Origin: a bacterium
GTDB lineage: Bacteria; Patescibacteriota; Microgenomatia; Daviesbacterales; UBA10151
Reading direction: 5' to 3'
Assembly (NCBI GenBank): GCA_021790255.1
Contig: JAJYIE010000006.1
Span: forward strand, 1-46,853
Length of the DNA: 46,853 nt
The notes under the pieces are model-generated. The model had not been told where the DNA came from and made no database searches. It saw only the letters and a program-made list of their open reading frames with translations. Of this stretch, positions 1 to 46,853 are shown piece after piece. The position numbers and the translations under genes were made by a program. Every line of letters begins with the position of its first letter. Within the stretch, counting starts at the first letter, position 1.

Positions 1-2
1 AT

Positions 3-143
3 TTACTTCTTTACCCGGAAGACTTTAAAAAAGAGCTTACTTCCTGGTTACTCTGGTACAATGAACAAAGACCACACCAGTCATTAAACTATCTGTCACC
101 TTACCGGTACTTAAAGAAAGGAGGGTTGTCTCAAAAGTACTGA
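3..143 (+). mobile_element. C-terminal end of an IS transposase (integrase-core type), cut by the window edge
   Basis: An open frame enters from the left edge and ends at TGA 141-143, giving about 46 residues. It contains YNEQRPHQSLNYLSPYRYL, the typical C-terminal end of DDE integrase-core transposases of the IS3/IS481 type (family knowledge). The catalytic part lies outside the window. A stretch that starts TGTC at 127 and ends GACA at 152 overlaps the stop and could be the right terminal repeat; this is inference, because the other end is not visible. Family assignment between IS3 and IS481 is uncertain. Confidence 0.75.
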
Positions 144-277
144 TCCAGGACATAAACTTGTCTACAGTATTCCAGATTGTTTATAATAAAGTTATAAAGT
201 TCAAGTGTGGTTTCTGCAATCCGACTGAGTGTTTTAGCTGCTGCCCTACTCCATCAATTATTATGTATCCATACAGC

Positions 278-370
278 AAAACAGGGGCTTGACCTTATCT
301 TGAATAACTAATACACTGATAAAAACAGGTACTTGACTTAGAGTTTTTTCGGGTATACTGGTTATATAAT
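278..370 (+). promoter_or_regulatory. Tandem promoters of recA built on a direct repeat
   Basis: The rest of the 144-371 gap shows no gene. Two imperfect copies of a 16-bp unit (AAAACAGGGGCTTGAC at 278-293 and AAAACAGGTACTTGAC at 322-337, 14 of 16 identical) each carry a -35 box. The first gives TTGACC-17-TACACT (289-317). The second has TTGACT at 333-338 with TATACT at 354-359 (short 15-nt spacer), and TATAAT at 365-370 lies 7 nt before the recA ATG. No Shine-Dalgarno precedes recA. I see no recognisable SOS (LexA) box. Confidence 0.55.
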
Positions 371-377
371 TTTGACG

Positions 378-1448
378 ATGGCAGATAATGGCGACGGTAA
401 AAAAGCAGCGATTTTAGCTGCCATGCAGCAGATTCAAAAGCAATACGGTACTGGTTCAATAATGAGGCTTGGCGAAAGAGCAGAAAAACTCTCCGTAGAA
501 ACTATTTCCACCGGTTCAATTGCTTTGGATTTAGCCTTAGGTGTCGGTGGTCTCCCCCGCGGCCGGATTATTGAAATCTACGGGCCGGAGGCTTCCGGGA
601 AAACAACCGTGGCTTTGCATGTTATCGCTGAGGCCCAAAAGCGGGGTGGAGTGGCAGCTTTTATTGATGCTGAGCATGCCCTGGACCCGCAGCGGGCACA
701 AAAGTTAGGTGTGAACTTGGATGACCTGTTGATTTCCCAGCCGGATACCGGTGAACAGGCGCTTGAAATTGCTGAAACTTTAATCCGCTCCGGTGGGGTT
801 GATGTATTAGTGATTGACTCAGTAGCTGCTTTGGTTCCTAAAGCAGAAATAGAAGGGGAAATGGGTGATGCCATGATGGGGATGCAGGCCCGCCTGATGT
901 CTCAGGCGCTGCGGAAGTTAACCGGAGCCATCTCCAACACTAATACCATTGCTATTTTTACCAACCAGCTTCGCCAAAAGATTGGAGTAATGTTTGGCAA
1001 CCCGGAAACAACCACCGGAGGCCTTGCATTGAAGTTTTATTCATCGGTCCGCCTGGATATCCGCAAAATTGAAAACATTAAGCAAGGGGATCTGGTAGTG
1101 GGATCCCGCCACCGGGTAAAAGTGGTTAAAAATAAAGTGGCGCCCCCATTTCGCATTGCTGAATTTGACATGGATGAAAGTGGCATTTCCCACGCCGGTG
1201 AGTTACTTGATGTTGGCATCGAACTGGGAATATTGACTAAATCTGGTGCATTTATCCGCTGGGGCGAAGAGATGCTGGGACAGGGCCGCCAGGCAGCAAT
1301 TGACAACCTAAAAGAAGATAAGAAAAAAGCTGAAAAACTAGAAAAAGAGATCCGGGAAGCATGGACCAAACAATCTTCCACCAAAGAAATCGTGGTGGGC
1401 AAGGAAGAGGAAGGTGCCGGAGTAGGAACTGTAGAAGAAGCGGGATAG
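378..1448 (+). CDS. recA: RecA recombinase
   Basis: RecA forms filaments on single-stranded DNA in the cytoplasm and drives ATP-dependent strand exchange in homologous recombination. The 356-residue product has the usual family length. Visible motifs are Walker A GPEASGKT (about 69-76), Walker B VLVIDS (143-148), the L1 region near EIEGEMGD (157-164), and L2 with [20 protein letters not shown] (196-215). The C-terminus is charged with acidic patches. I chose ATG 378 rather than the in-frame TTG six bases earlier, because it gives the usual MADN-type start and sits 7 nt after a TATAAT. recX follows after 96 nt, the classic arrangement. A dispersed repeat lies in that gap. Confidence 0.97.
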
Positions 1449-1499
1449 TGCTTAAGTTATTGCTAAACCACAAGGTGGCGAAGCGATTTGAGTTTAATA

Positions 1500-1539
1500 G
1501 AGATTGCTTCAGTCACCTTTGGCTCCTTCGCAATGACGG
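1500..1539. repeat. Imperfect palindromic dispersed-type repeat between recA and recX
   Basis: The segment starts with AGATTGCTTC and ends with CCTTCGCAATGACGG, so ATTGC and GCAAT face each other. It closely resembles the ATTGCGAGGAGC...GAAGCAATCT type repeat known as a dispersed intergenic element in many unrelated bacterial genomes. That resemblance is from memory. Only one convincing copy is present in this window. It lies just before the recX start. Confidence 0.5.
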
Positions 1540-1544
1540 AATAA

Positions 1545-2207
1545 ATGCCAAAAGTTACCTCTGTAGAACATCAAAAAAAGAACCCTCACCGTTTTAATAT
1601 ATTCCTGGATGGTCAGTTTGCCTTTGGGGCGGATGAAGATTTGATAGTTGACTACTGTCTGCTGAGAGGCAAAACAATTTCTCAGGAAAATTTAAACAAA
1701 CTGCTTTTTGAGGCAGAAGCTGGTAAATTAATTGATCGGGTTTATAATTTATACTCAATTAGGGAACGGAGTGAAAAAGAAATTCGGGATTACTTCAAAC
1801 TTTTATCTTTCAAAAATAAAATTAAAGGTAAAGAAAAAATTTCTCCGGAGATTGTGGATCTGGTGGTAGAAAAATTAAGACGGAAAGGCGTAATCAATGA
1901 TTTAAGATTTGCCAAAGCTTGGGTGGAAAGCCGCAGAAAGAGCAAGCAAAAAGGGATGATGGCCATCAAGGCTGAACTATATCAGAAGGGCATTGACCGG
2001 GAGATAGTTGAAGAAGTAGTTGGCGGACAGAGCGCAGCGGGCAGTGAAGAAGAGCTGGCAAAACAGGCTTTAGAGAAAAAATTAAAGTCCTGGAAAAACA
2101 CGGATAAACCAACTCTCTATAAGAAAGCTATTGAGTTTCTACTACGACGTGGATTTGAATACGGAGTAGCAAAAAGCGTAGTCGGTGAACGCCTTAAATC
2201 TACTTGA
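1545..2207 (+). CDS. recX: RecX-family regulatory protein
   Basis: RecX binds RecA filaments and modulates their extension and ATPase activity. The 220-residue product is mostly helical and basic, as expected for three-helix RecX repeats. A recognisable family segment is YNLYSIRERSEKEIRDYF (about 67-84), followed by a repeat with KLRRKGVINDLRFAKAWVES. The length is within the family range. The ATG at 1545 has no clear Shine-Dalgarno. Its position right behind recA strongly supports the call. Its stop codon TGA (2205-2207) lies inside the -35 box of the next gene. Confidence 0.88.
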   Translation: MPKVTSVEHQKKNPHRFNIFLDGQFAFGADEDLIVDYCLLRGKTISQENLNKLLFEAEAGKLIDRVYNLYSIRERSEKEIRDYFKLLSFKNKIKGKEKISPEIVDLVVEKLRRKGVINDLRFAKAWVESRRKSKQKGMMAIKAELYQKGIDREIVEEVVGGQSAAGSEEELAKQALEKKLKSWKNTDKPTLYKKAIEFLLRRGFEYGVAKSVVGERLKST

Positions 2208-2231
2208 CATCCCCCTTGAAAGGCTTATACT
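2204..2231 (+). promoter_or_regulatory. Near-consensus promoter overlapping the recX stop codon
   Basis: TTGACA (2204-2209), a 16-nt spacer and TATACT (2226-2231) form a near-consensus sigma-70 type promoter. The recX stop TGA is embedded in the -35 hexamer. Transcription would start near 2238, about 17 nt before the ATG at 2255. This shows that the open frame reaching back to TTG 2204 should not be used as the gene start. Confidence 0.7.
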
Positions 2232-2254
2232 CTGATCTTGACCTGCCTCGACCA

Positions 2255-3295
2255 ATGACAAATACTGTAGAGAATCCAGTAGAGTGGGGTGATTTAGAGA
2301 TCCGAAAGACTGTTAGTCCTTTTATAAATCATCAGGTAAAAGGTGTTTTCCCGAAAAATTCAGCTTACATGAGAGGCGACTATAACCGGGTATATTGCAT
2401 TGAAGAGGGTTTTGGCGAACAAGGGCATGGCTTTTTTCAAAAAGCTAAAATGGTTACTCTGGAGCCTGATGGTGAATTTAAGAGCGGTATGGTAAGCCAA
2501 TATGTAGGAGATTGGAATTCCCGGTGGGAATTTTATCATGCCCGACTGGACGCAGCCAGCCCTTTGTCCGTTGTACGTTATGCGCCGACATTGCTGTTGA
2601 AGATGTATGAGGAAATAGAAAAGGAGTTACCCAGGCAGAAAGAACCTTTGCGGATCCAGCAGGCTTTGGAAGTGTTGTCCACACGGCCCGACGTATTAAG
2701 AAGCGTTGTTTCCATAAGCCATGACTCGCTTTTAGAGATGGGTGAGGATGATCCAGCTGCTTTTCCTCATGGGGATCAGGATTACGGAGAGATCGCCCTG
2801 CCGGCAATGGATGAGATGATTAAAGAAATGACTGGTCAGGTGCCAGCTAATGATCCGCTGGAAAAATACCGGCTGGCTTTTAATTTATTGACCCGGCGTC
2901 CGGTCTTGGAGGAAGAGCTTGGTGCGATGGCTGCATCTATGCGAGTCAGACCGATAGAAGGGGTTTTTAAGGAAGTCGTTGCGGAAGTTGTTGGCAAGGG
3001 ACTTTTTTTAACTACCCATAAAGACGATGAAAAGTTGCGCTGGTTTGGTACCCCGGTAGCTGGTGGTTACAATATAGTGCGACGCTCCGAAAATTTGCTC
3101 TTGTCTACAGGAACCCATAATATCTGGTCGTGGGGGATATCCGAAAAAGGGGATATTCGGGAGATTCAACAAGGAGACGGTTGCGTTAATTTCCAGCGTT
3201 GTCCGGAGCATTTATTGCAAATGGCACCACGTATCATGAACAACTTTATCCAGCGGATTGTTGGGGAACAGTTTCCCGATATTGAGAGGTACTAG
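2255..3295 (+). CDS. Hypothetical protein, family not recognised
   Basis: The 346-residue product matches no family I can name. It has no membrane segment, no signal peptide and no nucleotide-binding loop. Composition is that of a soluble globular protein, with charged helical stretches in the middle (for example YEEIEKELPRQKEP) and a C-terminal half rich in G, W and beta-type residues. The end, CVNFQRCPEHLLQMAPRIMN, holds the only closely spaced cysteine pair. ATG 2255 is chosen because the longer frame would begin inside the -35 box of its own promoter. It is flanked by recX and rny, but its own promoter argues that it is an independent unit. Confidence 0.8.
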   Translation: MTNTVENPVEWGDLEIRKTVSPFINHQVKGVFPKNSAYMRGDYNRVYCIEEGFGEQGHGFFQKAKMVTLEPDGEFKSGMVSQYVGDWNSRWEFYHARLDAASPLSVVRYAPTLLLKMYEEIEKELPRQKEPLRIQQALEVLSTRPDVLRSVVSISHDSLLEMGEDDPAAFPHGDQDYGEIALPAMDEMIKEMTGQVPANDPLEKYRLAFNLLTRRPVLEEELGAMAASMRVRPIEGVFKEVVAEVVGKGLFLTTHKDDEKLRWFGTPVAGGYNIVRRSENLLLSTGTHNIWSWGISEKGDIREIQQGDGCVNFQRCPEHLLQMAPRIMNNFIQRIVGEQFPDIERY

Positions 3296-3310
3296 GCAGT
3301 TTTCCCCGGT

Positions 3311-3429
3311 TTGATTTTTTATAGTAAATTAAGTAAACTATTAGACAGTCCAAAAGAATCTGGGGATTTTATGAAGACAGATTTTCAAAAAATCGCAGTC
3401 AAGTAATTTCTTCTCCCCGAAGCATCGGG
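3311..3429 (+). promoter_or_regulatory. Putative rny promoter and leader hairpin
   Basis: TTGATT (3311-3316), a 17-nt spacer and TAAACT (3334-3339) form a plausible promoter, leaving a leader of roughly 100 nt before rny. A small perfect hairpin, CCCGA-AGCA-TCGGG (3416-3429), sits 23 nt before the start codon. Whether the hairpin has a function, such as self-regulation by the ribonuclease, cannot be told from sequence. Confidence 0.4.
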
Positions 3430-3452
3430 AAAATTTCTTTTGGGCCGAAATT

Positions 3453-4787
3453 ATGCAAAAAACTTTTGGTTTAACAACTAACCCCGATGACGATCGTCCC
3501 GCCGCGGATTTTTCCCACCGTGAAGCAGAGCTTGCCAAACGGGAAGGGATTTTGGAGGAGCGCGAGCGGGTTTTAGCAGAAAAAATGCAAGCGACTGACG
3601 AGAAATCAGAGAACCTGGAAAAAATCCGCAAAGACCTGATAGCCAAACTGGAAAAATCAGCTAGGATGTCGGCGGAAGAAGCCCAAAAAGTCTTGCTGGA
3701 AAATGTCGAGAAAGACCTGGCGGCGGAAATTTCCAAAAAGATTAAGGAAGCGGAAGACGAAGTGAAGCTGCATTCGGAAGAAAAAGCCCGGGAAATTTTA
3801 TCGGAAGCGATGTTGCACGGGGTAACTGATTATGTCGCCGAATTCACCACTTCGCAAGTTGAGCTTCCTGATGAGCAGATGAAGGGCCGGATTATCGGCA
3901 AAGAGGGCCGCAACGTCCGGACTTTTGAAAACGCTACCGGGGTGGATGTCTTGATGGATGAAACTCCCGGAGTCCTGATTCTTTCCTCTTTTGATCCAGT
4001 CCGCCGGGAGATTGCTCGCCTCTCTTTGGAGCGGCTGATTAAGGATGGCCGGATTCAACCCCAACGGATTGAGGAGATAGTCGATTCCACAAAAAATGAT
4101 GTGGAAAGATGGATGATGCAGGCCGGTGAACAACTTTGTCATGATGCCAACGTTTATAACCTTCCGCCTGAGCTGGTGGCTATGCTGGGAAGGTTTAAAT
4201 ACCGTTACTCATACGGCCAAAATATGCTCCAACATACTCTGGAAGAAACCAGGATTGGTGTAGCTTTAGCTAAAATGTTGGGTGCCAACGTCAACATAGT
4301 CCGGCTGGCCTGTTTACTGCATGATATCGGCAAAGTTGCTACTGAAGATGAAGGGACGCATATTGAAAAAGGTGTCCAAATCGCTAAGAAATTTGGTATG
4401 CCGGGAGGGGTTGTCAATGCCGTTGCCGAGCATCACGAAGATAAGCCGTTTTCATCCGTTGAGTCAATTTTAGTCTATATCGCCGACGCTATTTCAGGGG
4501 CCCGTCCGGGAGCCCGCCGGGAAGATGTGGAGGATTACATTAAACGGATCGAGGACATTGAAAAAATTGCCACATCTTTTGACGGTGTGGATAAAGCTTT
4601 TGCTGTTTCTGCGGGCCGGGAAGTTAGGGTAATTGTTATCCCCGACAAAGTTTCCGATGATGAGCTGCCCAAACTGACCCACGAAATCGCCGAGAAGATT
4701 TCTCAAGAGGTTGTGGTCCCAGGACAGGTTAAAGTAACGGCGATCCGGGAAGTGCGAGCGACCGACTTTGCTCTCAGCGCCCAATGA
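3453..4787 (+). CDS. rny: Ribonuclease Y without its N-terminal membrane anchor
   Basis: RNase Y is an endoribonuclease that starts mRNA decay. The 444-residue product has a charged N-terminal coiled coil (about 20-125), a KH domain with GRIIGKEGRN (145-154), and an HD domain with H261 in LQHTLEE and the HD pair in LLHDIGKV (288-295), followed by the conserved C-terminal region ending in AIREVRATDFA. Typical RNase Y is about 520 residues and begins with a transmembrane helix; here no hydrophobic segment exists before the coiled coil. The frame is open back to a stop near 3372, but it has no start codon there and encodes nothing hydrophobic. The enzyme may therefore be cytosolic (inference). 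Confidence 0.93.
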   Translation: MQKTFGLTTNPDDDRPAADFSHREAELAKREGILEERERVLAEKMQATDEKSENLEKIRKDLIAKLEKSARMSAEEAQKVLLENVEKDLAAEISKKIKEAEDEVKLHSEEKAREILSEAMLHGVTDYVAEFTTSQVELPDEQMKGRIIGKEGRNVRTFENATGVDVLMDETPGVLILSSFDPVRREIARLSLERLIKDGRIQPQRIEEIVDSTKNDVERWMMQAGEQLCHDANVYNLPPELVAMLGRFKYRYSYGQNMLQHTLEETRIGVALAKMLGANVNIVRLACLLHDIGKVATEDEGTHIEKGVQIAKKFGMPGGVVNAVAEHHEDKPFSSVESILVYIADAISGARPGARREDVEDYIKRIEDIEKIATSFDGVDKAFAVSAGREVRVIVIPDKVSDDELPKLTHEIAEKISQEVVVPGQVKVTAIREVRATDFALSAQ

Positions 4788-4796
4788 TCTGCATCC

Positions 4797-6692
4797 TTGG
4801 CAACGCCCGCCCTTTGTGCTAAAAAGAGAGCGTTGAGAAACTCTCGGCAAGTTTTTATTTCTGAAGCTGCATTTTCTTTAATCATTCTTCTAGGAGTCAC
4901 TCTTTGGGGAATTGCCGTTATTTTAGCCCATCCTGCCCATGCCATTGTTTCCTGGGATGAAGGTTTTCATGGCGGAGCTGCCCTTTTTGTTACTCAGGTT
5001 TTGCGCCACCACTTTGATTTTTACCCTTATACTTATATTTTGAGTGATTTTATTAACGGGGTCATCTGGTATCCGCCTTTGTGGCTGATAGTTTCCGGAA
5101 TATTGGGAGCATTAGAAGGCCCGTCTGTAGAAGTATACCGGTTTTCAACGCTTTTGTTCGGTGTAACAACGCTTGTTCTAGTAGCCTTTTTTAGCAGGAG
5201 CATTGGTGGGAAAAAAGCGGGATTTTTTGCAGCTTTGGTTTTGGCGGTGAACCCGGTGTTTATTATTTACAGTCACCTGATGATGCGGGAGGTACCGCTT
5301 CTTTTTGGGGTTTCTTTGGCCCTTCTTTTTTATTTTCGCTATCTGATCCGACCGAAGGTCAACAGATTTGACCTGGTGGTTACTACTTTGGCTTTTGCTG
5401 TTGCCGCCTTGAGTAAGATTATGGCAGTGGCAATTATTCCGGCCACAATCACAATCTTTGGCATATTTTTGTTTACATTTTACCGAGCAACATTGGTTTG
5501 GCAAAGGTTTTATTCCCGTCCCACCGCTTTCTTTCTTGGTGCGATGCTAATTTCATTTTTAAGCTACCGCTATCTGGTTTTAAAAACCCTTAATGCCGAC
5601 ATGATCCAATTTTTCTTAGGACAATCATCCAGTTTGGGCGGGGAGAAAAATTTGCTGATTTTAACTCTGCACAACTTTATCTCAGGGTGGGATTATTATC
5701 TGCAGATATTTTCACAGATGCCGCTTTTTTCGCTGGTCTGGTTGGTTTCTTTAGCCAGCCTGGTTATTTTCCAGAGAAAACCAATTTCTTTTTATCTTTT
5801 GATTTGGGTAATTGTTACCTATTTAGCTTTTACAGTAGTTCGTCCCCTGGCTTACCAATATATTATGTCAATTTATGCTCCGCTGTCGGTGGCCACAGGG
5901 CTTTTGTGGGCCGGCTGGCTGGACAAAAAAGTGTCAGTCCGCCGGAGCCTAATTTTTTGCTTGGTGTTTGTTGCAGCGATCATTTTAGGACTAAGCTCCT
6001 TTGATAAAACGGCCTCAATTATCTGGTGGAAAACGATAACAAACCAGGACCAGGTGGCGGCAGAGGTGGTACAAAATGCTCATGAGGGAGATCGGGTAGT
6101 GGTCAGCGGGGACGGAAACATTTTCCTTCTCCACCTGCTCGGCGAGAGCAAGAAAATTCAGACAATCAACGGCGCTGCAAAGGTTTGTTCTCAAACTTTG
6201 GAAGATAGCGCGGAGTGGGCAATTGCTGATTTTGGTCCGCAGGATCCTATTGGTTTGACAAAGTTTGATTTGACAACCTGGCAAAAATTTGCCGGCAACT
6301 CAAACGACACCGGGGCGACAACAATTTATCATAATCCTGAGGCGGGCAATAAGGTGATGCTGACAGGGAGTAAGCTGGATACCCTAACTTGTTCACGGCT
6401 TCTTCGCCCGGGAAAAAATAAAATAACTTTTTGGGCTACGGCAAACATGAAAAATGGCGGGTTGGCAAATTCTCCTGCAGTTTTATCTTTGAGGACTAAA
6501 ATATTTAAGCCGTTAGCAGAAACGGTAGTCGGCCCCGCGGCAATAAATAACTCCCTCGGTAAACAGAGGAGTTATTCTATGATTTTTAACCAGCAGAAAA
6601 TTGATCAGCCGGCATTTTTTCTTTTCTTTCCTCCGCAGGGGGTAAATTTGGACGTAGAGAAGATAGAAATAGATTATCTTGGGAATAAATGA
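4797..6692 (+). CDS. GT39/ArnT-like integral membrane glycosyltransferase
   Basis: The 631-residue product has an N-terminal helix (about 23-45) followed by WDEGFHGG (53-60). Its acidic pair matches the DE motif in the first outer loop of dolichyl-/undecaprenyl-phosphate-mannose type GT-C transferases. Some ten hydrophobic helices follow to about residue 400, then a soluble C-terminal domain of about 220 residues, probably outside the membrane. Such enzymes use lipid-linked sugars to modify proteins or envelope glycans; donor and acceptor are unknown here. The start is uncertain: TTG 4797 is the longest option and TTG 4833 is an alternative. It begins 9 nt after rny, so co-transcription is likely. 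Confidence 0.8.
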   Translation: MATPALCAKKRALRNSRQVFISEAAFSLIILLGVTLWGIAVILAHPAHAIVSWDEGFHGGAALFVTQVLRHHFDFYPYTYILSDFINGVIWYPPLWLIVSGILGALEGPSVEVYRFSTLLFGVTTLVLVAFFSRSIGGKKAGFFAALVLAVNPVFIIYSHLMMREVPLLFGVSLALLFYFRYLIRPKVNRFDLVVTTLAFAVAALSKIMAVAIIPATITIFGIFLFTFYRATLVWQRFYSRPTAFFLGAMLISFLSYRYLVLKTLNADMIQFFLGQSSSLGGEKNLLILTLHNFISGWDYYLQIFSQMPLFSLVWLVSLASLVIFQRKPISFYLLIWVIVTYLAFTVVRPLAYQYIMSIYAPLSVATGLLWAGWLDKKVSVRRSLIFCLVFVAAIILGLSSFDKTASIIWWKTITNQDQVAAEVVQNAHEGDRVVVSGDGNIFLLHLLGESKKIQTINGAAKVCSQTLEDSAEWAIADFGPQDPIGLTKFDLTTWQKFAGNSNDTGATTIYHNPEAGNKVMLTGSKLDTLTCSRLLRPGKNKITFWATANMKNGGLANSPAVLSLRTKIFKPLAETVVGPAAINNSLGKQRSYSMIFNQQKIDQPAFFLFFPPQGVNLDVEKIEIDYLGNK

Positions 6693-6696
6693 GTGC

Positions 6697-6725
6697 TTTA
6701 CAAAGCATCGTCTATTTGCTAAATT
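6697..6725 (+). promoter_or_regulatory. Promoter of the HU gene, predicted leaderless transcript
   Basis: TTTACA (6697-6702), a 17-nt spacer and TAAATT (6720-6725) are followed by ATG 6733 after 7 nt. Transcription would begin at or next to the A of that ATG. No Shine-Dalgarno is present. Confidence 0.6.
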
Positions 6726-6732
6726 AATGAAC

Positions 6733-7005
6733 ATGACTAAGAATCAGCTTGTGGAAAAAGTTGCCAAAAAGTCCTCGCTGACCAAAAGAGCAGCAGCTGA
6801 TGCGGTAAATTCTACATTTAATTTGATAAGTGACTCCTTAATCCGCGGAGAAAAAGTGGTTGTAACAGGTTTTGGTACTTTTCTGGTTCGTTCCCGTGCA
6901 GCGCGCCGTGGTAGGAATCCGCAAACCGGACAGGCGATTCAAATTCCCCAGAAAAAAACGCCCGGTTTTGCCGCCGGCAAGACTCTCAAGAGGAAAATAA
7001 AGTAA
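6733..7005 (+). CDS. hup: HU-family DNA-binding protein
   Basis: HU is a small dimeric nucleoid protein that bends DNA. From ATG 6733 the product is 90 residues, exactly the usual HU length. It shows the family N-terminus MTKNQLVEKVAKKSSLTKRA, the core GEKVVVTGFGTFLVR, the arm with R-x-GRNPQTG, and the C-terminal PGFAAGKTLKRKIK. An upstream in-frame ATG at 6679 lies before the promoter and ATG 6727 lies 1 nt behind the -10 box, so 6733 is preferred. The protein would be an abundant chromosome organiser in this small genome. Confidence 0.96.
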   Translation: MTKNQLVEKVAKKSSLTKRAAADAVNSTFNLISDSLIRGEKVVVTGFGTFLVRSRAARRGRNPQTGQAIQIPQKKTPGFAAGKTLKRKIK

Positions 7006-7021
7006 CTTCGCTTTCTGCAAG

Positions 7022-7051
7022 TTGATATTCCGGGTTTAATACCATTACACT
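7022..7051 (+). promoter_or_regulatory. Promoter of the ABC-2 transporter operon, predicted leaderless
   Basis: TTGATA (7022-7027), an 18-nt spacer and TACACT (7046-7051) lie 6 nt before ATG 7058. The predicted transcription start coincides with the start codon. Confidence 0.6.
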
Positions 7052-7057
7052 TTGCTT

Positions 7058-7855
7058 ATGGGAAAGTATTGGGCGTATTTTAAGTTATCTCTGCAGACAA
7101 TCCTTGAATACCGGGGAGATATGGTTATTTATACCCTCAATAACGGGGCAATGCCTTTGGTGGGTTTGTTAATTTGGTTGGCAGCAGCAAGCGGAGGAGC
7201 GAAACTGGCAATAGCTGCTCCGGATCTGATCGTTTATTTCCTGCTGGCTGCTTGGGTTAATATCGTCGTTTTTAGCTGGGGATCGTGGTACGTTTATGAA
7301 ATTATCGATAAAGGAGATTTTTATAAATATCTTATAAAACCATTCTCGCTGGCCTGGGGGTTTGCTGCTGAAAACGGTGCGCAGCAGGTATTAAAGACAG
7401 TGGTAATCTCGGCGGTAATTTTAATTATTGCAGTGGTACTGTCACGTTCTTACCCGCTTCATTTAAGGGTTACTCCGCTTTCGCTATTGCTTTTTTTGCC
7501 AAGCCTGGTGATGACAGGCCTGATCGTTTTTTATATTGAACTATGTTTAGGTTTAACTGCATTTTGGGTTTATGATATCGATTTTTTAACCAATACCTAT
7601 AATATGCTCAACCAGTTGTTGTCAGGAAGGTTGATCCCACTGGTTTTTTTACCCGCGGGTTTAGCCAGTGCCTCAACGTTTATGCCTTTCCGTTATACTC
7701 TTTCTTTTCCGATCGAAGTCCTGCTTAATAAAGTTGGCGGATATGAGGAGTTGCTTGGTTTTATGATCCAGATAATTTGGCTGGGTGCAACATTCGTTTT
7801 GTACAGACTGCTTTATCAGCAAGGAGCTAAAAATTACCAGGGGTTTGGCGGATGA
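7058..7855 (+). CDS. ABC-2 family transporter permease (pair A, first subunit)
   Basis: This is a 265-residue membrane protein with about six hydrophobic helices, of the ABC-2 export permease type with an N-terminal YFKLSLQTILEYRGDM segment. This subfamily (COG4587-like, from memory) always occurs beside a second permease and an ATPase. The substrate is unknown. ATG 7058 is used because the TTG six bases earlier directly abuts the -10 box. The stop overlaps the start of the next permease by 4 nt (ATGA), so the two are translationally coupled and likely form a heterodimer. Confidence 0.88.
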   Translation: MGKYWAYFKLSLQTILEYRGDMVIYTLNNGAMPLVGLLIWLAAASGGAKLAIAAPDLIVYFLLAAWVNIVVFSWGSWYVYEIIDKGDFYKYLIKPFSLAWGFAAENGAQQVLKTVVISAVILIIAVVLSRSYPLHLRVTPLSLLLFLPSLVMTGLIVFYIELCLGLTAFWVYDIDFLTNTYNMLNQLLSGRLIPLVFLPAGLASASTFMPFRYTLSFPIEVLLNKVGGYEELLGFMIQIIWLGATFVLYRLLYQQGAKNYQGFGG

Positions 7856-8637
7856 AATATTACCTTAGAATATTTTTGGCGTTGATAAATACTGCTTCCA
7901 AAAGGTATTTAGAATATAGATGGAATACTTTCGGAAATCTTGTCACCTCCACCCTCTCCCTCATTTTAGTTATTTTTTTCGTGGATATTATTTTCTCTCA
8001 AACTAATAATATTGCCGGATGGACAAAACCTGAAGTGTTATTTTTTGTCGGCACTTTTCGGGTTTTCAGTTCTCTGCTCTCGTTTTTGTATCTGCGCAGC
8101 ATTAATTTTATCCCTAAATATATTCAACGGGGAGATTTGGATATGTTTCTGGTTAAGCCGGTCAATGTTCAATTTTACGTAAGCCTCTGCTTTACCAGAG
8201 TATATGAAATTATTAATCTTTTGCCGGGAATAGTACTGATAGGTTACGCCTTGCAGAGTCTTGGTGGTGTTTCTTGGGAGGGATGGCTACTGCTTTTGGG
8301 AGGAGTTATTTGCGGACTACTAATTTTCTATGGACTGTATTTTATGTGTGCAACTCTGGCTTTTTGGTTTGTACAATTTAACTCTTTAACCAGTATTTAC
8401 TTTGTGGCTAATTCTTTCCTATGTTTCCCGACTGATGTATTCGGCAAAAATGGTTCGCTCGTTTTTACTTACCTGATTCCTCTGGGTTTTATTGTTACAG
8501 TACCGGTAAGAATCTTTTTGGCAAAAGATCCACCCTTATTTCTTATTTTGTCCGTCTTTTTCGCTGCGCTTTCTTTGTGGCTATCTGTAAAATTTTGGAA
8601 TTATGCCCTGAAACACTATACTTCGGCCAGTTCCTAG
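7852..8637 (+). CDS. ABC-2 family transporter permease (pair A, second subunit)
   Basis: This is a 261-residue permease with about six helices, of the COG3694-like kind that partners with the preceding type. Family-like features are the N-terminal amphipathic segment with KRYLEYRWNTFGNL, IQRGDLDMFLVKPV at about 84-97, and the C-terminal KFWNYALKHYTSASS. That C-terminus is nearly the same as in the gene ending at 11555 (KFWSYALKQYSSASS), so the two second subunits are paralogues. It overlaps the previous gene by 4 nt and is followed by the ATPase after 14 nt. Confidence 0.88.
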   Translation: MKYYLRIFLALINTASKRYLEYRWNTFGNLVTSTLSLILVIFFVDIIFSQTNNIAGWTKPEVLFFVGTFRVFSSLLSFLYLRSINFIPKYIQRGDLDMFLVKPVNVQFYVSLCFTRVYEIINLLPGIVLIGYALQSLGGVSWEGWLLLLGGVICGLLIFYGLYFMCATLAFWFVQFNSLTSIYFVANSFLCFPTDVFGKNGSLVFTYLIPLGFIVTVPVRIFLAKDPPLFLILSVFFAALSLWLSVKFWNYALKHYTSASS

Positions 8638-8651
8638 TTTAAAATGAAGTT

Positions 8652-9638
8652 ATGGAAGATCCGGTAATTAAGGTTAAAGATTTAAAGAAATACTACCGCA
8701 TTCATCAAAAAGAACCCGGTCTGGCCGGCTCGGTTAAATCCCTCTTTTCCCGCAAATATTACAACGTTGAGGCGGTCAATGATATCTCCTTTGAAATCGG
8801 TGAAGGAGAGCTGGTTGGCTTTATCGGGCCAAATGGGGCAGGGAAGACTACGACCCTGAAGGTTTTATCCGGCCTGCTTTATCCAACCTCCGGTTATGTC
8901 CGGGTTTTAGGTTTTGAGCCGTTTAAAAGACAGCCGAAATTTCAAAAACAGTTTTCCCTGGTGATGGGCCAAAAAAACCAACTGTGGTGGGATTTGCCGG
9001 CTTGGGAAAGTTTTATTTTAAACAAGGAAATTTATGAAGTTCCCGATAACCAGTTTGAAACTATTGTCCATGAGTTGTCGGAGATGCTGGAGATCAAAGA
9101 CATTTTAAAGGTGCAGGTCAGGAAGTTATCCCTGGGCCAGCGGATGAAGGCAGAACTGGTAGCGGCTTTGTTGCATTCACCAAAGGTTTTATTTTTGGAC
9201 GAACCGACGATTGGCCTGGATGTAGTGGCACAAAAAAAGATGCGGGATTTTGTTAAGGAGTATAACCAGCAATATAAAGCTACGATTATTTTAACCTCTC
9301 ATTATATGGGAGATGTTAAGGAGCTTTGCAAAAGGGTGATCGTTATTGATAAAGGTATTATTTTGTATGATGGATTATTGGAGAAGATTGTCGAGAAATT
9401 TGCCGCTCATAAAGTGATTAAAGTTGATTTCGAAAAGCCAATTGATCCGGAGAAATTGAAAAATATCGGTGAGATCAAGGAAAACGAAGAGATGCATTAT
9501 TTGATTCATGTACCAAGGAAAGAAGCGCCCAAGCGGGCAGCCAAGTTATTAGACAACTTTCCGGTTGTGGATTTGACAATAGAAGAGCCACCCATCGAGG
9601 ATGTTATCCGGCAAGTTTTTAATGGGGGAAAAGTTTGA
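8652..9638 (+). CDS. ABC transporter ATP-binding protein for ABC-2 permeases
   Basis: This is a 328-residue ATPase of the COG4586-like type, which energises ABC-2 permeases. Motifs are Walker A GPNGAGKT (59-66), Q-loop near VMGQKNQLWW (104-113), signature LSLGQ (159-163), Walker B VLFLDEP (179-185) and the switch histidine in TSHYM (H217). A C-terminal regulatory domain of about 90 residues follows. It is the only ATPase for four permeases in this locus. Its stop TGA is embedded in the -35 box of the next promoter. TAAAAT (8640-8645) lies 6 nt before the ATG, although the gene can also be read through from the operon. Confidence 0.94.
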   Translation: MEDPVIKVKDLKKYYRIHQKEPGLAGSVKSLFSRKYYNVEAVNDISFEIGEGELVGFIGPNGAGKTTTLKVLSGLLYPTSGYVRVLGFEPFKRQPKFQKQFSLVMGQKNQLWWDLPAWESFILNKEIYEVPDNQFETIVHELSEMLEIKDILKVQVRKLSLGQRMKAELVAALLHSPKVLFLDEPTIGLDVVAQKKMRDFVKEYNQQYKATIILTSHYMGDVKELCKRVIVIDKGIILYDGLLEKIVEKFAAHKVIKVDFEKPIDPEKLKNIGEIKENEEMHYLIHVPRKEAPKRAAKLLDNFPVVDLTIEEPPIEDVIRQVFNGGKV

Positions 9639-9674
9639 CTTCCCTACCCCTTTTTATGTAATATGTATCCATAC
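9635..9674 (+). promoter_or_regulatory. Internal promoter with a palindrome before the TrpR-like gene
   Basis: TTGACT (9635-9640), an 18-nt spacer and TAATAT (9659-9664) form a promoter whose -35 box contains the stop codon of the upstream ATPase gene. GTATCCATAC (9665-9674), a GTAT/ATAC inverted repeat, lies directly behind the -10 box and 4 nt before ATG 9679. That is a fitting place for an autoregulatory operator of the TrpR-like product (inference). Confidence 0.45.
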
Positions 9675-9678
9675 GCAA

Positions 9679-9972
9679 ATGAGTAAGCCAAAGGAAGAGA
9701 AAAAAATCGAAGTTCCCTTAAATGTTTTGGCAAAACTCTTAACTCCTTCGGAAATCCGGATGTTAAAAAACCGCTGGCATATTATTAACCTTTTAGATGA
9801 TGGTTTAACCATCCGCCAGGCAGCGGCCCAGGCGAAAGTAGGTACGGATACTGTTGTACGGGTAGCTCGGATGGCGGAGAAAAGTGAGGTTAGGAAAGAA
9901 GTTGATAAAGAACTAAACACCCATCGCAAAATAAGAACTAACACTCCCTGGATCTTCGGCAAGAACGAATAA
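9679..9972 (+). CDS. TrpR/YerC-like helix-turn-helix DNA-binding protein
   Basis: From ATG 9679 the product is 97 residues. The segment LTPSEIRMLKNRWHIINLL followed by DDGLTIRQAAAQAKVGTDTVVRVARM matches the Trp repressor superfamily, in the YerC/YecD branch known from Gram-positive bacteria. That branch keeps the helix-turn-helix but has no shown tryptophan response. The earlier in-frame ATGs lie inside the upstream gene and its promoter. It sits between the first and second permease pairs and its stop overlaps the next start (TAATG), so it is likely to control this transporter locus. The ligand, if any, is unknown. Confidence 0.8.
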   Translation: MSKPKEEKKIEVPLNVLAKLLTPSEIRMLKNRWHIINLLDDGLTIRQAAAQAKVGTDTVVRVARMAEKSEVRKEVDKELNTHRKIRTNTPWIFGKNE

Positions 9973-10772
9973 TGCACAAATACATTAAGGTTTTTAATGT
10001 TTCCTGGCAAAATGAATTTACCTACCGCCTGAATTTTATTCTCTGGCGGATTCGTAACCTGCTGCGTTTTTTGATGACTTATTTTTTATGGTCAGGTATT
10101 TTTATCGGCCAGAGGCAAATTTTCGGTTATTCACAAGAACAGATTATAACTTATGTTTTTTTGGTTCTGATTGTTCAGACATTTGTTACATCTGCTCCAT
10201 CCCAAGACAATATCGGCGGAGAAATTGCCAACGGAGACTTAAGTAATTATTTGCTAAAACCGGTTAGCTATATCAAATACTGGTTTACTCGGGATTTAGC
10301 CAGCAAACTGTTTAACCTGTTTTTTGCCGTTTTTGAAATAACACTGCTGTGGCTGATTTTCCGTCCGGCTGTATTTTTTCCGGCTCAGGTTTTGAGTATT
10401 GCAGGGTTTTTTCTTAGCGTAACCGCGGCAGTTTTTATCAATTATTTTTTAAGCCTTGTAGCCAGGTTTGTAACTTTTTGGACGCCGGAAAACACCTGGG
10501 GAATAGCCTTCGTGGTTTTGGTGCTGATCGAGATACTCGGAGGCGGTATATTCCCTCTGGATGTGCTGCCGAAACCTGCCTTTTTTGCCCTCCAGCTGAC
10601 CCCTTTCCCCTATCTGGTATATTTTCCCATCGCAATTTTTGTGGGAAAAGTAACAGGTTTGTATTTAATTCAGGTACTATTGCAATCGTACGTATGGGTT
10701 TTTATGCTGTACTGGGTGATGATGAAAATCTGGCAGGTGGGTTTGAAAGTATATGGGTCGGAGGGAAGGTAG
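9972..10772 (+). CDS. ABC-2 family transporter permease (pair B, first subunit)
   Basis: This is a 266-residue protein with about six hydrophobic helices and the ABC-2 permease features seen in the genes at 7-8.6 kb, including NGDLSNYLLKPVSYIKYW (about 85-102). The ATG overlaps the stop of the TrpR-like gene by one base, so the two are coupled. No ATPase gene follows pair B in this window, so it may share the ATPase at 8652-9638 (inference) or use one encoded elsewhere. Confidence 0.86.
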   Translation: MHKYIKVFNVSWQNEFTYRLNFILWRIRNLLRFLMTYFLWSGIFIGQRQIFGYSQEQIITYVFLVLIVQTFVTSAPSQDNIGGEIANGDLSNYLLKPVSYIKYWFTRDLASKLFNLFFAVFEITLLWLIFRPAVFFPAQVLSIAGFFLSVTAAVFINYFLSLVARFVTFWTPENTWGIAFVVLVLIEILGGGIFPLDVLPKPAFFALQLTPFPYLVYFPIAIFVGKVTGLYLIQVLLQSYVWVFMLYWVMMKIWQVGLKVYGSEGR

Positions 10773-10775
10773 CTT

Positions 10776-11555
10776 ATGAAAGAATTTAAAATCTGGCTAA
10801 GATATACGTCCAACTCATTTCAGCAAACTTTAAGTAACCGGACACTGGTGGCAATTTTTATAACTGGTAAAACTTTACGGATTGCCCTGTTTTTATTGTT
10901 TCTAATATTTTTATTTCAGGGGACCAGGGGAATCGGTGGTTATAATCGAAATCAAATTATTTTTTTCTATCTTTCATTTAATTTTATTGATACCCTGGCG
11001 CAATTGGTGTTTCGTGAAGTTTATAGATTCCGTCCGCTGGTAATTACCGGCGAGCTGGATTTTGTTTTATTAAAACCGCTCAATCCTTTAATCAGAGTGC
11101 TTCTGGGGGGCAGTGATGTTTTAGATCTGATTATGCTGGTTTTAATAGCGGCAGCTACTTTCTGGTTTGGGATAACGCATCTTAATACCAACTTCCCCGG
11201 CTGGATTCTCTATTTCCTGCTTATTGCCAATGGTCTGATGCTGGCAACAGCTTTCCATATTTTTGTTCTGGGGGTAGGTGTAATGACGACTACTGTTGAC
11301 AATCTGGTGATGATTTACCGTGATATGACTTCAATGCTGCGGGTCCCGGTTGATTTATATACTGAACCAATAAGAGCAATACTGACCTTTATTATTCCGC
11401 TGGGAATTATGATAACTTTTCCGGCGAAAGCTTTAATGGGGCTCTTGTCTTGGCAGATGATTACTATTTCTGTGGGCCTGGCAGCAGTTTTAATGTTTTT
11501 GTCTTTGAAGTTTTGGAGTTACGCTTTAAAACAATATTCTTCCGCCAGCAGCTAA
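10776..11555 (+). CDS. ABC-2 family transporter permease (pair B, second subunit)
   Basis: This is a 259-residue permease and the paralogue of the gene at 7852-8637. The TGELDFVLLKPLNP segment (about 90-103) and the C-terminal KFWSYALKQYSSASS match that gene. A Shine-Dalgarno-like GGAGG stands about 11 nt before the ATG, inside the end of the preceding gene. It ends the transporter block; miaA starts 6 nt later, so read-through into miaA is possible. Confidence 0.87.
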   Translation: MKEFKIWLRYTSNSFQQTLSNRTLVAIFITGKTLRIALFLLFLIFLFQGTRGIGGYNRNQIIFFYLSFNFIDTLAQLVFREVYRFRPLVITGELDFVLLKPLNPLIRVLLGGSDVLDLIMLVLIAAATFWFGITHLNTNFPGWILYFLLIANGLMLATAFHIFVLGVGVMTTTVDNLVMIYRDMTSMLRVPVDLYTEPIRAILTFIIPLGIMITFPAKALMGLLSWQMITISVGLAAVLMFLSLKFWSYALKQYSSASS

Positions 11556-11561
11556 AATATT

Positions 11562-12530
11562 ATGAAGAAAGTATTGGTTATTCTTGGTCCTACCGCCACC
11601 GGTAAGACTGATTTGGGGCTTTTTTTGGCGAAAAAATTTAACGGTGAACTAGTTTCCTGTGATTCGCGGCAAGTTTATAGAGGCTTGGACATTGGCACAG
11701 GTAAGGAAGCAAGTAAAAAGTTAGAAGTAAAAAAACAAAAATGTTTTTGGGAAATTGACGGAATAAAGACTTGGATGTATGACGTAGCAGATCCGCAGAC
11801 GAGGTATGCTGTTAAAGATTATGTTGGTGCTGCCTGTCGGATTATTGATGAAATAACACAAAAAGGTAAATTGCCGATTGTTGTGGGGGGGACAGGGTTA
11901 TATTTGCGGGGGCTTTTAGACGGTTTTTCGAATTTAGCAATTCCGGTGGATGAAAAATTGAGAAGGAAACTGCAGGGTCTCTCCTTACATGAGTTGCAGA
12001 AAAAACTGCAGGAGCTTTCCCCTTCCCGCTGGGAAAAAATGAACGATTCTGACAGATCTAACCCCCGTCGCCTGCTCCGCTCTATCGAATTAGTAATTAT
12101 GTATGGATTCATTGATCAACAGGTAAAATACAGAGGGTTAAACCAGCGGTTTAAAATTTTAAAAATCGGCCTGACTGTTCCCCGCGAGGTTTTAAATAGC
12201 AGAATTGATCTACGCCTGAAAGCTCGTTTGGACCAAGGATTAGTCGAGGAGGCAAAAAAGTTGCAGGCAGAGGGGCTAAGTTTGGAAAGAATGAAAGAAT
12301 TGGGGTTGGAATACAGCGGGTTGGCCCGACTTTTGGGAAAAGAAATTTCGCGGGAGGAGATGATTAAAATTCTCAGTTTAAAAATTCACCAATATGCCAA
12401 GCGTCAGGTGACCTGGTTTAGAAAAGAGCAGGACGTCAACTGGTTCGATATTACCAAGGACAACTTTGCCTTACAGGTAGAAAAATGTGTTCGGGAATGG
12501 TACTATTCAGTTGATGAGCAGACGGATTGA
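11562..12530 (+). CDS. miaA: tRNA dimethylallyltransferase
   Basis: MiaA adds a dimethylallyl group to A37 of tRNAs that read codons starting with U. The 322-residue product has the P-loop GPTATGKT (9-16), the substrate-binding [15 protein letters not shown] segment (about 34-48), and [17 protein letters not shown] in the middle. The C-terminal part has [17 protein letters not shown], typical of the family. Length is normal. The next gene begins inside its last codons. Confidence 0.95.
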
Positions 12531-13482
12531 TATATCCTACAAGACGATTATTTTTATCGCCATTTTTTCTTTGGCGATATGGATTTTTTTCCAAATTTTA
12601 GACGTGTTGCTGCTTTTTTTCGTGGCCTTCATTTTTATGTCGGCTCTCTCCCCCCTGGTAGACCGCCTAATCAGGTGGGGAGTACCAAAAACCGGAGCGG
12701 TGATTTTAATGCTTGTTTTGTTTTTTGCCATACTCGGTTTACTTCTGGGAGTAGGAGTGACTCCCCTGGTCTCTCAGACCGGTCACCTCTATCAAAAATT
12801 AGCAGAAGCTTTAAATGGCTTACTGCAAACTAATCTGATAAATCAATCAACAATCAGCCAGCAGGTCTCTCTGATTTCCACTCAGGCTCTGGGGGTGACC
12901 CTGGATGTGGTAAAAAATCTGGTCAGCTTTATCAGTGTGATTGTAGTGACTTTATACATGCTACTTTATAAGGAAAAGATGGAGAGCCTGGGAACGTCGC
13001 TTTTTATCAGTAACCCGCAGCGGGCCCGCAAGGTTTTGGAACTGATTGAAAGTAAACTGGGAGCCTGGCTACGGGGTCAGATAGTTTTGTCGGTAACAAT
13101 CGGAGTGATGGTTTATATCGGGCTTTTTTTGATCGGCATAGATTTTGCCTTGCCGCTGGCAATTTTAGCAGCGCTTTTGGAGGTAGTGCCGGTAATCGGA
13201 CCAATTATTTCCGCTATCCCGGCAGTGCTTTTGGCCCTGACGGTTTCCCCGGTGGTGGCAGTTATAGTGGCAGTTTTGTATATGGTTATTCAGCAGCTGG
13301 AAGGGCATCTGATTGTACCCCAGGTTATGAAGCGGGCTGTGGGTTTAAATCCCCTGCTGGTAATCCTGGCTATTTCGGTGGGAGGAAGGCTTCTGGGAGT
13401 AGGCGGAGCGCTTCTGGCGGTGCCGATTGCTGTCGTGGTCCAGTTAATTTTGCAGGAAGGCCTCAGTATTGAACTGGAATAA
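12514..13482 (+). CDS. AI-2E family transporter (PerM/YdiK-like)
   Basis: This is a 322-residue integral membrane protein with about seven to eight hydrophobic helices. It has the family segment [20 protein letters not shown] (near 215-235) and [19 protein letters not shown] toward the C-terminus, both typical of the AI-2E/PerM family. Roles shown in the family include autoinducer-2 export and Na+/H+ exchange; the substrate here is unknown. ATG 12514 is chosen, overlapping the end of miaA by 17 nt, because the upstream ATG at 12487 would lengthen the overlap. RNase P RNA follows. Confidence 0.88.
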
Positions 13483-13534
13483 TCCGTTTTCCCGGTATAA
13501 TTTGCTCTTAGCCTCAAAATAAGCTAAGATATAC

Positions 13535-13885
13535 GTGCCCAGGAAGCTGGATGATACTTCGCTTAAGGCGGAGAGGAAAGTCCAGACAGCACAGAGCAAG
13601 GTGTCCCGCGTAAGCGGGAAGCCGTAAGGTCTAGTCAGAGCAACAGTGACGAACCGGGTGGCGCCGGGTGAAACGATCAAGCGACCGGATCCTTTTTATG
13701 TCAGGGTTTACCCTGAGCGTAATTAGGGGCAATCCTCCCTGCTGCAATCCTAGAATCAGCCGGGCTGCTCGCCTGATGGCTGAAATGAGGAGCATCCCGC
13801 CCAAAAGGCGGGGCCAGGTGACTAACTATCATTTGGAGATAAATTTCATCTAAAACAGAATCTGGCTTATCGGTTTCCTGGGCAC
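13535..13885 (+). ncRNA. rnpB: RNase P RNA, bacterial type A
   Basis: This RNA is the catalytic part of RNase P and cleaves the 5' leader from pre-tRNAs. The 5' conserved GAGGAAAGTCC is at 13573-13583 and the 3' conserved ACAGAATCTGGCTTAT at 13855-13870. The P4 helix pairs AAG(T)CCAGA with TCTGGCTT, a compensated variant of the usual CCGGG/CCCGG. The ends form the 11-bp helix P1: GTGCCCAGGAA (13535-13545) with TTCCTGGGCAC (13875-13885). TTGCTC-17-TAAGAT (13502-13530) is a plausible promoter and a T-rich stretch follows the 3' end. Open frames through this region on either strand are not genes. Confidence 0.96.
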
Positions 13886-13931
13886 AGATTTTTCTTCTAG
13901 AGCTTCTGCTAAACTGATTTGGTGAATCAAT

Positions 13932-14221
13932 GTGTTGGAGCAGGTGTTGGTTTTCTTGGCGGGTTATGCAGAGTGGTTAGCCAATCAGCCCTATGGGCAA
14001 CACCTAACCTTTATTCCCAGCCTTTTGATTGGTGCATCTGGCAGAGTGATCCATTTGCACCACTGGATTCTATACCTGCTGGTATTGATGCATTGAGTAT
14101 CTGGGCTTTTAAAACTGGGAGAATTTTCCACACGGCGACACTGATGGTTTCCTGTTTCCTGATCTCTGCGACGCTTTACGGTTTTTACAAATTCCCCGGC
14201 TGGCTTCAACTGATTAAATAG
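13932..14221 (+). pseudogene. Frameshifted small membrane protein with an HLHHW motif
   Basis: Two frames together look like one gene. The first frame, from GTG 13932, reads FIPSLLIGASGRVIHLHHWI followed by LYLLVLMH and stops at TGA 14094. The second frame, ending at 14221, continues with HTATLMVSCFLISATLYGFY and KFPGWLQLIK. Both halves are hydrophobic and protein-like only in their own segment, whereas the 100-codon frame covering the whole stretch has an odd N-terminal half. A small family of membrane proteins with an IHIHHW-type motif is known to me only vaguely. I read this as one gene broken by a frameshift, or possibly a sequencing error. A start at GTG 13922 in the second frame, 6 nt behind TAAACT, remains an alternative. 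Confidence 0.4.
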
Positions 14222-14230
14222 TTAAATCGC

Positions 14231-14284
14231 CCACTCCGCGAAGTGGAGAACAAGAAGATACTGCGTGGCGTAAGGCCGCGGCAG
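14231..14284. terminator. Two hairpins between convergent genes
   Basis: CCACT/AGTGG (14231-14246) is followed by a stronger hairpin, CTGCGTGGC-GTAAG-GCCGCGGCAG (14261-14284), with nine pairs and one bulged G. They lie between the rightward remnant and the leftward metal transporter. Neither side has a long U-run, so function as a terminator is only moderately supported. Confidence 0.4.
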
Positions 14285-14286
14285 AT

Positions 14287-15090
14287 TCATTTTATACCTT
14301 TTTTAAGGGCTAAAGTCAGCAGGAAAATGACCAGCGCTAGAAGGACGATCGCTCCTCCGGCCGGCAGGTCAAGGTAATAAGAGGTAAAAATTCCTACAAT
14401 AACCGAGAATAAGGAGATTGCTTCTGAAATAATTATTGTTTGTTTGAAACTAGCTTTGTACTGCAGAGCCGTAACTACCGGTATTACAATAAGGGCAGCT
14501 ATCAGTAGAACTCCGACAATCGGGATTGACAGCGCTACAGTCAGGGCTGTGGCAATAATCAGAATAATATTTACCAGGTGGGTATGAATACCACTGACAC
14601 TGGCGATTTCCTCATCAAAAGAGACGGCAACTAACTCTTTATAAAACGCTAAAAGCGTAATTATGACAACCACACCGACTGCCCCGATGATGTAAATGTC
14701 CGACTGCCTGACTGTGATAATACTGCCGAAAAGATAACTAAAGAGATCGGCATTAAAGCCGTGTGCTAGGCTGATCAGTATAACCGCAAGCGCCAGACTT
14801 CCGGATAGAAAAATAGCCAAGGCGGATTCGCCATAAACTTTGCGTGAGATCCTTAGCCGTTCAATAGCTACAGAAGAAGCTACTGCGGCAAATAGAGCAG
14901 TTATCAGCGGATTAGTCTGTAGTAGCAAGCCGATGGCCACACCGGCCAGGGAAACATGAGACAGGGTATCGGCAATCAAGGAATAACGCCGCAAAACCAA
15001 AAAAACTCCGATAACCGGAGCAGTCAGGGAGATAATAACTCCCGCTTCCAGCCCTCTGACAATGAATGTATACTGGAATAGATCAAGCAT
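14287..15090 (-). CDS. Metal ABC transporter permease, ZnuB/MntB type
   Basis: This is a 267-residue permease of the ABC-3 family with about eight hydrophobic helices. Family segments include GVFLVLRRYSLIADTLSHVS near the N-terminus (about 28-47), LAGVAIGLLL, and the C-terminal PAGGAIVLLALVIFLL. It forms the membrane pore of a zinc or manganese importer. It starts 3 nt after the ATPase gene ends, so it is the last gene of a leftward operon znuA-znuC-znuB. The metal cannot be decided from this subunit. Confidence 0.93.
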   Translation of the reverse strand: MLDLFQYTFIVRGLEAGVIISLTAPVIGVFLVLRRYSLIADTLSHVSLAGVAIGLLLQTNPLITALFAAVASSVAIERLRISRKVYGESALAIFLSGSLALAVILISLAHGFNADLFSYLFGSIITVRQSDIYIIGAVGVVVIITLLAFYKELVAVSFDEEIASVSGIHTHLVNIILIIATALTVALSIPIVGVLLIAALIVIPVVTALQYKASFKQTIIISEAISLFSVIVGIFTSYYLDLPAGGAIVLLALVIFLLTLALKKGIK

Positions 15091-15092
15091 AG

Positions 15093-15878
15093 TCAGTGAG
15101 ATTCAGCATGTTGAGCAACGATCTTTACCCCTTTCCCGTAAAGATCAGATACATCATTCCTTCTGATGAAATCTTTCGGTTTGCTGTCATAAATTAAGGT
15201 CTTATTAACACAGGCAATTTCCGTTACCTCTGTTGCCACGACACTTAAATCGTGCGAAACCAGCACTAAGGTTATACCTAGTTCTTTGTTTAATCGCTGC
15301 AGCAACTTATAGAATTGTTCTTGTGCTTCCTGGTCGACTCCGGCTGTCGGCTCATCCAGAAAGATCACCTCCGGTTCAGCTGCAAGGGCTCTTGCGATGA
15401 ATACCCGCTGTTGTTGCCCTCCGGACATATCTCCAATTAAACGGTTTCGAAAGTTCATCAGATTTACCTGTTTGAGGGCTTCCTCTACCTTTTCGTTATC
15501 AATTTTTTTGGGCCAGCGGAATAAGCCGATTTTAGCACATCTGCCCATAGCCACGACCTCTTTCACGGTGGCCGGAAAATTAATGTCAAAACTAGTTGCC
15601 TTTTGGGAGACATAGCCGATCATTGGCCATTCTTTAAAACTATCAATCTCCTGCCCAAAAATTTTAATGGTTCCACGAGATGGTTTTACAAGGCCAAGAA
15701 TAAGTTTTAAAAGAGTTGTTTTCCCGCCCCCATTTGGGCCGATTATCCCCAGATAATCACCTCTGTGGATATTGAGATTAATGTTTGTTAGAACCTCGTC
15801 CGTGTTGTTGCCGGCGTACGAAAACGAGACGCCTGTTATCTCAATAATATTTTTAGTGTGGTCAATTGTTACTGACAT
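15093..15878 (-). CDS. Metal ABC transporter ATP-binding protein, ZnuC type
   Basis: This 261-residue ATPase has Walker A GPNGGGKT (47-54), a Q-loop near YVSQKATSFD (89-98), the signature MSGGQQQR (151-158), Walker B VIFLDEP (171-177) and the switch histidine in VSHDLS. The length and the VSQK sequence fit the zinc/manganese subfamily. It starts within the last 10 nt of the binding-protein gene, so both are co-translated. It powers uptake through the adjacent permease. Confidence 0.95.
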   Translation of the reverse strand: MSVTIDHTKNIIEITGVSFSYAGNNTDEVLTNINLNIHRGDYLGIIGPNGGGKTTLLKLILGLVKPSRGTIKIFGQEIDSFKEWPMIGYVSQKATSFDINFPATVKEVVAMGRCAKIGLFRWPKKIDNEKVEEALKQVNLMNFRNRLIGDMSGGQQQRVFIARALAAEPEVIFLDEPTAGVDQEAQEQFYKLLQRLNKELGITLVLVSHDLSVVATEVTEIACVNKTLIYDSKPKDFIRRNDVSDLYGKGVKIVAQHAESH

Positions 15879-16765
15879 TGTAAGGCTGTACGAAGATTAA
15901 CCAGATTCTGTTGCATCACAGTAAAGTAGTCTTTGCCCTTTTCTATATCATCATTGCTCAGTCCTTCCAAAGGATCAAGGACTAAAGTTTTTGCCCCAAT
16001 CTCGTTCGCCAGAGTTTCTGACAATTTGGGGCTGACCAGACTTTCAAAAAAGATGTATTTTACATTGTGGGTTTTGGCAAATTGGACAATTTGGGCAAGT
16101 TTGGCGGGCGACGGCTCAGCATCTGGTGAAAGTCCTGTGATGGCTACCTGGTTCAACCCATATCGTTTGGTAAGATGCCCGAATGCCGCGTGAGAAGTGA
16201 TGATGTCTTTTTCCCGACAATTGGCCAAACCTTGCCGGTATGATTGATCCATCTGGGCCAACCTAGCTGTTAAGTTTTGAGCATTAGACCGATAGTATAT
16301 GCTGTTTCCCGGATCAGCCTTTTCGAAACCCTTTGCTATTCTGCTAACTTCTATCTCGGCAAGTACGGGGTCTACCCAAACGTGTGGGTCCTGATCATCA
16401 GAAAATAACCCTTCTCCGGCTGTGACTATAGCAACTTGTTTTCCGCTTAACTGGTCCTTAATTTTATTTCCCCACCCTTCGATTCCTCCGTTTATGATGA
16501 GCAGTTTGCCGGTTTCTATGCGGGCCATATCGGCGATTGTTGGTTCAAAATCATGCGGTTCTGATCCGGCCGGAGTAATATTTTGCACCTGAGCCCTGTC
16601 CCCTCCGATCTGCGTGGCAAAATAGTACAAAGGATAAAAGGATGCGCTAACTTGCAGCTTGTTATTTCCGGGAGCGATAACTGCCCGTGAAGAATGTAGG
16701 CTGACCAGGATAAGAAAAACTACCACAGTTAATACTCCTGCGGCAGCCGGCAACCTCTTCTTCAT
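15869..16765 (-). CDS. Metal ABC transporter substrate-binding protein, ZnuA type
   Basis: The 298-residue product has an N-terminal hydrophobic segment (about 9-25) for export or anchoring, with no lipobox cysteine. It is a cluster A-I metal-binding protein: H71 in SEPHDFEP, H128 in DPHVWVDP and H192 in TSHAAFGH, plus a C-terminal acidic residue in LDPLEG. The His-rich loop typical of many zinc-specific ZnuA proteins is missing, so manganese or iron remain possible. A TGATATACT extended -10 lies 12 nt upstream on its strand. First gene of the operon, divergent from the sensor kinase. Confidence 0.93.
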   Translation of the reverse strand: MKKRLPAAAGVLTVVVFLILVSLHSSRAVIAPGNNKLQVSASFYPLYYFATQIGGDRAQVQNITPAGSEPHDFEPTIADMARIETGKLLIINGGIEGWGNKIKDQLSGKQVAIVTAGEGLFSDDQDPHVWVDPVLAEIEVSRIAKGFEKADPGNSIYYRSNAQNLTARLAQMDQSYRQGLANCREKDIITSHAAFGHLTKRYGLNQVAITGLSPDAEPSPAKLAQIVQFAKTHNVKYIFFESLVSPKLSETLANEIGAKTLVLDPLEGLSNDDIEKGKDYFTVMQQNLVNLRTALQCQ

Positions 16766-16828
16766 ATTATGTTTAGGAGTATATCACTGTATTAGTAATT
16801 TTTGTTACACTAATTGCAGGAGTACATC
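16766..16828. promoter_or_regulatory. Divergent promoters of the metal importer and the histidine kinase
   Basis: Leftward: TGATATACT, an extended -10 whose TATACT occupies 16778-16783, serves the binding-protein gene. Rightward: TGTTACACT (TACACT at 16806-16811) serves the kinase, whose ATG is preceded by a Shine-Dalgarno GGAG six nt upstream. I see no convincing zinc or manganese repressor palindrome. Confidence 0.45.
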
Positions 16829-18355
16829 ATGCGGCTGTCCATCAAGATATTCTCACTTTTAGTCCTGGTTCTTTCCCTTTGTATTTTTTGGTCTTACTTC
16901 CTGATTACCCAAGTTACTCCTTATGTTGGGGCGTCACTGCCGAATGAAGTGTTCCCCGTTGGGAGCAGTTGGACTATCGACTTTGCTTTTGTCCTGTTTT
17001 TTGCAGTGCTGCCGGCCGTTGCCCTCCTCTGGCTGGTTATTCATAAATTTGTCGTAACACCGATTAATGATCTGGTTACTGCCACCACTTATATTGCCGG
17101 CGGCAATTTGGGTCATACCGTTAAGGTTTCTTCTCATGATGAGCTGGGAACTTTATCCCTGAATATTAATAAGATGGTGAGGAGTCTGGTGGGATCTTTT
17201 CAGGGGATGGCCAGCTCTATCAAACAAACTGAGAACGAGGGCGTTGAGCTGGAAAGCAAGGTCATGGAGCTGGCCCGGGCCAAGGCTCACTCAGATGCCT
17301 TGTTAAACAACATCGGTGAGGGAGTCATGGCAATCGATTCCGCAGGCAGAATAACTTTTGTTAACGGAAAGATTGAATATCTGTTTGGCAGCAAGGGGAA
17401 AAATGCAGTGGGGCAGAACTGGAGTAAGCTTTTGCTATCTTATGAGAAGACAGATAACCATTACCAAATAGCCAACCACCAAATGGTGCTAGACGTTTTG
17501 ATCAACGGAAAACCGATCACCGGCGAGGGCTATTTTATGAGAGATGGCGATGTGATATTTCCAGCCTCGGTTAACATTTCTCCGGTTCGGGTGGGCAGCA
17601 GAATTGAGGGAGTGATCATAATTTTGCGTGATATCACCCGGGAAAAAGAGGTTGATAAAAACAAAAATGAATTTATTACTTTAGCTTCCCATCAATTGCG
17701 GACCCCTTTATCGGCCATGAAATGGTACCTGGAAATGCTTTTGGACGGGACAGTCGGTGAGCTTTCTGACGAGCAGAAAGAGCTGGTAAAAAGCCTGACC
17801 TCATCAGTGGAAAGAATGACCACATTGGTCTACGCTTTTCTGGATATTTCTCGGATTGAGGCAAAACAGGTCATTACCCATCTTCGCCCGACCGATTTGA
17901 ATCCGCTCGTCCGCCAGGTGGTTGACGATTTTAAGATCCTCCTTGATGAAAAAAGCCAGCACATTGAAATCAATATTCCCTCTGATTTGCCGCAGGTGGA
18001 GGTAGATGACCGGTTGATTAAGCAGGTTTACTCTAATTTATTGACAAATTCAATTAAGTATACCCAAAAAGATGGAAATATTAAGGTGGTACTTTATGTA
18101 AAGGACAATCGTATTATCTCTGAAATATCCGATGACGGAGTTGGTATTCCGCAAAGTGAACAAGGAAAGATTTTCCAGAAGTTTTTCCGGGCCACCAACG
18201 TTTTGAAGGTGGACACAGACGGCACCGGCTTGGGGCTTTATCTGGTGAAGCAAATCGTCGAATCTTTCCACGGCAAGATTTGGTTTGAAAGCGCGGAAAA
18301 TGGCGGAACAACCTTTTGGTTCAGCCTACCGTTTTCTGCAAAAAATAATATATAA
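16829..18355 (+). CDS. Membrane sensor histidine kinase (HAMP-PAS-HisKA-HATPase)
   Basis: This is a 508-residue sensor. Two transmembrane helices (about 5-27 and 51-73) enclose a short outer loop. A HAMP linker (about 73-128) follows, then a coiled segment, a PAS domain (about 150-270), HisKA with the phospho-acceptor H288 in LASHQLRTPLSAMKWY, and a HATPase with NLLTNSIKYT, DDGVGIP and DGTGLGLYLV. The signal is unknown. ATG 16829 is preferred to the upstream TTG because of the GGAG Shine-Dalgarno. It is followed after 12 nt by a response regulator and then the pilus genes, so it may control pilus activity (inference). Confidence 0.94.
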   Translation: MRLSIKIFSLLVLVLSLCIFWSYFLITQVTPYVGASLPNEVFPVGSSWTIDFAFVLFFAVLPAVALLWLVIHKFVVTPINDLVTATTYIAGGNLGHTVKVSSHDELGTLSLNINKMVRSLVGSFQGMASSIKQTENEGVELESKVMELARAKAHSDALLNNIGEGVMAIDSAGRITFVNGKIEYLFGSKGKNAVGQNWSKLLLSYEKTDNHYQIANHQMVLDVLINGKPITGEGYFMRDGDVIFPASVNISPVRVGSRIEGVIIILRDITREKEVDKNKNEFITLASHQLRTPLSAMKWYLEMLLDGTVGELSDEQKELVKSLTSSVERMTTLVYAFLDISRIEAKQVITHLRPTDLNPLVRQVVDDFKILLDEKSQHIEINIPSDLPQVEVDDRLIKQVYSNLLTNSIKYTQKDGNIKVVLYVKDNRIISEISDDGVGIPQSEQGKIFQKFFRATNVLKVDTDGTGLGLYLVKQIVESFHGKIWFESAENGGTTFWFSLPFSAKNNI

Positions 18356-18367
18356 TAAGGAGTAAGT

Positions 18368-18748
18368 ATGGCCAAAATATTAGTTGTCGAAGACGACCGC
18401 TTTTTGCTGAACGCTTATAAAATTAAGCTGAATAAGGCGGGTTTTGATGTTTCAACTGCTACTAACGGGGAAGAGGCTTTGCAGTCTCTGGAAACAGTCC
18501 GGCCTGATTTAATCCTGCTCGATTTGATACTTCCACAAAAGGACGGTTTTTATTTTTTGCAGCAGTACAAACAAAAATTTCCCAGCTCTCCGGTGCCTGT
18601 AATTGTCCTGTCTAACCTGGGGCAGCAGGAAGATATCGCCAGGGCGCTTAGTTTGGGAGCAAGCTACTATGCGGTCAAAAGTGATATCTCCCTTTCGGAT
18701 CTGGTCAGTACCATCAACGGCTTACTGAGTAAATCTTCTCCAAAATGA
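18368..18748 (+). CDS. Single-domain response regulator (CheY-like)
   Basis: This is a 126-residue receiver domain without an output domain. Acidic pocket D9/D10, phospho-acceptor D52 in LLDLILP, a switch serine at about 82 and K104 are all present. It has a good Shine-Dalgarno (GGAG, 5 nt before ATG). The partner is almost certainly the adjacent kinase. With no DNA-binding part, it probably acts through protein contact, perhaps on the PilB ATPase encoded 58 nt downstream (inference). Confidence 0.93.
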   Translation: MAKILVVEDDRFLLNAYKIKLNKAGFDVSTATNGEEALQSLETVRPDLILLDLILPQKDGFYFLQQYKQKFPSSPVPVIVLSNLGQQEDIARALSLGASYYAVKSDISLSDLVSTINGLLSKSSPK

Positions 18749-18806
18749 GTCGGCAAAGTGCTGGCCGATGGTGGGTTCTGGAGGTTTATGCTACACTGAT
18801 TTTAGG

Positions 18807-20483
18807 ATGGGTATCCCCGATGCTGAGCTGGAAAAATTGCTCAGAGAAAACCAATATTTATCCGAAAATGACCTTCAGGCTGCCAAAGAAACTGCTAATC
18901 GGGAAAGTATTCCTCTATCACAGGCGGTAGTCCGGGAAGATTTAATTTCCGATGAAAATTTAGGCAAAGTTATTGCCGATTATTACCAGATTCCGTTTGT
19001 GGATTTGTCAAAAAGTGTCATTCCGGACAATATATTGCACATTATCCCTGAAGCTGTAGCTCGGGCTCAGCATGCAGTTGCTTTCGCTTTGGATGAGTAT
19101 GGGTTGAAACTTGCTACTTCCAACCCTGCCAATAAAGAATTTATAAATTATATCGCCCAAAAAATTGAGGGTAACGTTACTATTTATTTTGCCTCTGACC
19201 ACGATATTGAGGACACCTTAAGCCTTTACCGAAAAGAGCTGCAAAAAACTTTTGATGAACTGTTGAGAAAGCAGGTTCCCGGTAATATTGCCGGCGCTGT
19301 TGCTAACACTTCTGTAACCAGGATTTTAGACTTAATTATTGAATATGCTTACCAGGATAAAGCTTCGGATATCCATATTGAGCCGTACGATGATTATTCC
19401 CTAGTGAGATTTCGGATTGACGGAATTTTGCATGATATTGTCAGTTTGCCCAAAGCTTTTCATGAGCAGATTATCTCACGAATAAAAGTGCTGGCGAAGC
19501 TGCGGACTGATGAGCATTTAAGCGCTCAGGACGGCAAGATGCAAAAAAAGTTTCCTGAGGAGGATTTGGACATAAGGGTTTCTATAATCCCGATTGTTCA
19601 TGGTGAAAAGGCTGTGCTGCGGCTTCTGTCTTCACGCTCCCGCCAGTTTTCTTTTCGTAATCTGGGTATAAGCGACCAGGACCTGGAGAAGATCCGCCGG
19701 GCTTATCAGAAGCCATATGGGATGCTTTTATCAACCGGTCCCACCGGCTCAGGCAAGACAACCACAATTTATGCAATTATTAAGGTTTTAAATACGCGGG
19801 ATAAAAACATTGCAACCATTGAGGACCCGGTTGAATATGAGATTAGGGGAATTAATCAGATTCAGGTCAACGCCAAAACAAACCTTACTTTTTCCGAGGG
19901 GCTGCGGGCTATTTTGCGTCAGGACCCGAATGTGATCTTTGTGGGGGAAATCCGGGATTCTGATACGGCGGCTATGGCAGTCAACTCAGCCATGACTGGC
20001 CACTTGGTTTTATCAACCCTGCATACCAACGATGCAGCCACTGCTTTGCCCCGGCTTATTGATATGGGGATTGAACCGTTTTTGATCTCTTCTACGGTTA
20101 ATGTGGTTATTGCCCAGCGGTTAGTCAGGAAAATTTGTGAAAAATGCCGGGTTTCCATGACGTTGGACGCCAATAAAATCAGCCGTTTAATCCCCCGCAA
20201 ACTGGTACAAAAGTATTTCGGGGCGGATCAGGAAATCCGGGTTTACCGGGGAAAGGGTTGTGCGGTTTGCCGGCAAACAGGTTATACTGGAAGAGTAGGG
20301 TTGTTTGAAGTGCTGGAGATGAGCCATCAGATTCAGGAACTGGTGAACCGTAAAGCTGACTCAAACGCCATCTTTAACCAAGCCCTGCAGGAGGGAATGG
20401 GCACTATGCTGGAAGACGGCCTGGGGAAAGTCCAAAAAGGATTGACAACGATTGAAGAAGTTTTGCGGGCAATTAAGGAGTAA
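18807..20483 (+). CDS. pilB: Type IV pilus assembly ATPase
   Basis: PilB/GspE is the hexameric cytoplasmic ATPase that drives pilin polymerisation. From ATG 18807 the product is 558 residues. It has the N-terminal MshE/GspE-N domain (about 1-140), Walker A GPTGSGKT (311-318), Walker B VIFVGEI (377-383), the His box TGHLVLSTLHTN (397-408), and a tetracysteine zinc motif (C444, C447, C485, C488). An extended -10, TGCTACACT (TACACT 18792-18797), ends 9 nt before the ATG, so the further upstream in-frame start at 18768 is unlikely. It leads an operon with pilC and prepilins. Confidence 0.96.
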   Translation: MGIPDAELEKLLRENQYLSENDLQAAKETANRESIPLSQAVVREDLISDENLGKVIADYYQIPFVDLSKSVIPDNILHIIPEAVARAQHAVAFALDEYGLKLATSNPANKEFINYIAQKIEGNVTIYFASDHDIEDTLSLYRKELQKTFDELLRKQVPGNIAGAVANTSVTRILDLIIEYAYQDKASDIHIEPYDDYSLVRFRIDGILHDIVSLPKAFHEQIISRIKVLAKLRTDEHLSAQDGKMQKKFPEEDLDIRVSIIPIVHGEKAVLRLLSSRSRQFSFRNLGISDQDLEKIRRAYQKPYGMLLSTGPTGSGKTTTIYAIIKVLNTRDKNIATIEDPVEYEIRGINQIQVNAKTNLTFSEGLRAILRQDPNVIFVGEIRDSDTAAMAVNSAMTGHLVLSTLHTNDAATALPRLIDMGIEPFLISSTVNVVIAQRLVRKICEKCRVSMTLDANKISRLIPRKLVQKYFGADQEIRVYRGKGCAVCRQTGYTGRVGLFEVLEMSHQIQELVNRKADSNAIFNQALQEGMGTMLEDGLGKVQKGLTTIEEVLRAIKE

Positions 20484-20485
20484 AA

Positions 20486-21529
20486 ATGAGTGTCAGATTG
20501 TCTAACAAAGACCGCTTGAGTATAGTCAGTGACTTGGGAACAATGCTGTCTGCCGGGATTCCCATTCTGGAGGCAGTTAGCGCCATGCTGGAGGATGCCA
20601 AAGGCAACCAGCGTAATGTTTTGGAAACCCTCTCCCAGGATTTAACTCAGGGAAAAAAGATCTCGGAGTCGTTTGCCAAGTATCCGGATGCTTTCGATAT
20701 CATTACAGTGAATATGATCAAGGCAGCTGAAGAAGCCGGTAAACTGGAAACGACCTTAATGGACGTCAAAACCAATATCAAAAAGAGCATTGAGTTTAAC
20801 GATAAAATTAAATCCGCTTTAACTTATCCGGCTTTTGTTATGGTAATTTTCGGAGGAGTGTTAGCGATTATCTTGATGTTCGTGCTTCCAAAAATTGCCA
20901 TGGTTTTCAGCCGCTTGCGGGTTGATATCCCCTGGACTACCCGGGCCTTGATCAATCTTTCCGATTTTGTAATCAGGTATACACTTTGGATCGCTATTGG
21001 TCTGGCGGTTTTGACTGCCGCTATGATTGCTTTCTACATTTATAAAAGAAAGGTAGTTTTAAACCTATTTTACTCACTTCCTTTAATATCCGGCCTTGTT
21101 CACGAAATTGACCTGACCCGCTTTGCCCGGAGCTTGTCCCTGATGCTGGCAGCCGGCATTCCGATTGTTTATGCCATGGAGCTTTGCCAGCAAGTGGTAC
21201 TCCAAAAGAAGGCACGCAGAGCCTTGGCCAAAATCGGCGCTGATGTTTCTGCCGGCAGGAAGTTGTCGGAAGGCTTTCGTTCAACCAAGCCTATCTTTCC
21301 GGCTCTGATGATCCGGATTACTGAGGCCGGTGAAAAAACCGGTACCCTGGATAAATCGATGCAGGATATCTCAGAATATTATGAGCAGGAAGTGGACAGT
21401 ACTTTAGGTACTTTAACCACCATGCTGGAGCCGGTTATGCTGGTTGTGATCGGACTTTTAGTAGGAGGGCTGATGGTTTCGATTATAGCTCCGATATACA
21501 GCATGATCGGTCAAATCGGAGGAAGATAA
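20486..21529 (+). CDS. pilC: Type IV pilus inner membrane platform protein
   Basis: The 347-residue product has the two repeated GspF/PilC domains: the first with LGTMLSAGIPILEAV (about 12-26), the second with LSLMLAAGIPIVYAMELC, and both with an EAGEKTGTL/EEAGKLET type motif. Three hydrophobic helices fit the family. PilC anchors the assembly ATPase at the membrane. It starts 2 nt after pilB with a Shine-Dalgarno AAGGAG. The length is a little shorter than the usual 400 residues because of a short N-terminus. Confidence 0.95.
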   Translation: MSVRLSNKDRLSIVSDLGTMLSAGIPILEAVSAMLEDAKGNQRNVLETLSQDLTQGKKISESFAKYPDAFDIITVNMIKAAEEAGKLETTLMDVKTNIKKSIEFNDKIKSALTYPAFVMVIFGGVLAIILMFVLPKIAMVFSRLRVDIPWTTRALINLSDFVIRYTLWIAIGLAVLTAAMIAFYIYKRKVVLNLFYSLPLISGLVHEIDLTRFARSLSLMLAAGIPIVYAMELCQQVVLQKKARRALAKIGADVSAGRKLSEGFRSTKPIFPALMIRITEAGEKTGTLDKSMQDISEYYEQEVDSTLGTLTTMLEPVMLVVIGLLVGGLMVSIIAPIYSMIGQIGGR

Positions 21530-21537
21530 ACCTTTGA

Positions 21538-22104
21538 ATGTGGTTAAGCTTTAGTCTCGCTGCCCCCGTTAAAAGTCTTAAAACCTACGCCGGGCTTTCC
21601 CTGAATGAGCATCAGGGAGCTGAAGGGTTTACTCTGGTGGAGCTGGTTGTGGTAATGGCAATCATGGTAATCCTTCTGGCCATTCCTGGGGTCAACATAA
21701 TCCGTCCTCAATCAACTGCTTCGGTAGACGGGATAGCGGAAATCCTAATGACGGATCTGCGCCAGCAGCAAACCAAAGCTATGCTCGGTGAAAGCGACGG
21801 CGGTAGCCCGGCGCCTTATGGAATTTACTTTGACCTTACGGATAAAATAAACGAGAGGTATGTGTTATTTAAGAATAGTTATGATCCTACCAACCCGGCC
21901 AATTTTGAGGTTAAAATTGATAATAAGAATAATAACATTGATGTTGAACTGCTCCACCCCGCCGGTCAAACCCAGATCCTTTTTGATCGGCAGAGCGGGG
22001 AGCTGGGAACAAATTCCGTAGACAGTATTCAGATAAGCGACCCTGCCACCAGGATCACCAGGATAATTGATATTAACCAATATGGAGCTTTCAATGTTCA
22101 TTAA
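21538..22104 (+). CDS. Type IV prepilin-like protein (GspH/FimT-like)
   Basis: This 188-residue protein has a prepilin peptidase site, EGFTLVELVVVMAIMVIL, at about 29-46, preceded by an unusually long leader of about 30 residues. The remaining 140 residues form a soluble head with a beta-rich pattern and no cysteine pair. The FimT/GspH type usually acts as a minor pilin at the pilus tip. It lies 8 nt behind pilC, and its last codons overlap the next gene. A shorter leader would need a start other than ATG. Confidence 0.8.
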   Translation: MWLSFSLAAPVKSLKTYAGLSLNEHQGAEGFTLVELVVVMAIMVILLAIPGVNIIRPQSTASVDGIAEILMTDLRQQQTKAMLGESDGGSPAPYGIYFDLTDKINERYVLFKNSYDPTNPANFEVKIDNKNNNIDVELLHPAGQTQILFDRQSGELGTNSVDSIQISDPATRITRIIDINQYGAFNVH

Positions 22105-24166
22105 AAAAAAGCGCAACTGCAGATTATTAAATTCCGGCCAGAGTGTGGTGGAGCTGGTGATGGTCTTAGCGCTTCTTAGTATCTTAATACCGGCTCTTTG
22201 GGCGGGACTTATTGCTGCACGTTCCGGCAAGGCCCAGCAGGAGCAGCGGTTGAAGGCTACGGCTTTAATGAAAGAGGCGGAGGAGGCAGCGCGCAGCTAC
22301 CGGGAAGCAGGATGGGATAATTTTTATGCTCTCTGCAACGGCAGCAAAGGTTTTCCCGTCTTGGCCGGCAATCACTGGGAAATAAATACCACCACTGACC
22401 ATGAAAGCGTCCAGGGTTTTGACCGTCGGTTGTCATTTGAGCATGTGCTGCGGACGGGAAATATTATCGGTCCGATTACCTTGGGCCCAACCGGGGTGAC
22501 TGATCCCTCTCTTTGCCGGGTAACAGCGACGGTTTCATGGGATAACCCGCCACCTTTTCACTACCAGGTTCAGTCGGTCTTTTATCTCTCCCGCTATCTG
22601 GACAATATGAGCCTGACTCAAACTACGGTAAATGATTTTAATGCCGGCCAAAAAACAGATGTGGTGGTAACCGACAATAATGGCGGGGAGGTCAGTTTAG
22701 GTATTGCCGGGCCTGGTTTCGGTGACTGGTGCTCTTCCAATATCGCCCCGGTCAAGACTGTAGATCTTTACGGCCAGGGTATTGCCAAAACAGTGGGAGC
22801 AACCTACCTGCATGCTTACGCCGGAACAGGTAATAATGCCTCCGGTCCAGATGCTACCGGAATCACTCTGACAGACCCCGGTGTTTATCCGCCAAACCTT
22901 CCTGACGCCTATGTTGCCTGGCAAACGGCTCAGACAACTAATGATAAAGTCAATGATATCTACGCTAATGGGAACTATGCTTACCTGGCCACCAACCGTA
23001 ACGCCGAGGAGATTATTGTTCTGGACTATACCCAGGGCGGGAAGAAAGTTACCTCTTTTGATTTGCCTGGCCCGCAATCGGCCATGAGAGTATTTGTCAA
23101 AGGTAATATTGGTTACGCTTTGCAGGGCGGCAGTCTTTATACTTTTGATGCCGACCCAAGCCGTTATACCGATAATTACAGCCGCCCCCCGACTGCTGCT
23201 TTTGCCCTGGGGGGGGCTGGTTTAGGAATCAAAGTGACAAGCATTGGGGGCATTGATTATGCCTTTGTGGCGGTTGGCTCAACAACGAACCAGATGGAAA
23301 TTTGGAAGGTCAACAATATAAATAATTTGCAAAGGGTGTCAACATTCCATGTTAACGGAGGAGCAGGCCGGGATTTGGACGTTTCATCTAATGGTTCCCT
23401 GGTGTTTTTGGTGACTGCAGCAGGCTCGGGAAATGACTTTTTTATCATTAACACCCAAAATCCGGCCAGCCCGAGCTTGCTTTCGGTCCAGACAGTGCCG
23501 GACGGAACTGACCCGATCCGGGTCGATATGGTGTTAACCAAAGGCCGGGCAATTATTGTCGGATCAGGAACGACAACTTACTGGGTTTATAACACTGAGG
23601 ACCTGACGGCTCCCGTAAATTGTGCCAGCCTTAAAGTGGGGACTAAGGTTTATGATGTTTCCTCAGTGGAGGAGCCGGACGGGGACGCCTTTGCCTATAT
23701 TGTTACCGACAATGCCAATGCCGAGTTTCAGATTATTCTGGGTGGAGGGGGGAATAAGATGGCTACCTCGGGAACTTTTGAATCGGAAACTCTTCCGGTG
23801 CCTTACTTAACCAACCAGGCTCTTTTTAACCGCTTTATCGCAACTTATGATCAGCCGTCTAATTCGATGCTAAAGTTTAGGGTAGCAGTGGTTAATGCGG
23901 ATCCGGTAACAGGCTGTGCCGGCGCAGATTTTTCCAATGCTTATGTCGGGCCAAGCGGGGATCCGAACTCAACCGACCCCAATGATTACTTTTACAACTC
24001 TACCGGCGGCACCGGTTTAACTTTGGCTGCACCGATCCCATTCCCATCAACAGATTCTGCCTACAAAAATCCCGGGATGTGTTTCCGCTACAAAGTTTGG
24101 TTTACTGCTTCCTCTGATGCCCAATCACCGATTTTGGATGACTTTACCATCAATTACACACCATGA
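22094..24166 (+). CDS. Large pilin-like protein with a beta-propeller-like domain
   Basis: The 690-residue product starts MFIKKKRN and has GQSVVELVMVLALLSILI (about 15-32), a pilin-type N-terminal helix in which S replaces the usual F/M-T. After about 170 residues there is a long repeat region with blades such as AYLATNRN...IIVLD, GYALQGG...LYTFD, AFVAVGS...MEIWKV and VFLVTAAG...DFFII, similar to LVIVD-type beta-propeller repeats. The C-terminal 120 residues hold a few cysteines. It is likely a tip adhesin or sensor carried on the pilus (inference). A GGAG six nt before ATG 22094 selects this start over ATG 22082. The end overlaps the next prepilin by 4 nt. Confidence 0.75.
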   Translation: MFIKKKRNCRLLNSGQSVVELVMVLALLSILIPALWAGLIAARSGKAQQEQRLKATALMKEAEEAARSYREAGWDNFYALCNGSKGFPVLAGNHWEINTTTDHESVQGFDRRLSFEHVLRTGNIIGPITLGPTGVTDPSLCRVTATVSWDNPPPFHYQVQSVFYLSRYLDNMSLTQTTVNDFNAGQKTDVVVTDNNGGEVSLGIAGPGFGDWCSSNIAPVKTVDLYGQGIAKTVGATYLHAYAGTGNNASGPDATGITLTDPGVYPPNLPDAYVAWQTAQTTNDKVNDIYANGNYAYLATNRNAEEIIVLDYTQGGKKVTSFDLPGPQSAMRVFVKGNIGYALQGGSLYTFDADPSRYTDNYSRPPTAAFALGGAGLGIKVTSIGGIDYAFVAVGSTTNQMEIWKVNNINNLQRVSTFHVNGGAGRDLDVSSNGSLVFLVTAAGSGNDFFIINTQNPASPSLLSVQTVPDGTDPIRVDMVLTKGRAIIVGSGTTTYWVYNTEDLTAPVNCASLKVGTKVYDVSSVEEPDGDAFAYIVTDNANAEFQIILGGGGNKMATSGTFESETLPVPYLTNQALFNRFIATYDQPSNSMLKFRVAVVNADPVTGCAGADFSNAYVGPSGDPNSTDPNDYFYNSTGGTGLTLAAPIPFPSTDSAYKNPGMCFRYKVWFTASSDAQSPILDDFTINYTP

Positions 24167-24702
24167 ACATTAAAATTTTTAAAAACAGGTTTTGTAAAGC
24201 GTCAGGAAAACAGCGGGGGTTTACCCTGGTGGAGTTGGTGGTGTACATGGCCTTAATGAGCTTGTTGATGGTGACTATTACCGACCTGTTTGTGGGGATT
24301 GTCCAGACTAAAGTTGAATCAGAATCATCATCAGCCGTTGAGAGGGACGGCCAGCTGATTTTAGCTCGCCTAAGGTATGACATCAGCCGGGCCACGGAAA
24401 TAGACGCTCCCTCTCTCCCCGGTGCTTCCGGCAGTATTTTGGAACTAAAGACCAGCGGCCCTGACTATACGTACATCTTGTCAGGTAGTAACCTTCTTTT
24501 ATATGATAGCTCCACCCATGGGTTACCTTTAAACAGTACGGAGACAAAAGTCACTAATTTGTCTTTTACCAAGGTTGACAACCCGACAGTTACCGGCACC
24601 AAAGATACAATTCAGGTTAACCTGACCTTAGAAAGCCTGGGCCAGGTTGACAGCCGGCCAGAGAGCCGGACTTATCAAACTACTTTCGGGAGGAGAGAAT
24701 GA
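24163..24702 (+). CDS. Type IV prepilin-like protein (PilW/GspJ-like)
   Basis: This 179-residue protein has a basic leader and GFTLVELVVYMALMSLLM (about 19-36), a canonical prepilin peptidase site with E at position +5. The head has the pattern of PilW/GspJ-type minor pilins. Start and stop overlap with both neighbours by 4 nt (ATGA), a tight translational coupling. It is probably part of the tip complex with the large propeller pilin. Confidence 0.85.
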   Translation: MNIKIFKNRFCKASGKQRGFTLVELVVYMALMSLLMVTITDLFVGIVQTKVESESSSAVERDGQLILARLRYDISRATEIDAPSLPGASGSILELKTSGPDYTYILSGSNLLLYDSSTHGLPLNSTETKVTNLSFTKVDNPTVTGTKDTIQVNLTLESLGQVDSRPESRTYQTTFGRRE

Positions 24703-25109
24703 AGACTTACCAATCCGGTCAGGCCCTCATAGTTGTTCTGGTGATTATGGCTATGGGTATTACGGTCATTACAGCCGCAATAGCTTTGGTGGCCACTACT
24801 TCTTTGACTGCCAGCCGTTTTGAGATTGGTGATATGGCTTTGGCAGCGGCGGAATCGGGAGTAGAGGAAAGCATCAACCAGATGCTTCGTGATCCAAAAA
24901 CGGAAACAGTAAATATTCCGGTAGGAAATACCGGCGTGGACGAAAATGTCGTTGTGGATACAAACTACAACAACGGCAGCGGACAGTTTGATATTACCTC
25001 AACCGGGACGATCACCACTGCCCTAAACAGTTCCATCACCCGGAAAGTGGTTGTTTCCGGCACTTACAAAGATAAGCTGGAAATTAGCAGCTGGGAGGAA
25101 GCTGACTGA
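24699..25109 (+). CDS. PilX-like minor pilin
   Basis: This is a 136-residue protein. The N-terminus SGQALIVVLVIMAMGITVI is a hydrophobic pilin-type helix without the classical GFTLVE site, as in PilX/GspK proteins. It is followed by ALAAAESGVEESINQML (about 46-62), which is typical of PilX-like proteins. A Shine-Dalgarno GGAGGAGA precedes the ATG. It overlaps the previous gene by 4 nt and the next by 1 nt. Confidence 0.75.
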   Translation: MKTYQSGQALIVVLVIMAMGITVITAAIALVATTSLTASRFEIGDMALAAAESGVEESINQMLRDPKTETVNIPVGNTGVDENVVVDTNYNNGSGQFDITSTGTITTALNSSITRKVVVSGTYKDKLEISSWEEAD

Positions 25110-25948
25110 TGGCTTTTGCAAATCAACTGGATTTTGTTATTTACCTGACAGAAGAAGGGTTGCAGTTGTACGACGGTACTCCTGCTCCCAAGATATTATC
25201 TTTAACCGAAGATGTCTTTTTATACCAGGAGATCAAGGATAAAATCAAGCTGGAAAAACTGCTGAGGGATTTTTTTACTCCGCTGCAGGTTGCTAAAAAA
25301 CAGGCAGTTTTAGTGATCTCAGCCCGGTTGAGCTACATTAAGGTTATTTCCAAACCTCCGGTAACCGAAGAGGTTAAGCGGGAGTTTTTGTCGACTGTTC
25401 CTATAAACCCGCTACAGATTTATTTTTTACAGCTGAAAATCAACCTGGGTTATGCTCTATTGGCAGTCAACAAAGAATACACGGACAGCATCCGGCAGGT
25501 TTTTGAGGCTTTAGGAGGCAGAATCCGCTATGCGGTTCCGCAGGCTCTTTTTGGCAATATCGGCCAGTCAGGGAACCTTACCCCGGATGACCAGCGTCTT
25601 ATTACCGGCAAGGAACACCTTTTATCATACGGCAATTTTTTATCCGAAAATGTCCGGACTGCCGCTCCACTTTCGGAAACTTTTACGCCGATTCAACGTC
25701 CCTTGGTTCCAGCCGAAACCTGGATGGATAAAGTCGGCTCGCTGCTGCCGGGAAATGCAGGCGCGAACTTAGGTGAACCTGCTCAGCCGGCCACTCCTGG
25801 TTTAAGCAGGCAGCCTGGGGATGCCTCAGCACATAAAACCGCAGGAGGATCGTCGGCAGCAAAGTCCAAAAAAAGGCTTGTTTTGATGATTGGGGGAATG
25901 GTAGTGCTGGTAGCCTGTTGGGTGATAATTATTAAGATAATTTTCTAA
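25109..25948 (+). CDS. Pilus-operon protein, PilM/GspL-like with a C-terminal membrane anchor
   Basis: In this 279-residue protein the first 150 residues have alternating beta and alpha character, with LDFVIYLTEEGLQLYDG, AVLVISARLSYIKVIS and ALLAVNKEYTDSIRQVFEALG. These weakly resemble half of the PilM/GspL actin-like cytoplasmic domain. A low-complexity linker rich in A, P, G and S (about 195-255) leads to a single C-terminal helix (about 259-279). A protein linking the assembly ATPase to the membrane would be expected here, since no separate pilM, pilN or pilO is present. The assignment is inference; the reading frame is certain. Confidence 0.6.
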   Translation: MAFANQLDFVIYLTEEGLQLYDGTPAPKILSLTEDVFLYQEIKDKIKLEKLLRDFFTPLQVAKKQAVLVISARLSYIKVISKPPVTEEVKREFLSTVPINPLQIYFLQLKINLGYALLAVNKEYTDSIRQVFEALGGRIRYAVPQALFGNIGQSGNLTPDDQRLITGKEHLLSYGNFLSENVRTAAPLSETFTPIQRPLVPAETWMDKVGSLLPGNAGANLGEPAQPATPGLSRQPGDASAHKTAGGSSAAKSKKRLVLMIGGMVVLVACWVIIIKIIF

Positions 25949-26092
25949 AGATTTAGCAGAGATTCCCGTCACTGAGTGAAGCGAAGGGGCGGGGGTATCT
26001 ATGTGCTTCGGATGGTATCTGATTTAGCTGGTACATACTCATATGCTACTAAACTCTGTACCAATAGCTTTAGATTACCTCAAAATCGTATC

Positions 26093-26122
26093 TTGACAAA
26101 ACAGCAGTCAGGACTTTACACT
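26093..26122 (+). promoter_or_regulatory. Strong promoter of the major pilin gene
   Basis: TTGACA (26093-26098), an 18-nt spacer and TACACT (26117-26122) end 10 nt before the pilin ATG at 26133, leaving a leader of only a few bases without Shine-Dalgarno. The rest of 25949-26092 shows no gene; it holds a short GC-rich segment (CCGTCACTGAGTGAAGCGAA near 25967) of the kind found in dispersed repeats. Confidence 0.65.
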
Positions 26123-26132
26123 AAATATAGAT

Positions 26133-26582
26133 ATGCATCTGCCCAAGTCGAGACTCTCCGGTTTTACTCTCGTGGAATTGATTGTGGTTCTGGCGATTCT
26201 TTCCATTATTTTGGCCCTGGTGCTGGTGGCTATTAACCCGGCCAAGAGGTTGTCTGATGCTGCTGATACGCAAAGATGGAGTGATATTAATAATATCTTA
26301 AACGCAATTAATCAATATGCAGCTGATAATAAGAATTTGCCGCCGGGGGTCACTACTACCGCTATGAAATTGTCCAGCCCCGGCGCCACTGGTTTTTGTA
26401 ATGCGTTGGTCAACGGTGGTTATTTGGCAGTAATGCCGGTGGATAACTCTGACGGAGGAGCTTTTACGGATTGCAATAATTTTACCACCGGAGGTACTGG
26501 GTATACAGTAGTGCGCCTGACTAACGGGTCGGTTCAGGTTTCCACTCAGAATTCCAGCGGTCCAATTAAAGTTGTCCGCTAA
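26133..26582 (+). CDS. Major type IV pilin
   Basis: This is a 149-residue prepilin with a short leader MHLPKSRLSG and FTLVELIVVLAILSIILALV (about 11-30), the classical processing site and helix. VAINPAKRLSDAADTQRWSD follows; in my experience this is characteristic of CPR pilins. One cysteine pair (GFCNAL and TDCNN) could form a disulphide loop in the head. It has its own strong promoter, so it can be made in greater amount than the minor pilins upstream. A T7 run after a weak GCAC/GTGC stem (26607-26641) may end the transcript. Confidence 0.93.
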   Translation: MHLPKSRLSGFTLVELIVVLAILSIILALVLVAINPAKRLSDAADTQRWSDINNILNAINQYAADNKNLPPGVTTTAMKLSSPGATGFCNALVNGGYLAVMPVDNSDGGAFTDCNNFTTGGTGYTVVRLTNGSVQVSTQNSSGPIKVVR

Positions 26583-26663
26583 AAAACTTTCTTTCGTGAT
26601 TTTCTCGCACCAGTTGAAATTCTCATCTTTGTGCTTTTTTTAACTCCAGATAAATGAACCCTT

Positions 26664-26733
26664 CTCCGCAGTAAACTGCGAGGTATCCTCGCTCAAAATG
26701 AACCTGCGATAAGATAGAAAATTTTGTTATACT
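26664..26733 (+). promoter_or_regulatory. Overlapping hairpins followed by the comM promoter
   Basis: Two perfect hairpins share three bases: CGCAGT-AA-ACTGCG (26667-26680) and GCGAGG-TAT-CCTCGC (26678-26692); only one can form at a time. Thirty-two bases later comes an extended -10, TGTTATACT (TATACT 26728-26733), 9 nt before the comM ATG, with no Shine-Dalgarno. The hairpins lie before the promoter, so they belong to the pilin transcript's 3' end or to a dispersed repeat. Confidence 0.5.
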
Positions 26734-26742
26734 AGACACAAG

Positions 26743-28263
26743 ATGCTTGCAAAAGTGGTATCCGGGGCGAATGTGGGTTTGGACTGTGTGCCGGTGACTG
26801 TGGAGGTGGATATTGCCTCACAAGGGCTGCCTTCTTTTACGATTGTCGGTCTGGCTGACAGAGCAGTGGAGGAAGCCAAAGAGCGGGTACGGGCAGCTCT
26901 TAGGAATTGCGGCGCCAATTTTCCGCCAAAACGGATTACCGTTAACCTGGCTCCGGCTGATTTGCCCAAAGAAGGGCCGGCTTTTGATCTGCCGATTGCT
27001 TTGGGGGTGCTAGTAGCCTCAGGCCAGCTGGAGAGCAAACTGGATGAGACCCTGGTGGTGGGGGAATTGTCCTTGGACGGAGGGCTGCGCTCAACACGGG
27101 GAATTTTAGCTTTTGCCATGCTGGCAAAAGGTATGGGGGCAAAAAGAATCTTTGTTCCCAAAGAAAATGCAGCCGAAGCAGCAGTGGTAGACGGGGTACA
27201 GGTTTTTTCTTTCGGGAACCTTCTGGAAGTATTTCAGTTTCTTACAAACGCCCTGGAAGTAAAGCCTGAAGCGCCGACAGGGCTTTGGGGGAGAGAAGAT
27301 CAGGTTTTCGAGTATGATTTTAAAGATATCAAGGGACAACAACAAGCCAAAAGAGCCCTGGAGATTGCTGCTGCCGGCGGTCACAATATTTTGATGAAAG
27401 GCCCGCCCGGAGCCGGAAAAACACTGCTTGCAAGGTCTTTGGCCTCAATACTGCCAACTCTTTCTAAAGAGGAGATTTTAGAGGTAACCAAGATTTACTC
27501 CATCTCCGGCAACATGCCTGCAAACCGGCCATTTATCACTATCCGCCCATTCCGTAGTCCTCACCACACTGCCTCATACGTCGGAATTATCGGCGGGGGA
27601 AATATTATTAAGCCCGGCGAGGTGTCACTTGCTCACAGAGGAGTGCTGTTTTTAGACGAGCTGCCGGAATTTCCGCGTATGATTCTAGAAGCGCTGCGCC
27701 AGCCTATGGAAGATCGGCAGGTGACTATATCCCGCAGCAGTGGATCACTGACTTTTCCATCGCAGTTTATTTTACTGGCCGCCCAAAACCCCTGTCCGTG
27801 CGGGTTTTTAGGCAGCCCGAATAAGCATTGTGTTTGTATGCCCGGACAAATTGCCCGCTATAAAAAGAAGGTTTCCGGCCCGCTTCTTGATAGAATTGAT
27901 ATTCATCTGGAGGTGCCGGCGGTTGAACTGGAAAAATTGACTGGCGAAGACGATCCTGAGGATTCAAAAACTGTCCGGGAGATGGTAGAAAAAGCCCGGC
28001 AAATTCAAATTAAGCGGTTTTATGGTGAAGGGATCCTGACTAATGCGGAGATGGGCAGCCAGCATATAAAACGGTACTGCCAGATTACTGCGGAAGGCCT
28101 GGAGCTTCTTAAGCTGGCTATTTCCCAGATGAATCTGTCAGCCCGGGGTTATCACCGGGCTTTGAAGCTAGCCCGGACAATTGCTGATCTTTCTGAGTCG
28201 GAAAATATTTTACCGGAGTATGTGGCAGAAGCCTTAACTTACCGCGCCAGAGAAGAAAGTTAA
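26743..28263 (+). CDS. comM: ComM/YifB-family AAA+ ATPase (Mg-chelatase-like)
   Basis: ComM is a hexameric helicase that promotes branch migration during natural transformation. The 506-residue product has an N-terminal Lon-like domain (about 1-170), Walker A GPPGAGKT (220-227), Walker B VLFLDE (301-306), a sensor region ILLAAQNPCPCG, and a cysteine cluster CPCGFLGSPNKHCVC that is typical of the family. Length is normal. Its position directly behind the pilus locus fits a DNA-uptake function. It converges on the next gene with a 1-nt gap. Confidence 0.93.
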   Translation: MLAKVVSGANVGLDCVPVTVEVDIASQGLPSFTIVGLADRAVEEAKERVRAALRNCGANFPPKRITVNLAPADLPKEGPAFDLPIALGVLVASGQLESKLDETLVVGELSLDGGLRSTRGILAFAMLAKGMGAKRIFVPKENAAEAAVVDGVQVFSFGNLLEVFQFLTNALEVKPEAPTGLWGREDQVFEYDFKDIKGQQQAKRALEIAAAGGHNILMKGPPGAGKTLLARSLASILPTLSKEEILEVTKIYSISGNMPANRPFITIRPFRSPHHTASYVGIIGGGNIIKPGEVSLAHRGVLFLDELPEFPRMILEALRQPMEDRQVTISRSSGSLTFPSQFILLAAQNPCPCGFLGSPNKHCVCMPGQIARYKKKVSGPLLDRIDIHLEVPAVELEKLTGEDDPEDSKTVREMVEKARQIQIKRFYGEGILTNAEMGSQHIKRYCQITAEGLELLKLAISQMNLSARGYHRALKLARTIADLSESENILPEYVAEALTYRAREES

Positions 28264-28264
28264 G

Positions 28265-29092
28265 TTAAGCGGTTGTCAGAGTGTGAACCGGAGAAGATTC
28301 AGGTAAAAGCTCGGCGGAGAAGATATCATAGTAATTTCCTGTCAATTTCCGGGATTGAAAGGCAATAAACTCGTGAAATCCTGCATAGTGAATGTCTATT
28401 TCGCTTAAATGATCGAGCTCGTAATTATATGGTTCACCCCGGAATTGTTCAAAAGCAACATTGCCGGCTTTTGAAAAAACCCGAAGATAAAATTCCTTGG
28501 CATCAGCCTCAAGAATGGGTTTTAAATTCGGCAGCAAGCGCGCATAATCCTTACCATGGCGGGGAAATATCTCGGTATGATGCTCCCGGCTTGCCCTGAT
28601 TTTTGTAAGCCATCCTAAAAGCGGCAGCGGTTCCCGGACGGTGGTAGTCATCAATAGCCCTTCATGCTTAAGACAGCTGCCAAGCTGTTCAGACATATTT
28701 TCTACCTGCCTATCGCTCATAAAAGGCAGTACATGGTCTAAAACTATTATGTCAACTGATTCTGGTCGTAAAGGTATCTCCTGAAGGTCGGCAGCAAACC
28801 TAAAGGGTATAACCGAGGGGTTAATTTTACTGATAGCTTTTGGGACAATATCCAGGCCCAGGAATTTATTTTGAGGATGCGGGTGGATGTGGCTAAAAAG
28901 TTTTCTGAAAGCATGCGCCCCGCCAATATAAGGATGGCAGCCTCCCATCAGGAAAATGCCGGGTTCGCTTTCGGGTAAAAGATCGGGATTTTTGCGGTGA
29001 AGCACGTCGCAGGCCCGATGGTACGCGAAGTCCTGCGTCCCTAAATGATTCTGCACAGGGATAACTTTTTCGTGATATTCAGATAATCCCAT
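28265..29092 (-). CDS. Methyltransferase-like protein (class I SAM fold probable)
   Basis: This is a 275-residue soluble protein. The middle has the order expected of a class I fold: GIFLMGGCHPYIGG (motif I position, but not a clean GxGxG), KFLGLDIVPKAI (acidic end of strand 2), FRFAADLQEIPLRPESVDII (typical of motifs II-III), and LDHVLPFMSD. The substrate is unknown. The glycine-rich loop is atypical, so activity is not certain. A full promoter (TTGATA-17-TATAAT) ends 6 nt before its ATG on the minus strand, predicting a leaderless transcript. Confidence 0.65.
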   Translation of the reverse strand: MGLSEYHEKVIPVQNHLGTQDFAYHRACDVLHRKNPDLLPESEPGIFLMGGCHPYIGGAHAFRKLFSHIHPHPQNKFLGLDIVPKAISKINPSVIPFRFAADLQEIPLRPESVDIIVLDHVLPFMSDRQVENMSEQLGSCLKHEGLLMTTTVREPLPLLGWLTKIRASREHHTEIFPRHGKDYARLLPNLKPILEADAKEFYLRVFSKAGNVAFEQFRGEPYNYELDHLSEIDIHYAGFHEFIAFQSRKLTGNYYDIFSAELLPESSPVHTLTTA

Positions 29093-29098
29093 AGTAAA

Positions 29099-29127
29099 AT
29101 TATACTACTTTTGTGCCCTGATATCAA
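29099..29127 (-). promoter_or_regulatory. Near-consensus leaderless promoter of the methyltransferase-like gene
   Basis: Read on the minus strand: TTGATA (29122-29127), a 17-nt spacer, TATAAT (29099-29104), six bases, then ATG (29090-29092). This is the clearest leaderless arrangement in the window. Confidence 0.75.
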
Positions 29128-29153
29128 GTTAACAGGGCTTTTGTTAAGTTAAC

Positions 29154-29184
29154 AAAAAGCTCCCCGTATTTAAGAGAGCTTTTT
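29154..29184. terminator. Bidirectional intrinsic terminator
   Basis: AAAAAGCTC (29154-29162) pairs with GAGCTTTTT (29176-29184), so each strand gives a hairpin whose distal arm ends in U5. On the minus strand it would end the transcript of the two small genes at 29237-29727 before the next promoter. A second perfect hairpin, CCCGAT-TCT-ATCGGG, is at 29206-29220. Confidence 0.65.
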
Positions 29185-29236
29185 GCAAATGGTGAAACCA
29201 TTTTCCCCGATTCTATCGGGAGTTTGCCGGCGTAAA

Positions 29237-29380
29237 TTATACTGAAGCGCCGATCTTATACATTCCGGTGCCACAAACAGAACAAACACCCTTAACAGCT
29301 GATTTGCCGTTCTTCATGGTCACGTTTTGGGTGTTGTTGGCTTCTCTTTTTTGGCGACACTTTACACAGTACATCTGCAT
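29237..29380 (-). CDS. Small zinc-ribbon-like protein, DUF5679 type
   Basis: This gene is only 47 codons long. It begins MQMYCVKCRQKRE, continues VTMKNGKSAVKGVCSVCGTGM and ends YKIGASV. Two CxxC pairs (CVKC, CSVC) predict a zinc ribbon, and the VTMKNG...KG.C..CGT pattern matches DUF5679, a short family common in CPR genomes. A strong Shine-Dalgarno GGAGGTGA precedes the ATG. Its molecular role is unknown. It follows the leftward gene at 29425-29727 after 44 nt, and a terminator lies downstream. Confidence 0.85.
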   Translation of the reverse strand: MQMYCVKCRQKREANNTQNVTMKNGKSAVKGVCSVCGTGMYKIGASV

Positions 29381-29424
29381 CGTTTACTCACCTCCTCTCT
29401 TCATACTTAACCTTATGTTAAATG

Positions 29425-29727
29425 TTATCTTAACAATTTGGTTAGCACCTGGCTATTAAAGGCAAAATAAAGGGCGGCTTCGCTCCCCACAGCCAAAGCT
29501 GCCAAGGCGGCTATTTTTAAAAGGTCCTGCCGCAGGTAAACCATGGTTTGAGGGGATTGGGAGGAACTGGTGGGCGGTGTATGAATAGCGGATGTGGTTT
29601 TGGGGTTTGAGGTAACTGAAGATTTATAGGAGGCAGTGCTCACTCCCTCCTTACCATATAACTGAGCCTTAATGGCCTGGATCATTTTTTCCGTATCCGT
29701 TAACTTTTTTGACTGAGAGTAGGACAT
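29425..29727 (-). CDS. Small protein with a C-terminal transmembrane helix
   Basis: This is a 100-residue protein with a polar N-terminal half, including a T/S-rich stretch (about 29-60), then YLRQDLLKIAALAALAVGSE and a continuing hydrophobic segment to the C-terminus. I do not recognise a named family, though similar short tail-anchored proteins occur in CPR genomes. It is probably in one unit with the DUF5679 gene. TTGACA-17-TAGGCT on the minus strand (29779-29807) is a possible promoter, which overlaps the structured element at 29740-29796. Confidence 0.6.
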   Translation of the reverse strand: MSYSQSKKLTDTEKMIQAIKAQLYGKEGVSTASYKSSVTSNPKTTSAIHTPPTSSSQSPQTMVYLRQDLLKIAALAALAVGSEAALYFAFNSQVLTKLLR

Positions 29728-29739
29728 TTATCAGAGAGC

Positions 29740-29796
29740 CTGCTAGGTAATCCGGGACTTAGGTTCCGAACTCATTTGAGCCTAGCAGACTTTTTT
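29740..29796 (+). other. Predicted three-way-junction RNA fold followed by a T6 run
   Basis: On the plus strand an 8-bp closing helix, CTGCTAGG (29740-29747) with CCTAGCAG (29781-29788), encloses two hairpins: CGGGAC-TTAG-GTTCCG (29753-29768, one G-U pair) and CTC-ATTT-GAG (29771-29780). TTTTTT follows at 29791-29796. No plus-strand gene lies upstream, so it would be a short independent RNA, a leader for the gene at 29921, or, read leftward, a leader structure for the gene at 29425-29727. Confidence 0.4.
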
Positions 29797-29877
29797 GTGC
29801 CTGTCAAGCAGGATACAAAAGTATTCAATCTTGGAAATGATGGCGATTTCTTCCTCACAAGGTTTTTTAGGCACGCA

Positions 29878-29906
29878 TTGACAAAAAATTGCTCTGCCTG
29901 TATAGT
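29878..29906 (+). promoter_or_regulatory. Promoter of the DUF4446 gene
   Basis: TTGACA (29878-29883), a 17-nt spacer and TATAGT (29901-29906) lie 14 nt before ATG 29921. The leader is short and lacks a clear Shine-Dalgarno. Confidence 0.65.
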
Positions 29907-29920
29907 AAAAAGAGTACTTT

Positions 29921-30358
29921 ATGTATCCAGACTGGCAAAGCGTCTCCCTGGTGGTAATTGTTCTTTTGGGAGGATGGCTGGCAGTACTAACCTGGATGAC
30001 TTGGCGCAGCAGCCGGTTTTTGCGGAGGCTTTTTCCTAAAACAGGAAAAGACCTGGAAGATAAGCTGGAAGAAGTTTTAACTGAAATAGCCGGCCTGGAA
30101 TCATTTAAAGCAGAAAGCAAAAGATATTTGCAGAAAGTGGCACTGAAAAGGTACAATCCTTACCAGGATACGGGAGGAGATCAGAGTTTTTCGGTAGCCT
30201 TTCTGGACGGGCATGGAAACGGGGTTGTAGTCAGCAGTCTGCATTCACGGGCTGGGACGAGGGTATTTGCAAAACCGGTGAAGTTGGGCGGGGAAGACAA
30301 TCTGCAGTTTTCGGAAGAGGAAAAGATAGTTGTCGCTGAGGCAGTGAAAGCAGTCTAA
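29921..30358 (+). CDS. DUF4446 family protein
   Basis: This 145-residue protein has one N-terminal transmembrane helix (about 8-27), a charged coiled segment (about 40-70), and the conserved domain with KRYNPYQDTGGDQSFSVAFL, GNGVVVSSLHSR, FAKPVKLGG and FSEEEKIVVAEA. These match the DUF4446 pattern well. Molecular function is unknown. The DUF3048 gene follows after 9 nt. Confidence 0.85.
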   Translation: MYPDWQSVSLVVIVLLGGWLAVLTWMTWRSSRFLRRLFPKTGKDLEDKLEEVLTEIAGLESFKAESKRYLQKVALKRYNPYQDTGGDQSFSVAFLDGHGNGVVVSSLHSRAGTRVFAKPVKLGGEDNLQFSEEEKIVVAEAVKAV

Positions 30359-30367
30359 ATTAAAAAT

Positions 30368-31549
30368 ATGCTGGATAACTTAACAACATTACAAAAAAGT
30401 TTGATAATTTCTATTGTTTCGGTGATCTTTTTTATCGGATCGGCGGGCGTTTCCTATTCGGTTTTTTCCCGTGTTAATGCTTCCGGCACAACACTCTCGT
30501 CTTTTATCCCCGGTCCGGCAGCAACTGTAACGGAAGATCCTCAAGCACCGAAGACAGAAGAGTGCCCTCTAAACGGCTCGATGCACACCAAAGCAGACAA
30601 GGCCAACTGGGAAACGCGATATCCTCTGGCGGTAATGATTGAAAACTCGACCGATGCCAGACCACAGTCCGGCTTATCCTCGGCGGATATTATTTACGAG
30701 GCAGTGGCGGAGGGTGGTATTACCCGCTTTATGGCTCTCTATTATTGCAACTTGAATGACATCCAGGTGGGCCCTGTCCGCTCCGCCAGGACTTACTTTT
30801 TGGACTGGCTATCAGAGTACAATGCACTTTATGCTCATGTGGGCGGAGCCAACACGCCCGGTCCAGCCAACGCCCTTGGACAGATTATTCAGTATAAAAT
30901 CAAAGACTTAAACCAGTTCAGTATCGGCTTTCCGACTTACTGGCGTGATTACCAGCGCTTGGGGCGTGAGGTAGCAACGGAGCATACTATGTACTCTACG
31001 ACTCAAAAGCTTTGGGCGGTGGCAGCTTCACGGGGTTGGGTAAATGACGGGTCCAACGGTCCGAAGTGGGAGGACACCTTCATTCCCTGGAAATTCAAAG
31101 ATGATAACCAGGGCGCCGATACGTTAAGCCAGGCAGCCACTAAAATAAATGTGATGTTTTGGTCATCGGTAGGGTATGCTTCAGATTACGCGGTAGTGTG
31201 GAACTATAATCCCGGCTGCAACTGTTACAAGAGAGTAAACGGCGGTGCCCCCCATATGGACCGGGACAACAACCAGCAGCTAATAGCTAAAAACGTGGTT
31301 GTGCAGTTTGAGACGGAATCCAGCGCCAATGACGGGTACCCGAACAATGAACACCTGCTTTACGGAACTATCGGCCAGGGCAAGGCGCTGATTTTTCAGG
31401 ATGGCAAGGTTACTCAGGGCAAATGGAGTAAAACATCAAGACTTTCCAGAACAAGCTACACTGATTCCAGCGGAAAGGAAATCTCTTTTAATCGCGGATT
31501 AATCTGGATACAAACTGTCCCGGAGGGAGCTAACGTCACTTATAATTAG
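30368..31549 (+). CDS. DUF3048 (YerB-like) domain protein, membrane anchored
   Basis: This 393-residue protein has an N-terminal helix (about 12-34) that fits a membrane anchor or uncleaved signal. There is no lipobox, unlike Bacillus YerB lipoproteins. The body has RYPLAVMIENSTDARPQSGL, ADIIYEAVAEGGITRFMALY and GPVRSARTYFLDWL, all typical of DUF3048. The domain is extracytoplasmic with unknown biochemical role. It lies 9 nt behind DUF4446 and is probably co-transcribed. Confidence 0.87.
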   Translation: MLDNLTTLQKSLIISIVSVIFFIGSAGVSYSVFSRVNASGTTLSSFIPGPAATVTEDPQAPKTEECPLNGSMHTKADKANWETRYPLAVMIENSTDARPQSGLSSADIIYEAVAEGGITRFMALYYCNLNDIQVGPVRSARTYFLDWLSEYNALYAHVGGANTPGPANALGQIIQYKIKDLNQFSIGFPTYWRDYQRLGREVATEHTMYSTTQKLWAVAASRGWVNDGSNGPKWEDTFIPWKFKDDNQGADTLSQAATKINVMFWSSVGYASDYAVVWNYNPGCNCYKRVNGGAPHMDRDNNQQLIAKNVVVQFETESSANDGYPNNEHLLYGTIGQGKALIFQDGKVTQGKWSKTSRLSRTSYTDSSGKEISFNRGLIWIQTVPEGANVTYN

Positions 31550-31593
31550 GGTTTAAGCTTTTAAGACTTGCTGCTCAGAAAGGAGGGTTTTGT

Positions 31594-32178
31594 ATGGAGG
31601 AGTTGTTTGTATCAAGGGTTCGCAGTAAATTACTTACTTTATTCTTAACTTCCACGGAGCCGCTGCTTCATGTACGGGAAATTGTCCGCCGCAGCAGTGA
31701 AGAGATTAATGCCGTTCGCCGGGAACTACTGCGGATGGAAAAATTCGGTATGGTGGCCTCGGAATGGCGAGCAAATCGCAGGCTCTATCATTTTCGTAAA
31801 GACTATCCGTTTTATCGGGAACTTTTAGGACTGGTGACCAAAACGGGCGGTTTGGGCGGAGCAATTCTGAAAAACCGCGGCAAATTGGGCCGGATCAAAT
31901 ACGCAATGCTGGCAACCCGCTATGTGAAAGGTTTGCCTTCGGGAGCTGATGATGTTGATCTTTTGGTGGTCGGGCAAATTGTTTTGCCCGAGCTGCAAAG
32001 TTTACTCTCTGATGAGCAGGCCAGAAAAACTGCGGAAATTAACTACTCTTTTATGGATGAAACCGAGTTTCGTTTCCGAATCAGACGGCGCGATCCGTTC
32101 ATCTTAAAGGTGGTTACCCAACCGAAAGTGATGCTGATTGGTGACGAAGACGAGCTTCTATCCGGCGTGGTAATTTAA
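31594..32178 (+). CDS. Winged-helix protein with a nucleotidyltransferase-like domain
   Basis: This 194-residue protein has an N-terminal winged helix (about 5-70: RSKLLTLFLTSTEPLLHVRE, RELLRMEKFGMVASEW) followed by a region in which GADDVDLLVVG (about 117-127) resembles the G-S-x-x-x-D-x-D core of MNT-type nucleotidyltransferases. The first G-S pair is not typical, so catalysis is doubtful. Proteins of this layout may act as DNA-binding regulators. A very strong Shine-Dalgarno, AAAGGAGG, precedes the ATG. Its target is unknown. Confidence 0.7.
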   Translation: MEELFVSRVRSKLLTLFLTSTEPLLHVREIVRRSSEEINAVRRELLRMEKFGMVASEWRANRRLYHFRKDYPFYRELLGLVTKTGGLGGAILKNRGKLGRIKYAMLATRYVKGLPSGADDVDLLVVGQIVLPELQSLLSDEQARKTAEINYSFMDETEFRFRIRRRDPFILKVVTQPKVMLIGDEDELLSGVVI

Positions 32179-32215
32179 GACGGAGTTTGCTCTGTATTCT
32201 GGTGCCCGGGATAAA

Positions 32216-32245
32216 TTGTGTGTTTTTTAGGTTTTTGGTTATAAT
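32216..32245 (+). promoter_or_regulatory. Putative secD promoter
   Basis: TTGTGT (32216-32221), an 18-nt spacer and TATAAT (32240-32245) lie 14 nt before ATG 32260. Confidence 0.5.
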
Positions 32246-32259
32246 TTTCCTAGGAATAT

Positions 32260-33657
32260 ATGAAACCGCGCGTATCATTATGGTTTATTGTAGTTTTAAC
32301 GGTGGTGGCTTTGTGGATTAATTTGCCATCTTCTTCAGTTCTTCCTGGTTGGGTAAATGTAGCAGGAAAGAAGGTAAGCCTGTCATATCTTAAGCTGGAC
32401 AGATGGCGGGTTCCTATTTTGGGGAGAGAGCTTAACCTGGATTTCCTGAGCCCGGCGCACCTGATGGGGCTTTTCCCGGTTAAATTGGGGTTGGATCTTC
32501 AAGGCGGCACGCAGCTGACTCTACAGACTGATATGAGCAAAATTGACCCGGCTGATCGTGATACTGCTCTGGAAGCAGCCCGGCAGGTGATTGAAAGAAG
32601 GGTTAACTTTGACGGAGTTTCTGAGGCAGTTGTGCAAAGTTCAAAGCTGGGAGAAGAGAGGCGTATTCTGGTTGAGCTGCCGGGAATAAAAGACGCCTCA
32701 GCTGCGGCAGAGTTAGTGGGTAAAACCGCCCAGCTTGATTTCCGGGAAATTCCTGCCAGCGCTTATGCCGAAGCAACAAAATCGGGTACGCCGGTAATTT
32801 ACTACGCCCAGCCGACGGGTTTAACCGGGGCGGATTTGAAAAAGGCAGCCGTAACTTTCGGTCAATCCGGAAAAAATACCGGTCCGGAAGTTTCGATCCA
32901 GTTTACTGACGAAGGGGCGAAAAAATTTGCTGATATTACCAAAAGAAATATTGGCAAACCGCTGCCGATCTTTTTGGATGGGGTTCCGGTCAGTGATCCG
33001 GTGGTCAGCGAAGAAATCGTCGGCGGCAATGCTGTTATTGAGGGAAACTTCACCAGCGAACAGGCAAAAAATCTGGCCATTCAGCTTAGCGCCGGGGCGT
33101 TGCCCGTACCGATTGAGATTTTGGAGCAGCGCTCAATCGGGGCATCACTGGGAGCATCATCGGTGGAAAAAAGCCTGGTAGCAGGAACCATCGGCATTGT
33201 CATTATTATGGTGTACATGGCAGCTTACTATGGAATTTACGGGCTGCTGGCGGATTTGGCACTGATTATCTATACCCTGGTTGTACTGGCAATTTTTAGG
33301 ACAGGTTTGTTTATTATGCCTCCGGTGACACTGACTTTAGCTGGAATTGCAGGATTCATTTTATCAATTGGGATGGCAGTGGATGCCAATATCCTGACAT
33401 TTGAAAGGATGAAAGAGGAGCTAAGGATGGGCAAAAACGGCAGGCATGCTTTGGAAGCAGGCTTTGCCCGGGCCTGGACTTCTATTCGCGACTCGAATGT
33501 TTCATCCCTGATCACAGCAACAATTCTTTATGTTTTGGGGACCAGTGTGGTGCGTGGGTTTGCCGTAACTTTATTCATAGGAGTACTGGTATCCATGTTC
33601 TCCGCGATTGTAGTAACCAGAACCTTTTTAAGACTTTTGCCGAGGTTTAGGAAATAA
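32260..33657 (+). CDS. secD: Protein translocase subunit SecD
   Basis: SecD works with SecF at the SecYEG channel and uses the proton motive force to pull secreted proteins. The 465-residue product has an N-terminal helix (about 7-23), KLGLDLQGGTQLTL (about 75-88), the P1 outer domain, LPVPIEILEQRSIGASLGAS near 285-304, and about five C-terminal helices with AVDANILTFERMKEELR. The length is typical for split SecD. It heads secD-X-Y-secF, where two extra genes separate the pair. Confidence 0.95.
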   Translation: MKPRVSLWFIVVLTVVALWINLPSSSVLPGWVNVAGKKVSLSYLKLDRWRVPILGRELNLDFLSPAHLMGLFPVKLGLDLQGGTQLTLQTDMSKIDPADRDTALEAARQVIERRVNFDGVSEAVVQSSKLGEERRILVELPGIKDASAAAELVGKTAQLDFREIPASAYAEATKSGTPVIYYAQPTGLTGADLKKAAVTFGQSGKNTGPEVSIQFTDEGAKKFADITKRNIGKPLPIFLDGVPVSDPVVSEEIVGGNAVIEGNFTSEQAKNLAIQLSAGALPVPIEILEQRSIGASLGASSVEKSLVAGTIGIVIIMVYMAAYYGIYGLLADLALIIYTLVVLAIFRTGLFIMPPVTLTLAGIAGFILSIGMAVDANILTFERMKEELRMGKNGRHALEAGFARAWTSIRDSNVSSLITATILYVLGTSVVRGFAVTLFIGVLVSMFSAIVVTRTFLRLLPRFRK

Positions 33658-33702
33658 CCAGTTATCGGTCAACCAGAATCTGAAAACAGATAACCAAATA
33701 AT

Positions 33703-34563
33703 ATGTATTTTACGTCCCACTCATCCCACTATGAACACCTGAGAAAAAAATGGACGCAGAAGCGAAAGAATAGCCGGGACAAGTTTTTTGCCAATCACGA
33801 GAAATCCCTGCGGCGGGCAGCTTTGGGGGGTCTGGGAGGACTGGTTTTGCTTACTACTCCGGGCGTACCCGGGGTAGCAGCATCCGCTCCGGTGGCAACA
33901 AACAGCACTGTTCGCGGCGAAGAGGATAATAATATATTACTGGCGCAAAGTCTTAAGGGGTTACTCCCAACGAAGACCGTTTCCCTAACGCCGGAAGAGG
34001 AAGAAAAAATCACTGCCCTTTTATCACAAAAATTAAATCTTGAGGTAAGTGTGCGTCTGTCAGGGATAAGACTAAATAAAAGCTATGGTTTAATCGGAGG
34101 TGAGCAGCACTTGTACCGCTACCCTGGGGATAATTTGTATCAGCATTTTAACAGTGCCACAGATTGGGCGATGTATGGTTCAGCCGGTATAGCTCCTCAT
34201 TTGGGAGCCTGGGGTTATTTTGCTCCCTCTAAAGACCAGTTCACCCAAGAAGACAGCCAGCGGGAAAAATATTACCTGGCGGTGCAAACATTTTTGGCTC
34301 CCGGGTTTGCGGAGAATGTGGATAAATATCGGGATTTTTTTAAATTCCGCAAGATGCTTGTAGTTAACCCTTTGAGCGGCCAGGCGGTTGTGGCGGTAGT
34401 AGGAGATGCTGGCCCGGCACAGTGGACCGGTAAAGATTTGGGGGGGTCGCCGGAAGTAATGCAGGCTTTGGGGCTGGCAAGTGGGCCAAGAAAGGGAGCA
34501 GTTCTCTATTTTTTTATTGATGATCCAAGCAATATCGCGCCCTTGGGGCCTGTTAAAATATGA
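33703..34563 (+). CDS. Exported protein with a double-psi beta-barrel-like domain
   Basis: This 286-residue protein has a basic N-terminus (about 10-38), a hydrophobic export segment (about 39-60), a helical charged stretch, then a globular domain. The C-terminal motif VAVVGDAGPAQWTGKDLGGS, then PEVMQALGL, resembles the D-x-GP...LS...ALG pattern of RlpA/3D double-psi barrels, which bind or cleave peptidoglycan. Activity is unproven. It lies between secD and secF. A perfect small hairpin, ATCTG-AAAA-CAGAT (33678-33691), stands before its start. Its stop overlaps the next start (ATGA). Confidence 0.7.
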   Translation: MYFTSHSSHYEHLRKKWTQKRKNSRDKFFANHEKSLRRAALGGLGGLVLLTTPGVPGVAASAPVATNSTVRGEEDNNILLAQSLKGLLPTKTVSLTPEEEEKITALLSQKLNLEVSVRLSGIRLNKSYGLIGGEQHLYRYPGDNLYQHFNSATDWAMYGSAGIAPHLGAWGYFAPSKDQFTQEDSQREKYYLAVQTFLAPGFAENVDKYRDFFKFRKMLVVNPLSGQAVVAVVGDAGPAQWTGKDLGGSPEVMQALGLASGPRKGAVLYFFIDDPSNIAPLGPVKI

Positions 34564-34901
34564 AATATTTTTATTCACATCTGATTAAAACCGAGACACT
34601 GCTGTCACGTTTAGACGAGCTGAAGCTTAGCCGGGAACAAAAACTTTATCTGGCGAAGCAGCTGGATGAAATCATCCACCACGAAATTATGGATGCAGTT
34701 CTTCTAAAACTTACTGAAGAGGATAAAAGAATATTGTGGACAAAAATGGTAGCCGGCAGCAGTAATGATATATTACTGGAATTTTTGAATGAAAAAGTTG
34801 ATAATATTGAAAAAGAAATTACCGTCATCTTTGCTGCCTTAGAGGATGAACTGGGACAAGATATTACAGAGGCACTAGTTTTGGCGAACGAGAGGATGTA
34901 G
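34560..34901 (+). CDS. Small all-helical protein between secD and secF
   Basis: This 113-residue, strongly charged, helical protein has no membrane segment and no recognised family: for example LSREQKLYLAKQLDEIIHHE and LTEEDKRILWTKM. It may be a soluble cytosolic partner of the exported protein gene it overlaps by 4 nt, or of the Sec machinery; this is only positional inference. secF follows after 5 nt. Confidence 0.7.
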   Translation: MKYFYSHLIKTETLLSRLDELKLSREQKLYLAKQLDEIIHHEIMDAVLLKLTEEDKRILWTKMVAGSSNDILLEFLNEKVDNIEKEITVIFAALEDELGQDITEALVLANERM

Positions 34902-34906
34902 AGGAT

Positions 34907-35794
34907 ATGTTTGATTTAATGAGTAAGAAAAAGTGGTTTTTTGTTTTATCAGCACTGGTTATTTTACCGGGGATAATCTCCGTTGCCTTTTATGGATTAA
35001 GGCTGGGGGTAGATTTTACTGGCGGAGCGCTTCTTGAGTATCGGTTTGAAAAACCTGTGGATAAAAATGCCATCGGACAGATTGTTGCTCAAAACGGAAT
35101 AGAAGTTTCAAGCGTTGTAGACTCCGGCTCAAACAGTTATCTGGTTAAAACTCAGCCGGTAGCTCAACAAAAAGTTAACCAGATTAAAAGCAGCTTGCAA
35201 GACAAATTTGGCCCGGTAGATGAGCTGAGCATGGAGAATGTCGGGCCGATCATCGGAGCAGAAACCACAAAAAACGCTTTTATTGCCCTGGTTTTAGCAT
35301 CGGTGATGATTGTTGTTTACTTGGCGATTGCCTTTTCAAAGGTTCCCAAGCCGGCTTCTTCATGGCGGTTTGGGGTGACGGCAGTCGTAGCGCTGCTGCA
35401 TGATGTTTTAGTGGTAGTGGGAATTTTTTCTATTCTTGGGCATTTCCTGGGAGTGGAAGTAGATGTGCTTTTTGTTACGGCGCTTCTTACCATAATCGGT
35501 TTTTCTGTTCACGACACAATTGTGGTTTTTGACAGGATCAGAGAAAATCTGCCTAAATATTTATCGAAAAGTTTTACCGAGGTGGCAAATATTTCTGTCA
35601 CCCAAACTCTGGCCCGTTCGCTAAATACCTCACTGACTGTTATATTGGTGTTGCTTGCGATTTTTCTTTTTGGCGGCGAGACCATCCGCTGGTTTGTAGT
35701 GGCGCTTTTAATCGGAGTTATTTCCGGAACTTATTCCTCAATCTTCAATGCCTCGGCTCTGCTGGTTTTATGGGAAGAAAGGTTGGGACATTAA
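34907..35794 (+). CDS. secF: Protein translocase subunit SecF
   Basis: This 295-residue partner of SecD has six helices. It shows an N-terminal helix (about 9-27), GLRLGVDFTGGALLEYRF (about 28-45), the small P1-like domain, GVTAVVALLHDVLVVVG, FSVHDTIVVFDRIRENL and a C-terminal cluster typical of SecF. A short Shine-Dalgarno (AGAGG) precedes the ATG. It converges with the CCA-enzyme gene, with only 10 nt between the stops. Confidence 0.95.
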   Translation: MFDLMSKKKWFFVLSALVILPGIISVAFYGLRLGVDFTGGALLEYRFEKPVDKNAIGQIVAQNGIEVSSVVDSGSNSYLVKTQPVAQQKVNQIKSSLQDKFGPVDELSMENVGPIIGAETTKNAFIALVLASVMIVVYLAIAFSKVPKPASSWRFGVTAVVALLHDVLVVVGIFSILGHFLGVEVDVLFVTALLTIIGFSVHDTIVVFDRIRENLPKYLSKSFTEVANISVTQTLARSLNTSLTVILVLLAIFLFGGETIRWFVVALLIGVISGTYSSIFNASALLVLWEERLGH

Positions 35795-35804
35795 GCAACT
35801 TATG

Positions 35805-37139
35805 CTACTTGAGCGACTTAATTTTTTCCAATAAATATTCCCGGCTATTTTTGGAAGAATCTTCGAGCACCTCCTTAAAAAGTTTATTTAAAATCTCACC
35901 TACTTTGGGTCCCGGCGGTATGTATAAAATTTCCATGACATCACGGCCGTTGACTTTTAAATCAGCCACCGTGAAAGGTTTTTGTAAAACCTGTTTTATC
36001 CTTTCCTGAAATTTTTCCATACGCCAGGACACTGCCCTTTGGGTCCCGCCGCCTAAACGGTCACCGATTCTTAAAGCCAGCATGTCGTCAATATTTTCCA
36101 TTCCGACATTTTTGATAAAGCGGCGGATGGCAGCATCCGTTTGGTCCTCGCTGACGGTAAAAAGATGCCAACGGACCAATCGGTAAAGCTTATTGGTCTG
36201 TTTTTTGGATAAGTTGAAACGCTGGGCAATCCTTAAAGCCAGCTTTCCGCCTACGACATCATGGTTGTAAAAAGTTACGTTTCCCGATTCGTCAGTGCAT
36301 GTTGTAGCCGGTTTGCCGACATCATGAATTAGCGCAGAGAGCTTGACCAAGGGGTCATCGGAAGGGGTTTCTTTAAGAGTAAGAAGAGAGTGCTCACCGA
36401 TATTGTATATCCTCGCATGTTTTGGCCCCGCTTGAGTAACTCCAAAGGTTTTTTCTACTTCCGGCAAAATAACAGCCAAGATCCCCGCCTCCCTTAGTTT
36501 AGTTATCCCCATGTATGGATTCGCGGATACGAGAATTTTAAACAATTCATCACTGATTCGCTCAAATGCCACTTCAGAGATCAAATTGGCGTTTTCTTTA
36601 ATGGCTGAAAAAGTCCTAGGTTCGATTTCAGCACCGTATTGAGCGGCCATTCTGATTGCTCTCATGAGCCTTAAGGCGTCTTCGGCAAAACGCTCCTGGG
36701 GTTTACCTACAGCTTTAATAATGCCCTGTTCCAAATCTTTTTTGCCGCTGTATAGGTCGATTAACTCACCCTGCGAATTTAAAACCATGGCGTCAATGGT
36801 CAGATCCCGCCGGGCCAGATCCTCCTCAAGTTTGTTAGTCCACCCTACCTCCACCGGATGGCGGAAATCTTTATAAATGCCCTCCCTGCGCATGGTGGTA
36901 ATTTCGGCGACCCCCAAAGCGGTAGGAATGCCCACCGTGCCAAATTTATTGTCGTAAAAACCGTCGGGGAAGAGCTTGAGTATCTCTTCCGGTTTGGCAT
37001 CAGTTGTAAAATCCATGTCTGAAATTTCCCTGTTTTGCAGAATTTCGCGCACAGCGCGCCCCACCAGGTAGATTTGAAATCCAGCCCCGGTAAATTTAGT
37101 AATGATTTTTTTAACCTCTTCTGGTAATTTATACTCCAT
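35805..37139 (-). CDS. CCA tRNA nucleotidyltransferase-like protein with an HD domain
   Basis: This 444-residue protein belongs to class II CCA-adding enzymes/poly(A) polymerases. Present are the catalytic DxD in SDMDFTTDAKPEEI (D41, D43), RRDLTIDAMVLN, RLMRAIRMAAQYG for the neck region, and an HD domain with LSALIHDVGKPATT (about 267-280). The usual G-G-x-V-R-D motif reads GRAVRE (27-32), an unusual variant. The enzyme would build or repair the 3' CCA end of tRNAs. A TAAAAT box lies 9 nt before the ATG on the minus strand. Confidence 0.9.
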   Translation of the reverse strand: MEYKLPEEVKKIITKFTGAGFQIYLVGRAVREILQNREISDMDFTTDAKPEEILKLFPDGFYDNKFGTVGIPTALGVAEITTMRREGIYKDFRHPVEVGWTNKLEEDLARRDLTIDAMVLNSQGELIDLYSGKKDLEQGIIKAVGKPQERFAEDALRLMRAIRMAAQYGAEIEPRTFSAIKENANLISEVAFERISDELFKILVSANPYMGITKLREAGILAVILPEVEKTFGVTQAGPKHARIYNIGEHSLLTLKETPSDDPLVKLSALIHDVGKPATTCTDESGNVTFYNHDVVGGKLALRIAQRFNLSKKQTNKLYRLVRWHLFTVSEDQTDAAIRRFIKNVGMENIDDMLALRIGDRLGGGTQRAVSWRMEKFQERIKQVLQKPFTVADLKVNGRDVMEILYIPPGPKVGEILNKLFKEVLEDSSKNSREYLLEKIKSLK

Positions 37140-37210
37140 ACACCTGCTATTTTAAGGTCTAAGCAGAAAAAAGGAAAGTTTACGGAGGACTACTGCAATC
37201 GTTTCCATTA

Positions 37211-37273
37211 TGGGCCGGATAATAATTTTTTGGCAAGTTTGGCCTAATTTTGGGCCGGTAACTGTGCTAAAAT
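37211..37273 (+). promoter_or_regulatory. recJ promoter region with a 40-bp spaced direct repeat
   Basis: TGGGCCGG occurs at 37211-37218 and again at 37251-37258, exactly 40 bp apart. Behind the second copy is an extended -10, TGCTAAAAT (TAAAAT 37268-37273), ending 9 nt before the recJ ATG at 37283. No clear -35 or Shine-Dalgarno is visible. Confidence 0.45.
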
Positions 37274-37282
37274 TCTTTCGTT

Positions 37283-38890
37283 ATGGAAAAAGTTTGGGAA
37301 ATTGCCCCGCGCCGCTTTGATGATCTGATAGAGCAGCTCCTGTATAACCGGGGTATCAAAACGGAGGGGGAAAGGGAAGAATTTTTTCATCCGCAGCTGG
37401 AAAATTTTGAGAAAGATTTTGATTTGCCGGGGGCAAAGAAAGCCATAAAGAGGATACATCAGGCGGCTAAGAGGAAAGAGTTGGTGGTAATTTTTGGTGA
37501 TTATGACGCAGACGGGCTTTGCGGAGCAGCAGTTTTGTATAACGGCTTAATGCGGGCCGGAGTGAAAGCGCTTCCATATATTCCTCATCGCGAGAAGGAG
37601 GGATACGGATTATCTAAAGCGGGTCTGGATTTTGCCCGGGAGCAAGGGGCTTCGCTTGTGATAACCGTTGACAATGGTATTGTGGCTGTGGAGCCTGCTA
37701 AGTATGCCCACTCACTAGGTTTGGATTTAATTATTACCGATCACCACACTCCCGCGCAGGAAAAACCGGAGGCACTCTCAATTATCCATTCCACTAAAAT
37801 GTCCGGAACGGCAGTGGCGTGGTGTTTAGTCCATCAGCTGGTGGGAGAGCAGGCATCTGAGGAGCTGCTGGATTTGGTAGCAGTTGCCACAATCGCTGAT
37901 TTATTGCCGCTTTTGGGAGTAAACCGGGCCTTGGCTGCTGAAGGTTTAAGAAGGTTAAACAAGACAAAAAGGCCGGGGTTTTTGGCCCTTTTTGCCGCAG
38001 CCCGTTTGCTGCCCGGCCAAATTGGTGCTTATGAAGTGGGGCATATATTAGGGCCGCGGCTTAATGCTTTGGGCAGGCTGGAACATGCCATGGACTCTCT
38101 TCGTCTTCTTTGTACTAAGAATAGGGAAAAAGCAGCCCGTTTGGCAGATGTTCTTTGCAGTGCTAATGACCAGAAGAAGAAACTGACCAGTGATGCGGCA
38201 GCGCAGGCTATGCAGCTTTTGGATACGGAATATAAAGACGGAATGGACAAGGTAAAAGTGCTGATTTTGCACTCCAAACAATGGATTCCGGGGATCATCG
38301 GCCTTTTGGCTGGGCGGCTGGCAGAGGAACATGGTTTACCGGCAGTGGTAATTTCCGAAGGCGAGGTTTTTTCCAAAGGCTCGGCCAGAACGGCCGGTGG
38401 GGTTAATATCGTTAAGGCTATCCGTGGCTGTTCCGGGTTGCTGGTGGATGTGGGAGGCCACCCGGCAGCAGCTGGCTTTACCCTGGAAAGCAGTAAAATT
38501 GCCCCGTTTAAAAAACAATTGGAGTTCATGATGCAGCAGGTGGAGGTGGACCGCCGGCGGAAGCTGCCGGTTGAGGCAATAGTACAGCTTTCGGAAATTA
38601 ACCTGAAGCTGGTGGAAAAGCTGCAGAAATTTGAGCCGACCGGAGCAGGTAACCCGCCGCCTGTCCTGGCAAGCTACAAAATGCGCCTGGGCGATCTGCG
38701 AACTGTGGGAGGAGGTAGTCATTTAAAATTTAAAGTTGAAGGATTTGAGGCTATCGGTTTTAATATGGGCGAAATGATTAACCTTATGAAAGAAGAGATG
38801 CTGGCTAATATTGCTTACCGCTTGGAAATAAACCGTTTTAATGGCCGGGAAACGTTGCAACTTAATGTTTTAGATATACAATTGGTGTAG
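37283..38890 (+). CDS. recJ: Single-stranded-DNA exonuclease RecJ
   Basis: RecJ degrades single-stranded DNA 5' to 3' in recombination and repair. The 535-residue product has the DHH-family motifs VVIFGDYDADGLCGAAVL (about 70-87), LVITVDNGI, and LIITDHHTPAQ (motif III). The DHHA1 domain has ARTAGGVNIVKAI and VDVGGHPAAAGFTL. A C-terminal OB-type segment follows. Length is normal for RecJ. It is followed after 1 nt by the RelA/SpoT-type gene. Confidence 0.95.
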   Translation: MEKVWEIAPRRFDDLIEQLLYNRGIKTEGEREEFFHPQLENFEKDFDLPGAKKAIKRIHQAAKRKELVVIFGDYDADGLCGAAVLYNGLMRAGVKALPYIPHREKEGYGLSKAGLDFAREQGASLVITVDNGIVAVEPAKYAHSLGLDLIITDHHTPAQEKPEALSIIHSTKMSGTAVAWCLVHQLVGEQASEELLDLVAVATIADLLPLLGVNRALAAEGLRRLNKTKRPGFLALFAAARLLPGQIGAYEVGHILGPRLNALGRLEHAMDSLRLLCTKNREKAARLADVLCSANDQKKKLTSDAAAQAMQLLDTEYKDGMDKVKVLILHSKQWIPGIIGLLAGRLAEEHGLPAVVISEGEVFSKGSARTAGGVNIVKAIRGCSGLLVDVGGHPAAAGFTLESSKIAPFKKQLEFMMQQVEVDRRRKLPVEAIVQLSEINLKLVEKLQKFEPTGAGNPPPVLASYKMRLGDLRTVGGGSHLKFKVEGFEAIGFNMGEMINLMKEEMLANIAYRLEINRFNGRETLQLNVLDIQLV

Positions 38891-38891
38891 G

Positions 38892-40322
38892 ATGAAAACA
38901 CCGCAAACACCCTTTCTGAAAAAGGCAACTGAGTTTGCCAATGATTCTCTTGTCGGTAAAAAACGGAATTCCGGAGAAAAGGTGGCTGACCACTGCCTGC
39001 GGGTTGCAGAAATTCTGGAAGATTTTAAGGTGACGGATCCGGAAGTGTTGGCCATGGCAATTTTACATCACAGCCTGCACGAAGGTGCGGCGAGTATAGA
39101 TGACATCCGCTGGGAGTTTGGTGAAGATATTGCTTCGATGATGGAGGCTTTTGAGAAGCTGCGCATAATTAAACCGCGAAAAGAGATAGGGGAAAAATTT
39201 ACGGAAAATCTGCGGTGGATGTTTTTGGTGTTGGCCAAGGATTTGCGGGTGGTGTTGGTAAAGCTGGCAGATATTTTAGACAACCTGACTACCCTGCAAT
39301 ATGTTAATGAGAAAAAAAGAGTTGAAGTATCCCGAAAAACCCTGGAAATTTTTGCTCCTCTGGCTGAGCGGTTAGGTATGGGGGAAATGAAAGGCACAAT
39401 GCAGGATCTGGCTTTTATGAACCTGTACCCGGGTGAGTACGAGTGGGTAAAAAAATATGCTCACAACCAGATTGATAAACTGACAAAGGCGATGCCCAAA
39501 GTTAAAGCGAAACTCAGCCAGGCTTTGGATGAGGCAGGAATCGAGGCAGAAATCCAAAGCAGGATCAAACATTATTATTCCCTTTATACTAAATTGCAGC
39601 GCCCTGAGGTAAACCGGGATATTAACAAAATTTATGACCTAATGGCGATGCGGGTGATTGTTAAGGAAAAAGAGGAGTGCTATCAGGTTTTAAGTATTGT
39701 AAACCAGCTCTTCAGGCCTCTGCCGGGTCATGTTTCAGATTTTATTGCCCATCCGAAGCCTAACGGCTATCAGTCTATCCATACTAAAGTTTTCGGACCG
39801 GCTAATCTGCCTTTTGAAATTCAAATCCGCACCCGGAAAATGCATGAGGCAGCAGAGTATGGAGTAGCTGCCCACTGGAACTACGCTGAGCAAAAAGAGA
39901 AGGGATTTTCTGATGAGGTAATCAGCCGGGGTTTTGCAGCCGGCGGAGAAAAACTTGAGTGGGTGAAAAGATTGGGGGAATGGCAGATGGAAGTCACGGA
40001 TAACAGGGAATTTTTAAAAAGCATTAAAACTGATTTTTTCGGCCAGCGGATTTTTTGCTTTACCCCCAAAGGAGATGTGAAAGATTTACCTGCCGGCGCA
40101 ACCCCGATCGATTTCGCCTATCATGTGCACACGAATTTGGGCAACCTAGTTACCGGAGCTAAGGTTAACGGTAAAGTAGTATCTCTTAACACTACGCTGC
40201 GAAACGGTGATGTAGTGGAACTGTTTTTATCCAAAGATCTCAGCAAAAAGCCCAGCCGCGACTGGCTGGAATTTGTCAAAACTTCCCTTGCCCGCCGCAA
40301 GATCAAGAAATTTTATACGTGA
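38892..40322 (+). CDS. RelA/SpoT-family (p)ppGpp protein, short, with altered catalytic motifs
   Basis: This 476-residue protein has an HD-hydrolase-like domain (1-170), synthetase domain (200-330) and TGS domain (about 385-450), but no C-terminal zinc-finger or ACT domains; full-length RSH proteins are about 700-750 residues. In the hydrolase region HDxxED is replaced by HHSLHE (59-64) and KLADRLHN by KLADILDN (124-131), so hydrolysis is probably lost. In the synthetase region the RXKD (bifunctional) or EXDD (RelA) motif reads HVSD (280-283), while HPKPNGYQSIHT and EIQIRTRKMHEAAEYGVAAHW are intact. A synthetase-only role is likely but not proven. It follows recJ directly. Confidence 0.9.
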   Translation: MKTPQTPFLKKATEFANDSLVGKKRNSGEKVADHCLRVAEILEDFKVTDPEVLAMAILHHSLHEGAASIDDIRWEFGEDIASMMEAFEKLRIIKPRKEIGEKFTENLRWMFLVLAKDLRVVLVKLADILDNLTTLQYVNEKKRVEVSRKTLEIFAPLAERLGMGEMKGTMQDLAFMNLYPGEYEWVKKYAHNQIDKLTKAMPKVKAKLSQALDEAGIEAEIQSRIKHYYSLYTKLQRPEVNRDINKIYDLMAMRVIVKEKEECYQVLSIVNQLFRPLPGHVSDFIAHPKPNGYQSIHTKVFGPANLPFEIQIRTRKMHEAAEYGVAAHWNYAEQKEKGFSDEVISRGFAAGGEKLEWVKRLGEWQMEVTDNREFLKSIKTDFFGQRIFCFTPKGDVKDLPAGATPIDFAYHVHTNLGNLVTGAKVNGKVVSLNTTLRNGDVVELFLSKDLSKKPSRDWLEFVKTSLARRKIKKFYT

Positions 40323-40323
40323 G

Positions 40324-40638
40324 TTAATATCCCCGGCTGAGGTGCCTGATTTCACTGCGGTTTTCCCGGTAAGGTTTAGTTAAAGTTTTTAATAGATCCA
40401 ACAAGGCGCTTTTCTGAGATATATAATCAGGGTCCTGTTCTGAGATATCCCTCTTTCTTTCTCCAGGGTATTGTTCATTTAGGGCAGCCAGTGACTGCCG
40501 ACAGACAGTGATATCAGCCCTGATGGCACTATTAATCGCCCCAAGTTTGCTAATCTCTATTTTAGTGTTTCTGGTAATAATTTTCGCTTCAACGCTGATG
40601 ATAAACACCTCCTTTCGTATAGGTTTAACTTTTACCAT
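40324..40638 (-). CDS. Small charged protein of unknown function, start codon ambiguous
   Basis: This protein has up to 104 residues, rich in K, R, E and I, with no membrane segment or known motif. Two starts are possible. ATG 40638 overlaps the end of the upstream small frame, which suggests coupling. However, a perfect Shine-Dalgarno AAAGGAGGTG lies further in (40606-40615) and points to the ATC codons at 40602 or 40599, with no ATG, GTG or TTG at that spacing. Either the Shine-Dalgarno match is chance or translation starts at a rare AUC. The gene belongs to the small-gene island and converges with the RelA/SpoT-type gene. Confidence 0.55.
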   Translation of the reverse strand: MVKVKPIRKEVFIISVEAKIITRNTKIEISKLGAINSAIRADITVCRQSLAALNEQYPGERKRDISEQDPDYISQKSALLDLLKTLTKPYRENRSEIRHLSRGY

Positions 40639-40805
40639 CCGAAAGCATTTAGCCGTGAATCTTCCTGCTGGCCGATATGAACCAAAGCTACCCTTTCCAG
40701 CAGGGGTCTTTTGACATGGTACTCATAACTGGCTGGTTCTGTCAGGACAGCGTGCTCATTACATTCATTCGGAAACCAGTTTCTAACCAAAGCCTGCAAT
40801 AACAA
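40632..40805 (-). CDS. Possible small gene, 57 codons from a TTG start
   Basis: The frame is open from 40848 and reads QALVRNWFPNECNEHAVLTE, then PASYEYHVKRPLLERVALVH, ending NAFGW, a balanced protein-like composition. There is no ATG or GTG; TTG 40805 is the first usual start and has only a G-rich weak ribosome site. An ATG at 40847 lies in another frame and stops early, so a frameshift near the start is possible. It would overlap the ATG 40638 of the next gene with its last codons. No family recognised. Confidence 0.35.
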   Translation of the reverse strand: MLLQALVRNWFPNECNEHAVLTEPASYEYHVKRPLLERVALVHIGQQEDSRLNAFGW

Positions 40806-40899
40806 GACTTCCCCCGCACTAAGCTGCCTGGTATCTGCCGGCTCATGTTTTTATGTTTCAACAGTCAGGTTTATCGCCTCATTTCAGTAAATTTAACTC

Positions 40900-40925
40900 A
40901 TCCCGGCTGGACAACCAGCCGGGAT
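40900..40925. terminator. Strong perfect hairpin behind the 40945-41214 gene
   Basis: ATCCCGGCTGG (40900-40910), loop ACAA, CCAGCCGGGAT (40915-40925): an 11-bp perfect stem. It stands 20 nt behind the stop of the leftward gene ending at 40945. The tail on that strand is AT-rich (GAGTTAAATTTAC) rather than a pure U-run. The remaining 40639-40899 sequence holds only the possible 57-codon frame. Confidence 0.6.
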
Positions 40926-40944
40926 ATGCTTTTGGATTGAGAAA

Positions 40945-41214
40945 TTACCCAGCCCGGTAGATAGCTACGCCAGGCTGTTTTGTTTTTAGTACAAAATGAT
41001 GGTTAGAGCTTTCTCCTCTGGCTATGCGGACATCCCGCTGCTCCGGTACGCTAACACTTATAGCGTCTCCTTCGGTAGTTGGCGTATGAGAAGGTCTTTC
41101 ATCTACCCCAAACCTGTTACTTTTCCATCTTAATTCAGCTGAAAGAGGATCAAACATTCTGGCCATTTCAGCATCATTCGTCCGACCTTCTTGTTCTGTG
41201 TGTCTTTCATTCAT
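40945..41214 (-). CDS. Small hydrophilic protein, family unknown
   Basis: From ATG 41214 the product is 89 residues: MNERHTEQEGRTNDAEMARM at the start and HHFVLKTKQPGVAIYRAG at the end. No membrane segment or known motif is seen. ATG 41214 has a Shine-Dalgarno AAAGGGGGTGA six nt upstream; the in-frame ATG at 41223 lies inside that ribosome site. An intrinsic terminator (41247-41269) stands just before the gene on the same strand, so it is either expressed by read-through or controlled by attenuation. Confidence 0.7.
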   Translation of the reverse strand: MNERHTEQEGRTNDAEMARMFDPLSAELRWKSNRFGVDERPSHTPTTEGDAISVSVPEQRDVRIARGESSNHHFVLKTKQPGVAIYRAG

Positions 41215-41246
41215 TGTTATCACCCCCTTTCATTTTTGTGTACAAA

Positions 41247-41269
41247 AAACCTCCCTTGTGGGGAGGTTT
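41247..41269 (-). terminator. Intrinsic terminator or attenuator on the minus strand
   Basis: AAACCTCCC (41247-41255) pairs with GGGAGGTTT (41261-41269). Read on the minus strand the 9-bp stem runs into TTTTTTG, a classic rho-independent terminator. It lies between a 31-codon gene and the 89-residue gene transcribed in the same direction. A second hairpin, TTTTAGGT/ACCTAAAA (41277-41304), overlaps the stop of the 31-codon gene. Confidence 0.75.
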
Positions 41270-41294
41270 CCTCTTCTTTTAGGTTTTTAATTTT

Positions 41295-41390
41295 TTACCT
41301 AAAAGACCTCCCCGATTTGACTCCAATAAGAAGGAGTCCTCCGAGGAGGCTGATAATAATAACCAAAACCGGCGAAACTGATAAATTCAT
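41295..41390 (-). CDS. 31-residue single-pass membrane peptide
   Basis: A 32-codon frame encodes MNLSVSPVLVIIISLLGG followed by LLLIGVKSGRSFR: one hydrophobic helix and a basic C-terminal end, as in many small bacterial membrane proteins. It has a near-consensus promoter (TTGACA-18-TAAAAT), whose -10 box ends 9 nt before the ATG, and an intrinsic terminator after the stop, so it looks like a complete independent unit. There is no Shine-Dalgarno, consistent with leaderless translation. Function unknown; such peptides often regulate larger membrane complexes or act as toxins (family-level knowledge, not evidence for this one). Confidence 0.6.
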   Translation of the reverse strand: MNLSVSPVLVIIISLLGGLLLIGVKSGRSFR

Positions 41391-41399
41391 GTTTTTAAG

Positions 41400-41429
41400 A
41401 TTTTAATCCACTATTGCCAGGCTTGTCAA
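41400..41429 (-). promoter_or_regulatory. Near-consensus promoter of the 31-residue peptide gene
   Basis: Read on the minus strand: TTGACA (41424-41429), an 18-nt spacer, TAAAAT (41400-41405), then 9 nt to ATG 41390. Confidence 0.7.
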
Positions 41430-41499
41430 GTTGTAGTAAGATTTAAAAAACCAATGATGATTTTCCGGACTAGTTTAACAAGCTTTTACTATTACTTTA

Positions 41500-41587
41500 C
41501 CTCCATAAAACGGGAGGCCTTTTGACGTAGGTTAAAAATACAGTCAAAAGAAAGTAAACAGCCTCCCAGAAATGGGAGGTATTTTTT
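41500..41587 (+). promoter_or_regulatory. Leader with CCTCC/GGAGG hairpins before the small plus-strand genes
   Basis: CCTCC (41500-41504) can pair with GGAGG (41513-41517). CCTCCC (41562-41567) pairs with GGGAGG (41574-41579), followed by TATTTTTT, an intrinsic terminator on the plus strand. The real Shine-Dalgarno AAGGAGGTG of the next gene (near 41600-41608) could also pair with either CCTCC. I found no convincing plus-strand promoter in 41430-41500. Confidence 0.5.
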
Positions 41588-41614
41588 GGAAATTTTTTAA
41601 GGAGGTGATGACAA

Positions 41615-41797
41615 GTGGGTGCACAAAGAGTGAAGGAGATGGAACCGGCGATTCCCTTAGATCGGGTGAGTTTAAAGAACAGCAAGCTTAAGCAACCCGG
41701 TGAAGATATTAAAGATGATCTGATCTGGAAATCTTTATTGGTTGAAACAACCAGGCCGAAAATGATCAGAGCCAGGCGCGGATTGCGGGCAAGATGA
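41615..41797 (+). CDS. 60-residue basic protein, family unknown
   Basis: GTG 41615 is preceded by a very strong Shine-Dalgarno, AAGGAGGTG, at 7-nt spacing. The product MGAQRVKEMEPAIPLDRVSL...MIRARRGLRAR is basic at the C-terminus and has no membrane helix or known motif. It lies behind the hairpin leader at 41500-41587. The next small gene follows after 53 nt with the same kind of ribosome site, so both are probably expressed together. Confidence 0.65.
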   Translation: MGAQRVKEMEPAIPLDRVSLKNSKLKQPGEDIKDDLIWKSLLVETTRPKMIRARRGLRAR

Positions 41798-41850
41798 TGA
41801 TCAAGAAGCTAATTGTTTAAGCATACCAAAGAAAGAAGGAGGTGAATTTT

Positions 41851-42111
41851 ATGAGCGAAACAGAACCAGTAACTTTGGAGTTAATTTCCATGCCTGCTGT
41901 AGCTAAAGCGGCGCTTAAAGAGGTCAGGCGAAGCCGGGGAAGAAAGCGCATTTTTCCATGTCAGGAAGGAGGTGGCTGCTTGGAACTTAACATTAATAAC
42001 TTTTGCGCAGCTAATAAGTGTGCGTATTCGGCGCTAGATAAGGCATTGGTATGTCATCTGCGGGGAGGAGTTGTCAGAATGGTGGCCTTGCCGCGGCAGG
42101 CGGTTAGGTAG
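41851..42111 (+). CDS. 86-residue cysteine-containing protein, possible metal binder
   Basis: ATG 41851 has the Shine-Dalgarno AAGGAGGTGA five nt upstream; the frame extends to GTG 41842, but that overlaps the ribosome site. The product has five cysteines (C37, C43, C52, C57, C68) in RIFPCQEGGGCLELN, NNFCAANKCAY and ALVCHL, which could form a small metal site. A basic helix with RRSRGRKR precedes them. No family recognised. The stop is 8 nt before the aspS -35 box. Confidence 0.65.
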   Translation: MSETEPVTLELISMPAVAKAALKEVRRSRGRKRIFPCQEGGGCLELNINNFCAANKCAYSALDKALVCHLRGGVVRMVALPRQAVR

Positions 42112-42119
42112 GTTTAGTA

Positions 42120-42148
42120 TTGTCAAGGATATATGAAGTTGCTATGAT
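42120..42148 (+). promoter_or_regulatory. aspS promoter, predicted leaderless transcript
   Basis: TTGTCA (42120-42125), a 17-nt spacer and TATGAT (42143-42148) lie 8 nt before ATG 42157, with no Shine-Dalgarno. Confidence 0.7.
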
Positions 42149-42156
42149 CAACGCGT

Positions 42157-43491
42157 ATGGAAAGAACGCTGATCGTAGACTGTAACGATAAAATTGACCA
42201 GGCAGTTAAAATCTGCGGTTGGGTGCAGGTACGCCGCGACCACGGAAAGATTGTTTTTCTGGATATTTCAGACCGCTCCGGTGTTCTTCAGGTGGTGGCA
42301 GCCGGGGAGCAGGCAGGGGATTTAAATGCCCAAGATGTGGTTTGTATCGAAGGTAAAGTTGAGAAACGCCCGGAAAATCTGGTTAACCCCAATCTGTCCA
42401 CTGGCACCATTGAACTTCAGGCCGGCAAAATTGAGGTGCTGTCAAAGGCTGCAGAACTTCCCTTTGACATGGGGGCCAAGGAGTTGAACCTGCAACTACC
42501 GACCCTTCTGGATTATCGTTCTTTAACCCTTCGCTACCCTAAAGTTAGGGAAATTTTTCGGGTGCAATCAGTATTGATGGAAGCTTTCCGTCAGGCTGCG
42601 ATCAACTTGGGCTGCGTCGAGATTTTTATTCCGACCATTGTTGCTGCAGCGACCGAAGGCGGTGCAGAAGTTTTTCCGGTTGATTACTACGGTCACAAAG
42701 TCTATATGTCCCAAAGCCCCCAGCTGTATAAACAGATGCTCGTCCCGGTTTTTGAAAGAGTTTTTACTATTGCCCTCGCCTACAGGGCGGAGCCATCAGT
42801 TACAACCCGGCATTTGTCCGAGTCTACCCAGATGGATTGCGAACTGGGCTTTGTGACATTTACCGAGCTAATGGATTACCTGGAAGAAGTTGCTACCCGA
42901 ATGCTTCAGGCTGTCGAGGAAAAATGTCCTGAGTCCTTGAAAGTTTTCGGAGTGGAGCCGGTTGCGTTCGGAAAAATACCCCGGCTGACATTGCGGGAAG
43001 CTCAGGAGATAATTTTTAAAGAAACCGGGCGGGATAACCGGGCCGAAAAAGACTTAGCTCCTCAGGATGAAATTGATATTTGTAAATGGGCTCTCAAAAA
43101 CCATAACAGTGATTTAGTGACAATTACCCATTTCCCAACTACTAAACGGGCTTTTTATACCATGCCCGACCCGGACAACCCGGAATACAGCCTAAGTTAT
43201 GATCTTTTATTCAGGGGAACTGAAATGTTAAGCGGCAGTCAAAGAATTAGTGATTATGAGCAACTGGTTCAGGTAATTAAAGATCGGGGAATGGACCCGA
43301 AAAACTTTGAGATGTATCTTTTGGCCTTTAAATATGGCATGCCGCCGGAGGGGGGATTTTCCTTTGGTCTCGAGAGGCTAACCATGAATGTTTTGAAGTT
43401 GTCAAACATCCGCGAAGCTTCACTTTTCCCCCGGGATATGGAGAGAGTTGACATCAGGCTTTCCACCTTGGGGAAAGACAAAGGACAGTAA
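42157..43491 (+). CDS. aspS: Aspartyl-tRNA synthetase, archaeal/eukaryotic type
   Basis: This enzyme charges tRNA with aspartate. The 444-residue length and the absence of the bacterial GAD insertion (bacterial AspRS is about 590 residues) place it in the archaeal-type branch. Features are an N-terminal OB anticodon-binding domain with GWVQVRRDHGKIVFLDISDR (about 21-40), motif 2 region with YMSQSPQLYKQML and AYRAEPSVTTRHLSES, and motif 3 with GGFSFGLERLTMNVL. Many such bacterial enzymes are non-discriminating and also charge tRNA-Asn, which then needs the GatCAB amidotransferase (family knowledge). AsnRS is a less likely alternative. Confidence 0.88.
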   Translation: MERTLIVDCNDKIDQAVKICGWVQVRRDHGKIVFLDISDRSGVLQVVAAGEQAGDLNAQDVVCIEGKVEKRPENLVNPNLSTGTIELQAGKIEVLSKAAELPFDMGAKELNLQLPTLLDYRSLTLRYPKVREIFRVQSVLMEAFRQAAINLGCVEIFIPTIVAAATEGGAEVFPVDYYGHKVYMSQSPQLYKQMLVPVFERVFTIALAYRAEPSVTTRHLSESTQMDCELGFVTFTELMDYLEEVATRMLQAVEEKCPESLKVFGVEPVAFGKIPRLTLREAQEIIFKETGRDNRAEKDLAPQDEIDICKWALKNHNSDLVTITHFPTTKRAFYTMPDPDNPEYSLSYDLLFRGTEMLSGSQRISDYEQLVQVIKDRGMDPKNFEMYLLAFKYGMPPEGGFSFGLERLTMNVLKLSNIREASLFPRDMERVDIRLSTLGKDKGQ

Positions 43492-43509
43492 CCCTCTCCT
43501 TCATCAGTT

Positions 43510-44457
43510 ATGAAAAAAGCAGTTAAACCGCTGGCAGTGAGTTTGTTCCTTTTGGTGTTTTCGTCTGCCTTTGTAGCAACCCTTTCTTCCTCACTTCATC
43601 TGGCAGAAAGTACAGTTTTGGCAAGCAGTATTCCAGGCACTGTAGTAACAGCAAAAACCCCGGGGCCTGAGATATCCGGAGTGCAAAAACAGGCTCCGCC
43701 TCCTCCGAAGGACCAGAGAATACCGCCCCCGGTACTTACGGCGGTGGCAGCACTGGTGGAAGATCTGGATACACACGACATCCTTTTCAGCAAGAATCCC
43801 GATAAAAGACTGCCGATTGCTTCTACCACAAAAATCATGACGGCGCTGGTAGCCAGTAAGCACTATTCCCAGGAGGATATTTTAACTGTCCCGCCTGCTG
43901 CGACAGTCAGCGGCTCGCTGATGGGCATAAAAGTTGGCGAACAGCTCACCTTCCGCAGCCTGCTCTACGGGATGCTACTTAATTCCGGCAATGATGCTGC
44001 GTTTGCGCTTGCCGGAGATTATCCCGGCGGAGTGGAGGCTTTTGTGGGTGCTATGAATGAAGAGGCCAGGAAGTTAAACCTTCAAAATACATCGTTTGAC
44101 AATCCTGCCGGTTTTGACAGCCCAAACCATTATTCTTCCGCTTCCGACCTTGCTAAAATTACTGAAATTGCCCTGGAAAACATACAGCTTTCTAAAGTAT
44201 TTGATTCCAAGGAAATGGTGGTTACTTCTGTGGATAAGACCCAGGTTTATTATCTGAAAAACCTGAATATATTACTCGGGCAAAACGGAGTGATGGGGGT
44301 AAAAACCGGCTATACACCTGACGCCAAAGAAAACTTCGTTGGTTTAGTGAGCAGGAGCGGTCACCGGCTGCTAACTGTGGTTTTGGGAAGCGAGGACCGT
44401 TTTGGAGAAACTGAAAAACTTATGGATTGGTCATACCAAAATTTTATCTGGCCGTAA
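43510..44457 (+). CDS. dacA: D-alanyl-D-alanine carboxypeptidase (PBP5/DacA type)
   Basis: This is a serine peptidase that trims the peptidoglycan stem peptide outside the membrane. The 315-residue product has an N-terminal hydrophobic signal/anchor (about 8-28), then a proline-rich linker (about 60-75). The three active-site motifs are S105-T-T-K108 in IASTTKIMTALVA, S159-G-N161 in LLNSGNDAAFAL and K265-T-G267 in GVKTGYTPDAKENF. It lacks the C-terminal amphipathic anchor of longer PBP5 proteins, so the N-terminal helix may anchor it. It starts 18 nt after aspS. Confidence 0.94.
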   Translation: MKKAVKPLAVSLFLLVFSSAFVATLSSSLHLAESTVLASSIPGTVVTAKTPGPEISGVQKQAPPPPKDQRIPPPVLTAVAALVEDLDTHDILFSKNPDKRLPIASTTKIMTALVASKHYSQEDILTVPPAATVSGSLMGIKVGEQLTFRSLLYGMLLNSGNDAAFALAGDYPGGVEAFVGAMNEEARKLNLQNTSFDNPAGFDSPNHYSSASDLAKITEIALENIQLSKVFDSKEMVVTSVDKTQVYYLKNLNILLGQNGVMGVKTGYTPDAKENFVGLVSRSGHRLLTVVLGSEDRFGETEKLMDWSYQNFIWP

Positions 44458-44464
44458 AGTTTAG

Positions 44465-45490
44465 TTATTGCGCCTGGTAATCATGCTTGACCGCCGGTAC
44501 CAAAGCAGCAAACCCAGGTCCTTCAAAAGCATACACGGGCTGAAGATAAGGAGTGTAGCTGTCCGACTCGAAATAGCCGATTTTAATATTGGATATGGAT
44601 ACATCAGGCGAGTTGCTGGGGGCATAGCAGATAAAACCTGTTCCTGATTTAAGGTTGTCAAATGCTTCGGAAGCAGTCTTTAGAGGGTAAGTGGAGAAAG
44701 TGCTGGCATCAACTGGCCAATAGTTGTAGGTAACTTTAATAAATTTGCTTTTCTCGTCGTTGGCTTTGGCAACAGTGGCCCGGAGTGGTCCTTGGACATA
44801 ATTGGCAGTGACGATCGGATAGTTGTTAATATCCTGTGGCCACAGCGAAACGTCTGCTGTTTGAGAATCTGCCGGAGAGGAGCCGCTGTAAGTGACGCTG
44901 CTTCGCCCTCCCTGGAATTCTTTGGGAAGGAGCCCTTTATTTGATAAGTAGTTAGTGAAATCCTGAGCGAGGTCTTTTTCATCAGGCAAGACGGCCGGAG
45001 GAGGTATGGTATAACCGCTGGAATTGCTGGAGTTGCCGCTTCTTTGAAACTCGAAATTACCCGTTGAGAGGTCAATGGTGATCTCTCCGCTCCCCCCATC
45101 AGTAAATCTCTGCTGTGTGGGTGAGAGTACTTCCGGGCCCTGGGTAAACCCTAAATCAGCGGCCTCTTGTTTATATTTATCAGGCGCAAGAAGCGAGACA
45201 CCGCCCCGGGGAATAAAGTAAACAGGCAGTACTTTCGGGGATTGGGGAAAACCTCCTGTAACGGTATCAATTGAGTAAGTGAAAGTGGCGGAGGAGGTTT
45301 TAGAGGGGGGCAAAAAGGCGGGCAAGACGCCGAATTTTAAACCTGGCTGGTCTTCCGGTTTGGGGCGGGTGGAGAGGTAATATTGATAAGACACATTGTA
45401 GGAAATCAGCAAAAAGATGCCTACAGCTGCGCTGATAAAACCTATTACAACACCCTTTTTTGTTATACCGGCGGCTTCAGTCAGAGTCAT
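44465..45490 (-). CDS. Membrane-anchored extracytoplasmic protein of unknown function
   Basis: This 341-residue protein has one N-terminal helix (about 13-32) and a large polar outer domain rich in S, T, P and Y, with a Ser/Asn-rich linker near 150-160. Near the end, SYTPYLQPVYAFEGPGFAAL suggests a PepSY/YycI-like beta segment, but I cannot name a family with confidence. A TATAAT on the minus strand (45514-45519) lies 23 nt before the ATG. It converges with the carboxypeptidase gene, 7 nt between the stops, and is divergent from gltX. Confidence 0.8.
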   Translation of the reverse strand: MTLTEAAGITKKGVVIGFISAAVGIFLLISYNVSYQYYLSTRPKPEDQPGLKFGVLPAFLPPSKTSSATFTYSIDTVTGGFPQSPKVLPVYFIPRGGVSLLAPDKYKQEAADLGFTQGPEVLSPTQQRFTDGGSGEITIDLSTGNFEFQRSGNSSNSSGYTIPPPAVLPDEKDLAQDFTNYLSNKGLLPKEFQGGRSSVTYSGSSPADSQTADVSLWPQDINNYPIVTANYVQGPLRATVAKANDEKSKFIKVTYNYWPVDASTFSTYPLKTASEAFDNLKSGTGFICYAPSNSPDVSISNIKIGYFESDSYTPYLQPVYAFEGPGFAALVPAVKHDYQAQ

Positions 45491-45513
45491 ACTTTAACGG
45501 ATTGTCTGCTCTC

Positions 45514-45545
45514 ATTATACAGAAAATCAGGTCAAGCTGTATAAT
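45514..45545. promoter_or_regulatory. Divergent -10 boxes for the 44465-45490 gene and gltX
   Basis: TATAAT is present on the minus strand at 45514-45519 and on the plus strand at 45540-45545. The latter ends 7 nt before the gltX ATG, again a leaderless arrangement. -35 boxes are weak on both strands. Confidence 0.5.
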
Positions 45546-45552
45546 ATGGTTT

Positions 45553-46853
45553 ATGGAACTGGGGACAGAAAAAGTAGTTACTAGATTTGCTCCCTCACCC
45601 ACGGGCTTAATGCATATTGGGAATGCCCGGACCGCACTTTATTCTTATCTTTGGGCCTGCAAGAATGGCGGTAAGTTTATTTTAAGAATAGAAGATACCG
45701 ATAGGCAACGGTTGGTAGAGGGAGCTGCCGAAGAAATTATTCAGACTTTGCAAAAGCTGGGTTTAAGGTGGGATGAGGGGCCGGTATATCAGTCTGATCG
45801 TCTGGAGATCTATAAGGAGTATGCTCAACAACTGGTCGAAAAGGAATTTGCTTATGAGAAAGAAGGAGCGGTATGGTTTAGAGTCCCTAAAGATGGGACT
45901 ACTTCCTGGACTGATTTAGTAGGTAGTAAAGAGGTGGTAATCCAAAACTCGCTACATGATGATTTTGTAATGCTCAAATCTGACGGATATCCTACTTATA
46001 ACTTTGCGGTAGTTGTGGATGACCATTTGATGGGAGTCACTCACACAATCCGGGGTGTTGAGTTTATTTCCTCAGCTCCAAAACATATCATGATTTATAA
46101 GGCTTTTGGTTGGGAACTGCCGAAATTTGCCCATCTGCCACTATTTTTAGGGTCCGACAAATCAAAGCTTTCCAAGAGGCATGGAGCTAAACCAGCCTCG
46201 GAATTTTTGAAAGACGGTTACTTACCGGAAGCACTTCTAAACTTTATAGCTTTGTTGAGCTGGACTCCGCCTGATGGTAAAGAGATTATTTCTCTGGAGG
46301 AGATGGAGCAAACTTTTGATATCAGCAAAGCCCATCTGACTAACCCAGTATTTGATATGGAAAAACTTGACTGGATGAATGGGGAATATATCCGGCGGAT
46401 GAGTGATGAGGAGTTAACCAAGATGCTGCAGGAATATCTGGTGGATCATCCGGCTAAGGATAAAATTGCCCCTCTGGTACCGCTGGTTAAGGAAAGAATT
46501 AAAAAATTATCCGACTTTGTGCCCCTGACTAATTTTATCTTTGAGAAGCCGGAATATGAGGCGGAAGTTTTTCAAAAGGTGAAGCTGGATAGCTTAAATG
46601 TTCAGGAAGTGCTGAGGAAAATTGTTGAGAGGTTGGAGAAGATGGAAAGGCCCTGGAGCAGCGAAAAGTTTGAAGAAACATTCCGGGAACTGGCAAAGGA
46701 ACTGAACCTTCCCGCCGGCAGCATTTTCCAGCTGATCCGTATTGCCGTTTCAGGGCAGCTTGTTACCCCTCCCCTCCTTGAAAGTATTGAGATTTTGGGT
46801 GAAACGCAAGCTCTGGCGCGTGTTAAATTTGTTTTGTCTTCCTACCAGATCGG
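45553..46853 (+). CDS. gltX: Glutamyl-tRNA synthetase, partial at the right edge
   Basis: At least 433 residues are visible; the frame is open at the window end. The class I signature is in RFAPSPTGLMHIGNARTALY (11-30), with HIGN as the HIGH motif. LRIEDTDRQR follows (typical of GluRS), and SDKSKLSKRHGA (about 201-212) carries the KMSKS-equivalent KLSKR. The enzyme charges tRNA-Glu, possibly also tRNA-Gln, as in most bacteria lacking GlnRS. The missing part is the last section of the anticodon-binding domain. No Shine-Dalgarno precedes the ATG. Confidence 0.95.
   Translation, partial: MELGTEKVVTRFAPSPTGLMHIGNARTALYSYLWACKNGGKFILRIEDTDRQRLVEGAAEEIIQTLQKLGLRWDEGPVYQSDRLEIYKEYAQQLVEKEFAYEKEGAVWFRVPKDGTTSWTDLVGSKEVVIQNSLHDDFVMLKSDGYPTYNFAVVVDDHLMGVTHTIRGVEFISSAPKHIMIYKAFGWELPKFAHLPLFLGSDKSKLSKRHGAKPASEFLKDGYLPEALLNFIALLSWTPPDGKEIISLEEMEQTFDISKAHLTNPVFDMEKLDWMNGEYIRRMSDEELTKMLQEYLVDHPAKDKIAPLVPLVKERIKKLSDFVPLTNFIFEKPEYEAEVFQKVKLDSLNVQEVLRKIVERLEKMERPWSSEKFEETFRELAKELNLPAGSIFQLIRIAVSGQLVTPPLLESIEILGETQALARVKFVLSSYQI

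What the first reader, a model, noticed from the sequence alone, without database searches (positions are those of the whole stretch)
39066..39741. RelA/SpoT protein with a degenerate hydrolase site and a new variant of the RXKD/EXDD motif
HHSLHE replaces the HDxxED metal/catalytic motif, and KLADILDN replaces KLADRLHN, so the hydrolase is probably dead. The synthetase motif that separates bifunctional enzymes (RXKD) from RelA (EXDD) reads HVSD. The C-terminal regulatory domains are absent after TGS. If it is the only RSH in the genome, alarmone removal would need another enzyme.
Basis: partly seen in the sequence, partly recalled or inferred. Interest (0 to 1): 0.52.

Follow-up and report, generated by a model that had tools for sequence, protein, structure and literature searches.

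The report
Alarmone synthase with remodelled hydrolase pocket
A small-genome bacterium carries a single stress-alarmone enzyme whose making half looks intact while its destroying half has had key catalytic residues swapped, a change fixed in its close relatives, so it probably makes the signal but destroys it poorly or not at all.

Summary
The gene is real: window 38892-40322 (+), 476 aa, HD_4 + RelA_SpoT + TGS, the only RSH found in its 941-kb, 91.6%-complete genome. HHSLHE and KLADILDN are present as reported: D78 is His, E81 His, R145 Ile, H147 Asp (RelSeq numbering). But R44, H53, H77, D144, N148 and T151 are kept, so the pocket is not simply destroyed. D78-to-His is shared by all 6 RSHs of one clade in the window's family and by 0 of 154 readable others. 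Branch lengths show a burst of change in the hydrolase domain on that clade's stem (hydrolase/synthetase 2.15, bootstrap 1.28-4.54), then ordinary constraint (1.12; whole tree 1.07): remodelled once and maintained, not decaying. Best reading: a synthetase-only (or synthetase-dominant) long RSH whose hydrolase fold is kept for alarmone/metal binding and regulation. A still-active, altered hydrolase is not excluded. No other HD_4 hydrolase or GppA was found; six Nudix proteins could clear the alarmone. New variant of a known kind, moderate interest.

The parts
38892..40322 (+). RSH gene, 476 aa (HD_4 - RelA_SpoT - TGS), ATG one base after the recJ stop codon
38925..39380 (+). HD_4 (alarmone hydrolase) domain with altered catalytic site
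38964..38993 (+). R25..H34 (RNSGEKVADH): guanine loop R44/S46/G47 and metal ligand H53 equivalents, kept
39066..39083 (+). H59-E64, HHSLHE in place of HDxxED: H77 kept, D78 to His, E81 to His, D82 to Glu
39261..39284 (+). K124-N131, KLADILDN: D144 and N148 kept, R145 to Ile, H147 to Asp
39558..39896 (+). RelA_SpoT (synthetase) domain, canonical motifs present (R-x-KHYYSLY, YDL, NGYQSIHT, EIQIRT)
39729..39740 (+). HVSD at the RXKD/EXDD position
40050..40226 (+). TGS domain; H413 aligns with E. coli RelA H432 (tRNA CCA sensing); the protein ends 31 residues after this domain
37283..38890 (+). recJ, upstream neighbour with conserved synteny
42157..43491 (+). class II (D/K/N) aminoacyl-tRNA synthetase, next large gene downstream, also near RSH in relatives

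Best explanation
A vertically inherited long RSH of a Patescibacteria family that has become synthetase-only, or nearly so. The synthetase makes (p)ppGpp from ATP and GDP/GTP. In the hydrolase domain the residues that bind the resting metal (H53, H77, D144) and the guanine (R44, S46, N148, T151) stay, but the residue that must swing onto the metal (D78) is His and the acid E81 is gone, so the pocket can plausibly still bind metal and alarmone without turning it over. The domain is then kept as a ligand-sensing or structural switch for the synthetase, as the pseudo-hydrolase of E. coli RelA is, while TGS (with its tRNA-sensing His) is the remaining sensor. Shown: residues, clade-wide fixation, stem burst, ordinary constraint since, no other HD_4 protein found. 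Inferred: loss of hydrolysis, ligand binding, regulation, tRNA sensing, and removal of alarmone by other enzymes such as Nudix proteins.
For: Motif mapping. D78-to-His in 6 of 6 clade rows, 0 of 154 readable others. Monophyly of the six, SH-aLRT 100. Of 10 sites fixed differently from the 47-row sister group, 8 lie in residues 1-190 (binomial p 0.012). Eight kept pocket residues all invariant (68 of 152 HD columns are; p 0.0013; the eight were chosen by me). HD/SYN branch length 2.15 on the stem, 1.12 inside the clade, 1.07 over the tree; bootstrap 1.28-4.54, stem above inner in 97 of 100; without the motif columns still 2.33 against 1.30 (computed). AF2 model keeps the HD helices and matches S. 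aureus Rel, Z 36.0, 1.7 A over 312 residues. R44Q and D78A abolish RelSeq hydrolysis; resting Mn is held by H53, H77, D144 (PMC13299517, section read). The RelA pseudo-hydrolase regulates synthesis (PMC8012599, passages).
Against: No activity is measured for any member. His can ligate metal and an acid is kept at D82 (E in 3, D in 3), so some hydrolysis is possible. No alternative alarmone-degrading enzyme is demonstrated; a synthetase with no hydrolase would be expected to be toxic. Truncation after TGS leaves no ZFD/RRM for known ribosomal activation. The rate evidence rests on six sequences.
Confidence: 0.58

Rival explanations
1. The hydrolase still works, with an altered site: His at D78 (and perhaps Asp at H147) supports the metal in a changed geometry, possibly with another metal or another substrate (for example ppApp, pGpp or NADPH, as small alarmone hydrolases vary).
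For: All resting metal ligands and guanine contacts invariant; ordinary constraint within the clade; acid kept at D82; no other HD_4 protein in 5 of the 6 genomes; substrate breadth of SAHs in PMC9765508 (passages).
Against: D78A abolishes RelSeq hydrolysis; E81, kept in 64 of 74 readable class rows, is H/S/L here.
Confidence: 0.25
2. The hydrolase is dead and the domain is merely a folded support for the synthetase, without ligand binding.
For: Atkinson et al. 2011 suggest a structural role for the RelA HD domain (PMC3153485, passages); structural helices intact.
Against: Polar pocket residues with no evident structural role stay invariant in 6 of 6, and the domain shows no excess rate inside the clade, unlike family f27 (2.30).
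Confidence: 0.14
3. The gene is on its way out: a decaying relic in a lineage that mostly lacks RSH.
For: Only 7 of 45 family genomes have a long RSH, 6 of this type; recJ is followed directly by the tRNA synthetase without RSH in a single-contig, 99% complete relative (G003).
Against: Open frames, intact synthetase motifs, conserved position beside recJ, HD/SYN ratio 1.00-1.12.
Confidence: 0.03

Closest known systems
RelA[hS] of beta/gamma-proteobacteria (E. coli RelA)
   Same: Long RSH with intact-looking synthetase and altered hydrolase site; HD domain kept
   Different: RelA lost the pocket residues broadly (alignment), has EXDD and the full C-terminal half, and coexists with SpoT; here most pocket residues stay, no EXDD, no C-terminal half, no second RSH found
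Bifunctional Rel[HS] (RelSeq, B. subtilis Rel)
   Same: Fold, synthetase motifs, metal ligands H53/H77/D144, guanine contacts, TGS
   Different: D78, E81, R145, H147 changed; RXKD changed; almost nothing after TGS
RshC (truncated after TGS) and algal Rsh1/4 with degrading HD (PMC3153485, passages)
   Same: Precedents for truncation after TGS and for HD degradation
   Different: RshC is a second copy; the plastid proteins belong to plant and algal groups
Other short RSHs of the same class of Patescibacteria
   Same: Same architecture of about 500 aa; G-x-(S/R)-D in 47 of 76
   Different: 67 of 74 readable rows keep D78, 7 have Glu and none has His

Membership tests
Long RSH (RelA/SpoT homologue) | HD_4, RelA_SpoT and TGS domains in order | tested here: met
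   Pfam 5.7e-32, 1.3e-38, 2.7e-22; TIGR00691 494.5 bits, just under its cut-off 499.2
Long RSH (RelA/SpoT homologue) | Fold of solved Rel enzymes | tested here: met
   AF2 model against 7oiw_A Z 36.0
Bifunctional Rel[HS] | HDxxED in the hydrolase domain | tested here: not met
   HHSLHE
Bifunctional Rel[HS] | RXKD in the synthetase domain | tested here: not met
   HVSD
Bifunctional Rel[HS] | Measured hydrolysis and synthesis | not testable with these tools
   needs an assay
Bifunctional Rel[HS] | Helical, ZFD/CC and ACT/RRM domains after TGS | tested here: not met
   protein ends at 476; TGS ends at 445
RelA[hS] | EXDD motif | tested here: not met
   HVSD
RelA[hS] | Hydrolase site catalytically inactive | tested here: inconclusive
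   D78 and E81 lost, other pocket residues kept; no assay
RelA[hS] | Coexists with SpoT | tested here: not met
   one RelA_SpoT match in the genome, which is 91.6% complete
Small alarmone synthetase | No hydrolase domain | tested here: not met
   HD_4 present

The most novel reading that the evidence does not exclude
A new state of the RSH hydrolase pocket: an HH-type site, remodelled once at the base of a Patescibacteria clade and since conserved, that binds metal and alarmone and either senses it allosterically to set the synthetase, or performs a changed reaction. This would be an RSH that reads its own product through a converted active site, without ribosome-docking domains.
Probability: 0.35. 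Interest if true: 0.62.

Novelty: new variant of a known kind. Interest (0 to 1): 0.42.

Why it matters
It offers a natural, conserved test of which hydrolase residues RSHs need, and of what a kept but altered hydrolase pocket does for the synthetase. It also sharpens the question of how minimal bacteria with one RSH and no ribosome-docking domains control and remove the alarmone. My searches of the open-access library listed no paper on RSHs of Patescibacteria (listings only seen).

Tried and rejected
HVSD as a new motif: rejected as special, class-wide. Truncated C-terminus as special: rejected, class-wide. KLADILDN as proof of a dead site: rejected, since D144 and N148 stay; Asp at the H147 position also occurs in 2 of 75 readable class rows (L118, L119) and in the small HD_4 protein of G025 (L017).

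A backup small alarmone hydrolase: PF13328 finds only the RSH itself in G000; the same for 4 of the other 5 genomes of the clade, while G016 has a second, weak one. GppA/Ppx: none in G000. Nudix: six matches in G000, none tied to alarmones by me; a signature script printed three of the six ORFs and they were not studied further.

Ongoing decay: tested and not supported. Association of altered sites elsewhere in the class with a second HD_4 protein: compared by eye, no clear link, no statistic computed. AF2 coordinates could not be read, so no metal-site geometry was measured. Rfam over the whole window: no match. No diverse RelA set was available as a positive control for decay; families f27 (inner HD/SYN 2.30) and f25 (1.71) were the only in-set groups with a fast HD domain, and f3 gave 1.38. 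The lineage within Patescibacteria was not identified by name: placement rests on the RSH tree alone.

Rows dropped: of 162 loci one (L188) gave no hit; with the window 162 rows, of which one was too short for the tree (161 rows). From I fetched the strong long-RSH matches and left out the weaker PF04607 matches (mostly about 360-aa and 600-aa frames). Some clade rows come from a truncated contig (G001, 347 aa) and were left out of the pairwise test.

Full report
What is there. Window 38892-40322 (+) encodes a 476-aa RelA/SpoT homologue with HD_4 (residues 12-163), RelA_SpoT (223-335) and TGS (387-445) domains; NCBIfam's spoT_relA model scores 494.5 bits, just below its cut-off of 499.2. Its ATG lies one base after the recJ stop codon. 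The genome G000 (941,059 bases, 45 contigs, 91.62% complete) has one RelA_SpoT match, this one.

The motifs. The alignment to B. subtilis Rel (6yxa) maps the canonical residues, in RelSeq numbering (recalled, and consistent with the residues named in PMC13299517), as: R44=R25, S46=S27, H53=H34, H77=H59, D78=H60, E81=H63, D82=E64, D144=D127, R145=I128, H147=D130, N148=N131, T151=T134. In RelSeq the resting Mn is held by H53, H77 and D144; R44, S46, N148 and T151 contact the guanine; D78 is released from a salt bridge with R44 and approaches the metal when substrate binds; R44Q and D78A abolish hydrolysis (PMC13299517, section 2.4.1 read in full). So here the resting metal site and guanine contacts are present and the moving catalytic acid is His.

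Relatives. In the window's family, 45 genomes are held; PF13328 matches 11, and the protein query finds 6 close homologues including the window's own (the others 61-70% identical), one long RSH at 44% (G059) and one weak small match (G025). All six close ones read LHHxxxx(G/S) and KLADIxDNLxTL. G059's protein is canonical and groups with Moranbacteria rows; it sits on an 8,156-base contig, so transfer or contamination. I aligned 162 rows: these 6, 76 others of the class and 80 named loci. D78 is His in 6 of 6; elsewhere it is D in 67 and E in 7 of 74 readable class rows, and D in 79 and E in 1 of 80 named rows. In the six, E81 is H in 3, S in 2, L in 1; D82 is E in 3 and D in 3.

Tree and rates. 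On a 161-row tree built without the motif columns the six form one clade (SH-aLRT 100), sister to a 47-row group of the class (92 for the join), within a clade otherwise made of Patescibacteria rows (96). Ten sites are fixed in the six and differ from a residue held by at least 75% of the sister rows; 8 of these lie in residues 1-190, binomial p 0.012. With topology fixed, the stem of the clade is 0.746 for the HD domain and 0.347 for the synthetase (2.15), inside the clade the ratio is 1.12 and over the whole tree 1.07. In 100 column bootstraps the stem ratio was 1.28-4.54 and exceeded the inner ratio in 97. Leaving out the motif columns gives 0.807 against 0.347 on the stem, 2.134 against 1.645 inside and 56.99 against 45.05 over the tree. 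Pairwise HD/SYN distance in the clade is 1.00 (0.72-1.41; five full-length rows), while family f27 gives 1.54 (1.10-2.15). The pattern is one episode of change followed by ordinary constraint, which argues against decay and for a kept role. It rests on six sequences.

Not specific to this protein. At the RXKD/EXDD position 47 of 76 other class rows read G-x-S-D or G-x-R-D, and 1 reads RXKD; the six read PISD (2), HVSD, PFSD, AVSD, SVRD. All 76 end within 22 residues of the query's end (median 3). Changes at seven core hydrolase residues occur in 26 of 160 scored rows (the six included), needing at least 12 changes on the tree; changes at the four metal ligands in 20 rows (the six included), at least 8 changes. 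Some of these (E81D, D78E) may be harmless.

Context. The order cca (-), recJ, RSH, class II D/K/N tRNA synthetase is kept in G017 and G007, and as far as the contigs reach in G024 and G001; in G016 the neighbours are partly rearranged. In RSH-less relatives recJ and cca mostly stay together, and in G003 (one contig, 99% complete) recJ is followed directly by the tRNA synthetase. So the gene is inherited in place and its absence elsewhere is real in at least that genome.

Structure. AF2 on a 44-row alignment gives mean pLDDT 85.4, with block means of 89-98 from residue 11 to 90 and low confidence around 91-110 and 330-390. It matches S. aureus Rel (7oiw_A) at Z 36.0, 1.7 A over 312 residues, and human Mesh1 (5vxa_A) at Z 19.3 for the HD part.

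How it likely works. Synthetase motifs are intact. TGS H413 aligns with E. coli RelA H432, the residue needed for activation by the tRNA 3' CCA (PMC7058999, passages), so tRNA sensing is possible, but the ZFD and RRM domains that bind the ribosome are absent. RRM deletion makes Rel and RelA toxic by overproduction (same passages), so such a short RSH needs another brake; a ligand-binding but non-hydrolysing HD pocket could be one, as the RelA pseudo-hydrolase controls synthesis (PMC8012599, passages). This step is inference. Removal of the alarmone would fall to other enzymes: no GppA, no second HD_4, six Nudix proteins. About 8% of the genome may be missing, so absences are provisional.

Novelty. 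Each ingredient has precedent: hydrolase-dead RelA, RshC truncated after TGS, algal RSHs with degrading HD domains (PMC3153485, passages). The invariant His at D78 with the rest of the pocket kept, fixed in a clade, I have not seen described; my paper searches cover open-access text only, and for most papers I saw only the listing.

Noticed in passing
L118, L119, L135, L153, L165, L173, L176, L178, L179, L183, L187, L013, L156: Other RSHs of the class also have altered hydrolase metal-ligand residues (D78E, D144E/N), some with N148 changed too; at least 8 changes at metal ligands on the tree, the window's clade included: repeated alteration of the hydrolase in short Patescibacteria RSHs.
   Followed up: partly
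L196 (G025:C20:15000-29000): A divergent RelA_SpoT match in an 845-aa frame (C20:20510-20878 +) lies near a 222-aa HD_4 protein (C20:22516-22788 -), in a genome without a long RSH match; could be a toxin-antitoxin-like alarmone pair.
   Followed up: no
G309:C12, G219:C4, G125:C1, G337:C22, G331:C6 and others: About 600-aa frames with an HD_4 match and, in most, only a weak RelA_SpoT match, in several genomes that also have the 500-aa RSH; possible division of labour.
   Followed up: no
L190 (G059:C45): The only canonical long RSH in the family groups with Moranbacteria rows: transfer or contamination.
   Followed up: partly
window 40323-42156: 1.8-kb stretch between RSH and the tRNA synthetase without a large ORF; short ORFs (one, 41842-42111, with no Pfam match) follow strong Shine-Dalgarno-like sequences; no Rfam match.
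   Followed up: partly
L224 (G058), L229 (G005): One in-frame TAG inside recJ in two relatives, perhaps assembly errors.
   Followed up: no
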